Positions 1 through 51,977 of a stretch of 51,977 bases of DNA are shown piece by piece. The notes beneath the pieces are model-generated. The model had not been told where the DNA came from and did not search any database. It was given only the letters and a program-made list of their open reading frames with translations. The number at the start of each line of letters is the position of its first letter. The stretch's first letter is position 1. The translations under genes and the position numbers were made by a program. The DNA lies in assembly GCA_007119035.1 (NCBI GenBank), contig SKQL01000075.1:1-51977 (forward strand), in the 5' to 3' direction. This DNA is from Nitriliruptorales bacterium (lineage in GTDB: Bacteria > Actinomycetota > Nitriliruptoria > Euzebyales > Egibacteraceae).

Positions 1-1478
1 CGGAGGATCCTGAGCTGCTCGCGCTCCTCGGGCGCTTCCCCGAGCGCCTCGACCTCACCACCGCTCAGGTCCTCCCCCTTTGGGTGGACAGGGAGCGGGC
101 GCGCTTCTCCGCGTGGTACGAGATGTTCCCCCGCTCGGAGGGGGCGTCCGCGGAGTCGAGCGGCACGTTCGCAGACGCAGCGCTGCGTCTGCCCGACATA
201 GCAGACATGGGCTTCGACATCGTCTACCTGCCGCCCATCCACCCGATCGGGCACACCGGCCGCAAGGGCGTGGGCGGCCCCCAGGACCTCGACCCCGACC
301 CGAATGCGCCGGGCGTCCCCTGGGCGATCGGCAGCGAGGAGGGTGGCCACACGTCGGTCCATGCCGACCTCGGGACACTCGAGGACTTCGACGCGTTCGT
401 GACTGAGGCCCGGCGCAACGGGCTGGAGGTCGCCCTCGACTATGCCATCCAGTGCTCTCCCGACCATCCCTGGGTGACCGAGCACCCCGAGTGGTTCGAG
501 CAGCGCCCCGACGGCAGCATCGCCTACGCGGAGAACCCCCCGAAGAAGTACCAGGACATCTACCCGCTGAACTTCGAGACCCCCGACCTCGAGGGGCTGC
601 AGAGCGAGCTCAAGCGGGTCCTGGACTTCTGGATCGGGCGGGGCATCCGCACCTTCCGGGTGGACAACCCCCACACCAAGGCGCTCCCGTTCTGGGAGTG
701 GGTCATCACCGAGCTGCGCAAGGAGCACCCTGACCTGATCTTCCTCGCGGAGGCCTTCACCCGGCCGAAGATGATGCAGACGCTCGCGAAGATCGGATTC
801 AACCAGAGCTACACGTACTTCGCGTGGCGCAACACCAAGGAGGAGCTGACCTCCTACGTCGTCGAGCTCTCCCACGGCGAGATGGCCAACTACTACCGAC
901 CGAACTTCTGGCCGAACACCCCCGACATCCTGACCGAGTTCCTCCAGACGGGCGGGCGGCCCGCGTTCAAGCTCCGCCTCGTGCTCGCGGCCCTGCTGTC
1001 GCCCTCCTACGGCATCTACTCAGGCTACGAGTTGATCGAGAACCGTCCCCTCCAGGCGGGGTCCGAGGAGTACTTCGAGTCGGAGAAGTACCGGTACCGC
1101 CCCCGCGACTGGGGGCGCGAGGACTCGCTCGCGCCGTACATCACCCGGGTCAACCGCATACGTCGGGGGGAGCCCGCCTTCCGGGAGCTCACCAACATCT
1201 GGTTCCACGAGCTCGACAACCCAAATCTGCTGTGTTTCTCGAAGGTCGGCCCCGAACGGACCTCGCCCGTCCTCGTCGTTGTGAACCTCGACCCGCACAG
1301 CCCGCACGAAGGCGTCACCAACCTGGACCTGTGGCAGCTCGGCCTCGAGGGAGCGGGCCCGATCGAGGCGCACGACCTCATGACGGGCACCACCCACATC
1401 TGGCACGGCGCGAGCAACTACGTCCGCCTCGACCCCCACGTCGAGCCTTCGCACGTCCTCAGGCTGCGAAGCCTCTAG
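1..1478 (+). CDS. glgE: GlgE, alpha-1,4-glucan:maltose-1-phosphate maltosyltransferase (5'-truncated by window edge)
   Basis: GlgE transfers maltosyl units from alpha-maltose-1-phosphate to the non-reducing end of alpha-1,4-glucan (GH13_3). The reading frame is open from base 3 to the TAG at 1476-1478, so the true start lies outside the window; the GTG at 84 in the ORF track is internal. About 491 codons are visible, against about 650-700 for the family, so the N-terminal domain is missing. Visible signatures include 'YLPPIHPIGHTGRKG', the nucleophile Asp in 'FRVDNPHTK', the acid/base Glu in 'FLAEAFTRP' and the third catalytic Asp in 'NTPDILTEFLQ'. It heads a same-strand series with treS, mak and glgB, which supply and use its substrate. 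Assignment is by family signatures and context and is very secure. Confidence 0.97.
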   Translation, partial: EDPELLALLGRFPERLDLTTAQVLPLWVDRERARFSAWYEMFPRSEGASAESSGTFADAALRLPDIADMGFDIVYLPPIHPIGHTGRKGVGGPQDLDPDPNAPGVPWAIGSEEGGHTSVHADLGTLEDFDAFVTEARRNGLEVALDYAIQCSPDHPWVTEHPEWFEQRPDGSIAYAENPPKKYQDIYPLNFETPDLEGLQSELKRVLDFWIGRGIRTFRVDNPHTKALPFWEWVITELRKEHPDLIFLAEAFTRPKMMQTLAKIGFNQSYTYFAWRNTKEELTSYVVELSHGEMANYYRPNFWPNTPDILTEFLQTGGRPAFKLRLVLAALLSPSYGIYSGYELIENRPLQAGSEEYFESEKYRYRPRDWGREDSLAPYITRVNRIRRGEPAFRELTNIWFHELDNPNLLCFSKVGPERTSPVLVVVNLDPHSPHEGVTNLDLWQLGLEGAGPIEAHDLMTGTTHIWHGASNYVRLDPHVEPSHVLRLRSL

Positions 1479-1489
1479 GAGGAGCGTCC

Positions 1490-3136
1490 TTGAACCTGAC
1501 GCCGGACCCCCACTGGTACAAGACGGCGATCTTCTACGAGGTGCTGATCCGCGGATTCTACGACTCCGACAACAACGGGACGGGTGACATCCGGGGGCTC
1601 ATCGAGCGGCTCGACTACCTGCAATGGCTGGGCATCGACTGCCTGTGGCTGCTGCCGTTCTACGACTCCCCCCTCCGCGACGGCGGCTACGACATCTCCG
1701 ACTACTCGTCCGTCCTCCCCGAGTACGGGACCACCGAGGACATCGCGGACCTCCTCGAGGCCGCGCACGCCCGTGGCATGCGGGTGATCGCGGACCTCGT
1801 CATGAACCACACCTCAGACGAGCACGAGTGGTTCCAGGAGTCGCGGAGGCCCGGCTCACCCAGGCGGGACTGGTACGTGTGGTCCGACAGCGATCAGCGC
1901 TACGGGGAGGCGCGGATCATCTTCGTGGACACGGAGTCCTCGAACTGGACGTGGGATCCCGAGGCCAAGGCCTACTACTGGCACCGCTTCTTCAGCCACC
2001 AACCCGACCTCAACTTCGACAACCCCGAGGTTCGGGAGGAGATGCTCAACGTGGTGCGCTTCTGGCTCGACCTGGGTCTCGATGGGTTCCGCCTGGACGC
2101 GGTGCCCTACCTCTTCGAGCGCGAGGGCACGGACTGCGAGAACCTGCCCGAGACTCACGAGTACCTGAAGCAGGTGCGAAAGGTCGTCGATGACGAGTTC
2201 GAGGACAAGGTGCTCCTCGCGGAGGCCAACCAATGGCCCGAGGACGTCGTCGACTACTTCGGCGACGGGGACGAGTGCCAGATGGCCTTCCACTTCCCCG
2301 TCATGCCCCGGATGTTCATGGCCGTGCGCCGGGAGGAGGCGCGGCCCATCACCGAGATCATGGAGTCCACCCCCCAGATCCCCGACAACTGCCAGTGGGG
2401 GATCTTCCTCCGCAACCACGACGAGCTCACCCTCGAGATGGTCACCGATGAAGAGCGTGACTACATGTACAAGGAGTACGCCGCAGACCCGCGGATGAAG
2501 TCCAACGTCGGCATCCGACGGCGCCTCGCCCCGCTGCTCGACAACTCCCGCCGCCAGGTCGAGCTCTTCCACGCCCTCCTGTTCACGCTGCCCGGCTCCC
2601 CCGTCATGTACTACGGGGACGAGATCGGGATGGGTGACAACATCTTCCTTGGTGACCGCGACGGGGTCCGGACGCCGATGCAGTGGTCGTCCGACCGCAA
2701 TGCGGGCTTCAGCCGAGCGGAGTTCCCCGAACTGTACCTCCCGCCCTTGCTCGACCAGGTGTACGGCTACCCGGTCATCAACGTGGAGTCGCAGCAGAAG
2801 CACCCGAACTCACAGCTGCACTGGATACGCAACCTCGTCCACGTCCGCAAGGAGCATCCTGTGTTCGGCACAGGCAGCTTCGAGGCCCTGAAGCCCTCGA
2901 ACAGCAAGGTGCTGGCCTTCCTCCGTAGAAGCGAAGACGACGTCGTCCTCGTCGTCACGAACCTCGCCGCGAGCGCCCAGCCCGTCGAGCTCGAGCTCGA
3001 GGAGTTCCAGGGCAAGACGCCGATCGAGCTACTCGGAGGCACGTACTTCCCCCGCATCGGCGAGTTGCCCTACCTCCTCACCATGGGACCGTACGGCTTC
3101 TATTGGTTTGACCTGGCCGACGTGGAGTACTACTAG
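1490..3136 (+). CDS. treS: TreS, trehalose synthase / maltose isomerase
   Basis: TreS (GH13_16) interconverts trehalose and maltose and here feeds maltose to Mak. The ORF track starts at 824, inside glgE, but homology begins at 'NLTPDPHWYKTAIFYEVL'. I place the start at TTG 1490, which has a strong AGGAGGAG at 1478-1485 and gives 548 residues, normal for TreS. The (beta/alpha)8 catalytic residues are visible: nucleophile Asp about 203 ('GFRLDAVPY'), Glu about 245 ('LLAEANQWP') and Asp about 311 ('FLRNHDELT'). The motif 'LLPFYDSPLRDGGYDI' is typical of TreS rather than generic alpha-glucosidases. The gap to glgE is 11 nt and to mak 6 nt, indicating one operon. It is not fused to Mak, unlike some actinobacterial TreS-Pep2 proteins. 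Confidence 0.97.
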   Translation: MNLTPDPHWYKTAIFYEVLIRGFYDSDNNGTGDIRGLIERLDYLQWLGIDCLWLLPFYDSPLRDGGYDISDYSSVLPEYGTTEDIADLLEAAHARGMRVIADLVMNHTSDEHEWFQESRRPGSPRRDWYVWSDSDQRYGEARIIFVDTESSNWTWDPEAKAYYWHRFFSHQPDLNFDNPEVREEMLNVVRFWLDLGLDGFRLDAVPYLFEREGTDCENLPETHEYLKQVRKVVDDEFEDKVLLAEANQWPEDVVDYFGDGDECQMAFHFPVMPRMFMAVRREEARPITEIMESTPQIPDNCQWGIFLRNHDELTLEMVTDEERDYMYKEYAADPRMKSNVGIRRRLAPLLDNSRRQVELFHALLFTLPGSPVMYYGDEIGMGDNIFLGDRDGVRTPMQWSSDRNAGFSRAEFPELYLPPLLDQVYGYPVINVESQQKHPNSQLHWIRNLVHVRKEHPVFGTGSFEALKPSNSKVLAFLRRSEDDVVLVVTNLAASAQPVELELEEFQGKTPIELLGGTYFPRIGELPYLLTMGPYGFYWFDLADVEYY

Positions 3137-3142
3137 GCCCCC

Positions 3143-4495
3143 ATGACAGACGACGAGCTCGCCGCCCAGCTGGTCGAGTGGCTGCCCACGCGACGCTGGT
3201 ACCAGGGCAAGGACCGGACCATCGCGAGCGTCTCCGTCGTGGACCGCAGCGACCTGCCGGGGGGCCTCGTGCTGCTCGTCGTCGGTGTCGGCTACGAGGA
3301 CGGGGGCGCCGACCGCTACTTCCTGCCTGTGACCGCCGAGGAGCAGGGGCCGTTGCGCTTCGGGGGCCGACGCTTCATGGATGCGCTCGCGAGCCCCGAG
3401 GCCGTCCGGCTGATCGCTGACCTGGCCTGTTCGTCCACCGCGACACCGACCCGCGCGGGTGGGCGGCTCGAGGGACGCCCCGTGACGGGTGACCGCCCCC
3501 GGCCCGCCCTGCCCGTGCGCAGCCTCGGCGTCGAGCAATCCAACAGCTCCGCGGTGCTGGGGGACGAGTGGATCCTCAAGGTCCTTCGTCGCCTGGAGCC
3601 CGGCACGCACCCCGACATCGAGCTCACCGCCGCGCTCACCGCCGAGGGGTTCCCGAACGTTCCCGCGCAGCTGGGGTCGCTGCACGTGGTCGAGGAGGAC
3701 GAGCCGACGGCCCTGGCGGTGCTCTCCGAGTTCGCCTCAGGAGCCCGGGAGGGATGGGAGCTCGCGACCGCGGAGACAGCGGAGCCAACCGCCGCCGGCC
3801 CCCTGCTGGGCGCCCTCACCGCTCTCGGCACGGCCGTCGCGCGAATGCACCTCACGTTGGCGCGTGTGCTCGGCAGCCGGGGGGCGGCCGCTGCAGATAC
3901 CCAGGGCTGGGCCCACGCCATGTGGAGCCAGGCGGAGCGGGTCCTGTCGGCCGCGCGGGCACGTGCGCCCGAGGCGACCGTGGCACTGCGTGACCGCGCT
4001 GACGAGATTCGCGAGCGGTTCGAGGAGGTCGACGACCTCAGCGACGCGGGCATGCTCGTCCGCGTGCATGGCGACCTCCACCTCGGGCAGGTCATGCTCG
4101 ACACGGATGGACGCTGGCTGCTGCTCGACTTCGAGGGGGAGCCCGTCCGACCGCTACCGGAGCGACGCGCGGCTTCGTCACCCCTACGGGACGTGGCGGG
4201 CATGCTCCGCTCGTTCGACTACGCTGCGGCGGAACCGCACGGGGAGGAGATCCCGCATGAAGCCGTCACCTGGCGCGACGCTGCCCGCGAACGCTTCCTC
4301 GAGGGTTACGCTCAGACGGGCAACCCGTTGTTGCCCGAGCCCGTGTCGCGAGCGCTCCTGCTCGATGCGTTCGAGCTCGACAAGGCGGTCTACGAGCTCG
4401 GCTACGAGCTCAGTAACCGTCCGCGTTGGGTGCCGATCCCCGTACGGGGGATCCTGAGATTGCTCGACTCCTCGACTGCTGGAGGTAGCACATGA
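3143..4495 (+). CDS. mak: Mak (Pep2), maltokinase
   Basis: Maltokinase phosphorylates maltose with ATP to give alpha-maltose-1-phosphate, the GlgE substrate. The 450-residue protein has the N-terminal cap typical of Mak ('WLPTRRWYQGKDR', where most orthologues have a similar RWF/YxxK sequence). The C-terminal aminoglycoside-phosphotransferase-like lobe carries the catalytic loop 'VRVHGDLHLGQVM' and the metal-binding 'LLLDFEGEP'. The start is ATG 3143, six bases after the treS stop. Its end overlaps the glgB start by 4 nt (ATGA), so translational coupling is likely. Family and context agree; the order treS-mak-glgB beside glgE is the classic GlgE-pathway arrangement. Confidence 0.96.
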   Translation: MTDDELAAQLVEWLPTRRWYQGKDRTIASVSVVDRSDLPGGLVLLVVGVGYEDGGADRYFLPVTAEEQGPLRFGGRRFMDALASPEAVRLIADLACSSTATPTRAGGRLEGRPVTGDRPRPALPVRSLGVEQSNSSAVLGDEWILKVLRRLEPGTHPDIELTAALTAEGFPNVPAQLGSLHVVEEDEPTALAVLSEFASGAREGWELATAETAEPTAAGPLLGALTALGTAVARMHLTLARVLGSRGAAAADTQGWAHAMWSQAERVLSAARARAPEATVALRDRADEIRERFEEVDDLSDAGMLVRVHGDLHLGQVMLDTDGRWLLLDFEGEPVRPLPERRAASSPLRDVAGMLRSFDYAAAEPHGEEIPHEAVTWRDAARERFLEGYAQTGNPLLPEPVSRALLLDAFELDKAVYELGYELSNRPRWVPIPVRGILRLLDSSTAGGST

Positions 4496-6666
4496 CCTGG
4501 CGCGCAGACCAAGACGACGTCGCACGCCTGAAGGCAGGGACGCATTCCGACCCGCACGCGGTGCTCGGCATGCACGAGACCAGCGACGGCGCGGTCGTCC
4601 GCAGCTATCGCCCGGGAGCGGACGCCGTCGACGTCGTGCTGGACGGAGGCAGTGTCGTCCGCGGCGCGCTCACCGACGCCGAGGGCTTCTTCGAGGCGCG
4701 CATCGACAAGCCGGTCGCGCCGACCAGTTACCACCTGCGGGTCACGTACCCGGACGGCAACACGTTCGACCTGCGGGACGCGTACGCGTTCTGGCCGACG
4801 TTGGGAGAGATCGACCTGCACCTCGCGGGGGAAGGGCGTCATGAGGAGCTGTGGCGACGGCTGGGCGCACATCTCCGAACGGTCGACGAGCAGGAGGGAA
4901 CTTCTTTTGCGGTATGGGCGCCCAACGCGAGGGGCGTGCGCATCGTGGGCGACTTCAACAGCTGGGACGGCAGGTTGCACCCGATGCGCCTCCTCGGAGG
5001 CTCCGGCGTCTGGGAGCTGTTCGTCCCCGAGCTCGGGGAGGGCACGCGCTACAAGTTCGAGATGGTCACCGCGGACGGCCATCTCGCGCTCCGCAGCGAC
5101 CCGTATGCCTTCCACGCGGAGGTGCCGCCGGGAAACGCGAGCATCGTGTTCCGCTCGGAGTACCAATGGGGCGATGACGAGTGGTTCGAGCGCCGCCGGC
5201 ATGCCGAGCATGTCCGTGACCCGATGTCGGTGTACGAGATGCACCTCGGCTCCTGGCGTTCCGCCAACGGTCGCGCGCTCTCGTACCGGGAGCTGGCGGC
5301 CGCGCTCGCAGACCATGTTCATGACCTCGGGTTCACCCACGTCGAGTTCCTCCCCGCCGCCGAGCATCCGTTCGGCGGCTCCTGGGGCTACCAGGTGACC
5401 GGGCAGTTCGCGCCCACCTCACGTTTCGGTGACCCCGACGACTTCCGCTTCATGGTCGACTACCTGCACCAGCGAGGCATCGGCGTCATCGTGGACTGGG
5501 TGCCCGCCCATTTCCCCAAGGACGAGTTCGCGCTCGCCCGATTCGATGGCACCGCCCTCTACGAGCACGAGGACCCCCGTCAGGCCGAGCACCCCGACTG
5601 GGGCACGCTCGTGTTCAACTACGGGCGCAACGAGGTCCGGAACTTCCTGCTCGCGAGCGCGCTGTTCTGGGTCGAGGAGCTTCATATCGACGGTCTCCGA
5701 GTGGACGCCGTCGCGTCGATGCTCTACCTCGACTACTCGCGTTCCGAGGGGCAGTGGCTCGCCAACGAGTACGGCGGCAACGAGAACATCGAGGCCATCG
5801 AGTTCCTCCGGTCCTTGAACTCCACCGTCTACGGCCGCAACCCCGGTGTCATGACCATCGCGGAGGAATCGACGGCCTGGCCCGGGGTGTCGCGGCCCGC
5901 GCACCTCGGTGGCCTCGGCTTCGGGTTCAAGTGGAACATGGGATGGATGCACGACACCCTCGAATACTTCTCCTACGACCCCGTCCACCGCAGCCACCAT
6001 CACCACGAGCTGACCTTCGGGCTGCTCTACGCCTTCAGCGAGAACTACGTGCTGCCCCTGTCCCACGACGAGGTGGTGCACGGCAAGCGCAGCCTGATCG
6101 ACAAGATGCCCGGCGACCGCTGGCAGAAGTTCGCGAACCTGCGGGCGCTCTACGCCTATATGTGGGCGCAGCCGGGCAAGCAACTGCTGTTCATGGGTCA
6201 GGAGTTCGGCCAGTGGAGGGAGTGGTCCGAGGAGCGCCAACTGGACTGGCATCTACTCGACGAACCCGACCATGCGGGCCTGATGCGCCTCGTGGGCGAC
6301 CTCAACGCCCGTTACCGGGAGCAGCCGTCCTTGTGGCAACTCGACACCGACCCCGAGGGGTTCGGGTGGATCGAGGCCAACGCCGCGAACGAGAACATCA
6401 TCATCTTCTCGCGGTGGGACTCGAGCGGGGACCCGCTCGTGTGCGCAGCCAACCTCTCCCCCGTGGTGCGGGAGGGGATCCGGGTCGGCCTGCCGCGGAC
6501 GGGCCTGTGGCGAGAAGCGATCAACACCGACGCGGGAATCTACGGCGGCTCGAACGTGGGCAACCTCGGCCGGGTCGAGGCGAGTGCGGAGCCCTGGCAG
6601 GACCAACGGGCCTCCACCCGGATGACCCTCCCCCCCTTGGGGACGATCTGGTTGGTTCCCGACTAG
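4492..6666 (+). CDS. glgB: GlgB, 1,4-alpha-glucan branching enzyme
   Basis: GlgB introduces alpha-1,6 branches into the linear glucan made by GlgE. The 724-residue protein has two N-terminal beta-sandwich (CBM48-like) regions, including 'DPHAVLGMHE' and 'FAVWAPNARGVRIVGDFNSWDG', then the GH13_9 barrel and a C-terminal beta domain. Catalytic residues are visible in 'DGLRVDAVASMLYLDYSR' (nucleophile Asp), 'MTIAEESTAWPGVS' (Glu) and 'LPLSHDEVVHGK' (Asp). The start is ATG 4492, overlapping the mak stop, with GGAGG upstream. The TAG stop (6664-6666) directly abuts the stop of convergent proS, leaving no intergenic base. It is the last gene of the glgE-treS-mak-glgB unit. Confidence 0.97.
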   Translation: MTWRADQDDVARLKAGTHSDPHAVLGMHETSDGAVVRSYRPGADAVDVVLDGGSVVRGALTDAEGFFEARIDKPVAPTSYHLRVTYPDGNTFDLRDAYAFWPTLGEIDLHLAGEGRHEELWRRLGAHLRTVDEQEGTSFAVWAPNARGVRIVGDFNSWDGRLHPMRLLGGSGVWELFVPELGEGTRYKFEMVTADGHLALRSDPYAFHAEVPPGNASIVFRSEYQWGDDEWFERRRHAEHVRDPMSVYEMHLGSWRSANGRALSYRELAAALADHVHDLGFTHVEFLPAAEHPFGGSWGYQVTGQFAPTSRFGDPDDFRFMVDYLHQRGIGVIVDWVPAHFPKDEFALARFDGTALYEHEDPRQAEHPDWGTLVFNYGRNEVRNFLLASALFWVEELHIDGLRVDAVASMLYLDYSRSEGQWLANEYGGNENIEAIEFLRSLNSTVYGRNPGVMTIAEESTAWPGVSRPAHLGGLGFGFKWNMGWMHDTLEYFSYDPVHRSHHHHELTFGLLYAFSENYVLPLSHDEVVHGKRSLIDKMPGDRWQKFANLRALYAYMWAQPGKQLLFMGQEFGQWREWSEERQLDWHLLDEPDHAGLMRLVGDLNARYREQPSLWQLDTDPEGFGWIEANAANENIIIFSRWDSSGDPLVCAANLSPVVREGIRVGLPRTGLWREAINTDAGIYGGSNVGNLGRVEASAEPWQDQRASTRMTLPPLGTIWLVPD

Positions 6667-8355
6667 CTAGACGCTGAGCTCTGCGACAGCCTCGCCGAGC
6701 GGGAGCTCGTCACGCTGCCCCGAGGCACGGAGCTTGCGCTCCACGACGCCACGGGCCAGGCCCTTGCCGCCGACGATCAGCTGCGTCGGCATGCCGAGCA
6801 GGTCCGCGTCCGCGAACTTCACCCCGGGTGAGACGTCGCGGTCGTCGTAGAGCACGTCCACGCCCGCGTGACGCAACTGCTCGTACAACTCCTCGGCCGC
6901 GGCGGCGACCTCCTCGTTGCGCCCAGCGCCGAGTGAGAGGAGATGCACCGCGTACGGAGCCACCGCGGCAGGCCACACGAGGCCGTCCTCGTCGTGGTGC
7001 GTCTCCGCGACCACGGCCATGAGCCGACCCACGCCGATGCCGTAGCAGCCCATCCAGCAGACCTGCTCGTTACCGTCCGCGTCGACATAGGTCGCGCCCG
7101 GGGTGCCGGCCGAGTACACGGTCCCGAGCTGGAAAGTGTGGCCGGCCTCGACGGCCTGCACGATATCGAGCGCACCCTCGCACCTCGGGCAGGGGTCCCC
7201 CGGCGCGACGGTGGCGATCGAACGCCATTCGTCGACCGTGAAATCGCGGTCGAGGGTGGCGCCGGTCACATGGTGCTCGAACTCGTTCGCTCCCGTCACC
7301 CAGGGCCCGCCTGCACGCACGAGTGGGTCGGCAACGACCCGCACACCGTGCTCCTGCAGCCCCATGGGGCCGATGTAGCCCTTCACGAGATCGGGGTGCG
7401 CGGTGAAGTCCTCGTCCTCGAACGGGCGCAGTCCTCCCTCCAGGCGCACCTGTCGGTCACCGGGGACGAGCAGTGCCACCGGCTCCCCCGAGGTGTCGAC
7501 GGCCGCGATGCACTTGAGCATCCGGTCGGCGGTGAGGCCGCGTTCCGAGAAGTGCTCCACGACAAGGTCTATGCCGGGGGCGTCGGGGGTGTGGTGGGCG
7601 ACGAGCTCCTCGGGCGCGCCCGCTGTCGGCTTCCTCGGCTCCCCCGCCTCCGCAGCCTCGAGGTTGGCCGCATACCCGCACATCTCGCATGAGGCGAAAT
7701 GGTCCTCGCCGATCGGGCTCGGCACCATGAACTCGTGGTTGACGTCGCCGCCGATGGCTCCGGCGAGCGCCTCGACGGGCGTGTAGGGCAGGTCGCATCG
7801 GTCGAATATCCGGCAGTACGCGTCGTAGAAGCGCTTGTAGGTCTCCCGCATCCCCTCGGGATCCGCATCGAACGAGTACGCGTCCTTCATCACGAACTCA
7901 CGGGTGCGCAGGAGGCCGAACCGGGGCCGCGCCTCGTCCCGGAACTTCGTCTGGATCTGGTACACGAGCTGCGGCAGGTCCCGGTAGCTGTCGATCTCAC
8001 CGTCGACGAGGGCGGTCACGACCTCCTCGTGGGTCGGCCCTAGGAGGAACTTCCCTCCCCGTGACTCCACGCGGAGGAGTATCTCGTCCATGGCCTGCGC
8101 ACGGCCGCTGGCCTCCCACAGGTCCTCGGGATGGAGCGCAGGCATGGACAGCTCCTGGGCCCCAATGCCGTCGAGCTCGTCCCGCAGCACCGTCTCGATC
8201 CTCCGCGCGGCACGGAGGCCGAGGGGGAGATAGCTGTACACCCCCGACGAGAGGCGTCGCAGGTAGCCCGCGCGAGCGAGGAGGCGGTGGCTGACCGCCT
8301 CCGCGTCGCCCGGCGCCTCGCGAAGGGTTTGCAGCAGCATGTTGGAGACGCGCAT
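6667..8355 (-). CDS. proS: ProS, prolyl-tRNA synthetase (bacterial type with editing insertion)
   Basis: ProRS charges tRNA-Pro with proline. From ATG 8355 the protein has 562 residues and starts 'MRVSNMLLQTLREAPGDAEAVSHRLL', the usual start of bacterial ProRS; the ORF track runs further upstream into treZ. Class II motif 2 is visible as 'RPRFGLLRTREFVMKDAYSF'. The insertion (editing) domain lies in the middle of the protein, followed by motif 3 around 'YGIGVGRLMAVVAE' and a C-terminal anticodon-binding domain. A TATGCT hexamer (8363-8368, minus sense) lies exactly 7 nt before this ATG and no Shine-Dalgarno is present, which favours leaderless initiation. It is the only housekeeping translation gene in the trehalose region and is divergent from treZ by 18 bp. 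Confidence 0.96.
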   Translation of the reverse strand: MRVSNMLLQTLREAPGDAEAVSHRLLARAGYLRRLSSGVYSYLPLGLRAARRIETVLRDELDGIGAQELSMPALHPEDLWEASGRAQAMDEILLRVESRGGKFLLGPTHEEVVTALVDGEIDSYRDLPQLVYQIQTKFRDEARPRFGLLRTREFVMKDAYSFDADPEGMRETYKRFYDAYCRIFDRCDLPYTPVEALAGAIGGDVNHEFMVPSPIGEDHFASCEMCGYAANLEAAEAGEPRKPTAGAPEELVAHHTPDAPGIDLVVEHFSERGLTADRMLKCIAAVDTSGEPVALLVPGDRQVRLEGGLRPFEDEDFTAHPDLVKGYIGPMGLQEHGVRVVADPLVRAGGPWVTGANEFEHHVTGATLDRDFTVDEWRSIATVAPGDPCPRCEGALDIVQAVEAGHTFQLGTVYSAGTPGATYVDADGNEQVCWMGCYGIGVGRLMAVVAETHHDEDGLVWPAAVAPYAVHLLSLGAGRNEEVAAAAEELYEQLRHAGVDVLYDDRDVSPGVKFADADLLGMPTQLIVGGKGLARGVVERKLRASGQRDELPLGEAVAELSV

Positions 8356-8362
8356 ATAGGGC

Positions 8363-8368
8363 AGCATA
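8363..8368 (-). promoter_or_regulatory. -10 box (TATGCT) of a probable leaderless proS promoter
   Basis: The minus strand reads TATGCT, 7 nt, then ATG at 8355. This is the actinobacterial TANNNT -10 element at the spacing expected when transcription starts on the initiation codon. It lies in the 18-bp gap between the divergent proS and treZ starts, so the -35 region would fall inside treZ. Inferred from pattern only. Confidence 0.5.
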
Positions 8369-8373
8369 GTGCC

Positions 8374-10191
8374 ATGCCGACGACACCGCGCCACGGTCCC
8401 GCACTCCACGACGACGGCACGGCGACCTATCGCATCTGGGCGCCCCGTGCAGAGCGGGTCGAGTTGCTCACCGACGGCCAACGGACGGAGATGAGCCCCG
8501 GGCCACGGGACTGGTGGACGATGCGTGCCCCCGCACTCTCCGGGCAGCGGTACGCCTACAGCCTCGACGGCGACGACCCGCTGCCTGACCCCGCTTCACG
8601 CCATCAGCCCGACGGTGTGCACGGCTCGTCCGCCATCGTCGACGCGAGACTATTCGAATGGTCGCCGGGAGAGGCCACCTGGCGCCCCGCGCCGCTGGCC
8701 GCCGCGGCCATCTACGAGCTGCATATCGGGACGTTCACCCCCGAGGGGACCCTGTCCGCCGCCCACGTCCACCTCGAGGACCTCGCCGAGCTCGGCGTCA
8801 CCCACGTCGAGGTGATGCCCGTCGCCGCGTTCAACGGCACCCACGGGTGGGGTTATGACGGCGTCGCGTGGTACGCCGTCCACGAGCCGTACGGCGGCCC
8901 TTCCGAGTTCGTGCGCTTCGTCGACGCCTGCCACCGCGCGGGCCTCGCGGTGATCCTCGACGTGGTCTACAACCATCTCGGCCCGAGCGGCAACTACCTT
9001 CCCCACTTCGGGCCCTACCTGACCCACCACTACGAGACACCGTGGGGCGAGGCGCTCAACCTCGACGGAGCCGGCTCCGACGAGGTTCGCGCGTTCATCG
9101 TGGACAACGCCCTGATGTGGCTCGAGGAATACCACGTCGACGGGCTGCGCCTCGACGCGGTACATGGCCTGGTGGACACGTCCGCACAACACATCCTCGC
9201 TGCCCTGACCGATGCGGTCCGTGGCCTCGAGAGCCGGGTCGCACGTGGGCTGCAGCTCATCGCGGAGTCGGACCGCCAGGACCCTGCCACCGTCACGTCC
9301 CGCGCCGCGGGAGGACACGGGCTCGACGCCCAGTGGCTCGACGACTTGCACCACGGGCTCCACGTCGCGGTGACCAACGAGGCGGAGGGCTACTACGCCG
9401 ATTACAACGGCCTGGTCGACGTCGCCGCCGCATACGAGCGGGGTTTCGTGTACGACGGCCGCTACTCCGTGGTCAGAGGGCGGACGGTCGGCGCGCCGTT
9501 GGGTGACGTGCCCAGCGACCGTCTCGTCGCATGCGTGCAGAACCACGACCAGGTCGGCAATCGCCCGCACGGTGACCGGTTGACGACGCTCACCGACCCG
9601 GAGCGCCTCCGGGTGCTGATCACGCTCCTCTGCAGCGCGCCGACCGTGCCCATGCTCTTCATGGGCGAGGAGTACGGGGAGACGAGGCCGTTCCTGTTCT
9701 TCTCGAGCCATCCGGAGCCCGAGCTCGCCGCCGCGGTCAGCACCGGGCGTCGCGCGGAGTTCGGTGACTTCTCGGGATTCACCGGAGAGGTGCCCGATCC
9801 CCAGGACGAGGCCACGTTCCGCGCGAGCGTGCTCGACCACAGGGAGGCGAGCACCCCGGGGGGTCGGGCTCGATGGGCGCTGTGGAAGGACCTCCTCGCC
9901 CTGCGTCGGGCCGAGCCGGCCCTCGCGACCGGGCGCCGTGAGCTCCTCGATGTAGCCCACGCCGACGACCACAGCCTCGCGGTCCGACGAAACCACCCAA
10001 AGGGACGCGCGGTTCTCGTGCTCGCCAATCTCGCCGACGAGCCCGTCACCTTCGAAGCGGGCCCCGGGCCATGGACGCCGATCTGGTCGAGCGAGAGCGT
10101 CCGCTACGGCGGGCGGGGCGAGGGCCCGATGCCCCGCCAGGGACGCGTCACCGTGCCCTCCCGCAGCGCCGCACTGCTCGGAGGACACTGA
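8374..10191 (+). CDS. treZ: TreZ, malto-oligosyltrehalose trehalohydrolase
   Basis: TreZ (GH13_10) hydrolyses the alpha-1,4 bond next to the trehalosyl end made by TreY, releasing trehalose. The start is ATG 8374 ('MPTTPRHGPALHDDGTATYRIWAP'), giving 605 residues; the longer ORF from 8131 runs antisense through proS. An N-terminal E-set domain precedes the barrel. Catalytic residues lie in 'DGLRLDAVHGLVD' (Asp), 'LIAESDRQDP' (Glu) and 'CVQNHDQVGNRPHGDRL' (Asp). The last motif and 'EYGETRPFLFFSSHP' are typical of TreZ and separate it from GlgB. No convincing ribosome-binding site precedes the start. The partner genes treY and treX lie 2.4 kb downstream on the opposite strand, separated by the GH57 gene. 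Confidence 0.96.
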   Translation: MPTTPRHGPALHDDGTATYRIWAPRAERVELLTDGQRTEMSPGPRDWWTMRAPALSGQRYAYSLDGDDPLPDPASRHQPDGVHGSSAIVDARLFEWSPGEATWRPAPLAAAAIYELHIGTFTPEGTLSAAHVHLEDLAELGVTHVEVMPVAAFNGTHGWGYDGVAWYAVHEPYGGPSEFVRFVDACHRAGLAVILDVVYNHLGPSGNYLPHFGPYLTHHYETPWGEALNLDGAGSDEVRAFIVDNALMWLEEYHVDGLRLDAVHGLVDTSAQHILAALTDAVRGLESRVARGLQLIAESDRQDPATVTSRAAGGHGLDAQWLDDLHHGLHVAVTNEAEGYYADYNGLVDVAAAYERGFVYDGRYSVVRGRTVGAPLGDVPSDRLVACVQNHDQVGNRPHGDRLTTLTDPERLRVLITLLCSAPTVPMLFMGEEYGETRPFLFFSSHPEPELAAAVSTGRRAEFGDFSGFTGEVPDPQDEATFRASVLDHREASTPGGRARWALWKDLLALRRAEPALATGRRELLDVAHADDHSLAVRRNHPKGRAVLVLANLADEPVTFEAGPGPWTPIWSSESVRYGGRGEGPMPRQGRVTVPSRSAALLGGH

Positions 10192-10208
10192 CATAGTGCC
10201 CAACGCGG

Positions 10209-10214
10209 TACAAT
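10209..10214 (+). promoter_or_regulatory. -10 box (TACAAT) of a probable leaderless promoter for the GH57 gene
   Basis: TACAAT is followed by 6 nt and the GTG start at 10221, with no Shine-Dalgarno. This is the standard actinobacterial leaderless layout. A possible -35 (CTGACA, 10188-10193) sits at a short 15-nt spacing. The promoter implies that the GH57 gene can be transcribed independently of treZ. Confidence 0.65.
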
Positions 10215-10220
10215 CGGCGG

Positions 10221-12596
10221 GTGCAACCCTTCGTACTACACACGCATTTCTATCAACCTGAGCGGGCCAACCCGTGGACTCAGGCGCTCGACCCGGAACA
10301 GGGCGCGGCCCCCTTCCGCGACTGGAACGAGCGCATCCACGAGGAGTCGTATCGCGCCAACGCGTTCGCCCGCATCTACGACGCCGAGGGCCGCGTCGAG
10401 CGCATCGTCAACACCTACGAGCATGTCTCGTTCAACTTCGGGCCCACCCTGCTCGCGTGGATGGAGCGCACGCATCCGGCGACGTACGCGAGGGTCCTCG
10501 AAGCGGACCGTCGCAGCCTCGTCCGCACCGGGCACGGCAATGCCCTTGCGCAGGCCTTCCACCACACGATCCTGCCGCTCGACACGGAGCGCAATCGCCG
10601 GACTCAGGTCCGCTGGGGCGTCCTCGATTTCCGTCACCGTTTCGGTCGTGAGCCGGAGGGCATGTGGCTGCCGGAGGCCGCGGTGAGCCAGCCCGTGGTC
10701 GACACCCTGATCGACGAGGGCATCGTCTTCACCGTCCTCGCCCCACGACAGGTCGGCCGCGTTCGCGAGATCGGCGGCCAATGGCGCGCCCTGGATGGCG
10801 ACCCGGATACCACACGGCCGTACCTGATCAGGCACTCCGACGGCTCCGGCCGCAGGCTCGGTGTCTTCCTCTACGACGGGGATCTCGCGCAGCGATTCGC
10901 CTTCGACCCGGAGACGATGGACTCGGGCGTCATGGTCGATGCGCTTTGCACCGCGGCTAGCTCGGGACTCGTGCACGCCGCGATGGACGGTGAGACCTTC
11001 GGGCACCACCACCGGTTCGGCGAGCTGGGCCTCGCCTACACGCTCGCGGAAGCGGGGCCCCGCCGCGGCCTCGAGCCGACCAACTACGGCTCGTACCTCG
11101 CCGCGTGCCCTCCCACCGACGAGGTCGAGCTCGTCGAGGGTGAGGGAAGCTCGTGGAGCTGCGCCCACGGCGTCGGCCGTTGGGTGCGCGACTGCGGCTG
11201 CTCGACCGACGCGCAGCCGGGATGGGACCAGGAGTGGCGGGGACCGCTCCGGGAAGCGCTCGACCTCGTTGCCGAGCTCACCGACACCGCCTTCCAGGAG
11301 CGGGGCCGCAAACTCCTCGTGGACCCATGGGGCGCCCGGGACGCCTATGTGGAGGTCCTAGTGGGAGCGGTGCCCCCAGCGCAGTTCCTCGCCGACCACG
11401 CGAGGGGGGAGCTCTCCACGCGGGAGGAGTCGGAGGTGTGGTCGCTGCTCGAGGCGCAGCGCAACGCCATGGCGATGTACACGAGTTGCGGCTGGTTCTT
11501 CGCAGACGTCTCGGGGATCGAGACCGTCTACGTCATGCGCTTCGCCGCACGCGCATGCGATCTGTTGGCGGGCCTCGGCGTGGACGCGCCCCGCGAGGCG
11601 GTCCTCGCCCGCCTGAGCGACGCGCGCAGCAACCGCCCCGAGATCGGCTCGGGGGCGGACGTCTGGCGGGACCAGGTGGAGCCCTACGCGGTCTCCCCCG
11701 AGCGGATCGCCGCGCAGACCGCGCTCTGCGCGGTCGCGGGCCTCGACCCCATGACCGGTGCGGAGGGCCACGACGTAGTGCTGACGGATTCCCGGCGTCT
11801 CGAGTTGGCGGGCACCACCCTCACGGCCGCGACGGTGCACGTCACCCCGCGCGCGACCGGCAGGACCGAGGCCTTCACCGTGGCGGGTTGCGGCCTCCAT
11901 GACCTTGATCTGCACGCCCGGGCGGTGCGAGGCACGAGCCCCTCACCCGACGAGCTGCTCGCCACGCTGCGGCAGACCTCACCGCATACGTTGCTGACCG
12001 AGCTCGACCTACGCCTCGGGGGTCACGCGTACACGCTCGACGACGCGCTTCCCTCGGGCCGGATGGAGATCGTCGCGCTCGCACGGGAACGCATCGCGCG
12101 GTCCCTGCGCCAGGACCTCGGTGAGGTCGCCGACCGCTATGAGGGGCCGCTCGAGGCCCTTCATGCGGCAGGCGCACCGCTGGCACCCGAGGCCCGGATG
12201 ATCCGGCAAGCCCGGCTCGCCGGCGGGGTCGAGGAGGCGATCGCGCTGCTTCGCACCGCGCCCGAGGCTGTCCTGGACCGCCTCCCAGCGCTGCGGGAGG
12301 CCCGGGATGTGGGGCACCCCAGCGACTTCGAGCGTCTGCGAAAGGCCTTGAGCGAGGCGATCGCTGAGGCAACCGCCGAGGCCACGACCAGCCACAGCGA
12401 CCGGACGGTCGAGCGCGTAGAGCGTCTCGCGGCTGTCACCGGGGACCTCGGGTGCGGCGTCGACCTCTCCCGTGCCCAGGAGCAGGCCTACGCCTTCGCC
12501 ATACGCGCCCGGGACGAGGAGCTGTCGCACTGCGCAACCGCGGCGAGGCTCGGTGAGGCGCTGGGCCTCGCCCCGAGCTGCTGGGGCGGGAGCTGA
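10221..12596 (+). CDS. GH57-family glycoside hydrolase/transferase with DUF3536-like C-terminal region
   Basis: This 791-residue protein has an N-terminal GH57 domain and a long C-terminal region resembling the DUF3536 group. Visible GH57 motifs are 'LHTHFYQP' (residues 6-13), 'GMWLPEAAV' with probable nucleophile Glu152, and 'MDGETFGHHHR' with probable acid/base Asp256. GH57 enzymes act on alpha-glucans as amylases, 4-alpha-glucanotransferases or branching enzymes, with a catalytic Glu/Asp pair. The substrate of this subgroup is not known to me. The start is GTG 10221, supported by a leaderless promoter. It sits between treZ and the treY/treX operon, so an alpha-glucan trimming or transfer role is the natural inference. 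The C-terminal third is rich in Ala, Arg and Glu and contains no motif I recognise. Confidence 0.88.
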   Translation: MQPFVLHTHFYQPERANPWTQALDPEQGAAPFRDWNERIHEESYRANAFARIYDAEGRVERIVNTYEHVSFNFGPTLLAWMERTHPATYARVLEADRRSLVRTGHGNALAQAFHHTILPLDTERNRRTQVRWGVLDFRHRFGREPEGMWLPEAAVSQPVVDTLIDEGIVFTVLAPRQVGRVREIGGQWRALDGDPDTTRPYLIRHSDGSGRRLGVFLYDGDLAQRFAFDPETMDSGVMVDALCTAASSGLVHAAMDGETFGHHHRFGELGLAYTLAEAGPRRGLEPTNYGSYLAACPPTDEVELVEGEGSSWSCAHGVGRWVRDCGCSTDAQPGWDQEWRGPLREALDLVAELTDTAFQERGRKLLVDPWGARDAYVEVLVGAVPPAQFLADHARGELSTREESEVWSLLEAQRNAMAMYTSCGWFFADVSGIETVYVMRFAARACDLLAGLGVDAPREAVLARLSDARSNRPEIGSGADVWRDQVEPYAVSPERIAAQTALCAVAGLDPMTGAEGHDVVLTDSRRLELAGTTLTAATVHVTPRATGRTEAFTVAGCGLHDLDLHARAVRGTSPSPDELLATLRQTSPHTLLTELDLRLGGHAYTLDDALPSGRMEIVALARERIARSLRQDLGEVADRYEGPLEALHAAGAPLAPEARMIRQARLAGGVEEAIALLRTAPEAVLDRLPALREARDVGHPSDFERLRKALSEAIAEATAEATTSHSDRTVERVERLAAVTGDLGCGVDLSRAQEQAYAFAIRARDEELSHCATAARLGEALGLAPSCWGGS

Positions 12597-12624
12597 CGCG
12601 GCGCGCAGGGGCCCGTGGCGGCGC

Positions 12625-15245
12625 TCAGCCCGAGGGGGTGAGCAACGCCACGGGCAGGATGGCGAGCACGTCGCTCAGCGGAAGGCGGTCACCTGCGTGC
12701 TCGAGTCCCGTCAGTCGATCCCTCCAGGACCCCGTCACGGATTCGGGGATCACGACGGTGGTATCGCCCCACGCCCCCCCGATGGGCAACCCACCCGCGG
12801 CGTTGATGACGCGTCCCGGTAGCCGGGGGGCCACGGTGATGGGCCCCCGTGACCCGTCCGGAGCCGTCCGCGCGAACGCGACCACGTTCGGGGCCAAGCG
12901 ACCCTCCACCGCGAGCGGCACGTACCGGCCGCCCGGCCCGTACGCCTCTGCGGAGCTCTGCCGCTCACGCAGGGCGCGCGAGAGGACCCACAGCTTCAGC
13001 CGTCCGTCGTGACGCCCCTCCAGGAGATCCGCGGGCGGGCTCCTGTCGATGTCGTCGAGGGCAGCCTGTCGACGCTGGAAGTCCACGGGACGCCGGTTGT
13101 CGGGATCGACGAGGGAATCGTCCCAGAACTCGTTGCCCTGATAGGTGTCGGGCACGCCGGGTGAGGTCATGCGCAACAGTGCCTGCGCCGCGCCGGAGGC
13201 GATCGCGATCTCGGTGACGTCCGCGCAGAGGCTTCCCGCCTCGTCGAGGAAGGCACCGCTGCGGGAGCGGTCGAGGATGGCCTCAACGAATCCCACGAGC
13301 GCGTTCTCGTAGTCGGGGTCGGGGTCCGCATGCGTGGTCCGCTCCCCCGCCTCCCGCGCAGCCTTGATCGTGTAGTCGATGAGCCGGCGGGTGACGTGCT
13401 CGTCGGGGTCGGAGCCGTCCGGAGGCCATACACCGACGAGGCTCTGGTAGATGAGAAGCTCCGCGGCCGGATCGGGAGCGGGACCGGAGCGCGTCCCGAC
13501 CACCCACCCGGCGTTGTGCTCCCGCCACGCGCCGGCTGCGGCGGGCCAGCGTGCTCCCAGCTCCGTGAGCGCCGCGATCCGCAACCGGACGTCCTCGCCA
13601 CGCTTGGTGTCATGGGTGGCGGTCGTCAACATCCCTGCGGGGTGGCGTGAGGCGCGCTCAGCGTTGCGGGCGTGAAACTCCCCCGCCTCCATTCCGAGTT
13701 GGTCCGGGTCACCGCCGACCTCGTTGACGGCCAGCAGGCGGTGGTGGCGGTACAGCGCGGTGTCCTCGATCCCCTTTGCCTCGAGTGCGCTCGACAGCTG
13801 CTGGAAGCGGGCGATCACCTCGAGGTGCTCGTCGTCGCCGCCAGCTCGTCCGCTGAGCACGCGGTTGGTGAAGTCGTAGAGGAAGGCAGGCGCACGGGCG
13901 TGTGTGCCGTCAGGCATCCTCGAGGCCGCTCGCGTGACCGCCGTCTCGAGGCGCTGCACGTCCTCGGGGCGTGCCTTCCCCGTCTCGGGATCCACGTACG
14001 TGCGGTACACCTCGAGCGCGCAGGCGATGCGCCCGAGGACCTCCCGACATTGATCGAACGTGACGTCGCGCACCGCCCGATGCCGCTGGGCGACTGCCCA
14101 CAGGCGGGCGGCGAGGCGATCGGCGTCTGCGGAGAGCTCGGTCTCCAGCGCCTCCGCCTTCGCGGCCGCGGCCACCGCGACGAACGGCTCGCCGCTGCCG
14201 CCGAACAGTAGGTCGACCTCCTCGAGGGAGGAGCGTGCGTCCCCGTCGACGAACAACCCGAGCACGTCGTTGGCGAACTCGTAGCCCGTCGTGCCCGCGA
14301 CCTTCCAGTCGGGCAGCGCCTCACCCGGTGCGGTGATCTTCTCCGCAACCGTCCACACCCTGTGGGAGGCATCCGCCAACCGCTCGAAGTAGCGCGCGGG
14401 ATCGCGGAGCCCGTCGGGGTGGTCGATGCGCAACCCGTCCAGCACGCCGTCCTCGACGAGCTCCAAGATCTTGCGGTGCGTGTGGTCGAACACGTCACCG
14501 TCCTCGACCCGAACCGCTGCCAACTCGTCGATCGAGAAGAAGCGACGGTAGTTCACGAGGTCCCCGCCCGCACGCCACCACACGAGGCGGTAGTGCTGCG
14601 CATCGAGGAGCTCGTGCAGACGGTCCCAGCTCGCGGGCTCGCCTGGCTCCCCCTTGTATGCGTGGAGCCCGCCCGCCCTCGACACGGCGTCCGCACTCTC
14701 GTCCGACAGGGGGAAGGAGTGCTCGTGGTAGCGCACCCGGAGCTCCCCCTCGTCCACGAGGTCGAGCTCCCCCGCGTGCAAGACCTCGCCGTACACCCCT
14801 CCGAGGACGGGCAGGATCACCTTGCCGGCGGACGATGGGAGCGCGGGCTCCCAGTCGACGTCGAAGAACGATGCGGCATGCCCCTGCGGGCCCTCCCGAA
14901 GCAGGGCCTGCCAAAGCGGGTTCGCCGGGCCTGCGCCCACATGGTTGGGCACCAGGTCCGCGATCAGGCCGAGTCCCGAGGCATGGGCCACGTCCGCGAG
15001 TGCCCGCAGGCCCTCCTCACCACCCAGCTCCCCCCGGACTGCGGTGGGGTCGACCACGTCGTAGCCGTGAGAGCTGCCCGGCTGTGCCTCGAGCACCGGG
15101 GAGCAGTACACATGTGTCACACCCAGTTGGGAGAGGTAGCCGACCAGGCCCGCCGCATCCGCGAAGCCGAGAGCGCCTGGCTCCAATTGGAGGCGATAGG
15201 TCGCGAGGACGGGACGGGCAGAGCGTGCCGCGCGCACGCCCTCGC

Positions 15246-15249
<4 letters not shown>
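12625..15249 (-). CDS. treY: TreY, malto-oligosyltrehalose synthase
   Basis: TreY (GH13_26) converts the reducing-end alpha-1,4 linkage of malto-oligosaccharides into an alpha,alpha-1,1 linkage. The 874-residue protein begins its catalytic core with '[25 protein letters not shown]', a TreY hallmark, followed by '[23 protein letters not shown]'. Catalytic residues lie in '[14 protein letters not shown]' (Asp), '[15 protein letters not shown]' (Glu) and '[14 protein letters not shown]' (Asp). Its ATG (15249) overlaps the treX stop by 4 nt, so the pair is a translationally coupled operon. It converges with the GH57 gene, with 28 bp between stops. Confidence 0.97.
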
Positions 15250-17369
<2,120 letters not shown>

Positions 17370-17405
17370 GCTTGATCTCCATCCTCGGTCGTCTGTCGGT
17401 CGGAC

Positions 17406-17421
17406 CCGGGCCTATGCCCGG
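17406..17421. promoter_or_regulatory. Perfect inverted repeat between treX and the MFS gene, possible operator
   Basis: CCGGGC-ctat-GCCCGG is a 6+6 palindrome with a 4-nt spacer, 37 bp upstream of the treX start and 62 bp upstream of the MFS start. Its position suits a regulator of either divergent gene, but no cognate regulator is encoded nearby and such repeats arise readily in GC-rich DNA. Confidence 0.3.
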
Positions 17422-17483
17422 TAGAGTGCACAGGGCACATCCCGACTCTCTTACCCCGAGTGCTGCGAGCCGCACCCTAATCT

Positions 17484-18743
17484 ATGACGCCTGAGGCACC
17501 TGCTCCCAACCGCAGCTGGCGTCAACCAGCGGTTCTGACCGCGGCGCTGCTGTCGGTGGCCGCCGGGTTCGCCCAGTTCGGCCCGGCTGCCGCACTCGCC
17601 GACGTGGCCGCGGAGTTCGGCGATGTCGCGGTGGACCCGGAGACGGTGGAGCAGTTGGCTCTCTCGGGGACGGTCATCGGCATCGGGCTCAGCATCATCC
17701 GCTTCGCCTCCCTGGGGAGCCTCGCCATCGCGGGGGCGGCAGACGTGTTCGGTCGGCGCCGGGTGCTGCTGTTCTCCTGTGCGGCGGGGCTCATGCTCAC
17801 CGCCCTGACCGCACTCAGTCCCTCCTACTGGGCATTCGTTGCGATCTTCGCGCTCGGTCGCCCCTTCCTCTCCGCTACCAATGCGGTAGCGGGGGTGACC
17901 GCTGCGGAGTACACGGATACGAAGAACCGCGCGGCCGCGATCGTTCTCATCGCCACCGGCTATGCGATCGGCACGGGCATCACGCTGATCGCACGCTGGG
18001 CCGGGGGCGAGGGCCTGGGCTTCCGTGGGTTGTTCGGCCTCGCCATCGTCCCTGTGCTGCTGCTGCCGTTCGCGGCGCGCAAGCTCCGGGAGACCCGGTA
18101 CTTCACGGAACTCCCCGCCGAGCAGCGCCCCGCGGCCCTCGGACGGGTACCGCGCCCGTGGGTCCCCCGCTTGCTGCTGCTCTGCGTGCTCACGTCGGGC
18201 ATAGGGCTCATCACGGGACCCGCGAACACGTATGTGTTCATCTACGGCGAGCAGTACCTCGGCCTGTCCATCGGAGCGTTGACGCTCGCGGGTCTCTCGA
18301 CCGGCCCGTTGGGGCTCGTCGGGCTGCTCCTCGGCCGGTGGGGGGCTGACCGCCTGGGTCGTCGCGTGAGCGCGGCCCTCGCCATGGTGGTGGCCGGGGC
18401 GGGCGGCATACTGCTCTACAGCGGTCCGGTGGAGGCCTTGCTCGCGGGGTACCTGCTCACCATCGCGGGGCAGGCGGCCTACGCTGCGCCGGCGGGCGCA
18501 CTCGACGCGGAGCTCTTCCGCACCTCGTTCCGAGCGACGGTGGCAGGCTGGCTCACCGTGGCGGGCGTCCTCGGTGCGTCACTGGGGCTGCTGGCCTTCG
18601 GGTTCCTGTGGGACCAGGTCGGGCCCGCGACCACCGCCTGGCTGTTGTTCACCCCGGCTGCGCTCGCCGGGCCTCTGTACTTCCTGTTGCCCGAGACGCG
18701 AGGGCGTGAGCTCGAGGACGACGAAGTCGCCGGGCGCCCCTAG
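17484..18743 (+). CDS. MFS transporter, sugar-porter-like
   Basis: This is a 419-residue integral membrane protein with about 12 hydrophobic segments. It carries MFS loop motifs 'GAADVFGRRRVLLF' (between TM2 and TM3) and 'GRWGADRLGRRVS' (the equivalent loop of the second half). It ends with 'LPETRGRELED', close to the PETKG-type motif of sugar porters, so a sugar or related small-molecule substrate is possible. The position beside the trehalose cluster is suggestive but not proof. The start is ATG 17484; a TAATCT hexamer directly abuts it, so the exact start or promoter is uncertain. Its last 4 bases overlap the convergent GGDEF gene. Confidence 0.85.
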   Translation: MTPEAPAPNRSWRQPAVLTAALLSVAAGFAQFGPAAALADVAAEFGDVAVDPETVEQLALSGTVIGIGLSIIRFASLGSLAIAGAADVFGRRRVLLFSCAAGLMLTALTALSPSYWAFVAIFALGRPFLSATNAVAGVTAAEYTDTKNRAAAIVLIATGYAIGTGITLIARWAGGEGLGFRGLFGLAIVPVLLLPFAARKLRETRYFTELPAEQRPAALGRVPRPWVPRLLLLCVLTSGIGLITGPANTYVFIYGEQYLGLSIGALTLAGLSTGPLGLVGLLLGRWGADRLGRRVSAALAMVVAGAGGILLYSGPVEALLAGYLLTIAGQAAYAAPAGALDAELFRTSFRATVAGWLTVAGVLGASLGLLAFGFLWDQVGPATTAWLLFTPAALAGPLYFLLPETRGRELEDDEVAGRP

Positions 18744-19855
18744 CCCCGCGGGCTGCTCGTGACCCGCGAGGCCGAGCGTACGGGGGCCCCGCTCCGCATC
18801 GGCACTCCTGAGTCGCCGAGGCGGACACACGTGGCCACACCACCGTCGGCGCGGTCTAGGGCCTCCCGGGCATCGGGGAGCAACCGCCCCGGCTCGGTCC
18901 TCCCTCCGCCCGAGTCCCAGACCAGGCCGACGCGGCCATGCGCCCGAACCTCTCCTCCCGTGACCGCGACCGGGCCGCTCAGCGCACCCAGTGCCCGCTG
19001 CGCCACCGCAACGGCGGCGTCGAGGTCCGCGACATCGCCGAGCAGGACCCCGAACACCTCCGGGTCGATCCGCGCGAGCTCGTCGTCGGAGCGCAGGCAG
19101 CGCTCGAGGCGTCGCGCACCGATGCGCAGGACCTCCTCGCCTGATCGCCAGCCGAGGTCGCGACCCACCGTCTCCACCCCGTCGAGTGCCACGAGCAGAA
19201 GCGCGAGAGGCCCGTCACCGGAACGACACCTGCGTTCGAGGGCGCTCATGAAGCCGCCCGGGCTCGCGAGCCCTGTGAGGCTGTCGATCGCGCCGCTGTC
19301 TCGCGAGGGGGAGGGCATGCGTGCGGTCACCGGATGCTTCCGCCACTCCCGTGAGGCACCGAGTTGCCCCGCGAATACCTCGACCACGGCGCGTGCGGGC
19401 TCCTCGTCGCAGCTCGTGGGCGGGCCTGCGACCAAGACCACGACCCCGGGTCCGGCGACGACCGGACAGGCGATGAGCCGACGTCCATCCGAGCCGACGG
19501 CCAGCGCACCATCGTGCGCTCGCACCGTCTCGGCCGCGGTGGCCATCTCGCGCTCCACGGGAGCGACGTCGCCTGTGCGCGCATAGGGTTGCCACTGCTC
19601 CGCAGGCTCGTCGTAGACGAGCAATCGCGGCTGCGTGAAGCCCCACTGCCGCAGGCCCTCCTCGATGATCGAGGGGGCATCGGCGGCATCGAGCGAGACC
19701 TGATGACTCAAGTGCCCGATGCGCTCAAGCCAGGTGCCGAGAGCGTCGGCCCGTTGCTCGGCCACCTTGCCGGCCCACGTGAGCCGAGCGAGCGCGACCG
19801 CGAGGAGGACGATCGTGAGGCCCCCCGCAGCCAGCGCGAACTCCTGCCAGCCCAT
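18740..19855 (-). CDS. Membrane-anchored protein with degenerate GGDEF domain
   Basis: This 371-residue protein has one N-terminal transmembrane helix ('LAAGGLTIVLLAVALARL'), a GAF-like middle region (about 60-180) and a C-terminal GGDEF-family domain starting at 'DSLTGLASPGGFMSAL'. The signature that should read R-x-GGDEF is 'RIDPEVFGVLL', so GGDEF is replaced by DPEVF. GGDEF domains make cyclic-di-GMP and need these residues for GTP and metal binding, so this one is probably catalytically inactive and may act as a sensor or effector. The start is ATG 19855 with GGGAG 4 nt upstream; the TTG at 19858 is the track alternative. It is divergent from the PimB'-like gene and no EAL partner is nearby. 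Confidence 0.82.
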   Translation of the reverse strand: MGWQEFALAAGGLTIVLLAVALARLTWAGKVAEQRADALGTWLERIGHLSHQVSLDAADAPSIIEEGLRQWGFTQPRLLVYDEPAEQWQPYARTGDVAPVEREMATAAETVRAHDGALAVGSDGRRLIACPVVAGPGVVVLVAGPPTSCDEEPARAVVEVFAGQLGASREWRKHPVTARMPSPSRDSGAIDSLTGLASPGGFMSALERRCRSGDGPLALLLVALDGVETVGRDLGWRSGEEVLRIGARRLERCLRSDDELARIDPEVFGVLLGDVADLDAAVAVAQRALGALSGPVAVTGGEVRAHGRVGLVWDSGGGRTEPGRLLPDAREALDRADGGVATCVRLGDSGVPMRSGAPVRSASRVTSSPRG

Positions 19856-19886
19856 CAATCTCCCAGTCTCCGCGACAGCGCGTCAG

Positions 19887-19906
19887 AGCATACGCACAAC
19901 TACGGT
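19887..19906. promoter_or_regulatory. Divergent promoter pair between the GGDEF gene and the PimB'-like gene
   Basis: On the minus strand TATGCT (19887-19892) would start transcription roughly 20-25 nt before the GGDEF-protein ATG. On the plus strand TACGGT (19901-19906) lies 8 nt before ATG 19915, compatible with leaderless initiation of the glycosyltransferase gene. The two -10 boxes are only 8 bp apart, so their polymerases would compete. Confidence 0.45.
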
Positions 19907-19914
19907 GGAAACCC

Positions 19915-21198
19915 ATGAGGCTGCCCGCGGCCAAGGAGAAGATGCTGAGCCAGGTTCCCCCGCCCACGGGCGAACGGAGCAGCGAGCACTCATCGCTGCG
20001 GCCGCTGCTCGTGACGAACGACTTCCCCCCCGCGATAGGGGGGATCCAGCGCTTCGCATACGAGCTCGCGTCCCGCCTCGGCGACACCGCCGTCCTCGCG
20101 GGCGCCCATCCGGACGCACGAGCGCACGACCGCGGGCTCGGGTTCCCGGTGATGCGCAGCCTCGAGCCGTTCATGCTGCCCACCCCACGGAGCGCGGCAC
20201 GGATACGGGAAGCGGTGGCCGCCCACCACGCCAACGTCGTCTTGTTCTGCTCGCCGTTGCCACTCGGGTTGCTGGGACCCTCCGTCGGCGCCCCGTGGGC
20301 TGTGGTGGCACACGGCGCGGAGCTCAACATCCCCGCCCGGGCACCGGGCATCGCCGCGCTCACGCGCCGAAGGCTCCGCGATGCGGACATGCTGTTCGCC
20401 GTCAGCGTCTACACCGCACAGCGTCTGCGGGCGTTCGTCGGCGCGGATGGGCCTCCGATAAAGCTCCTGCGCAACGGCGTGCCGCTCGAGGCCGCCCCCG
20501 GGCAAGATCCGGGGTGTGCGGTCAGGAGGCGCCTGGGCCTCGGTGACGCCCCGGTCATCACCTGTGTCGGCCGGATGGTGCCGCGCAAAGGTCAGGATCG
20601 TCTGCTCGCGGCCCTCCCGAGCATCCGCCGGGAGGTGGCCGGCACGCGGCTCCTCCTCGTCGGTGACGGTAGGCTCCGTCCCCGACTGGAGCGGGACGCG
20701 GCCCGCCTGGCGCCAGGATCGGTCGTGTTCGCCGGGTCGGTGCCGGAGGACGAGCTGCCGGGGTACTTCGCGGCAGGCGATGTGTTCGCCCACCCCAACC
20801 GCTCCCGTTGGCTGGGCTTGGAGCAGGAGGGCTTCGGGATCATTTTCCTCGAGGCCCAGGCCCGCGGACGGCCGGTCGTCGCGGGCCGCAGCGGGGGCGC
20901 TCCCGAGGCCCTGCGGGAGGGTGAGACGGGCATCCTCGTGGACGGAGCCTCGGTCGAGGAGATCGCCCACGCTGTCGCTGGCCTGCTCGCCGACCGTCCC
21001 CATGCGGCGAGGATGGGCGCCGCGGGGCGTGCGTTCGTGCGCGAGCACTTCTCCTGGGAGAGGATCATCCCCCGACTGCAAGCGGACCTCGGCGCGATCG
21101 CGAGTCAGGGACGGACCGGGCCGCGCCATTCCTGCGGCCATCGCTCCCCCATCTCGAGGCGTGAGGCGCCGGCCGGGTGGCTCGACCACAGCAGGTAG
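19915..21198 (+). CDS. GT4 glycosyltransferase, PimB'-like (phosphatidylinositol mannoside mannosyltransferase family)
   Basis: This 427-residue retaining GT-B glycosyltransferase begins its N-lobe with 'LLVTNDFPPAIGGIQRFAYELA', very like PimB' of mycobacteria and corynebacteria, which adds the second mannose to phosphatidylinositol from GDP-mannose. The C-lobe carries 'VGRMVPRKGQDRL' and the E-x7-E signature in 'EGFGIIFLEAQARGRPVVAG'. The start is ATG 19915 near a TACGGT -10 box. The last about 30 residues overlap the M48 gene on the other strand by 94 bp and look like a non-conserved tail. PimB' and trpD also lie in the same chromosomal neighbourhood in mycobacteria. Acceptor specificity is inferred; another GDP-sugar role is possible. 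Confidence 0.88.
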   Translation: MRLPAAKEKMLSQVPPPTGERSSEHSSLRPLLVTNDFPPAIGGIQRFAYELASRLGDTAVLAGAHPDARAHDRGLGFPVMRSLEPFMLPTPRSAARIREAVAAHHANVVLFCSPLPLGLLGPSVGAPWAVVAHGAELNIPARAPGIAALTRRRLRDADMLFAVSVYTAQRLRAFVGADGPPIKLLRNGVPLEAAPGQDPGCAVRRRLGLGDAPVITCVGRMVPRKGQDRLLAALPSIRREVAGTRLLLVGDGRLRPRLERDAARLAPGSVVFAGSVPEDELPGYFAAGDVFAHPNRSRWLGLEQEGFGIIFLEAQARGRPVVAGRSGGAPEALREGETGILVDGASVEEIAHAVAGLLADRPHAARMGAAGRAFVREHFSWERIIPRLQADLGAIASQGRTGPRHSCGHRSPISRREAPAGWLDHSR

Positions 21199-22448
21199 GC
21201 CCACCGGGGCGGTGCGGGGTCCCCGAGATTGGCGCGGGTGACAGCCTTCCGCTGCTCGATGAAGGTAACGGGATCATTCGTGAGCTCGAGGCCTCCGAGG
21301 TCGGCTGCGGCCTCCAGTTGGCGACTGACCATGTTCTGGACCGGATGCGAGGCAACGAGCATCAGCACGACGATGGCGAGGACCACCGCCGCCGACCGGG
21401 GGTCGGTCGGCGCCCCACCGCCCCGCCGCTGTCGCGCTGCCATGAGCGCCTGGACGCCGTACGCCGCGAGTATCAGACCTGCCGCGCCGAGCAACGTGCT
21501 GCGCCCGAGATCCGCGTTACGGTGGTGGGCGAGCTCGTGCGCGACGACCTGCGCGACCACGGGGGGCGGCTGAGCCTCGATCAACGTGTCGTAGAGGACG
21601 ATTCGACGGGTGGCGCCGAGGCCGGAGACGTACGCGTTCTGACGGGTGCTCCGTCGACTCGCGTCCCCGACCACGATTTCGTTGATCTCCTCGCCACTGG
21701 CGAGAACAACGTTCTCGACAGCGGTGCGGGTGCTCCCCTCAGCCAGCGGCTCGGTCCGGAGCTCGAGTGGCTCGAGCACGAGCGGGGCCGCAGCCACGAT
21801 CACCACGAGCACCACCGACGCGGAGAGACCGGCCACGGGGGGCCAGATGTCGGGCAACCGACGCGCCAACCACCAGCCTGCGCTCGCGAGCAACGCCACC
21901 AGCCCCCACGCGAGGGCCGATGCGAGCAGCCAATCCCTCAGCCAGCCACCCAGTCCCTGGGTGCGGAATCCGTAGGCGCCATCGTGGATATAGCCCATCC
22001 AGAACGCCGCCGGCAGGACGATGAGGTCCGTTGCCACGACCACCGCGAGGATCACCGCGGTGGCGGCCAGCACCGGCCGATGTGCCCCGACGCGGTCGAC
22101 GAGCCGCGCGAGGAGCCTACGGCCGAGCGGGGTGAAGGCCACCAAGCACGGGACCGCGATCCGGAGAGCCAGCCCGAGTGCGGCGACGATGTACCGAGGC
22201 CCGCGGAAGGCCGCGGCCTCCTCGAGATAGGCGGCATCGAACCATCGGCCGGGGTCGGGTATGGGTCCCAGATCGGGAGCGAGGGGGCGCAGCACCGTGA
22301 CGCCCACGCCGACGACCACGACCGCGGCGGCCGCGATGTGCAGCGCACGCTGGCCGGTGCGACTCGACGGACGCTCCGGGGCCACGTCCAGGTCCGGCCC
22401 ACTCAACGTGGTTGATATCCCATTCGTCGCTCCATTATCCGCGAGCAC
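21105..22448 (-). CDS. M48-family membrane zinc metalloprotease (Ste24/HtpX-like)
   Basis: This membrane peptidase has several N-terminal helices (for example 'HIAAAAVVVVGVGVTVL', 'LAATAVILAVVVATDLIVL'), the zinc motif 'AHELAHHRNADL' (HExxH) and the downstream third ligand region 'RQLEAAADLGGLEL' (ExxxD type). The C-terminal 'SHPAGASRLEMGERW' is also typical of M48 enzymes. The ORF track extends to 22604, but that part runs through the small upstream gene. I take GTG 22448 (447 residues), though TTG 22406 and GTG 22385 are possible and none has a clear ribosome-binding site. The gene follows the Cys-rich protein on the same strand by about 20 nt, so they may be one operon. M48 membrane enzymes usually act in protein quality control. 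Confidence 0.88.
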   Translation of the reverse strand: MLADNGATNGISTTLSGPDLDVAPERPSSRTGQRALHIAAAAVVVVGVGVTVLRPLAPDLGPIPDPGRWFDAAYLEEAAAFRGPRYIVAALGLALRIAVPCLVAFTPLGRRLLARLVDRVGAHRPVLAATAVILAVVVATDLIVLPAAFWMGYIHDGAYGFRTQGLGGWLRDWLLASALAWGLVALLASAGWWLARRLPDIWPPVAGLSASVVLVVIVAAAPLVLEPLELRTEPLAEGSTRTAVENVVLASGEEINEIVVGDASRRSTRQNAYVSGLGATRRIVLYDTLIEAQPPPVVAQVVAHELAHHRNADLGRSTLLGAAGLILAAYGVQALMAARQRRGGGAPTDPRSAAVVLAIVVLMLVASHPVQNMVSRQLEAAADLGGLELTNDPVTFIEQRKAVTRANLGDPAPPRWAYLLWSSHPAGASRLEMGERWPQEWRGPVRP

Positions 22449-22468
22449 GAGAGTGGTCGCAATACGGC

Positions 22469-22669
22469 TCAGACAGAGCCGGTGCCCCCCGATACGGGAC
22501 TGAACCGGGTAGCGGCAGCGAGGCCCGCCTCCTGGAGGTTGCGGACCGCCCGCTCCTCTACGAGGTCGAGAACCACAGCCCCCTGGGAGCGGTCGAGCAG
22601 GCATGTCATGACGCAGTCGTCACATACGTCGGTGTGCTGCATCTCGCAGTCGTCGCAATCGATCAGCAT
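22469..22669 (-). CDS. Small Cys-rich protein (C-x2-C pairs), unknown function
   Basis: This 66-residue protein starts 'MLIDCDDCEMQHTDVCDDCVMTCLL'. Its first 25 residues hold five cysteines in two C-x2-C pairs plus one extra Cys, suggesting a metal-binding knuckle; the rest is a short hydrophobic and acidic stretch ('VVLDLVEERAVRNLQEAGL'). I recall similar short proteins starting MLIDC in other actinobacteria, without an assigned function. The start is ATG 22669, not the longer track start, because a GGAG lies 6 nt upstream and the conserved-looking part begins there. A TTGAGT/TATGTT promoter precedes it. It lies just upstream of the M48 protease gene. Confidence 0.72.
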   Translation of the reverse strand: MLIDCDDCEMQHTDVCDDCVMTCLLDRSQGAVVLDLVEERAVRNLQEAGLAAATRFSPVSGGTGSV

Positions 22670-22702
22670 GGCGTCTCCGTCCTCCGTCGCGTCAGTGCAC
22701 GC

Positions 22703-22729
22703 AACATACGAAGGAGGTGCGACACTCAA
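22703..22729 (-). promoter_or_regulatory. Promoter of the small Cys-rich gene (TTGAGT-15-TATGTT)
   Basis: On the minus strand TTGAGT (22724-22729) and TATGTT (22703-22708) are separated by 15 bp, predicting transcription about 27 nt before ATG 22669. The -35 overlaps the end of the NYN gene. The spacing is slightly short. Confidence 0.45.
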
Positions 22730-24033
22730 CCGTCGACCGCCTTCAGGAACGCCTCGGACCTCACCACGTTCGCGTCCAGCGCCGAGGCCCGCTCGCCCAG
22801 TTCCTGATCGCTGGTGACCACGAGGACGGGGGCGCCCGGGTCGAGAGCAGCGGCGATCTCGACGATCCGGTCGTCGGCGGTCTCGTCGGCTGCGGTGAAG
22901 AGCACGAGGACGTCACGGGCGGACGGCCCCGCCCCCGTCTCCCCACCGCTGCTGTCGAAGACGACCACCGGCTTGGCGCCGAAGCGTGCAGCCGCGCTGC
23001 CGGCCAGGCCCGTGAGCCACCTGCGCTGCTCGGTCAGTCGTTGCCCGGCGCGGCCGAACGTGTCGAGCGTGAGGTTGTAACCGTCCAGCAGCACGCGGAT
23101 GCCGGGGACGCGCAGCAGTGACCGTACGCCGTCGGCGCTGTCCTCGCTCAGGCCGCGTGGCAGGATGCACGGGCGTCCGGGCTCAGCTGAGGGCGGCTCC
23201 CGCGGCACGGGGGGGCCGGCTGAGGGACTCGGCGGCGCGGGCTCCGATGACGGCTCCGAGCTCGGTTGTCGCAGCGAGCCCGCCAAGGCCTCCAGTTCAT
23301 CAGCGACCCGGGCGGCCGCCTGGGCCTCGATCACCGGGCGTGCCTCGAGGTGGCGCAACTGCTCCTTCAGGCGGGCGATGCGGCTGCGGTCGCGCCTGCG
23401 CCGCACCTCCGCGCGCTCACGGTGCCCGTCGAGGCGCTGACGTGTCGCCTCGAGCTCCGCCGCCACCTCGGCGAGTCGTTCCTCTGCCTTGCGGGCCCGC
23501 TCCTCGGCCGCCTGCGCGCGGCGGGCGAGTCGGCCGGCCTCCTCCGCCTCCCGGCGGGCGTCCCGATCGTCGAAAGGCCGCTCATCGACGGGCGGACCAG
23601 TCGCCCGCTCGGCGGCGACCTCGCCCCGTACCGCCTCTTCCTCTCCGAGTCGCGCAGCTAGCGTGGCGAGGTCGCCCCAGCGTGCCGCGACCACCAGCGC
23701 AGCGACCGCGACCCCCTCTCCGTACGAATCGGTGAGCCTCGCCACATCCACGGTGGCCGCCTCCTCCATCGGGACATGGACGTCGAGCCGTTCAGCCACA
23801 GCCTCCCGCAGCACAGGGTCGGAGACGAGCGCGGAGGCGAGGACGCCCCGTGCCCGGGGATCATGGAGGCGTTCGGGACGCCAGCCCGCGAACGGGCGCA
23901 GCGCGGCGGGAAGCGACCCTCGAGGCAGGTCGTCGGCCGCTCTGCGAAACGCCCGTAGCAATGGCTCCAACACCGGGCGTGGGAGGTCGTGGAGCGTGCG
24001 GGCGTGGCTCTCCTCGTCTCCCGGCGAACTCAT
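22726..24033 (-). CDS. NYN/YacP-like RNase-fold protein with long coiled coil
   Basis: This 435-residue protein starts at ATG 24033 ('MSSPGDEESHARTLHDLPRPVLEPLLRAF'). An N-terminal helical domain (1-150) is followed by a charged Ala/Arg/Glu-rich coiled coil (about 150-245), a Pro/Ser-rich linker, and a C-terminal NYN domain starting 'IRVLLDGYNLTLDTFG'. The NYN domain has acidic positions in 'LLDGYN', 'VVVFDSS' and 'VVTSDQELGERA', as in YacP-type PIN-fold nucleases that bind or cut RNA. The coiled coil could mediate oligomerisation. It lies 22 nt downstream of the zinc-ribbon gene, probably the same operon. The domain call is firm; the RNA substrate is unknown. Confidence 0.85.
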   Translation of the reverse strand: MSSPGDEESHARTLHDLPRPVLEPLLRAFRRAADDLPRGSLPAALRPFAGWRPERLHDPRARGVLASALVSDPVLREAVAERLDVHVPMEEAATVDVARLTDSYGEGVAVAALVVAARWGDLATLAARLGEEEAVRGEVAAERATGPPVDERPFDDRDARREAEEAGRLARRAQAAEERARKAEERLAEVAAELEATRQRLDGHRERAEVRRRRDRSRIARLKEQLRHLEARPVIEAQAAARVADELEALAGSLRQPSSEPSSEPAPPSPSAGPPVPREPPSAEPGRPCILPRGLSEDSADGVRSLLRVPGIRVLLDGYNLTLDTFGRAGQRLTEQRRWLTGLAGSAAARFGAKPVVVFDSSGGETGAGPSARDVLVLFTAADETADDRIVEIAAALDPGAPVLVVTSDQELGERASALDANVVRSEAFLKAVDG

Positions 24034-24055
24034 CCCCGCTCCGTCGATGGGGGCG

Positions 24056-24307
24056 TCAGCCGGTGCTGCGCTCGGGATCGGGCACATCCACCACTTCGAC
24101 CCGGGCTGCGGTCGCGCACCATCGGCACGTGACCACCTCGCTCGAGACCTCGAGGCGCTGCTCGTCCTCGACCGCGCCCGCACCGGAGAGGTCGGCGTGC
24201 CAGAATCGCCGGACCCTCTCCACTGACTCGACATCGAAGCGGGTGAGATTCCCGCAGCCGTCACAACGGTATCGTTTGCCGGGACCGGGGCCCGCGTACT
24301 CGGTCAT
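24056..24307 (-). CDS. Small zinc-ribbon protein, unknown function
   Basis: This 83-residue protein starts 'MTEYAGPGPGKRYRCDGCGNLTRFDV'. It has two C-x2-C pairs, 'RCDGC' near residue 16 and 'CRWC' near residue 63, which would form one zinc ribbon. The middle 'RRVRRFWHADLSG'-type segment resembles short conserved actinobacterial proteins without known function. The start is ATG 24307, preceded by GAGAGGAG; the track start at 24355 lies in the 3' end of the antiporter pseudogene. A TACCCT hexamer about 30 nt upstream may be its -10. The gene immediately precedes the NYN gene, suggesting a joint nucleic-acid-related role (inference). Confidence 0.72.
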   Translation of the reverse strand: MTEYAGPGPGKRYRCDGCGNLTRFDVESVERVRRFWHADLSGAGAVEDEQRLEVSSEVVTCRWCATAARVEVVDVPDPERSTG

Positions 24308-24351
24308 CGACTGTCTCCTCTCAGAACCTGTTCCCGCAGGGTAGCGTCCAA

Positions 24352-25002
24352 TCACTTCCCCGACGCGGCGGCCCTAGTCGTCGTGGGGCCGGCACCGAGG
24401 AAGACGATGACGAGGACCGTCTGCGTCGCGTGCTCGAGGACGTACTCGACCCCATGGCCGAGCAACACACCGTCGTTGTCGCCGCCGCGCGTTGGGAGGA
24501 GCGCTGAGTGCGTCTGGGCGACCACGCTCGACTCGAGCACGGCCTCGCGCTCCAGCCTTGCGGCCTCGTCCGGTCCCGCCTACGACGACGATCGTGTAGG
24601 TAGGACGTCTGGTTGAGGACACCGAGGCCCAGGCCGATCGTCGCGACCACGATCTCGAGTGCGCCACGAGCGTTGAGACCAACCCCGACGGCGAGGCCGT
24701 CCCCCGATGCCATCCCACTCAGCGTGGCTCCGATGAAGCTGCCCAGGAGCCTGGTCAGGGCGGCCGCCGCGATGACCGCCAGCGCCCATAGCCAGGCCTG
24801 CCCCTCGAGTAGCAGACCCAGGTCGACGAACAACCCCGCCGTCGCGAAGAGCAGCGGCGATCACGAGGCCCGCCGCGAGCTCTCAGACCACCGCGGGTTG
24901 GCCGAGGCGGCGCATCACCCCGCCGAGGCCCCTCGCCGCGATGACAAGCACAGCCAACTGCACCCAGAACACGAGCAGCTGGTGCTCACCCAGAGGTGTC
25001 AT
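24352..25002 (-). pseudogene. Decayed CPA2-family cation/proton antiporter
   Basis: The remnant starts at ATG 25002 with 'MTPLGEHQLLVFWVQLAVLV' and 'RRLGQPAVV', the usual N-terminus of CPA2 antiporters, then hits TGA at codon 40 (24883-24885), where the family has Gly. A few codons later the sequence jumps to a C-terminal membrane part in another frame ('PLLFATAGLFVDLGLLLEG', 'VGVGLNARGALEIVVATIG'), so roughly 200 or more codons are missing. A tandem GTAG duplication (24596-24603) shifts the frame after 'LGVLNQTSY'. The tail 'LESSVVAQTHSALLPTRGG' is in a third frame and stops at 24352. At least one nonsense mutation, one 4-bp duplication and two deletions make it nonfunctional. It begins 8 bp after the trpD stop. 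Confidence 0.85.
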
Positions 25003-25010
25003 CGAGCCCG

Positions 25011-26054
25011 CTAGCTGTCCTGTGCAGCGGCCTGGCGCCTGGACAGCGCCACCCAGCGATCGAGCAGCGACGCCGCGTCGCCCTCGTCGATCGAGGCGTG
25101 CGCGGCGTCGAGCCCCTCGGCGATCGAGCCGACCCTGTCCGCGGCGTAGAGCGCTGCAGCGGCACCGAGGACCGCGACGTCCCGGCATGGTCCTCGCTCC
25201 CCTTCGAGGACCCTTTCGGCCACGCGGCGGTTGTCGGCGAGGTCTCCGCCAGCGAGGTCGCTCAGCCGTGCGCGCGGGAGGCCCAGCTCCTCGGGGTCGA
25301 TCCGCCACTGACGGACATCGCCGTCGCGGACCTCCCATATGTGCGATGCCGCGGTCGTCGTCAGTTCGTCGAGACCATCCTCGGCGTGGAAGACCAGCGC
25401 ATGATCGGCTCCCAGGCGGGCGAGCACCGCGGCCATCTTGGGCGCCAGCGCCGGGTCCGCGACCCCGATGGTCTGGTGGGTGACGCCACCGGGGTTGGTG
25501 AGGGGCCCAAGGTAGTTGAACACCGTGGGCACCCCGAGCTCGCGACGGGTAGGCATCACGTGACGCATCGCGGGGTGAAACGTCGGCGCGAAGCAGAAGC
25601 CGATCCCGAGCGCGTCGACGCATGCCTCCACACCCTCGGGCGGGAGGTCGATGACGACTCCCCACGCCTCAAGCAGATCAGCCGAGCCGCACTTGCCACT
25701 GGCCGCGCGGTTGCCGTGCTTGACAACCTCCGCGCCGGCGCCGGCGGCGACGAGGGCGGCCACCGTGGAAATATTGAACGTGCCCGCGCGATCCCCGCCG
25801 GTGCCGCACGTGTCGACCGCCCCGGCCGGGATCTTCAGCGGGAGGGCGAACGAGCGCATCGACGCCGCGAGGCCCGCGATCTCCCCGGCACTCTCCCCCT
25901 TCGCCCGCAGCGCGACGAGGAAGCCGACGAGATGCGCGGGGGCGACGTCCCCACGCATGATCTCCGCCATCGCCTCCGCGGTCGTCCGCGCGTCGAGGTC
26001 CTCCCCGCGCAGCAACGCCTGGAGCATCGCAGCCCAGTCGTGCGGTCGGGTCAT
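25011..26054 (-). CDS. trpD: TrpD, anthranilate phosphoribosyltransferase
   Basis: TrpD joins anthranilate to PRPP to form phosphoribosyl-anthranilate in tryptophan synthesis. The 347-residue protein shows the PRPP-binding 'VDTCGTGGDRAGTFNISTV', 'VVKHGNRAASGKCGSADLLE' and 'FNYLGPLTNPGG', all diagnostic. Its ATG (26054) overlaps the stop of the receiver-like gene by 4 nt, so translation is probably coupled. No other trp genes lie nearby; a stand-alone trpD in this neighbourhood is also seen in mycobacteria. Confidence 0.97.
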   Translation of the reverse strand: MTRPHDWAAMLQALLRGEDLDARTTAEAMAEIMRGDVAPAHLVGFLVALRAKGESAGEIAGLAASMRSFALPLKIPAGAVDTCGTGGDRAGTFNISTVAALVAAGAGAEVVKHGNRAASGKCGSADLLEAWGVVIDLPPEGVEACVDALGIGFCFAPTFHPAMRHVMPTRRELGVPTVFNYLGPLTNPGGVTHQTIGVADPALAPKMAAVLARLGADHALVFHAEDGLDELTTTAASHIWEVRDGDVRQWRIDPEELGLPRARLSDLAGGDLADNRRVAERVLEGERGPCRDVAVLGAAAALYAADRVGSIAEGLDAAHASIDEGDAASLLDRWVALSRRQAAAQDS

Positions 26055-26551
26055 CGCTGCGCTCCCGTGGTGCCCTCGACTTCCGCGAGGTCCTGTCGGG
26101 GTGGCAACTCACCCGCCTGCCCCGGCCCCTTGATGCCTCCCTCCGACTCGAACGTCTTGACGCCCGGCAGCTCGGCCATGTGCCGTCGCTCGACGAGCGC
26201 CCAGACCGCCTCCGCCAGATCGAAGCTATCGACGGGCTTGAGCACCCACGCATCGGCTTCCGCCCAACGTGCGAGGTAGTCGTCCTGCTCACGTGCGACG
26301 AGCAGCAGAACGGGCGGGACGTCCTGGCCCATACGCGCACGGGCCTTGATCTCGCGCGAGAGGAAGAAGCCACCCGACGGTTGGGTGTCGTTGTCGGCGA
26401 CGACGATGTCGCAGTCGTGCCCCTCGTCGAGGAGCGCGAGCGCCCGCTGGGGGGTCCACACCTCGGTGTAGCTGACGTCGTCACCGTCGACCAGCGCAGT
26501 CAGCACCTGGTCGGTCAGCTGTGCACCGGTTGTGACGAGAAGGACATGCAC
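26051..26551 (-). CDS. Atypical response-regulator receiver protein
   Basis: This 166-residue protein is a single CheY-like receiver fold with a 40-residue disordered tail and no output domain. The phospho-acceptor Asp seems conserved in 'DIVVADNDTQPSGG' and the conserved Lys in 'WVLKPVD'. However, the N-terminal acidic pair that normally binds Mg2+ is replaced by Thr-Thr in 'VLLVTTGAQ', and the usual Thr/Ser after beta-4 is absent ('PVLLLVAREQ'). It may therefore be poorly phosphorylated or bind another signal. The start is GTG 26551 with AGGAG 8 nt upstream. It overlaps trpD by 4 nt; the functional link is unknown. Confidence 0.8.
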   Translation of the reverse strand: MHVLLVTTGAQLTDQVLTALVDGDDVSYTEVWTPQRALALLDEGHDCDIVVADNDTQPSGGFFLSREIKARARMGQDVPPVLLLVAREQDDYLARWAEADAWVLKPVDSFDLAEAVWALVERRHMAELPGVKTFESEGGIKGPGQAGELPPRQDLAEVEGTTGAQR

Positions 26552-26636
26552 CTGGGGCTCCTACATCGACGTGAAGGTATTAGGGCATGATGCCACGCCC
26601 GGGCCCGTCGCCGCCGCGGGCTCGGCGAAGTGGTCG

Positions 26637-27653
26637 TCAGCTGACGTCCCAGGTATCGGGTCCCGCGATGAGGTCCTCGAGCTTGCCGGGCCCCTTGCGG
26701 GTGATCGCATCATCGATCTGGCCCTGCAGTTCCGCGCCGTAGACCGGCCTCGCTACCTCGCGGAACACGCCGATGGGCGTCGGGCCGTGGGGCGTGTGAG
26801 ACAACCGGGACAGCAGGAAGGCCAAACCCGGATCGTCTCCGTGGGCGTCGTGCGCGAGCAACGCGCCCTCGCCCACATCAGCGACCTCGACGATCTCGAG
26901 TTGCCCCGTGGACGCCAACGCGACGCCGTACTCGTGGTCGGCACCGAACCGGATCGGTTGCCCGTGCTCGAGTCGAATCTGGTTGGCCTTGTTCCCACGG
27001 ACCGCGTCGAACGCACCGTCGTTGAAGATGTTGCAATTCTGGTAGACCTCGACGAACGACGTGCCCTGGTGAGCGGCGGCGCGCTCGATGATCTCCGCGA
27101 GATGGGCCCGCTCGTTGTCGACCGAGCGGGCGACGAAGCTCGCCTCCGCACCCAGTGCGAGGCTCACGGGATTGAAGGGGTGATCAAGCGATCCCGAAGG
27201 GCTTGACTTCGTGATCTTGCCGAGCTCGGAAGTCGGCGAGTACTGGCCCTTCGTCAGCCCGTAGATCTGGTTGTTGAACATGATGATCGTCATGTTCACG
27301 TTGCGGCGCAGTGCGTGGATCAGGTGGTTGCCACCGATCGACAGCGCGTCACCGTCGCCGGTGACGACGAACACCTTGAGGTCCGGACGGCTCGAGCTGA
27401 TCCCCGTGGCGATCGCGGGGGCACGGCCATGGATGGAGTGGAACCCGTACGTGTCCATGTAGTACGGGAAGCGTGCCGCGCAGCCGATGCCGGAGACGAA
27501 GACGATCCGCTCCTTGGGGAACCCGAGCGTCGGCATGACACCCTGGATGTTGGCGAGGATCGCGTAGTCCCCGCAGCCCGGGCACCAGCGGACCTCCTGA
27601 TCGCTCGCGAAGTCCTTCTTGGTCAGCTGGGGCAGCTCAGTCGTATCGGTCAT
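26637..27653 (-). CDS. korB: KorB, 2-oxoacid:ferredoxin oxidoreductase beta subunit
   Basis: This TPP-binding beta subunit works with KorA to oxidise a 2-oxoacid (typically 2-oxoglutarate) to the acyl-CoA with ferredoxin reduction. The 338-residue protein starts at ATG 27653 ('MTDTTELPQLTKKDFASDQEVRWCPGCGDYAIL'). It contains 'WCPGCGDY' and the TPP/Mg motif 'VVTGDGDALSIGGNHLIHALRRNVN', plus 'MFNNQIYGLTKGQYSP'. The start was moved from the track's 27761 because homology begins here. It lies 19 nt after korA. 2-Oxoglutarate is preferred over pyruvate by resemblance to actinobacterial KorAB, but the substrate is not proven. Confidence 0.95.
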   Translation of the reverse strand: MTDTTELPQLTKKDFASDQEVRWCPGCGDYAILANIQGVMPTLGFPKERIVFVSGIGCAARFPYYMDTYGFHSIHGRAPAIATGISSSRPDLKVFVVTGDGDALSIGGNHLIHALRRNVNMTIIMFNNQIYGLTKGQYSPTSELGKITKSSPSGSLDHPFNPVSLALGAEASFVARSVDNERAHLAEIIERAAAHQGTSFVEVYQNCNIFNDGAFDAVRGNKANQIRLEHGQPIRFGADHEYGVALASTGQLEIVEVADVGEGALLAHDAHGDDPGLAFLLSRLSHTPHGPTPIGVFREVARPVYGAELQGQIDDAITRKGPGKLEDLIAGPDTWDVS

Positions 27654-27672
27654 GCTCGAGGCCTCCCTAGCA

Positions 27673-29529
27673 CTACACGTGCGCCAGTTGGTTGGTGATC
27701 TCCCGGACGAGTTCCTGGGTCGTGAAAGGCAGCCCCGACACCCGGTTGTAGCCCCGGACATCCATTAGGTAGCGCGCGCGCAGCAGCATACGCAGCTGGC
27801 CGGTGTTCATCTCGGGGAGGAGGACGCGGTCGTATCGAGCGAGGATCTCCCCCAGGTTCGCGGGGAACGGGTTCAGATGGCGCAGGTGCGCCTGGGCGAC
27901 CGCGTGGCCCTCGTCCCGTGCTTGCCGCACGGCGGCGGCGATCGGGCCGTACGTCGACCCCCAGCCGAGCATCAGCAGGCGGGTGTCGCCATCGGGGTCG
28001 TCGACCGCGAGCGGGGGGATGTCCTCAGCGATGCGGTCGACCTTGCCTTGGCGCACCTCTGTCATGTGCTGGTGATTGTCGGGGTCGTAGGAGATGTTGC
28101 CTGTCCCGTCGGCCTTCTCGAGCCCGCCGATGCGGTGCTCGAGGCCCGGGGTTCCCGGGATCGCCCACGGCCGGGCCAACGAGCCCTCGTCACGCAGGAA
28201 CGGCCAGTACTCGCCGTTGTGGTTGGTCTCCGTGGCGAAGCTCACGCAATCCCGCAGGTCGGGCAGCTCGTCCATCTCGGGGATCCGCCACGGCTCTGCG
28301 CCGTTCGCGAGGTACCCGTCGGAGAGCACGAGTACGGGCGTGCGGTACGTGAGGGCCATCCGAGCGGCCTCGATCGCGGTGTGGAAGCAGTCCCCTGGTG
28401 TCGCAGCCGCGATGACGGGCACCGGCGACTCCCCGTTGCGCCCGAACAGCGCCTGGAGGAGGTCTGACTGCTCCGTCTTCGTGGGCAGCCCCGTGGAGGG
28501 CCCCCCGCGTTGGATGTTGAGCACGAGCAGGGGGAGCTCCACGCTCACGCCGAGGCCGATGGTCTCGGCCTTGAGGGCGATGCCGGGCCCGGAGGTGACG
28601 GTCGCGGCGAGGTTGCCCGCGAACGATGCACCGAGTGAGGCGCCCACACCCGCGATCTCGTCCTCGGCCTGGAAGGTCTGCACGCCGAACTGCTTGTACC
28701 GCGCGAGCTCGTGCAACACGTCAGAGGCGGGCGTGATCGGGTAGCCCCCCAGGAACAGGCGCAGGCCCGAGCGATCCGCCGCGGCCACCAGCCCGCAGGA
28801 GATCGCCTGGTTGCCGGTGATCTGACGGTAGCGGCCCGGCGGGAGATCCGCAGGGGCGACCTCGTACTGGTGCCCGAAGAGCTCCGTGGTCTCGCCGAAG
28901 GCCCATCCTGCGTCGAAGGCGGCGATGTTGGCGGCCGCGACCGACGGTTGCGCGGAGAACTTGTCCGCCAACCACTCCGTGGTGGGCTCGGTGGGGCGGG
29001 AGTACATCCAGGACATGAGCCCGAGCGCGAACATGTTCTTAGCCCGCTGCTTCTCCTTCTTGCCGAGGTCCTCGTACTTCTCGAGCGCCCCGACCGTCAT
29101 GGTCGTGATGGGCACCTCGACGACCTGGAACGGCTCGAGGGTGCCGTCCTCCCGCGGGTCGGCCTCGTAGCGCGCCTTCTTGAGGTTCTGTGGGGTGAAC
29201 GCGTCCTCGTTGAGGATCACCGTCGCCCCGGGCTCGAGGTCTCCGAGGTTGACCTTGAGCGCGGCCGGGTTCATGGAGACGAGCACGTCCGGCGCGTCAC
29301 CGGGGGTGAGGATGTCGTGGTCGGCGAAATGCAGCTGGAAGCCCGACACCCCCGGCAGCGAACCGGCCGGGGCACGGATCTCCGCGGGAAAGTCCGGCAA
29401 CGTGGCGAGGTCGTTGCCCATCGCCGCCGTCGCGGAGGTGAATCGGGTCCCGGTCAGCTGCATCCCGTCGCCGGAATCGCCTGCGAAGCGGATGGTGACT
29501 GTGCGGACTCGCTCGACTTGGTTACTCAT
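27673..29529 (-). CDS. korA: KorA, 2-oxoacid:ferredoxin oxidoreductase alpha (gamma-alpha fused) subunit
   Basis: This 618-residue protein joins an N-terminal gamma domain ('TIRFAGDSGDGMQLTGTRF', about 1-190) to the alpha domain ('GNQAISCGLVAAADRSGLRLFLGGYPITPASDVLHEL') and a C-terminal transketolase-C-like region ('LMLGWGSTYGPIAAAV'). This fused form is typical of aerobic bacterial KorA. The start is ATG 29529 (GTG 29532 is the track alternative). A TAGGAT -10 box lies about 43 bp upstream of the start, near the 3' end of erpA. Together with korB and the nearby lpd/E2 genes, the organism appears to have both ferredoxin- and NAD-linked 2-oxoacid oxidation components. Confidence 0.96.
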   Translation of the reverse strand: MSNQVERVRTVTIRFAGDSGDGMQLTGTRFTSATAAMGNDLATLPDFPAEIRAPAGSLPGVSGFQLHFADHDILTPGDAPDVLVSMNPAALKVNLGDLEPGATVILNEDAFTPQNLKKARYEADPREDGTLEPFQVVEVPITTMTVGALEKYEDLGKKEKQRAKNMFALGLMSWMYSRPTEPTTEWLADKFSAQPSVAAANIAAFDAGWAFGETTELFGHQYEVAPADLPPGRYRQITGNQAISCGLVAAADRSGLRLFLGGYPITPASDVLHELARYKQFGVQTFQAEDEIAGVGASLGASFAGNLAATVTSGPGIALKAETIGLGVSVELPLLVLNIQRGGPSTGLPTKTEQSDLLQALFGRNGESPVPVIAAATPGDCFHTAIEAARMALTYRTPVLVLSDGYLANGAEPWRIPEMDELPDLRDCVSFATETNHNGEYWPFLRDEGSLARPWAIPGTPGLEHRIGGLEKADGTGNISYDPDNHQHMTEVRQGKVDRIAEDIPPLAVDDPDGDTRLLMLGWGSTYGPIAAAVRQARDEGHAVAQAHLRHLNPFPANLGEILARYDRVLLPEMNTGQLRMLLRARYLMDVRGYNRVSGLPFTTQELVREITNQLAHV

Positions 29530-29571
29530 CACCCGTGACCTTGCGGTTGGTTGCTGTGCTCTCCACGGGAT

Positions 29572-29577
29572 ATCCTA
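29572..29577 (-). promoter_or_regulatory. -10 box (TAGGAT) upstream of korA
   Basis: The minus strand reads TAGGAT in the erpA-korA gap, giving a predicted leader of about 36 nt. No convincing -35 is visible. Confidence 0.4.
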
Positions 29578-29586
29578 CGCGACCGC

Positions 29587-29961
29587 TCAGCTGAAGCTGT
29601 CACCGCACGCGCAGCTGCTCTGCGCGTTGGGGTTCTCGATCGAGAAACCCGCTCCCTGCAGACTGTCCACCCAGTCGATCTGGGTGTTCGTGAGATGTGG
29701 TGCAGACATCTTGTCGACACGAACCGGAACACCCTTGATCTCAGCGGCGACGTCTCCGTCGAGCTCACGATCGTCGAAGAAGAGGGCGTAGCGCAAGCCC
29801 GAGCACCCTCCGGGCTGGACCGCCACCCGAAGCGCGAGGTCCTTTTCGCCCTCCTCACGGCCGATGAGTTCCTTGACCTTGGCCGCGGCGGAGTCCGTCA
29901 GGATGATCGGCTCGTCCTTGGGCTCGCTTACGGTCAGGGGGATCGCGATGCTCTCGCTCAT
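29587..29961 (-). CDS. erpA: ErpA/HesB-type A-type iron-sulfur carrier
   Basis: A-type carriers deliver Fe-S clusters to apo-enzymes such as LipA and ferredoxin-dependent oxidoreductases, both present in this window. The 124-residue protein has the three ligand cysteines in 'QPGGCSGLRY' and 'SSCACGDSFS'. The start is ATG 29961 with an upstream GAGGT; the track's 30024 start is unsupported. A TACACT -10 (30011-30016) precedes it. IscA, ErpA and SufA are hard to separate by sequence; ErpA is used as the general name. Confidence 0.93.
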   Translation of the reverse strand: MSESIAIPLTVSEPKDEPIILTDSAAAKVKELIGREEGEKDLALRVAVQPGGCSGLRYALFFDDRELDGDVAAEIKGVPVRVDKMSAPHLTNTQIDWVDSLQGAGFSIENPNAQSSCACGDSFS

Positions 29962-30010
29962 GTGCCAACCTCGCTGGGACGCTGTGGGACGTGTGGCAGA
30001 TTGCCCCGCC

Positions 30011-30016
30011 AGTGTA
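30011..30016 (-). promoter_or_regulatory. -10 box (TACACT) upstream of erpA
   Basis: The minus strand reads TACACT about 50 bp before ATG 29961, matching TANNNT. It lies in the gap between msrA (ending at 30053) and erpA. The -35 is weak. Confidence 0.4.
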
Positions 30017-30052
30017 GCGGACATGCCGCCAGGCTCAGGGGCCTCGCCGCCC

Positions 30053-30523
30053 TCAGATTCGGCAGGACGCGAGGCCCCGCTTGACGAGGTACTGCTGGTG
30101 GTACTCCTCGGCGGGATAGAACGCCCCCGCTTCGACGACCTCGGTGGCGATGGGAGCCTTCGCGGCCCCCGCCGCGTCGAGCTCCCGGATCTTCTCCACC
30201 GCGGCCTTCATCTGCGTGTCGTCGTGTGCCATGACCACGGACCGGTACTGCGTCCCCACGTCTGGTCCCTGCCGGTCGACCTGCGTCGGGTCGTGCGCGG
30301 AGAAGAAGGTGTCGAGCAGGGTCCCGTAGCTCACCTCATCGGGGTCGAACGTCACCCTCACGACTTCCGCGTGCCCCGTGCGCCCCGTGCAGACCTCCTC
30401 GTAGCTCGGGTGCTCCGTGCGCCCGCCCGCGTAGCCCACCTCCACGTCGGTCACGCCCTCGACATTGCGGAACGTGATCTCCACGCCCCAGAAGCATCCT
30501 GCGCCGAACGTCGCCTGCGCCAT
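30053..30523 (-). CDS. msrA: MsrA, peptide-methionine (S)-S-oxide reductase
   Basis: MsrA repairs methionine sulfoxide in proteins. The 156-residue protein starts 'MAQATFGAGCFWGVEITFR' with the catalytic Cys in 'GCFWG', and also has 'GYAGGRTEHPSYEEVCTGRTGHAEVV' and 'GTQYRSVV'. The start is ATG 30523 with GAGGAGG upstream, shortening the track ORF. One late Cys ('LASCRI') could be a resolving residue. The gap to ybaK is 79 nt. Confidence 0.96.
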   Translation of the reverse strand: MAQATFGAGCFWGVEITFRNVEGVTDVEVGYAGGRTEHPSYEEVCTGRTGHAEVVRVTFDPDEVSYGTLLDTFFSAHDPTQVDRQGPDVGTQYRSVVMAHDDTQMKAAVEKIRELDAAGAAKAPIATEVVEAGAFYPAEEYHQQYLVKRGLASCRI

Positions 30524-30602
30524 CGCGGTCCTCCTCGTCCTCAGTGCTCCGGTGTCAGGCCAGGGTACGCGCCGCAGGCCTTGCCCCCTGCCAGGAGAGA
30601 GC

Positions 30603-31085
30603 TCAGCCCGCAGAGACCGCTGCGGGGCTCGCTCCGCTGATATCGCGCAGCAGATGCGGCTCGATCGGGAAGACGGTGTCCGGCGTTCCTGCCGCGGCCC
30701 ACACACGGGAATGGGCGAGGAGGTCCTCGTCGATGAGCATCCGGAGAACGGTCGCGTGGCCGAAGGGGGGTGTCCCGCCTATGGGAAAGCCCGTCGCGGT
30801 GCGAGCCTCCTTCGCGTCGGCTCTGCGCACGCCCGGGGCACCCAACGCCTGCGCGACCTTGCCGTAGTCGACCAGGTTGCTGCCGCTCGTGAGCACGAGC
30901 ATCGGCCCCTCGTCGCACGCAAGCACGAGTGACTTCACGATGGCGGCGACGGGGCACCCGATCGCGGCGGCCGCGTCCTCGGCGGTGCGGGTGCCCTCGG
31001 GGAAGCGGCTGACCTCGATATGGAGGCCATGCGCGGCAGCCGCCTCCACCACGCGTGCGGTGTTGCGGTGCGGGGCGTCGCTCAC
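30603..31085 (-). CDS. YbaK/EbsC-family aminoacyl-tRNA deacylase
   Basis: This 160-residue YbaK/ProX-type protein hydrolyses mischarged aminoacyl-tRNA (commonly Cys- or Ala-tRNA-Pro) in characterised relatives. Signatures are 'AIVKSLVLACDEGPMLVLTSG' with the conserved Lys, and 'ATGFPIGGTPPFGH', matching the family's G(F)xxGG(v)xPfG segment. The GTG start (31085) overlaps the glycerate-kinase stop by 4 nt (GTGA). The exact substrate cannot be told from sequence; proS is also in this window but 22 kb away. Confidence 0.92.
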   Translation of the reverse strand: MSDAPHRNTARVVEAAAAHGLHIEVSRFPEGTRTAEDAAAAIGCPVAAIVKSLVLACDEGPMLVLTSGSNLVDYGKVAQALGAPGVRRADAKEARTATGFPIGGTPPFGHATVLRMLIDEDLLAHSRVWAAAGTPDTVFPIEPHLLRDISGASPAAVSAG

Positions 31086-32164
31086 GACAGGGAGCCGGCG
31101 AGGTCCGCGGTGCGCTCGGTCACGAGTTCGGCCGCTCTCTGGAGCCCCTCGGGCCCGAGGTCGACCGCGGCTTCGAAGTGCTCTTCCGCCCCGTCCGCGA
31201 TGACACCGGCGACCGCGAGCAGGCGCGCGCCAGCCTGGCGACCCCGGTCCGCGACGTAGCCGGGAGCCTTGCCGTGCGCGGTCTGGCTGTCGAGCTTGCC
31301 CTCACCGGTGAGCACGATATCGGTCTCCTTCACCGCAGCCTCGAATCCCACCATCTCCGCTACCGCCGCGGCCCCGTCCACTATGCTCGCGCCACAGAAG
31401 GCAGCGAGCGCGAAGCCGAGCCCACCTGCGGCACCGGCTCCGGGCAGGTAGCGCCAGGGCCCGCCCTCGAGGTCACGCTCGACCACATCGGCGAAGCGGG
31501 TCAGCAGCGCCTCGAGCTCATCGACCCCCTCCGCATCGGCGCCCTTCTGGGGGCCGAAGACCGCAGCGGCTCCCCGGGGACCGAGGAGCGGATTGTCCAC
31601 GTCGCTCAGGACAACCACGCGGGCGCCTAGAGCTGGCCCCGCAACGAGGCGATCCAGCTCCCGGAGGTGGATCGCGCCGACTTTGACCGCGTTGCCGTCC
31701 GCGCGGAGCAACCGATGCCCGAGCGCGGTCGCGAGCCCCGCGCCCCCGTCGACGGTGGCGCTGCCACCCAGTGTCACGAGCACCTCGCCCGCTCCGCTCC
31801 CCGCGGCGTGGCGAATCAGATCCCCGACACCATAGCTCGTGGCGGTGAGGGGGTCGCGCTCGGTCTCCGGGAGGTCTGAGAGGCCGACCGCCTGGGCGGC
31901 CTCGACGAGGGCTCGACCGTCGGGCAGTCGCAGCCACACGGCCTGGGTCGCGATTCCTCGCGCGTTGGGCACGTCGGACACCTCCCGCTCGGCACCCGTA
32001 GCTTCGGCCACCACGTCGAGGGTGCCCTCTCCCCCGTCAGCCATGGGAGCCGTCACGACCTCGTCGTGGGGGCGGGCACGAGACCATCCCCTGGCCATCG
32101 CGCGCGCGGCCTCGGCCGCGGTGAGCGTGCCTGCGAACTTGTCGGGCGCGATCAGGACCTTCAC
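31082..32164 (-). CDS. glxK: Glycerate kinase
   Basis: This GlxK/GarK-type kinase phosphorylates glycerate in photorespiratory-type or glyoxylate metabolism. The 360-residue protein starts '[20 protein letters not shown]' (APDKFKGTL in most relatives). It contains '[10 protein letters not shown]', '[20 protein letters not shown]', '[22 protein letters not shown]' and '[18 protein letters not shown]', all family hallmarks. I chose GTG 32164 over GTG 32170 because GAGG sits 5 nt upstream. A glycerate-kinase homologue also lies near hesB and dlaT in mycobacteria. It is coupled to ybaK. Confidence 0.94.
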
Positions 32165-32255
32165 GAGCACCTCATAGCGTCAAGGGGTGGACGGGCAGCA
32201 GCGGAAGAACGAGGACATCCTAGAACGATCCAAAGCGAGGTGTCCTTGGTCGCGC

Positions 32256-32672
32256 CTACTGGGCCGGCGTCTCGAACGTTCGCCAGTTGCCACGGAGGAA
32301 CTCGCGTGCCTCGCGCGCCACGAGCCCGGACAGGAGCAGCAAGCCCAAAGCGCCCGGGGATGCCGGCGGTCGGGTAGAACATCGGCCCGCCGGACTGCTC
32401 GCCTTTCGCGATGTTGCCGGTCCCGATGGTCGCCGCGAGCGCGGTGGTGAGCGCCTGGTAATGGGAGATGTCGCCCTCTGCGCCAGCCTCCTTGCGCTTG
32501 AGCAGTGCGAGCCACAGCGCGTAACCGAGCTTGGTGAAGCCGAGCTTGGTGAACTGGATGCCCCGCAGGACGATGGTGAGGTACAGCCCCGTCAGTAGGA
32601 GCAGCGGGATGAGGAGGCAGGGCCCCACACGACCCCGCTGAGCCAATCAAGGACCGCATTGACCGCGTCCAT
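32256..32672 (-). pseudogene. Decayed AGCS-family sodium:alanine symporter
   Basis: ATG 32672 opens '[18 protein letters not shown]', then a 1-base loss shifts to '[19 protein letters not shown]', '[21 protein letters not shown]' and '[12 protein letters not shown]', the N-terminal quarter of AGCS amino-acid:Na+ symporters. A 15-bp tandem duplication doubles FTKLG (32525-32554). After GNIA the sequence jumps to '[11 protein letters not shown]' and then to the C-terminal '[19 protein letters not shown]', ending at the TAG at 32256-32258. AGCS proteins are about 450-550 residues, so most helices are missing. At least two large deletions, one frameshift and one duplication make this a pseudogene. 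It lies about 90 bp upstream of the glycerate kinase gene. Confidence 0.85.
32525..32554. repeat. 15-bp tandem duplication inside the AGCS pseudogene
   Basis: The unit CCGAGCTTGGTGAAG occurs at 32525-32539 and again at 32540-32554 with one mismatch in the last base. It adds five codons (FTKLG) and is consistent with slippage in a gene no longer under selection. Confidence 0.75.
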
Positions 32673-32814
32673 GGCCCCCCCACAGCCGCCCCCACGTGTG
32701 CCGCTCCCGGGGAGCGCCATGCCTACCGTTGACGCAGCTTACGCCTACCCGCGTGGGAATCACGTCCCCCGATCCCGCTCCTCGGCGCGTCGCCGACGCA
32801 GCATCACGAGCCGG

Positions 32815-32820
32815 TAGGAT
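32815..32820 (+). promoter_or_regulatory. -10 box (TAGGAT) upstream of lpd
   Basis: TAGGAT lies 40 bp before ATG 32861, which is preceded by the ribosome-binding site AGGAGAG. The candidate -35 (GCCGAC) is weak. The 188-bp stretch from the AGCS remnant to lpd shows nothing else. Confidence 0.4.
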
Positions 32821-32860
32821 GTCCATCGCGTGAGCCCTGCAAGCAGGCCAGGAGAGTTCG

Positions 32861-34267
32861 ATGGCAGACAGTTATGAGATGGTCGTCCTGGGCGGCGGCA
32901 CCGGTGGCTACTCGACCGCCCTGCGCGCGGCCGGGCTCGGCATGAGCGTCGCGCTCGTCGAGAAGGCCAAGGTCGGCGGCACCTGCCTGCACTGGGGCTG
33001 CATCCCCACCAAGGCTCTGCTGCAGTCCGCGGAGATAGCCGAGCACGTGCAGCACGCCGGCGACTTCGGCGTGAAGGCGACGTTCGAGGCCATGGAGATG
33101 GCCGCGGTCCTCGAGCAGAAGAAGTCGGTCGTCGACGCCAACCACAAGGGCTTGCAGGCCACGCTGAAAGCCCGTGGCGTGGAGACCATCACGGGCACGG
33201 CCCGCCTCTCCGACCACCGCTCGCTCGTGGTCGACACCGATGAGGGCAAGCGCACGCTCACCGCCTCGAAGGCGCTCGTCCTCGCGACGGGCTCCGTCCC
33301 ACGCGGCCTTCCCCTCGAAGGCGCGGAGACCGACGGCGAGCTCGTCATCGACTCCGATCACGCGCTGTATCTCGACCGGGTCCCCGAGCGGCCGATCGTC
33401 ATCGGGGCGGGAGCGATCGGCGTCGAGTTCGCCACCGTGTGGAACGGGTTCGGCTCCTCGGAGGTGAACGTCGTCGAGGCGCTCGCGGGGGTGGTCCCGA
33501 ACGAGGACCTAGACACCCAGAAGGTCCTCGCGCGCGAGCTCAAGAAGCGAGGGATCAAGGCCCACACCAGCACGAAGGTGACCCGGGTCGACAAGGGCGA
33601 TGGCGGGGTCCGCGTCACGATGGAGAACGACAAGGGGGAGCAGACCCTGGAGGGTGACGTCCTCATGGTCGCCATCGGCCGCCGCCCCGTCACCGAGGGC
33701 ATGGGGTTCGAGGAGGCCGGGGTCAAGCTCGACCGTGGCTTCGTGCAGGTCGACGACTACTGTCGCACGGGGCCCGACAACCTCTACGCGGTCGGCGACA
33801 TCCTGCCTCCGTATACCCTCGGGCTCGCGCACTCGTCCTTTCAGGAGGGCTTCCTCGTCGCGGAGCAGGTTGCGGACGAGAGCGTTACCCCCATCGACTA
33901 CGCGGGAGTGCCGCGGGTCACCTACTGCCACCCCGAGGTCGCAAGCGTCGGCTATAACGAGCAGGACCTCAAAGAGCAGGGCTGGGACTACGAGAAGGCC
34001 ATCTACCCCTTTTCCCACAACGGGCGGGCGATGATGATGCAGGAGGGTGGCCAGGTCAAGGTGCTCGCGGAGTCTAATGGCGGCCGTGTGCTGGGCGTCC
34101 ATATCGTGGGGCCGCGTGCGACCGACCTCATCGCGGAGAGCCAACTGATCTACAACTGGGAAGCCCTTCCGAGCGAGGTCGCCCAGTTCATCCACCCGCA
34201 CCCGACACTGTCGGAGGCAGTCGGCGAGGCGCACATGGCGCTAGCTGGCAAGGTGTTGCACGGATAG
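32861..34267 (+). CDS. lpdA: Lpd, dihydrolipoyl dehydrogenase (E3)
   Basis: E3 reoxidises the dihydrolipoyl arm of 2-oxoacid dehydrogenases with NAD+. The 468-residue flavoprotein has the FAD site 'VVLGGGTGGYSTALRA', the redox disulfide in 'GGTCLHWGCIPTK', the NAD site 'IVIGAGAIGVEFATVW', 'YAVGDILP' and the C-terminal catalytic His/Glu in 'HPHPTLSEAVGEA'. The start is ATG 32861 with AGGAGAG. The E2 gene follows on the same strand after 255 bp; E1 is not in the window. Confidence 0.97.
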   Translation: MADSYEMVVLGGGTGGYSTALRAAGLGMSVALVEKAKVGGTCLHWGCIPTKALLQSAEIAEHVQHAGDFGVKATFEAMEMAAVLEQKKSVVDANHKGLQATLKARGVETITGTARLSDHRSLVVDTDEGKRTLTASKALVLATGSVPRGLPLEGAETDGELVIDSDHALYLDRVPERPIVIGAGAIGVEFATVWNGFGSSEVNVVEALAGVVPNEDLDTQKVLARELKKRGIKAHTSTKVTRVDKGDGGVRVTMENDKGEQTLEGDVLMVAIGRRPVTEGMGFEEAGVKLDRGFVQVDDYCRTGPDNLYAVGDILPPYTLGLAHSSFQEGFLVAEQVADESVTPIDYAGVPRVTYCHPEVASVGYNEQDLKEQGWDYEKAIYPFSHNGRAMMMQEGGQVKVLAESNGGRVLGVHIVGPRATDLIAESQLIYNWEALPSEVAQFIHPHPTLSEAVGEAHMALAGKVLHG

Positions 34268-34522
34268 CTTTGTGTCAGACGACGACGGGCTTGGAGATGG
34301 GAAACCTTGGCTGAGCGCCGACGACGCAACGGACCACCCGACACGGGCCAGACCCGGCGACGGCGTCGAGGGGGGCCTCCGCCCGACGCCTCACAGCGCC
34401 GACGACGACGGGGATCGCGGGAGCCCGCGAGGGATGAGTCGCCACCCCCGAGCCCGGAGCGGGAGCAGGAGCACACCACGGGTGCCGCCTCGGAAGCGGC
34501 ACCCTCCGAGAGGAGCAGTGCA
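34268..34522. other. lpd-E2 intergenic region with unsupported Arg-rich open frames
   Basis: Two forward frames stay open here: one from GTG 34272, and one from TTG 34307 in frame with E2, encoding a run rich in Arg, Pro and Ser. Third-position GC in the E2-frame extension is about 70 percent by my count, lower than in neighbouring genes. A strong ribosome-binding site with GTG occurs at its end (34523), so I treat it as leader or spacer DNA. Confidence 0.5.
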
Positions 34523-35911
34523 GTGGCCACAGAGGTAACGCTTCCCCAACTCGGCGAGTCGGTGACCGAGGGCACGATCACGAACTGGCTCGTGTCTGTC
34601 GGCGACGAGGTCGAGACCGATCAGCCGCTCTTCGAGCTCAGCTCGGACAAGATCGACACCGAGGTCCCCGCACCCACCTCCGGAGTGCTCACCGAGATCA
34701 AGGTGGACGTCGACGAGACGGTGGACGTGGGCACGGTTGTCGCCATGATCGGCGAGGCCTCCGAAGCGGGGGGCGATGGTCAGGCTCCCTCGAAGCAGCC
34801 CGAGCAAGCCGAGGCGCAGGCCACGCAGGAGCCTGCCGAGGAGGCCCGCGAGGAGCCCGAGGCTGAGCCCGAGCCAGAGCCGGCCCCCGAGCGCGAACCG
34901 GAGCCCCAGCCCTCTTCAGAGGGCGACGGCGCGGTCACGGAGGGGCAGCTCATGTCCCCGATCGTGCGGCGCATGGCGCGTGAGCACGACCTCGACGTCT
35001 CGAAGATCTCCGGCAGCGGCCAGGGTGGCCGCATCACGCGCGAGGACGTCGAGGCCGCGATCGCCGATCAGGGCGCGGAGGCTCCCGCCCAGCCAGCGGC
35101 GAAGGAGCGACCTGCCGAGGCTCCGGCTGCGCAGGCCGAGGCGCAACAAGCGCCCCAGCCCTCCGGGCGGCCCGACGCGCGTGCGGGTGAGCGTGAGCGG
35201 CTCGAGGACCTGACCCGGATCCGGCAGCGCATCGCGGCGAAGATGCGGGAGTCGCAGGACCAGACCGCTCAGCTCACCACGATCCAGGACGCGGACATCA
35301 CGCGCGTCATGCAGCTCCGCGAGCGCATCAAGGACGAGTTCAAGGCGCGGGAGGGTGCCTCGCTGTCGCCGTTCGTGTTCCTGTGCCGGGCCGCAGTGCT
35401 CGCCATCAAGCGCCATCCCACGGTGAACGCGCAGGCCGATTGGGAAGCGGCGAAGATCAAATTCCACGAGTACGTGAATCTCGGCATCGCCGTCGACACC
35501 GAGAAGGGCCTGCTCGTCCCCAACATCAAAGGCGCGGACGATCTGACGCTCGCGGCACTCGCCCGGGGCGTCGCGGAGGTTGCCGACAAGGCCCGAGGCA
35601 AGGGCAAGCTCGAGATGCAGGACATCCAGAACGGGACGTTCACGATGACCAACACGGGCAGCCGTGGGGTGCTGATGGACACGCCGATCCTCAACCACCC
35701 GGAAGTGGCGATCCTCGGGACCGGCGCCATCCAGAAGCGTCCGGTGGTGGTCTCCGACGGGGTCGGCTCCTCGATCGCGATCCGCGACATGGTGTACCTG
35801 TCGATGACCTACGACCACCAGATCCTCGACGGCGCGGACGCGGCGCGCTTCGTCACCGACGTCAAGGAAGTGGTGGAGACGCACGATTGGGACGCGGAGA
35901 TCGGCTATTGA
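34523..35911 (+). CDS. sucB: 2-oxoacid dehydrogenase E2 (dihydrolipoamide acyltransferase, SucB/DlaT type)
   Basis: This 462-residue E2 starts at GTG 34523 after AGGAG, with the lipoyl domain 'TEVTLPQLGESVTEGTITNWL' and the lipoylated Lys in 'SSDKIDTEV'. An acidic Glu/Pro/Ala linker leads to the E3/E1-binding domain ('MSPIVRRMAREHDLDVSKISGSGQGGRITREDV'-type segment). A second Ala/Pro linker precedes the acyltransferase core with the active site 'DHQILDGADAARF' (HxxxDG). Only one lipoyl domain is present. Downstream lipB and lipA make its cofactor. In mycobacteria the equivalent gene dlaT also lies just before lipB-lipA and serves pyruvate dehydrogenase, so succinyl versus acetyl specificity is open. 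Confidence 0.94.
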   Translation: MATEVTLPQLGESVTEGTITNWLVSVGDEVETDQPLFELSSDKIDTEVPAPTSGVLTEIKVDVDETVDVGTVVAMIGEASEAGGDGQAPSKQPEQAEAQATQEPAEEAREEPEAEPEPEPAPEREPEPQPSSEGDGAVTEGQLMSPIVRRMAREHDLDVSKISGSGQGGRITREDVEAAIADQGAEAPAQPAAKERPAEAPAAQAEAQQAPQPSGRPDARAGERERLEDLTRIRQRIAAKMRESQDQTAQLTTIQDADITRVMQLRERIKDEFKAREGASLSPFVFLCRAAVLAIKRHPTVNAQADWEAAKIKFHEYVNLGIAVDTEKGLLVPNIKGADDLTLAALARGVAEVADKARGKGKLEMQDIQNGTFTMTNTGSRGVLMDTPILNHPEVAILGTGAIQKRPVVVSDGVGSSIAIRDMVYLSMTYDHQILDGADAARFVTDVKEVVETHDWDAEIGY

Positions 35912-35916
35912 GCTCG

Positions 35917-36573
35917 ATGCTCGCCGTCCACTGCGGTGAGGTCGCCTACGAGGAGGCCCTGCGATGGCAGCGACTCCTCGTCGCGGCACGGCGCGATGGC
36001 GAGATCGACGACGTCCTGCTCACCCTGACCCATGACCCCGTCTACACCGCGGGCAGGCACGCGAACGTCGCGGAGCACGTCCTCAGGACCACCGACATCC
36101 GGGTCGTGCCCATCGACCGGGGCGGCGACGTCACGTACCACGGGCCGGGCCAGCTCGTCGCCTACCCGATCACCGAGCTCGCGCACGCCAAGGCGGTACG
36201 CCCCTACGTCGAGGCCCTCGAGGAGGCGTGCATCCGCACCGCGGCGTCGTTCGGGCTCGACGCGACCGCGGACCGTGAGCGCACCGGCGTGTGGGTGGGT
36301 ACCGCGAAGCTCGCGGCGATCGGCGTGCGCATCGACGGTCGGGTCACGAGCCATGGGCTGGCCTTCAACGTCGACCCCGACCTCAACCACTTCACGGGGA
36401 TCGTGCCGTGCGGCATCAGCGACCGGGGTGTGACGTCGCTTGCCGCGTTGGGCGTGGAGACGTCGGTGCTCGAGGTGCGTCGCCGACTCGTCAGTGCTCT
36501 CGGCACGGCGCTCGACAAGCCCATCCACCAGGCGTCGCCCGCCGACATAGGCCTCACCGCTGCACCCGCGTGA
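35917..36573 (+). CDS. lipB: LipB, octanoyl-[ACP]:protein N-octanoyltransferase
   Basis: LipB moves octanoyl groups from acyl carrier protein to lipoyl domains. The 218-residue protein contains 'VYTAGRHANVAEHV', 'VPIDRGGDVTYHGPGQLVAYPI' with the conserved RGGxxTYHGPGQ, and the catalytic Cys/Lys region 'GTAKLAAIGVRI' with 'IVPCGISDRGVTSL'. The start could be ATG 35917 or TTG 35908; the latter overlaps the E2 stop and has GGAG at better spacing. Gene order E2-lipB-lipA is conserved in actinobacteria. Confidence 0.96.
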   Translation: MLAVHCGEVAYEEALRWQRLLVAARRDGEIDDVLLTLTHDPVYTAGRHANVAEHVLRTTDIRVVPIDRGGDVTYHGPGQLVAYPITELAHAKAVRPYVEALEEACIRTAASFGLDATADRERTGVWVGTAKLAAIGVRIDGRVTSHGLAFNVDPDLNHFTGIVPCGISDRGVTSLAALGVETSVLEVRRRLVSALGTALDKPIHQASPADIGLTAAPA

Positions 36574-36637
36574 GGGTGTCTACGGTGCGGGATCGGCCCC
36601 GGATAGCATGGATGCCCCCGCGAGCGAGGTTGCAGCA

Positions 36638-37591
36638 GTGACGAACATCATCCCGGAAGGCGCGCAGCGGCTGACTCTGGTCGGTGTCCCTCAGGTCGCC
36701 GAGCGCAAGCCCTCATGGCTGAAGCGCGACGTCCCGCTGGCGGGCCCCAACTACCGGGACATCAAGCGCACGATGCGCGACCTCGACCTCCACACCGTGT
36801 GCGAGGAGGCGGCCTGCCCCAACATCCATGAATGCTGGGAAGCGCGCGAGGCCACGTTCCTGATCGGCGGGCCGGACTGCACACGCCGCTGTGGCTTCTG
36901 CGAGATCGCCACCGGCAAGCCGACGGAGTACGACACCGAGGAGCCCCGTCGCGTGGCTGAGGCCGTCGAGGCCATGGGCCTGAACTTCGCGGTCGTAACA
37001 GGCGTCGCCCGCGATGACATCCCCGACCGGGCCTCCTGGCTCTACGCGGAGACGTGCCGCCAAATCAAGCAGCGCCTGCCGCACTGCGGCGTCGAGTTGC
37101 TCGTGGACGACTTCCGGGGCGACGCGGACCAACTCCGGACGGTCTTGGAGTCGTTGCCCGAGGTCCTCGCGCACAACCTCGAGACACCTCGTCGGCTGTT
37201 TCGCCACGTCCGGCCCGGATTCGACTACGACGGTAGCCTCGAGCTCCTGTCCCGGGCGAAGCAGTGGTCGGGTTCCGCCACGAAATCCAACCTCATGCTC
37301 GGGATGGGCGAGCGAGAAGGTGAGGTGCTGGAGGCCATGCGGGACCTGCGCGATGTGGGTTGCGACATCCTCACGATCAACCAGTACCTCCAACCGAGCC
37401 ACAAGCATCTCGCGCTGCAGCGCTTCGTCGAGCCCTCCGAGTTCGAGAGCTATGCGACCGCCGGTGCGGAGATGGGTTTCGCGCACGTGGAGGCGGGTGC
37501 GCTCGTGCGCTCCTCTTACCGCGCAGGTCGGCAGGCGGAGTCCGCGGGCGTGTGGACGCGTCCGCTCGACGCCGAACGCCAGCTCGCCTGA
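36638..37591 (+). CDS. lipA: LipA, lipoyl synthase (radical SAM)
   Basis: LipA inserts two sulfurs into protein-bound octanoyl groups. The 317-residue protein has the auxiliary-cluster cysteines in 'CEEAACPNIHEC', the radical-SAM cluster 'CTRRCGFC', 'VVTGVARDDIPD', 'LMLGMGEREGEV' and the terminal R-S-S-Y motif ('VRSSYRA'). I chose GTG 36638, which has GAGG upstream at good spacing; the track's ATG 36608 lacks one. The enzyme needs Fe-S delivery, for which erpA in this window is a candidate. Confidence 0.96.
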   Translation: MTNIIPEGAQRLTLVGVPQVAERKPSWLKRDVPLAGPNYRDIKRTMRDLDLHTVCEEAACPNIHECWEAREATFLIGGPDCTRRCGFCEIATGKPTEYDTEEPRRVAEAVEAMGLNFAVVTGVARDDIPDRASWLYAETCRQIKQRLPHCGVELLVDDFRGDADQLRTVLESLPEVLAHNLETPRRLFRHVRPGFDYDGSLELLSRAKQWSGSATKSNLMLGMGEREGEVLEAMRDLRDVGCDILTINQYLQPSHKHLALQRFVEPSEFESYATAGAEMGFAHVEAGALVRSSYRAGRQAESAGVWTRPLDAERQLA

Positions 37592-37650
37592 CGGCCAAGG
37601 GGTGAGCCGGCGGGAGGCTTGTACGCTGCCATGTCAAGCACTCCGATGAG

Positions 37651-38775
37651 ATGGGTTCTGTCGCCGCCATGTCCCACGCCTTGCCTGTGATCGCCGAGAC
37701 CGACGCGGAAGCTGCGGCGGGAGCGGTCTACTCGTTCTTCACCGAGCTCACGGACCGCGAAGCCATAGCGACCCTCGCTGCCGCGGTGATCCCACCGCTC
37801 CTCCGGATAGCGCTGATCATCGTGGTCGCCTATCTCCTGAACCGCGTGGTGCGGCGGATGATCAAGCGCTTCGTACGCAATCTCGCCACCGAGGGCGGGG
37901 GGATCTCGCGGATGCAGGCGCTTCGCCAGCGGGCGCCACTCAAGGACACGACGCCCATGGACATCGGGCGGGCGACCATGCGCGCGGAGACCATCGCAGG
38001 CGTCCTGCGGAGCTTGGCGACCGCAGCCGTCTGGGGCATCGCGATCATCATGATCCTCGGCGAGTTCGCGATCAATCTCGGCCCGTTGATCGCAGGTGCG
38101 GGCATCGTCGGCGTAGCGCTCGGGTTCGGCGCGCAGAAGCTCGTCCAGGACTTCCTCTCCGGCATCTTCATGCTCATGGAGGACCAGTACGGTCTCGGCG
38201 ACATCGTCGACACCGGCGAGGCGACGGGAGTCATCGAGGGCATCACGCTGCGCACCACGCGCCTCCGCGCCATCGACGGGACCGTGTGGCACGTGCCCAA
38301 CGGGCAGATCAGCCGCATCGGAAACCTGAGCCAGGAGTGGGCCAGGGTGCTGCTCGACGTCGGTGTCGCGTACGACACCGACCTGCCGACGGCGATCGAC
38401 GTCATCCAAGCGACCGCGGACGACCTCGCTCAGGACCTCGACTGGGCGGAGCTCATCTTCGAGGCCCCCGAATCGTGGGGTGTCCACGCGCTCGCGGACT
38501 CCGAGATAACGCTGCGACTCGCCATCAAGGTCGCGCCCGGCACCCAGTGGAAGATCGAGCGCGAGCTTCGCAAGCGGATCAAGGCCGCGTTCGACGTCTC
38601 GGGGATCGTGATCCCGTTCCCGCAACGAACGGTGTGGACAAGGGCGGACGGCAACGGGCAAGCTTATCTGAGACAGGTGGAGCACGACGATTCCCTCCAC
38701 GGCAAGCGTCGTCATGAGAGCTCACCCGACGATCAAGGTGCGGCAGCAGGCTTACCGGACAACGAATCACAGTAG
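37651..38775 (+). CDS. MscS-family small-conductance mechanosensitive channel
   Basis: This 374-residue channel protects against osmotic downshift. Helices are visible at 'LLRIALIIVVAYLLN' and 'LATAAVWGIAIIMIL', followed by the pore helix 'LIAGAGIVGVALGFGAQKLVQDFLSG', the MscS signature with its alternating Gly/Ala. Then come the beta domain ('DQYGLGDIVDTGEATGVIEGITLRTT', 'VPNGQI') and a cytosolic alpha/beta domain ending in 'PFPQRTVW'. The last about 45 residues are polar and probably disordered. A TACGCT hexamer (37622-37627) may be its -10. It separates lipA from glnA, where mycobacteria carry another small membrane protein gene. Confidence 0.93.
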   Translation: MGSVAAMSHALPVIAETDAEAAAGAVYSFFTELTDREAIATLAAAVIPPLLRIALIIVVAYLLNRVVRRMIKRFVRNLATEGGGISRMQALRQRAPLKDTTPMDIGRATMRAETIAGVLRSLATAAVWGIAIIMILGEFAINLGPLIAGAGIVGVALGFGAQKLVQDFLSGIFMLMEDQYGLGDIVDTGEATGVIEGITLRTTRLRAIDGTVWHVPNGQISRIGNLSQEWARVLLDVGVAYDTDLPTAIDVIQATADDLAQDLDWAELIFEAPESWGVHALADSEITLRLAIKVAPGTQWKIERELRKRIKAAFDVSGIVIPFPQRTVWTRADGNGQAYLRQVEHDDSLHGKRRHESSPDDQGAAAGLPDNESQ

Positions 38776-38777
38776 TC

Positions 38778-38816
38778 GTAACGGTCTGGAAACACAGGGG
38801 TAATGGTCCCGTCAAC
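38778..38816. promoter_or_regulatory. GlnR-type operator upstream of glnA
   Basis: The site reads GTAAC-n6-GAAAC-n6-GTAAT-n6-GTCAAC. The actinobacterial GlnR consensus is gTnAC-n6-GaAAC repeated at 22-bp intervals. The first pair is perfect, the third element has one change (T for C), and the fourth is degenerate. Spacing is exact throughout. The centre lies about 41 bp upstream of the predicted start point (38838), a position suited to activation. It implies nitrogen-responsive control of glnA by an OmpR-type GlnR encoded elsewhere. Confidence 0.8.
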
Positions 38817-38825
38817 GTCGCCACC

Positions 38826-38831
38826 TAGCCT
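38826..38831 (+). promoter_or_regulatory. -10 box (TAGCCT) of the glnA promoter
   Basis: TAGCCT matches TANNNT and lies just downstream of the GlnR-type site. No good -35 is visible, as expected for an activator-dependent promoter. Transcription would begin near 38838, giving a leader of about 78 nt before TTG 38916. Confidence 0.5.
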
Positions 38832-38915
38832 TTCCAGTTGACCGAGGGGCGTATCAGCCACTCCATGACGCGACGGCGTAGCGCATCACCATTAGATGTA
38901 GTGATAGGAGCAAGC

Positions 38916-40337
38916 TTGGGAAGCTCACCGGAGGACATTCAGGCCAAGGTTCGTGACGAGGGCATCGAGTTCGTCGATTTCCGGTTCTGCGACCTGCCCG
39001 GTCTGATGCAGCACTTCACCATCCCCGCCCACGCGCTCAGCGATGATGCGTTCGGCGACGGGCTCGGCTTTGACGGGTCGTCGGTACGCGGCTTCCAGGA
39101 CATCCAGGAGTCGGACATGCTCCTCGTGGCCGACCCCGACACCGCGGCGTTGGACGCGTTCCGCAAGCACAAGACGCTGATCATGAACTGCTTCGTCAAG
39201 GACCCCGTGACGGGTGAGCACTACAGTCGGGACCCGCGCTACATCGCCCAAAAGGCCGAGTCCTACCTCGAGGGCTCAGGGGTCGCGGACACCGCCTACT
39301 TCGGGCCGGAGGCGGAGTTCTTCGTCTTCGATGACGTCCGCTTCGACACCCGGCCGGACGCGAGCTTCTTCTACATCGATTCCATCGAGGCGCAGTGGAA
39401 CACCGGAAAGGACGAGGGACCCAACCTCGGGTACAAGCCCCGCCACAAGCAGGGCTACTTCCCCGTCCCACCGATGGACCACTTCCAGGACCTGCGCAGC
39501 GAGATGACCGCCGAGCTCGAGGCCGCGGGCGTCGAGGTCGAGCTGCAACACCACGAGGTGGGTAGCGCGGGGCAGGCGGAGATCGACATCAAGTTCGACA
39601 GCCTGCTGCGCATGGCGGACAAGACGATGATGTTCAAGTACATCGTCAAGAACGTCGCGCTGCGCAACGGCAAATCCGCGACGTTCCTGCCCAAGCCGAT
39701 CTTCGAGGACAACGGCTCGGGGATGCACACGCACCAGTCGCTGTGGTCCGGCGGCGAGCCCCTCTTCTTTGACGAGGCGGGCTACGCGCAGCTGTCGGAC
39801 ATGGCGCGGTACTACCTCGGCGGGCTCTTGAAGCACGCGCCGAGCATCCTCGCGTTCTCGAACCCCACGACGAACTCCTACCGCCGGCTCGTGCCGGGCT
39901 ACGAGGCCCCCGTCAACCTCGTCTACAGCCAGCGCAACCGCTCGGCGGCGTGCCGGATCCCGTTGATCAGCCGCTCGCCGAAGGCCAAGCGCATCGAGTT
40001 CCGGGTGCCGGACCCCTCCTGCAACCCGTATCTCGCGTTCAGCGCGATGCTGATGGCGGGACTCGACGGGATCAAGAACAAGATCGAGCCCCCCGACCCT
40101 GTCGATAAGGACATCTACGACCTCCCACGCTCGGAGCTCGAGAACCTCCCGAGCGTCCCCGCGAGCCTCGAGGAGGCCCTCGCCGCGCTCGAGGACGACT
40201 ACGAGTTCCTCCTCTCGGGCGGGGTCTTCACCGAGGACCTCATCGAGACATGGGTGGACTACAAGATGGAGGAAGAGGTCAACCAGGTCCGTCTGCGTCC
40301 TCACCCCTACGAGTTCCATTTGTACTACGACATCTAG
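38916..40337 (+). CDS. glnA: GlnA, type I glutamine synthetase
   Basis: This enzyme makes glutamine from glutamate, ammonia and ATP. Starting at TTG 38916 (AGGAG 5 nt upstream) it has 473 residues, the normal GSI size; the track's TTG 38838 would add 26 unmatched residues. Motifs: '[10 protein letters not shown]', '[13 protein letters not shown]', '[11 protein letters not shown]', '[13 protein letters not shown]', '[12 protein letters not shown]', 'NRSAACRIP' and '[27 protein letters not shown]'. Tyr about 401 in '[11 protein letters not shown]' matches the adenylylation site, so it is a likely target of the GlnE encoded 7 kb downstream. Upstream GlnR-type operator and TAGCCT box suggest nitrogen control. 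Confidence 0.97.
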
Positions 40338-40361
40338 GTCATAGGCCTGACCTCCACTTAT

Positions 40362-40386
40362 GCGGCACTTCGAGACGAAGAGCCGC
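40362..40386 (+). terminator. Hairpin 25 bp after glnA, possible terminator
   Basis: GCGGC-A-CTTC-GAGAC-GAAG-A-GCCGC folds into a 9-bp stem with one A-A mismatch and a 5-nt loop. No U-tract follows, as is frequent for actinobacterial hairpin terminators. Confidence 0.5.
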
Positions 40387-40539
40387 TAAGGCAGACCGGC
40401 CCGTCGATGGCCAAGTGGGCCGCTGCTCGACGTTTGAGGGGCCACCTCGCTGCAGTCTCACCCCGCCCTAAGGCCTCTTCTCCGGGCGTGGTGCCGGCGC
40501 CTCTAGGGCGCAGCAGACCAGAGAGGGCGATTAGTAGTC

Positions 40540-40930
40540 ACTCTTTCGGGAAGGCGCCTGAGCGGGCCTCGGAAGGCTCTTTGTGGTGGAGCATACAGCT
40601 GTCAATGGCCATGTCAGGACCGCCCTGGTGGCACGGAAATCGCAAGTTGCTCTTGAGTCGGATCCAGTTCTCCGGAGTTCCGAATGCCGATAATGGCGAA
40701 AAGGAGTGGCCCATCGATGTCCTCGTGGAGGTCGAAGACGATCGGCACGTTATTCACGTTATTGGAGAGTCCTGCGCACGGCGGGTGACCCTTACGTGCG
40801 CGCGAGAGCGCTTCCGGAGGGCGGGCGAGCCTACGTGGCCGATGGGACAGGCGTCCCTCCTCAAGGTGTCCCTGGGCGGTGACGAAACCCCCGCCAATGG
40901 GTCTCACCCGCCAGTTGGGGCGCAGAGCGA
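40540..40930. other. Lower-GC patch with no recognisable gene
   Basis: GC is about 58 percent over 40621-40800 by hand count, well below the surrounding coding DNA. A forward frame (from ATG 40605, 126 codons) and a reverse frame (40614-40907) are both open; neither has a good ribosome-binding site or a family I recognise. The forward frame runs straight through the terminator hairpin at 40931-40963, arguing against it as drawn. It may be a fragment of transferred DNA or a decayed gene. Confidence 0.45.
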
Positions 40931-40963
40931 AGCCTCCGCATCCCAGACCCCGATGCGGAGGCT
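40931..40963 (+). terminator. Strong intrinsic terminator
   Basis: AGCCTCCGCATC and GATGCGGAGGCT form a perfect 12-bp stem with a 9-nt loop, followed by TTTTCCTTT. This is the clearest factor-independent terminator in the window. No intact plus-strand gene precedes it, so it probably belonged to the lower-GC patch upstream. Confidence 0.8.
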
Positions 40964-41048
40964 TTTCCTTTGCACTGACTACTAATGGCTGCCTGCCCGC
41001 TTCGCAAACGCGCCCACTGCGGCACTCGACTCCTGCCGATGCCCAACC

Positions 41049-41320
41049 CTAGGGCCTCGTGTAGCCGGGGTGGACGCCTGGCTCCAATGCAGTGGAGTCG
41101 GCAATCTTGATGAGCAGGCGTTGCAGCTCCCCGCGCTCGCCAGCGTCGAGGGATGCGGCCAGCTCGTGGTCGTGGTCGGAGGACCTGGGAGATCTTCGCC
41201 AACATCCGCTCGCCGTCCGACGTCAGCCCTACCTTGGACACGCGGCGATCCGTCTCTCCTCGGGAGCGGACCACGAGGCCCGCTTCCTCGAGGTCGTCCA
41301 CGAGGCCGGACTTGCCGTCC
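41049..41320 (-). pseudogene. MarR-family regulator remnant
   Basis: The minus strand encodes the wing and following helix of a MarR winged helix: 'KSGLVDDLEEAGLVVRSRG' and 'DRRVSKVGLTSDGERMLAKI'. The C-terminal helices continue in a second frame ('DHDHELAASLDAGER') and then a third ('GELQRLLIKIADSTALEPG'), ending at the TAG at 41049-41051. The N-terminal half is missing and the sequence joins directly to the MocR remnant. Two frameshifts plus truncation indicate a pseudogene. Confidence 0.75.
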
Positions 41321-41762
41321 CCGCATGAAGTCCGCCGGCGTCCCGGTGGCCACTGTGCCCGGGCGGTGTCGGCAACCGCACCCGCGTAGGTCGACTTCTC
41401 CACCACCACCGGATCACCGGCCCCCACGTGCAGCTGCACCGCCAGGGAGATCGTCTGCTGCGCGCAACGCCGGTAGCCCGAGCACCGCGTAGCCGTGGGC
41501 CGGCCCCGCCCCGATGATCCTCCCCGCCGCCCGCACCATCACCTCCGCGTTCAGCACCTCCGCGCGCAACTACTCATAGGCGGAGACGAACCGTGCCCCG
41601 TGCCACGTGCAGGTGGGCGGCGAGCCGCCGTTCCACAGGCAACCGCCCGGCTACGAGACCGGGCTCGTCGAGCCACCCGCGCACTGGCGCGTACAGGTCA
41701 GCTCCCCGAAGCGCTCGTCGTCGCACGCACGCCCGCGGTAGCCGCTCGCATGACCGCGGCAT
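41320..41762 (-). pseudogene. MocR-like (GntR plus aminotransferase fold) regulator remnant
   Basis: The minus strand starts with a GntR winged-helix segment, 'LYAPVRGWLDEPGLVAG' and 'RRLAAHLHVARGTVR'. A frameshift and an in-frame TAG follow ('FVSAYE*LRAEVLNAE'). Further on, 'RCAQQTISLAVQLHVGAGDPVVVEKSTYAGA' matches the start of the PLP-dependent aminotransferase-like domain of MocR regulators (usually GAQQAL..GDPV.VE.P.YPG). The rest of that domain is gone. Several frame changes, one stop and deletions make it nonfunctional. Confidence 0.7.
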
Positions 41763-41890
41763 CGACCGGGGCCGGTTAGTCAGGCCTCGGCCTCCACAGC
41801 CACTGAGAGAGTCGTAAGAGTCACTGTTGCGGTAATGGGGAAGCCAGGCATCGGCTCACCTCGCCGACCGCGACCGAAAGCAGCCCGCCC

Positions 41891-43570
41891 ATGTCGATTC
41901 CCCGTATCCACCCACGCGCTGGCCGCGGCACTGCCGTGGTCCTCCTCCTGCTCTGCGCGACGGCGGTGCTGTTCAGTCCCACTCCTGTCATCGCGCAGGA
42001 GACCGAGGACGAGGTCACACCCGCTCGGGTGGCAGGTGAGGACCGCTTCGAGACGGCGGCCAACATCGCCACGCTCACATTCGACGCCGCCAGCACCGCC
42101 GTGCTGGCGGCAGGTGAGAGCTTTCCCGACGCCCTCGCCGCGTCCTTCGCCGCGGGCAGTGTCGATGGCCCGGTGCTCTTGGTGGAGCAGGACGCCATTC
42201 CCCCTGTCACGTGGGACGCCCTCGCCCAGCTCGGTGTCGAGTCCGTGGTGCTGGTCGGTGGTCCCGCGGCCATCGATCCGACCGTTGAGACGAGCCTCGC
42301 TGGGGAGGGCTACAGGACAGAGCGCATCGCGGGTGTCGACCGCTTCGAGACCGCCTCGGCGATCGCCACCACCTACGGCACCGACGTGGTGGGCACGGTG
42401 GATGGCGACCGGACGGCCCTGCTCGCACGCGGCGACGACTTCCCGGACGCGTTGAGCGCGGGACCCGCGGCCGCTGCGGCGAACCTGCCGTTGCTGCTCA
42501 CACCGCAGGATGCCGCCGATGGCTCGGTCGACGAGGCACTGCAGGCACTCGCCATCGAACGCATCATCGTCCTCGGTGGCACAGCTGCCGTCAGTGAGGG
42601 CGTGGTCGCTGTCTACGAGCAGGACTACGCGGTCGAGCGGTTCGCGGGCGCCAACAGAGCGGAGACGGCAACGGTGGTCGCGGACAACCTGGTCGATCGC
42701 CTCCCAGGGTTCTCGCGCGAAACCGTGCTGCTCGCGCGTGGCGACGACTTCCCCGATGCCCTGACGGCCAGCACGCACGCCGCTTCGCTCGGCGCCCCGA
42801 TCCTCCTCGCCGCCACGCCCGGTGAGCTCTCCTCCCCCACCCGGCAGTGGCTGTCGGCGAACTGCCCGGAGATCAGCGTGATCCGCGCACTGGGAGGCAC
42901 GGCCGCCGTGTCCCAAGCGCTCCTCGACGACGCGGTCGGCGCCGCCAGTGCGTGCCTCGACACCGGTCCCGAGGCGGTCTCGTCGTTCACCACCGATCTG
43001 GTCCCCGGCCAGGACCGCAACATCAACATCCATCTCGCCGCTGACTACATCGACGGCTCGGTGATCGATCCCGGAGAGTCGTTCTCGCTCAACGCGGGCA
43101 TCGGCCCGCGGACCGCGGACCGGGGGTTCGTGCCCAACGGCTTCATCGACGAGGACGGGGAAGTGGTCAGCGTCGTGGGAGGCGGGGTGAGCCAGATGGG
43201 CACCACCTTCGTGAACGCCGCCTGGTTCGCGGGCATCGAGATCGAGGAGTTCCGTCCCCACACCACCTACTTCGAGCGCTATCCGATGTGCCGGGAGGCG
43301 ACGCTTGCCTGGGACATCCTCGATGTCGTGGTGACCAACGACTCGCCGTATCCGATCACGGTGTCGACCGCCTACACCGACGCCTCCGTCACCGTCACCT
43401 TCCTGAGCGAGTCCTGGGCGGAGGTCGACTCCTGGATCGGCGATCCCTACGACATCGAAGGCCCCGGTGGGGCGTTCAGCGTCGACTGCGGACGGACGAT
43501 CACCTATCCGGACGCGACAGACACCACCGAGACGCACTCGTGGCGTTACGACTCGGGATTCCCCGGATAA
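41891..43570 (+). CDS. Secreted surface protein: three CWB2 repeats fused to a VanW domain
   Basis: This 559-residue protein has an N-terminal signal peptide ('GTAVVLLLLCATAVLFSPTPVIA', cleavage near residue 35). Three cell-wall-binding type 2 repeats follow at about 46-144 ('RVAGEDRFETAANIA'), 145-249 ('RIAGVDRFETASAIA') and 250-350 ('RFAGANRAETATVVADN'), each with a 'GDDFPDAL'-like motif and 'VLGGTAAVS'-like end. Residues about 363-495 are a VanW-family domain ('DPGESFSLNAGIGPRT', 'GGGVSQMGTTF', 'FRPHTTYFERYP'). CWB2 repeats anchor proteins non-covalently to the wall in several Gram-positive bacteria; the VanW biochemical role is unknown. The start is ATG 41891. It is the only clearly exported protein in the accessory block. 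Confidence 0.9.
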   Translation: MSIPRIHPRAGRGTAVVLLLLCATAVLFSPTPVIAQETEDEVTPARVAGEDRFETAANIATLTFDAASTAVLAAGESFPDALAASFAAGSVDGPVLLVEQDAIPPVTWDALAQLGVESVVLVGGPAAIDPTVETSLAGEGYRTERIAGVDRFETASAIATTYGTDVVGTVDGDRTALLARGDDFPDALSAGPAAAAANLPLLLTPQDAADGSVDEALQALAIERIIVLGGTAAVSEGVVAVYEQDYAVERFAGANRAETATVVADNLVDRLPGFSRETVLLARGDDFPDALTASTHAASLGAPILLAATPGELSSPTRQWLSANCPEISVIRALGGTAAVSQALLDDAVGAASACLDTGPEAVSSFTTDLVPGQDRNINIHLAADYIDGSVIDPGESFSLNAGIGPRTADRGFVPNGFIDEDGEVVSVVGGGVSQMGTTFVNAAWFAGIEIEEFRPHTTYFERYPMCREATLAWDILDVVVTNDSPYPITVSTAYTDASVTVTFLSESWAEVDSWIGDPYDIEGPGGAFSVDCGRTITYPDATDTTETHSWRYDSGFPG

Positions 43571-43581
43571 CCCGCGCCCGC

Positions 43582-43596
43582 GCAGGCCTCGCCTGC
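43582..43596. terminator. Small GC hairpin after the CWB2-VanW gene
   Basis: GCAGGC-ctc-GCCTGC lies 12 bp after the stop and lacks a U-tract. It could attenuate transcription into the GNAT gene; a TAGGCT box (43600-43605) follows that could serve as that gene's -10. Confidence 0.35.
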
Positions 43597-43639
43597 CCGT
43601 AGGCTGACGTGCGGTGCATCACAGAAGGGTCAGGCACGA

Positions 43640-44163
43640 GTGGACTTTCGAGCGGCGCGTGCGGACGACGCGGGCGAGATCGGCCGACTGCTCGTCGACC
43701 TGTATCAGCACGAGGCGCCAGGGCTGTTGACCGGTCCCCGTGCCGACCCCGACGCGCTCGGTGGGTGGCTCACGGCCCGGGAGGCCCATCTCCGGATCCG
43801 CAACCGCTACGTCGCCGAGGAGGATGGCAGGCTCGCCGCCATGGGCGCGATAGCCACGTCCGATGAGCCACGCGCGGCGACCACCGTCGCCCCACCTCCT
43901 GCGCCTGAGGAGGCACAGATCCATTCGATGGTCGTGGACCAAAGCCGCCGAGGCCGCGGCTTGGGCCGGGCGATGCTCAGCTGTCTGCAGAGCCAGCCGC
44001 TCGGCGCGGCAAGACCCGAGTGGTGCTGCAGGTCCTCGAGGCAAATGAGCAGGCCGTCCTGCTGTACCGCCGGCACGGCTACGAGCCGTTCCAGCGTGCC
44101 CCGCGATGGCGGATCCTGCGCCGCATCGGCTACCCGACGCTGCTGACGAGACGGGACCTGTGA
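43640..44163 (+). pseudogene. Frameshifted GNAT acetyltransferase
   Basis: From GTG 43640 the frame encodes a GNAT fold: 'MDFRAARADDAGEIGRLLVDLY', 'IHSMVVDQSRRGRGLGRAML' with the acetyl-CoA loop R-R-G-R-G-L-G. At about 44003-44020 the frame breaks. The rest of the domain continues in another frame: 'RVVLQVLEANEQAVLLYRRHGYEPF', then 'RWRILRRIGYPTLLTRRDL' and TGA 44161-44163. Everything else looks intact, so this is either a recent single-indel pseudogene or a sequence error. The substrate is unknown. Confidence 0.8.
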
Positions 44164-44185
44164 AGACGGTCACGCCCGCAGGGCC

Positions 44186-45445
44186 TCAGCGGCGGAAGCG
44201 CACGTACTCTGGCTCGAGATCGTGGACGGAGTTGACGCCGAGCAGTTGAAGGGTACGAGCTACGTCGGCACGTAGGATCTCCCCGGCACGCTCGACGCCG
44301 GCCTCGCCGCCGGCCATGAGCCCGTAGAGGTACGCACGGCCGACCAGGCAGGCGTCGGCACCAAGGGCGATGGCCGCGACCACGTCCGCGCCGTTGAGGA
44401 TCCCCCCGTCGACGTAGACCTCCGCACGGTCCCCGATCGCCGCGACCACCTCGGGCAGCTGCTCGAGTGGCGTGGGCGCCTGGTCGAGCTGGCGGCCACC
44501 GTGATTGGACAACACGACCGCGTCCGCGCCGTGGTCTACCACCGCACGGGCGTCCTCGGTCGTCTGCACCCCCTTGACCACCAGCGAGCCCGACCACAGC
44601 TCGCGGAGCGCCGCGAGGTCCTCAAAGGTCACCGACGGGTCGAACAGCGTGCTGCTCAGCTCGGCGGCCGTGCCCTTGAACGAGGAGAAGGCGGCGAACT
44701 CCAGCGGCTCGGTCGTGAGCAGGTTCGCCCACCACGCAGGATGCCGGGCGATATCGATCAACGTCCGCAGCGTCAGCGCCGGTGGGAGCGTCAACCCGTT
44801 ACGGACATCGCGCAACCGCAGGCCCGGCACCGGGGAGTCCACGGTCAACACGAGCGTCGAGAACCCCGACGCACCGGCGCGCTCCACCAACTGGTGCATC
44901 GCATCGCGGTCACGCCACACGTAGAGCTGGAACCACCGCGTCGTGTCGGGCGCCTCCGCGGCCAGCCGCTCCGGCGACGTCGTGCCCATCGTCGACAGCG
45001 CGTAGGGCACACCCAGCCGACCCGCCGCACGCGCGACCGCGACCTCGCCCTCGTGGTGCATCATCCGCGTGAACCCCGTCGGGGCGAAGACCAGCGGCAA
45101 CGAGCTCGGCGCACCCAGCACCGTCGCGGACATGTCGATCTTGGCCACATCGCGCAGCACCCGCGGCTGGAACTCCACCGACGCGAACGCGCGCCGAGAC
45201 CGGACCAGGCTGATCTCGCCGTCCGCGCCACCGTCGACGTAGTCGAACACTGCGCGAGGCGTGCGCCGCCGCGCATGCGCACGCAGATCAAGGATGCTCT
45301 TCGCTCGCCCGAGCCGCTGTCCGGCGCGGTCCAACGTCGGCCACCGCAGGCCCGTGAGCTCACGCAACTTCGCGAGGCTCGGCACCTGACGCCGAATGGC
45401 CCGCGGCCGCACCTCCACCCCCTGGGAACCCCCACCCCTCGCCAT
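44186..45445 (-). CDS. lldD: FMN-dependent alpha-hydroxy-acid dehydrogenase, LldD-type L-lactate dehydrogenase
   Basis: This 419-residue protein oxidises L-lactate (or a similar 2-hydroxyacid) to the 2-oxoacid, passing electrons to the quinone pool in characterised relatives. Motifs: 'ARRRTPRAVFDYVDGGADGEISL', 'FAPTGFTRMMHHEGE', 'YALSTMGTTSPE', 'WFQLYVWRD', the catalytic His and Arg in 'VVLSNHGGRQLDQAPTPLEQLPEV' and 'EVYVDGGILNGADVVAAIALGADACLVGR'. It closely resembles mycobacterial LldD2. The start is ATG 45445 with GGGAG 5 nt upstream; the track ORF is overlong. It lies 133 bp downstream of the TPP-enzyme gene on the same strand. Confidence 0.9.
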   Translation of the reverse strand: MARGGGSQGVEVRPRAIRRQVPSLAKLRELTGLRWPTLDRAGQRLGRAKSILDLRAHARRRTPRAVFDYVDGGADGEISLVRSRRAFASVEFQPRVLRDVAKIDMSATVLGAPSSLPLVFAPTGFTRMMHHEGEVAVARAAGRLGVPYALSTMGTTSPERLAAEAPDTTRWFQLYVWRDRDAMHQLVERAGASGFSTLVLTVDSPVPGLRLRDVRNGLTLPPALTLRTLIDIARHPAWWANLLTTEPLEFAAFSSFKGTAAELSSTLFDPSVTFEDLAALRELWSGSLVVKGVQTTEDARAVVDHGADAVVLSNHGGRQLDQAPTPLEQLPEVVAAIGDRAEVYVDGGILNGADVVAAIALGADACLVGRAYLYGLMAGGEAGVERAGEILRADVARTLQLLGVNSVHDLEPEYVRFRR

Positions 45446-45578
45446 CGATCTCCCTCTTCCACGTCGAGCCACCGCCGCACCGACCTCATACGGGCCAGAG
45501 CACCGTAAGCTACCGGAGCAGCCAACGCCCAGTCTCCGCCGGGATCTCAGCGCGCGAACGGGTAGGCGGCGATCCTCC

Positions 45579-47237
45579 TCATGCTGACCGGGGTTGTCCA
45601 GCACCGGACTGCAGGTCGCGCCGGTGCACCGAGGGACTGAGTACGTCGGGGTCCACGAGGACATCTACGACGGCCGGCCCCTTGTACGCCCTGGCCCCCT
45701 CCAACGCAGGTGCCAACTCAGCGCCGGCCTCCACGCGCCACGCCGCCGCGCCGTAGGCCTGCGCGAGCCCTCGGATGTCGACGTCGCCGATCGTCACCGC
45801 GCTCGTGCGTCCGACCTCACGCATCTGGTGCAACGCGATCGTGCCGTACAGGCCGTTGCGGAAGACCACGACGGTGAGGTCGAGTCTGTGGCGCACGGCG
45901 GTCTCGATCTCCTGGCCCGTCATGAGGAAGCCCCCGTCGCCCACGAGCCCCACCACGTCGCGGTGGGGGGCCGCGAGGGCGGCGGCCACCGCGGCGGGGA
46001 CTCCGTATCCCATCGCCCCGTTCGTCGACCCCAACTGACTGCGTGGGTGACGAAAGCGCCAGTAGCGGTGCCCGAAGGCTGAGAAGTTGCCCGCGTCGTT
46101 CGCCATGATCGTGTCGGCGGGGAAGACTGCGGCCAGCTCCCTCATGACCCCTTGGGGCTCGAGTGCGGTATGAGGGTCTCGCTCCGGGCTGCTCGACGAC
46201 AGGTAGGCGTCGTGCGCTGCCGACCAGTCGCGAGGGGGCGTGGGATGGGCCCGCGCACACTCTGTCAACGCCGCCAGGGCGCTGCGTACGTCCACCGCCG
46301 CCCCCACGTCGACAGGCAGCACCGCTCCGACCGAGTGGGGGTCGCAGTCGAGCTGCGCGACCCACGCGCCCGGGGACGGCAGCGTGTACGACTGGGTGGT
46401 GATCTCACTGAGGCGGGAGCCGGCGACGAGCACCACGTCTGCTGTCTGCAGGGCGGCCAGAGTCTCGGGGGGCGGACCCAGTGCGAGGTGGCCGCAGTAG
46501 TGCGGATGCTCGTTGGGGAATACGTCCTGACGTCGGAAGCTCGCGTACACCCCTGAACCGGACGCCTCGGCGAGCGCGATCAGCTCATCGCGTGCCGCCT
46601 GCGCGCCTCCACCTGCGATGATCACCGGCGCCCGCGCGGCTTGCAGGCGCTCCACGATCTGCTCGACCGCGTCGGTTGGCAGCGTGGCCGGGACGGGCTC
46701 GGCCACCGAGGGTCGCCACGCATCGCCTTCGGGCAGCTCTCCGTCCAAGACGTCGGCTGGCAGTGCGAGCATCACCGGTCCCGGCCGGCCACTCGTCGCG
46801 GCGTGCCAGGCCCGGTCGAGCGACTCGGGCAACCGAGCCGGGGTCGTGACCGTCTCCGCCCATTTCGTCAACTCTCCGTAGAACGCAGGGAGGTCGACCT
46901 CCTGGAAGGCCTCCCGCCCGAGGTAGGAGGTCTCGACCTGCCCCAGCAGCACGATCATCGGTGTGGAGTCCTGGCGGGCGGTGTGCACGCCGATCGCGAG
47001 GTTGGAGGCTCCGACCCCCCGGGTCGCCATCACGACTGCGGGGACGCCGGTGAGCTTCGCGTCCGCCTCGGCCATGAACGCCGCACCCGACTCGTGGCGG
47101 GTAGACACGAGTTGAGCGCCCTCGTGCCGGTCGAACGCGTCGAGGAGGGGAAGGAAGCTCTCGCCCGGCACGGTGTACGCGCGGCGAGTTCCCCGGCGGA
47201 CCAGTTGGTCGACGAGTGCGTCCCCGACGTGGGTCAC
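45579..47237 (-). CDS. TPP-dependent acetolactate-synthase-like enzyme
   Basis: This 552-residue protein has the three-domain TPP-enzyme layout. The N-terminal PYR domain carries the catalytic-type Glu in 'AYTVPGESFLPLLDAF' and 'STRHESGAAFMAEADAKLTG'. A central domain follows ('PVIIAGGGAQAARDELIALAEASG'), then the PP domain with 'GSTNGAMGYGVPAAVAAAL' and the Mg/TPP motif 'GLVGDGGFLMTGQEIETAVRH...FRNGLYG'. It belongs to the IlvB-like superfamily but is not linked to ilvN or ilvC, so a catabolic decarboxylase or carboligase is as likely as acetolactate synthase. I chose GTG 47237 after GGGAGGAG over the track's GTG 47285. The lldD neighbour makes pyruvate, a possible substrate (inference). Confidence 0.85.
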   Translation of the reverse strand: MTHVGDALVDQLVRRGTRRAYTVPGESFLPLLDAFDRHEGAQLVSTRHESGAAFMAEADAKLTGVPAVVMATRGVGASNLAIGVHTARQDSTPMIVLLGQVETSYLGREAFQEVDLPAFYGELTKWAETVTTPARLPESLDRAWHAATSGRPGPVMLALPADVLDGELPEGDAWRPSVAEPVPATLPTDAVEQIVERLQAARAPVIIAGGGAQAARDELIALAEASGSGVYASFRRQDVFPNEHPHYCGHLALGPPPETLAALQTADVVLVAGSRLSEITTQSYTLPSPGAWVAQLDCDPHSVGAVLPVDVGAAVDVRSALAALTECARAHPTPPRDWSAAHDAYLSSSSPERDPHTALEPQGVMRELAAVFPADTIMANDAGNFSAFGHRYWRFRHPRSQLGSTNGAMGYGVPAAVAAALAAPHRDVVGLVGDGGFLMTGQEIETAVRHRLDLTVVVFRNGLYGTIALHQMREVGRTSAVTIGDVDIRGLAQAYGAAAWRVEAGAELAPALEGARAYKGPAVVDVLVDPDVLSPSVHRRDLQSGAGQPRSA

Positions 47238-47311
47238 CCCGCTCCTCCCAGCCGAGCGCATGCGCTCGAAGGCCACATCAGCCACTCCCCTGCCCGCGAC
47301 GTCCGACTACC

Positions 47312-47638
47312 CTACACCTCGGGCTCACGGACGGTGACGGGGATCCCCTGAATGAGGTCGTTCGCCATCCCCTGCACGTTCCACGGCGGTTCACTGGGCT
47401 GCGCGTCACCGTCCTCGGAGGTGGCCCGACACGCAAGGACATGCTGCCCCGGAGTGGCGTCCCAGGCGTAGCGCCATCCCCGCCACGCGTGGGGGCCGAG
47501 GGGCTCGTCGAGCTTCGCGTCCTCCCAGCGGCCGTCTATCGCGTCGCTCAGCCGCAGGTGGTACGCCTCGGCCTGCTGGTAGCCGGCGAAGGGCTCGGTC
47601 ACCGCGTCGATCGAGCGCAGCATGAGCAGGTAGTGCAT
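47312..47638 (-). pseudogene. Remnant of a sulfite-oxidase-family molybdopterin enzyme
   Basis: The 108-codon frame matches only pieces of the sulfite oxidase family. 'IDAVTEPFAGYQQAEAYHLR' resembles the end of the Mo-cofactor domain. 'DGRWEDAKLDEPLGPHAWRGWRYAWDATPGQHVLACRATSEDG' with 'EPPWN' is the C-terminal Mo-co dimerisation domain. The catalytic domain and the join between the two pieces are missing. The frame itself is open, but the product could not be an active enzyme. I read it as a decayed gene end. Confidence 0.75.
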
Positions 47639-47715
47639 ACCTCTACCCCGGTCGACCCACTGCCCTCCGCCGTCGGGATGCGGTCAAGCGCGAAACGGGG
47701 AAGGCGTAGCCGTCT

Positions 47716-50679
47716 CTAGCGCACATCGTAGAAGAGCCGCTCGTGCACCCGCCGTATGCGCCGCATCGCGCGCGCGATGTCCTCGGTGAGGTTCTGCGCC
47801 CCAGGGGCGGGGTAGCGGAGCATCCGCGCGAGCTGCTCGACCTGGTGGGTCCCCTGGGGGAAGATGGACGTGTCGAGCGCTCCCCGCAGGTACAACGCGT
47901 TGCGGAGCCGGGTGAGCAGGAGCCACCCCTCCACGAGCCAACCCGCGTCCTCGGTCGAGACGAGGTTCAATCCTCTCGCGGCCTCGAGGGTCGCGAGGGT
48001 GCCCGGCGTGCGAAGCGACGGCTCCCGGCCCCCGAAGCGCATCTGCAGGAGCTGGGCGGTCCAATCCACGTCGCTCAGGCCACCTTCACCGAGCTTGAGG
48101 TCGACTCGGTCCCCTCGCTGCACGCCGCCGTGCTCCGTGGAACCGCGCACCGGCCGGGTACGCCGCTGTCGACGCCCGCCCGCGCGTTCCCGCTCCACAC
48201 GCGCCTTCATCTGGCGGGTCGCCTGGATCCGGGCGAGGGGAAGGTCCTCCGGGTAGATCAGCGGCGAGAGCTCGTCGAGCAATGCCCGCCCGAGCTCGCG
48301 ATCGCCCGCGACGACCCTCGCCTGCGTCAGCGCCTGCAGCTCCCACGTCTGCGCCCACTGACGGTAGTACGTCAACGTCGACTCGAGCGTGCGCGCGGTC
48401 GGGCCGTCGCGCCCCTCGGGCCGGAGATTGAGATCGACGCGGAACGCCTGTCCCTCCGATGTGATCGACGACAGTGCGGTCACAAGCCCGTCGACCGCGT
48501 CGATGGCGTCCTGACGGGCCTCAGGGGGATCGAACACGAGGATGACGTCGAGATCGCTCGCGTAGGTGAGCTCCCCCGCGCCGAGCTTGCCCATCCCGAT
48601 CACCGCGAAGCGCACCGGCAGGTCACGGGTGACGAGGTCGAGTCCCGCGTCCAGGCAGGCCTCCGCGAGCCCGCTCAACTCGGCGGCGACCTCGGGCACG
48701 TCGGCACGGTCGGTGAGATCGCGCACCGCGATTCGGGCGATCTCGCGACGCTTGAGCCGGCGGAGGGCGTCGGATGTCCGCGAGAGTCCGTCGCCTCGTC
48801 GCAGCAGGCCGTTGGCAGCCCGGGCGTAGTCCTCGTAGCCCAATCCCGCCTCGAGCGCCTGATCGTCGAGTTGGCTGACGAGCTCGGGCTCGCGCTCGAG
48901 CCACTCCCCCACGAGGCGGCTCGCGCCGAGCACACGCGCGAGGACCTCACCGACCGGAGGGTTGTCCCGCAGGGTGCGCAGGAACGCGGGTGTCTCGCCG
49001 AGGCGCTCCGCGAGCGCCCGGAATCCCGAGAGACCTCCGTTGGGGTCGGGCGAGGTCGCGAACACGGGCATCATCGTCGGCAGCAGCGTCCGCATGAGCC
49101 GCGCCCTGCGGGAGACGCCGCCCGCCAACGCAACGAGGTCGCGCAGTGCCTGCCGGGAGTCGGTGAAGCCAAGCGCCTCCAGGCGGTCGGCGGCCGCTTC
49201 CGCACCGAGCTCGTCGCCCGAGGGCAGCGGGAGCTGGTCTGCCGCGGAGAGCTCGGCGAAGCGCGACAGCAACGGGCGGTAGAACAGCTGCTCGTGCAGG
49301 CGACGGACATATCCCTGCACGCGAGCGAACTCCGTGTCGAATTGCTCGAGCGCGCTCGCGGCACGGATGTCGCGGAAGCCGCAGGATCGCGCCAGGAGGG
49401 CCCGCTCCTCGTCGTCCTCGGGGACGATGTGCGTGCGACGCAGCCGCCTCAGCTGCAGGCGGTGCTCCACCGTGCGGAGAAACTGGTACGCGTCGTCGAA
49501 GAGGTTCGCGTCCCCGTCGTCGACATAGCCCCCCTCCGCGAGCGCCGCGAGCGCCGCGAGCGTGTTCGCGCTGCGGAGGTTCCCATCGTGGCGGCCGTGC
49601 ACGAGTTGGAGTAGCTGTACAGCGAACTCGATGTCGCGGATGCCACCAGGAGCGAGCTTGACCTCCCGTGAGCCCGACTTGCGCACCGCGGCGGACGTCT
49701 CGACGGACTCCTTCATGCGCTGGATGTCGTCGATCGAGGTCCCCTCCCGACGGTCCGGGAAGACATAGGGCAACGCAAGCTCGGTGAACGCCGCGCCGAG
49801 CTCCGCGTCGCCCGCCACGGGACGGGCCTTCAGGAGCGCCTGGTACTCCCAGGTCTGCGCCCAGCGGTCGTAGTAGGAGCGGTAGGCCTCGAGCGTCCGG
49901 GACAGGGGGCCGTCGCGTCCCTCGGGACGAAGGTTCGCGTCCACCTCGTACGCCCGCCCATCGGGCGACATCGTGCCGAGGAGGCGCATCACGCCTTCTG
50001 CGACGCGCAACGCGGCGGAGCGGTCGCCCTCGTGGACGAACATCACGTCGATGTCGGAGACGTAGTTCAACTCATCCCCGCCGAGCTTGCCCATCCCGAG
50101 GATGGTGACCCGGACGGCAGGCTCGCTGACATGGTCGAGCGCGCCTGCGAGCATCCCCGCGGCAAGCGTGCTGCACTCCGCCGCCGCGGTGGGGGTGTCC
50201 GCCATGCCGAGTAGGTCGCGGGCGGCGACCCGCAGGATGCCGAGGCGCTGCACGACCGCGAGTGCACGGGAGGCGTCCGGCGCGTCGATCAACGCCTGGC
50301 CGCACCGCCACCGCACGTCATCGACGCTGTCGGGTGCGAGCTCGCCGTCGAGGACCGCGAGGGCGGTCGTCCGCGCGACGAGAAGCTCGCCGAGCGCCTC
50401 GCTCGAGCCCGCGATGACGGCCACCCGGCGCAGCAGCTCGTAATCCTCGAGGACGTGGGCACCTCGGCGCTCGGCGATCTGCTCGGCGACGCGCAGGGCC
50501 AGCTCAGGATTGGGACTCGACGTCAAGGCGGAGACGACCGCCTCAGTCGAGTCGTCGAGGCCCTCCTCGCTCCAGGCCCCCAGGGTGGTGAGCGCCCTGA
50601 TGGCTTCCCTCCTGCTGCTCACCCGCAAGCGGGTCAACAGCGCTGTGGCGGGGTCGCGGGAAGGGGCGGGGCTGCTCAC
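47716..50679 (-). CDS. glnE: GlnE, glutamine synthetase adenylyltransferase/deadenylylase
   Basis: GlnE adenylylates and deadenylylates GlnA in response to nitrogen status. The 987-residue protein has the duplicated nucleotidyltransferase layout. The N-terminal half carries 'VTILGMGKLGGDELNYVSDIDVMFVHEGD' and 'YEVDANLRPEGRDGPLSRTLEAYRSYY'; the C-terminal half carries 'FAVIGMGKLGAGELTYASDLDVILVFD' and 'FRVDLNLRPEGRDGPTARTLESTLTYY'. Both G-D-x-D metal sites look intact. A basic insert ('RAGGRRQRRTRPVRGS') lies near the C-terminus. The start is GTG 50679, 6 bp after the glnA2 stop, so they form an operon as in mycobacteria. Confidence 0.97.
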   Translation of the reverse strand: MSSPAPSRDPATALLTRLRVSSRREAIRALTTLGAWSEEGLDDSTEAVVSALTSSPNPELALRVAEQIAERRGAHVLEDYELLRRVAVIAGSSEALGELLVARTTALAVLDGELAPDSVDDVRWRCGQALIDAPDASRALAVVQRLGILRVAARDLLGMADTPTAAAECSTLAAGMLAGALDHVSEPAVRVTILGMGKLGGDELNYVSDIDVMFVHEGDRSAALRVAEGVMRLLGTMSPDGRAYEVDANLRPEGRDGPLSRTLEAYRSYYDRWAQTWEYQALLKARPVAGDAELGAAFTELALPYVFPDRREGTSIDDIQRMKESVETSAAVRKSGSREVKLAPGGIRDIEFAVQLLQLVHGRHDGNLRSANTLAALAALAEGGYVDDGDANLFDDAYQFLRTVEHRLQLRRLRRTHIVPEDDEERALLARSCGFRDIRAASALEQFDTEFARVQGYVRRLHEQLFYRPLLSRFAELSAADQLPLPSGDELGAEAAADRLEALGFTDSRQALRDLVALAGGVSRRARLMRTLLPTMMPVFATSPDPNGGLSGFRALAERLGETPAFLRTLRDNPPVGEVLARVLGASRLVGEWLEREPELVSQLDDQALEAGLGYEDYARAANGLLRRGDGLSRTSDALRRLKRREIARIAVRDLTDRADVPEVAAELSGLAEACLDAGLDLVTRDLPVRFAVIGMGKLGAGELTYASDLDVILVFDPPEARQDAIDAVDGLVTALSSITSEGQAFRVDLNLRPEGRDGPTARTLESTLTYYRQWAQTWELQALTQARVVAGDRELGRALLDELSPLIYPEDLPLARIQATRQMKARVERERAGGRRQRRTRPVRGSTEHGGVQRGDRVDLKLGEGGLSDVDWTAQLLQMRFGGREPSLRTPGTLATLEAARGLNLVSTEDAGWLVEGWLLLTRLRNALYLRGALDTSIFPQGTHQVEQLARMLRYPAPGAQNLTEDIARAMRRIRRVHERLFYDVR

Positions 50680-50685
50680 ACCGGC

Positions 50686-51977
50686 CTACAGCATCGGCAG
50701 GTAGCGCTCGATCTCGAAGGGAGTCACCTGGGCCCGGTACTCATCCCACTCCACCCGCTTGTTGCGCAGGAAGTACTCGAAGACGTGCTCCCCGAGCGCC
50801 TCCGCGACGAGCTCGGAGTCCTCCATGTCGCGCAGCGCCTCGTCGAGGTTTCGCGGCAGCCGGTCGATGCCAGCCGCCCGCCGCTCGCTGTCGGTCATCT
50901 CGTGGATGTTGTCCTCGGCCTCGAGCGGGAGCTCGTAGTCCTTCTCGATCCCCCGCAGGCCGGCCGCGAGGATCACGCTGAACGCGAGATAGGGATTGCA
51001 GGCGGGGTCGGGTGCCCGGAACTCCAGCCGTGCTGACGCGCCTTTGCGGGGCTTGTACATGGGCACGCGAATCAACGCGGATCGATTGTGGCGACCCCAG
51101 GAGACGAATACCGGAGCCTCGAACCCGGGGATGAGCCGCTTGTAGGAGTTGACCCACTGGCAGCACACCGCGGTGATCTCCCGGGCATGGTGGAGCACAC
51201 CCGCGATGAACTTCTTCGCGGTGGTCGACAGGTGGTAGGGATCCGCGCTGTCGTAGAAGGCGTTCGTGTCACCGTCGAACAGCGATACATGGGTGTGCAT
51301 CGCCGAGCCCCAGTGCTGAGCGAGGGGCTTGGGCATGAACGTCGCGTAGATGCCCCGATGCATCGCGACTTCCTTGATGACGAGGCGGTAGGTCATGAGG
51401 TTGTCGGCCATGGTGAGGCCGTCCGCGTACCGCAGGTCGATCTCGTGCTGGCTGGGAGCGACCTCGTGGTGGGAGTACTCGACGGAGATGCCCATAGCCT
51501 CGAGGGTCTGGATGGCCTGCCGGCGGAAATCCGACTGGACATCCAACGGCGTCAGGTCGAAGTAGCCACCATTGTCGAGCGGTGTGGGGTCGTCGGGGCC
51601 GTTGAAGAGGAAGAACTCCATCTCCGGGTGGATGTAGAACGAGAAGCCCATCTCCTTCGCCTTCGCCATGTTGCGCCGAAGCACGTGGCGAGGGTCCGCG
51701 GCGAAGGGCTCCCCCTCGGGCGTCATGATGTCGCAGAACATCCGGGCGACGCCCGCCTCCTCCCCTTTCCACGGGAGCACCTGGAACGTGGAGGCATCGG
51801 GAATCGCGAGCATGTCGGACTCCTGCACCCGCGCGAAGCCGTCCACTGCAGAGCCGTCGAAGCCGATGCCCTCGGTGAACGCGCCCTCGAGCTCTGCCGT
51901 CGTGATCGCGACGGACTTCAGGAAGCCGAGAACGTCCGTGAACCACAGCCGGATGAAGCGCACATCGCGCTCCTCGA
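50686..51977 (-). CDS. glnA2: GlnA2-type glutamine synthetase (5'-truncated by window edge)
   Basis: The frame stays open to the right edge ('EERDVRFIRLWFTDVLGFLKS'); the GTG 51963 in the track is internal, and about 20 N-terminal residues are missing relative to GlnA2 proteins of about 446. Motifs: 'EGIGFDGSAVDGFARVQESDM', 'HPEMEFFLF', 'SHHEVAPSQHEID', 'GSAMHTHVSLF', 'NRSALIRVP' and '[25 protein letters not shown]'. The region of the adenylylation Tyr reads 'EDNIHEMTDSE', with His instead of Tyr, so GlnE probably does not modify it. Pairing with glnE matches mycobacterial glnA2. The exact reaction (glutamine or a gamma-glutamyl-amine) is open for this subfamily. Confidence 0.95.
   Translation of the reverse strand, partial: EERDVRFIRLWFTDVLGFLKSVAITTAELEGAFTEGIGFDGSAVDGFARVQESDMLAIPDASTFQVLPWKGEEAGVARMFCDIMTPEGEPFAADPRHVLRRNMAKAKEMGFSFYIHPEMEFFLFNGPDDPTPLDNGGYFDLTPLDVQSDFRRQAIQTLEAMGISVEYSHHEVAPSQHEIDLRYADGLTMADNLMTYRLVIKEVAMHRGIYATFMPKPLAQHWGSAMHTHVSLFDGDTNAFYDSADPYHLSTTAKKFIAGVLHHAREITAVCCQWVNSYKRLIPGFEAPVFVSWGRHNRSALIRVPMYKPRKGASARLEFRAPDPACNPYLAFSVILAAGLRGIEKDYELPLEAEDNIHEMTDSERRAAGIDRLPRNLDEALRDMEDSELVAEALGEHVFEYFLRNKRVEWDEYRAQVTPFEIERYLPML

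Follow-up and report, generated by a model that had tools for sequence, protein, structure and literature searches.

A DUF3536-containing GH57 enzyme beside glycogen and trehalose genes in Actinomycetota probably trims GlgB-branched glucan and may carry a four-cysteine metal site

We analyzed one whole contig of a metagenome-assembled genome from Actinomycetota (69% complete, 1.9 Mb); this stretch of 51,977 nucleotides is called the window below. The genes run in the order glgE, treS, mak, glgB, proS (minus strand), treZ, a GH57-DUF3536 enzyme gene, treY, treX/glgX, and an MFS gene (Table 1). The earlier note had placed the GH57-DUF3536 enzyme between treZ and treYX within a GlgE-plus-TreXYZ locus. 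We found that the open reading frame, the Pfam matches, and the neighboring genes agree with this placement and that the locus genes are present, with glgE incomplete at the contig end. The GH57-DUF3536 gene starts with GTG, encodes 791 amino acids, and has a GC content of 71% (GC3, 87.5%); treY and treX run convergently to it. No RNA element was found when we looked for one near this gene. The listed open reading frames of treZ and treS start too far upstream, overlapping proS and glgE, respectively, and their true starts lie further downstream. A GGDEF-domain gene (positions 18740 to 19858) lies near the trehalose/glycogen cluster, convergent with the MFS transporter gene.

Table 1. Coordinates of genes, protein segments, and the putative start signal in the window
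Feature	Position	Strand	Remarks
glgE	3..1478	+	GLGE_C match; frame open to contig start, 5' end lost
treS, trehalose synthase	824..3136	+	Gene order matches other loci
mak, maltokinase	3143..4495	+
glgB, GH13_9 branching enzyme	4492..6666	+
treZ, GH13 malto-oligosyltrehalose trehalohydrolase	8131..10191	+	Upstream neighbor of GH57-DUF3536
TACAAT, -10-like element, putative leaderless start signal	10209..10214	+	Ends 6 nt before GTG
GH57-DUF3536 enzyme gene	10221..12596	+
CSR-1, HTHFY, residues 7-11	10239..10253	+	H7, H9, and Y11 invariant
CSR-3, WLPEAA, predicted nucleophile Glu152	10665..10682	+	Alignment and conservation
CSR-4, AMDGETFGHH, predicted acid/base Asp256	10980..11009	+	Alignment and conservation
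WSCxHGxxRWxxDCGC segment, residues 312-327	11154..11201	+	Trp312 corresponds to TK1436 Trp407; Cys314, His316, Cys325, and Cys327 invariant
DUF3536 domain (PF12055)	11223..12044	+	Pfam match
CSR-5, MYTSCGWFF, residues 419-427	11475..11501	+	Invariant Cys423; FF ending is the "non-specified amylase" fingerprint
treY, malto-oligosyltrehalose synthase	12625..15249	-	TIGR02401, 841 bits
treX/glgX, debranching enzyme	15246..17369	-	TIGR02100, 1024 bits

Pfam matched GH57 (PF03065) to residues 66 to 268 (E value, 2e-15) and DUF3536 to residues 335 to 608 (E value, 9e-63; 212.7 bits against a cutoff of 25). We built an AF2 model from a 54-sequence alignment (mean pLDDT, 93.4; pTM, 0.92) and ran the structure comparison that the earlier note had proposed. 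All the top PDB fold matches are GH57 proteins, and the model has the incomplete (beta/alpha)7 barrel and helical bundle. The first match was the exo-maltose-forming amylase 4CMR (E value, 9e-12; TMt, 0.55), followed by the 4-alpha-glucanotransferase 1K1X and then by GH57 branching enzymes and the Aquifex amylopullulanase. A first, earlier model gave a similar list without 4CMR. In the well-supported model, the barrel and helical bundle are predicted to span residues ~1 to 506, followed by a small beta domain (517 to 570) and a helical extension (576 to 791). The C-terminal ~500 residues had been described as having no recognizable motif. In contrast, we found that they include DUF3536, which in the model appears to comprise the final part of the GH57 catalytic unit, a helical bundle (~340 to 506), together with the small beta domain, with the helical extension after it. 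There is no signal peptide, as the barrel already begins at residue 2. Some natural relatives are only 488 to 530 amino acids long, end after the bundle, and mostly lie beside glgB (loci L027, L029, L053, L064/L101, L106, and L112). Because these relatives stop there, the family can do without the C-terminal 280 residues.

Using HMMER, we found that Glu152 aligns with E183, Asp256 with D354, and Trp312 with Trp407 of TK1436, the GH57 branching enzyme of T. kodakarensis, in which E183 is the established nucleophile and D354 the acid/base. All 95 homologues keep these three residues and the CSR cores unchanged. The positions given beforehand for the two catalytic residues were thus correct. The catalytic residues and the Trp are shared with the branching enzymes TK1436, TT1467, and AmyC, and the spacing of Trp312 and Trp321 matches that of Trp407 and Trp416 of those enzymes. 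Glu152 and Asp256 are ~104 residues apart, compared with 171 in TK1436, ~96 in the Aquifex amylopullulanase (E256/D352), and ~91 in TLGT. With so short a segment between the catalytic residues, the large insertion of true branching enzymes is absent here. Lack of the branching loop in GH57 is associated with greater alpha-1,4-transfer and with little branching (PMC10346327). The branching-enzyme fingerprints are HxHLP and ELF(Y)GHW (PMC11206854). TK1436, TT1467, and AmyC own HxHLP and ELFGHW, whereas the window protein has HTHFY and ETFGHH in their place.

We then compared the protein with the other GH57 groups. The GH57 "non-specified amylases" of Blesak/Janecek and of Martinovicova and Janecek in 2018 average 785 amino acids, are mostly bacterial (152/170), have a CSR-5 that ends in FF, and carry a Ser at logo position 23 that is "almost invariantly conserved" (PMC6037648). 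The window protein is of similar length, keeps both catalytic residues, and has the FF ending, but its residue at logo position 23 is Thr259 rather than Ser, so that it may not be a strict member. Among the homologues, this position is Ser in 61/95 and Thr in 34/95. It is Lys in GH57 4-alpha-glucanotransferases and Ala in maltogenic amylases, whose CSR-5 ends in FW (PMC6037648). The window protein has none of these maltogenic or glucanotransferase features. With the 4-alpha-glucanotransferase of Thermococcus litoralis (1K1W/1K1X) it shares the fold, the catalytic pair, the short inter-catalytic segment, and probably transfer chemistry. The two are ~14% identical, and the window protein differs in lacking the Lys and in having DUF3536 and the C-terminal helices.

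The activity had been called unassigned. In contrast, this group is already catalogued as the "non-specified amylases" (PMC6037648), and a purified DUF3536 GH57 enzyme, PoGH57 from Pontibacter sp. SGAir0037, was assayed by Bax and Jurak in 2024 (PMC11206854). PoGH57 showed weak alpha-1,4-glucan hydrolysis/4-alpha-glucanotransfer on amylose (27.7 mU/mg) and maltooctadecaose and almost no branching (PMC11206854). It raised the amount of DP3 to DP4 chains and, after GlgB action, cut back branches of more than DP6 (PMC11206854). Its authors concluded that it is a 4-alpha-glucanotransferase whose hydrolysis is dominant on the branched product, wavering between hydrolysis and transfer (PMC11206854). 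Its gene cluster includes TreS, GlgE, TreZ, TreY, GH77, and a GH13_9 branching enzyme (PMC11206854). We related PoGH57 to the window protein by family name, two motifs (HxHFY in CSR-1 and ETxGHH in CSR-4), and gene neighbors: both have GH57 and DUF3536, and each has a GH13_9 branching enzyme in its GlgE/TreS/TreZ/TreY cluster. PoGH57 differs in lying in a Bacteroidota PUL with GH77 inside the locus and in having HGHFY and ETYGHH, compared with HTHFY and ETFGHH here. On this comparison, we infer that the window protein would have the same activity and role as PoGH57.

To follow up the proposed co-occurrence check, we surveyed the family and its neighbors. The gene is carried by 17/41 genomes (40 relatives plus the genome of the window), DUF3536 occurs in 29 of the 247 genomes of a phylum sample, and at least 563 relatives, spread over many phyla, turned up when we scanned GTDB species genomes. 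We searched for viral and plasmid homologues and found none. The association with alpha-glucan genes was kept across phyla. We saw the order treZ-GH57-treY repeatedly, in Chloroflexota, Thermodesulfobacteriota, Nitrospirota, and Actinomycetota, and it is frequently preceded by treS-mak-glgB. In 38 of the 78 loci whose flanks were long enough, glgB, treZ, or treY lies within 1.5 kb, and most of the remaining 40 are from Gastranaerophilales and gut/rumen bins, which are over-represented in the list. The earlier note had proposed that homologues scattered without alpha-glucan neighbors would count against it. This is largely not what we saw, but Gastranaerophilales/Melainabacteria homologues (L044, L037, and others) have no glgB, treZ, or treY within 10 kb, and some others lack such neighbors as well. 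The neighbors of the Gastranaerophilales locus L037 include genes for a GT8 glycosyltransferase and for a member of the BadF/BadG ATPase family.

A specific tie to TreXYZ was not borne out. Full TreY, scored above the cutoff, was found in only 17/29 DUF3536 carriers, compared with 60/218 noncarriers (Fisher P = 0.001, with shared ancestry ignored). In contrast, the gene is the immediate neighbor of glgB in 11 of 13 further actinobacterial loci that we inspected; of the other two, one reads glgB-treZ-GH57-treY and the second begins at a contig end. The adjacency to glgB also holds in the inspected actinobacterial loci without TreY. We concluded that the steadiest partner in Actinomycetota is GlgB, not TreXYZ.

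It had also been argued that the enzyme probably does something not covered by GlgB, TreX, and GlgE, such as 4-alpha-glucanotransfer or the processing of a methylated or acylated glucan. We found nothing that points to a modified glucan. MalQ (GH77) is present in the window's own genome, as is a phosphorylase-family match, and MalQ was found in 25/29 DUF3536 carriers, compared with 82/218 noncarriers (Fisher P = 1e-6, again ignoring shared ancestry). Thus, 4-alpha-glucanotransfer by itself leaves no gap to be filled, and since the host already has MalQ, supplying a missing glucanotransferase is not the role of this enzyme. We also considered that it substitutes for or displaces MalQ and ruled this out, because GH77 co-occurs positively with DUF3536. 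In one family (f9; genomes G044, G084, G104, G124, G134, G170, and G179), malQ lies directly downstream, with the order glgB-GH57-malQ where glgB was seen.

We think it probable (roughly 0.6) that the window protein is a retaining GH57 enzyme of the cytoplasm, trimming or redistributing the outer alpha-1,4 chains of GlgB-branched glucan. According to this model, Glu152 would attack the anomeric carbon of an outer-chain alpha-1,4 bond and Asp256 would protonate the leaving group. The glucosyl-enzyme would then be released to water (trimming) or to the 4-OH of another chain (4-alpha-glucanotransfer) and not efficiently to a 6-OH. Acting together with GlgB, it would cut GlgB-made branches back to short chains and so yield a smaller, denser glucan, and the freed malto-oligosaccharides and short chains could be used by TreX/TreY/TreZ and MalQ. 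Several points weigh against a trimming enzyme, namely, the low activity of PoGH57, Thr259, the exo-acting best fold match, the MalQ already in the genome, and the Gastranaerophilales homologues without glycogen/trehalose neighbors within 10 kb.

That best fold match is Py04_0872 of Pyrococcus sp. ST04 (4CMR), and an enzyme of its kind would take maltose off nonreducing ends and pass it through TreS/Mak to GlgE, whose genes share the locus here. We consider a maltose-forming exo-amylase unlikely. Py04_0872 differs from the window protein in lineage and in both maltogenic signatures (FW rather than FF, and Ala rather than Thr at position 23), PoGH57 raised DP3 to DP4 and shortened branches rather than producing maltose alone, and in many carriers with glgB, neither glgE nor mak was detected nearby. 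Slightly less likely still is a dedicated supplier of short linear malto-oligosaccharides to TreY in the trehalose pathway. The recurrence of treZ-GH57-treY in four phyla and the enrichment of TreY among carriers fit such a feeder, but ~40% of the carriers in the phylum have no full TreY, and the inspected ones still have the gene beside glgB. A second, GH57-type branching enzyme that complements GlgB would be consistent with the glgB adjacency and with the fold matches to GH57 branching enzymes. We regard it as improbable, because both fingerprints and the inter-catalytic insertion are absent and the branching activity of PoGH57 is almost nil. Finally, the very low specific activity of PoGH57 could suggest a regulatory or catalytically degenerate glucan-binding protein, but this is very unlikely given catalytic residues and CSR cores that are invariant in all the homologues.

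The trimming enzyme that we favor largely fits a type already known, namely, a GH57 starch/glycogen enzyme widespread among bacteria, and the new part is a putative four-Cys site. Across 95/95 homologues, Cys314, Cys325, Cys327, Cys423, and His316 never vary, and no other Cys column is invariant. Three of the Cys lie in the WSCxHGxxRWxxDCGC segment, which starts at the active-site Trp, and the fourth lies in TSCGWFF within CSR-5. The position that matches Cys314 is Ala409 in TK1436 (alignment to the PDB sequence), and we know of no Cys cluster in the T. litoralis 4-alpha-glucanotransferase. In three sequences of one divergent family (L103, L109, and L111), the fourth Cys is replaced by Asp while the other three stay; we read this Asp as still a possible ligand. 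Residues 308 to 329 were the only stretch below 50 pLDDT in the first model, and in the second model the two Cys loops were still less reliably predicted than much of the core.

This conservation pattern suggests that the four Cys, with His316 nearby, may form an undescribed metal or Fe-S site, and we infer that it would shape or load the active site. Disulfides among these Cys are unlikely, since there is no signal peptide and the pathway is cytoplasmic. A nonexhaustive literature search found no paper on a metal or Fe-S site in GH57, and to our knowledge no GH57 enzyme has such a metal site. The broader proposal, to which we give slightly less than even odds, is that DUF3536 GH57s are metalloenzymes, with zinc or iron-sulfur beside the active-site Trp either ordering the site or making trimming redox or metal sensitive. 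If so, the metal site could account for how little activity purified PoGH57 showed, and its possible absence from that preparation is a concrete reason to revisit the only published assay. If the site is real, many bacteria would have their glycogen remodelling tied to metal or redox status. The gene belongs to a glycogen cluster found in multiple phyla, and its steady partnership with GlgB in Actinomycetota narrows assays to branched substrates and chain trimming.

In the tree, the window's family group (f1; nine rows) and three other actinobacterial sequences form one branch (support, 97/98). Same-class relatives (f4 and f5) join Chloroflexota and Thermodesulfobacteriota in the other large clade. 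Because f1 and f4/f5 sit in separate clades, there are two lineages of the gene within one class, and both are found in glycogen/trehalose loci. This deep split suggests transfer or an old duplication.

The gene had also been credited with its own leaderless promoter. Our sigma-70 scan found no full promoter at the GH57-DUF3536 gene, so we assessed the element by its position relative to the start. TACAAT lies just ahead of the GTG, and TANNNT occurs 6 to 8 nt ahead of the start in 4/10 genes of the same family, whereas the background rate ahead of RTG codons is 0.3% (P ~2e-8). A leaderless start is thus supported by sequence for this gene. Some other genes of the family have a Shine-Dalgarno-like AGGAG or GAGG in place of TANNNT.
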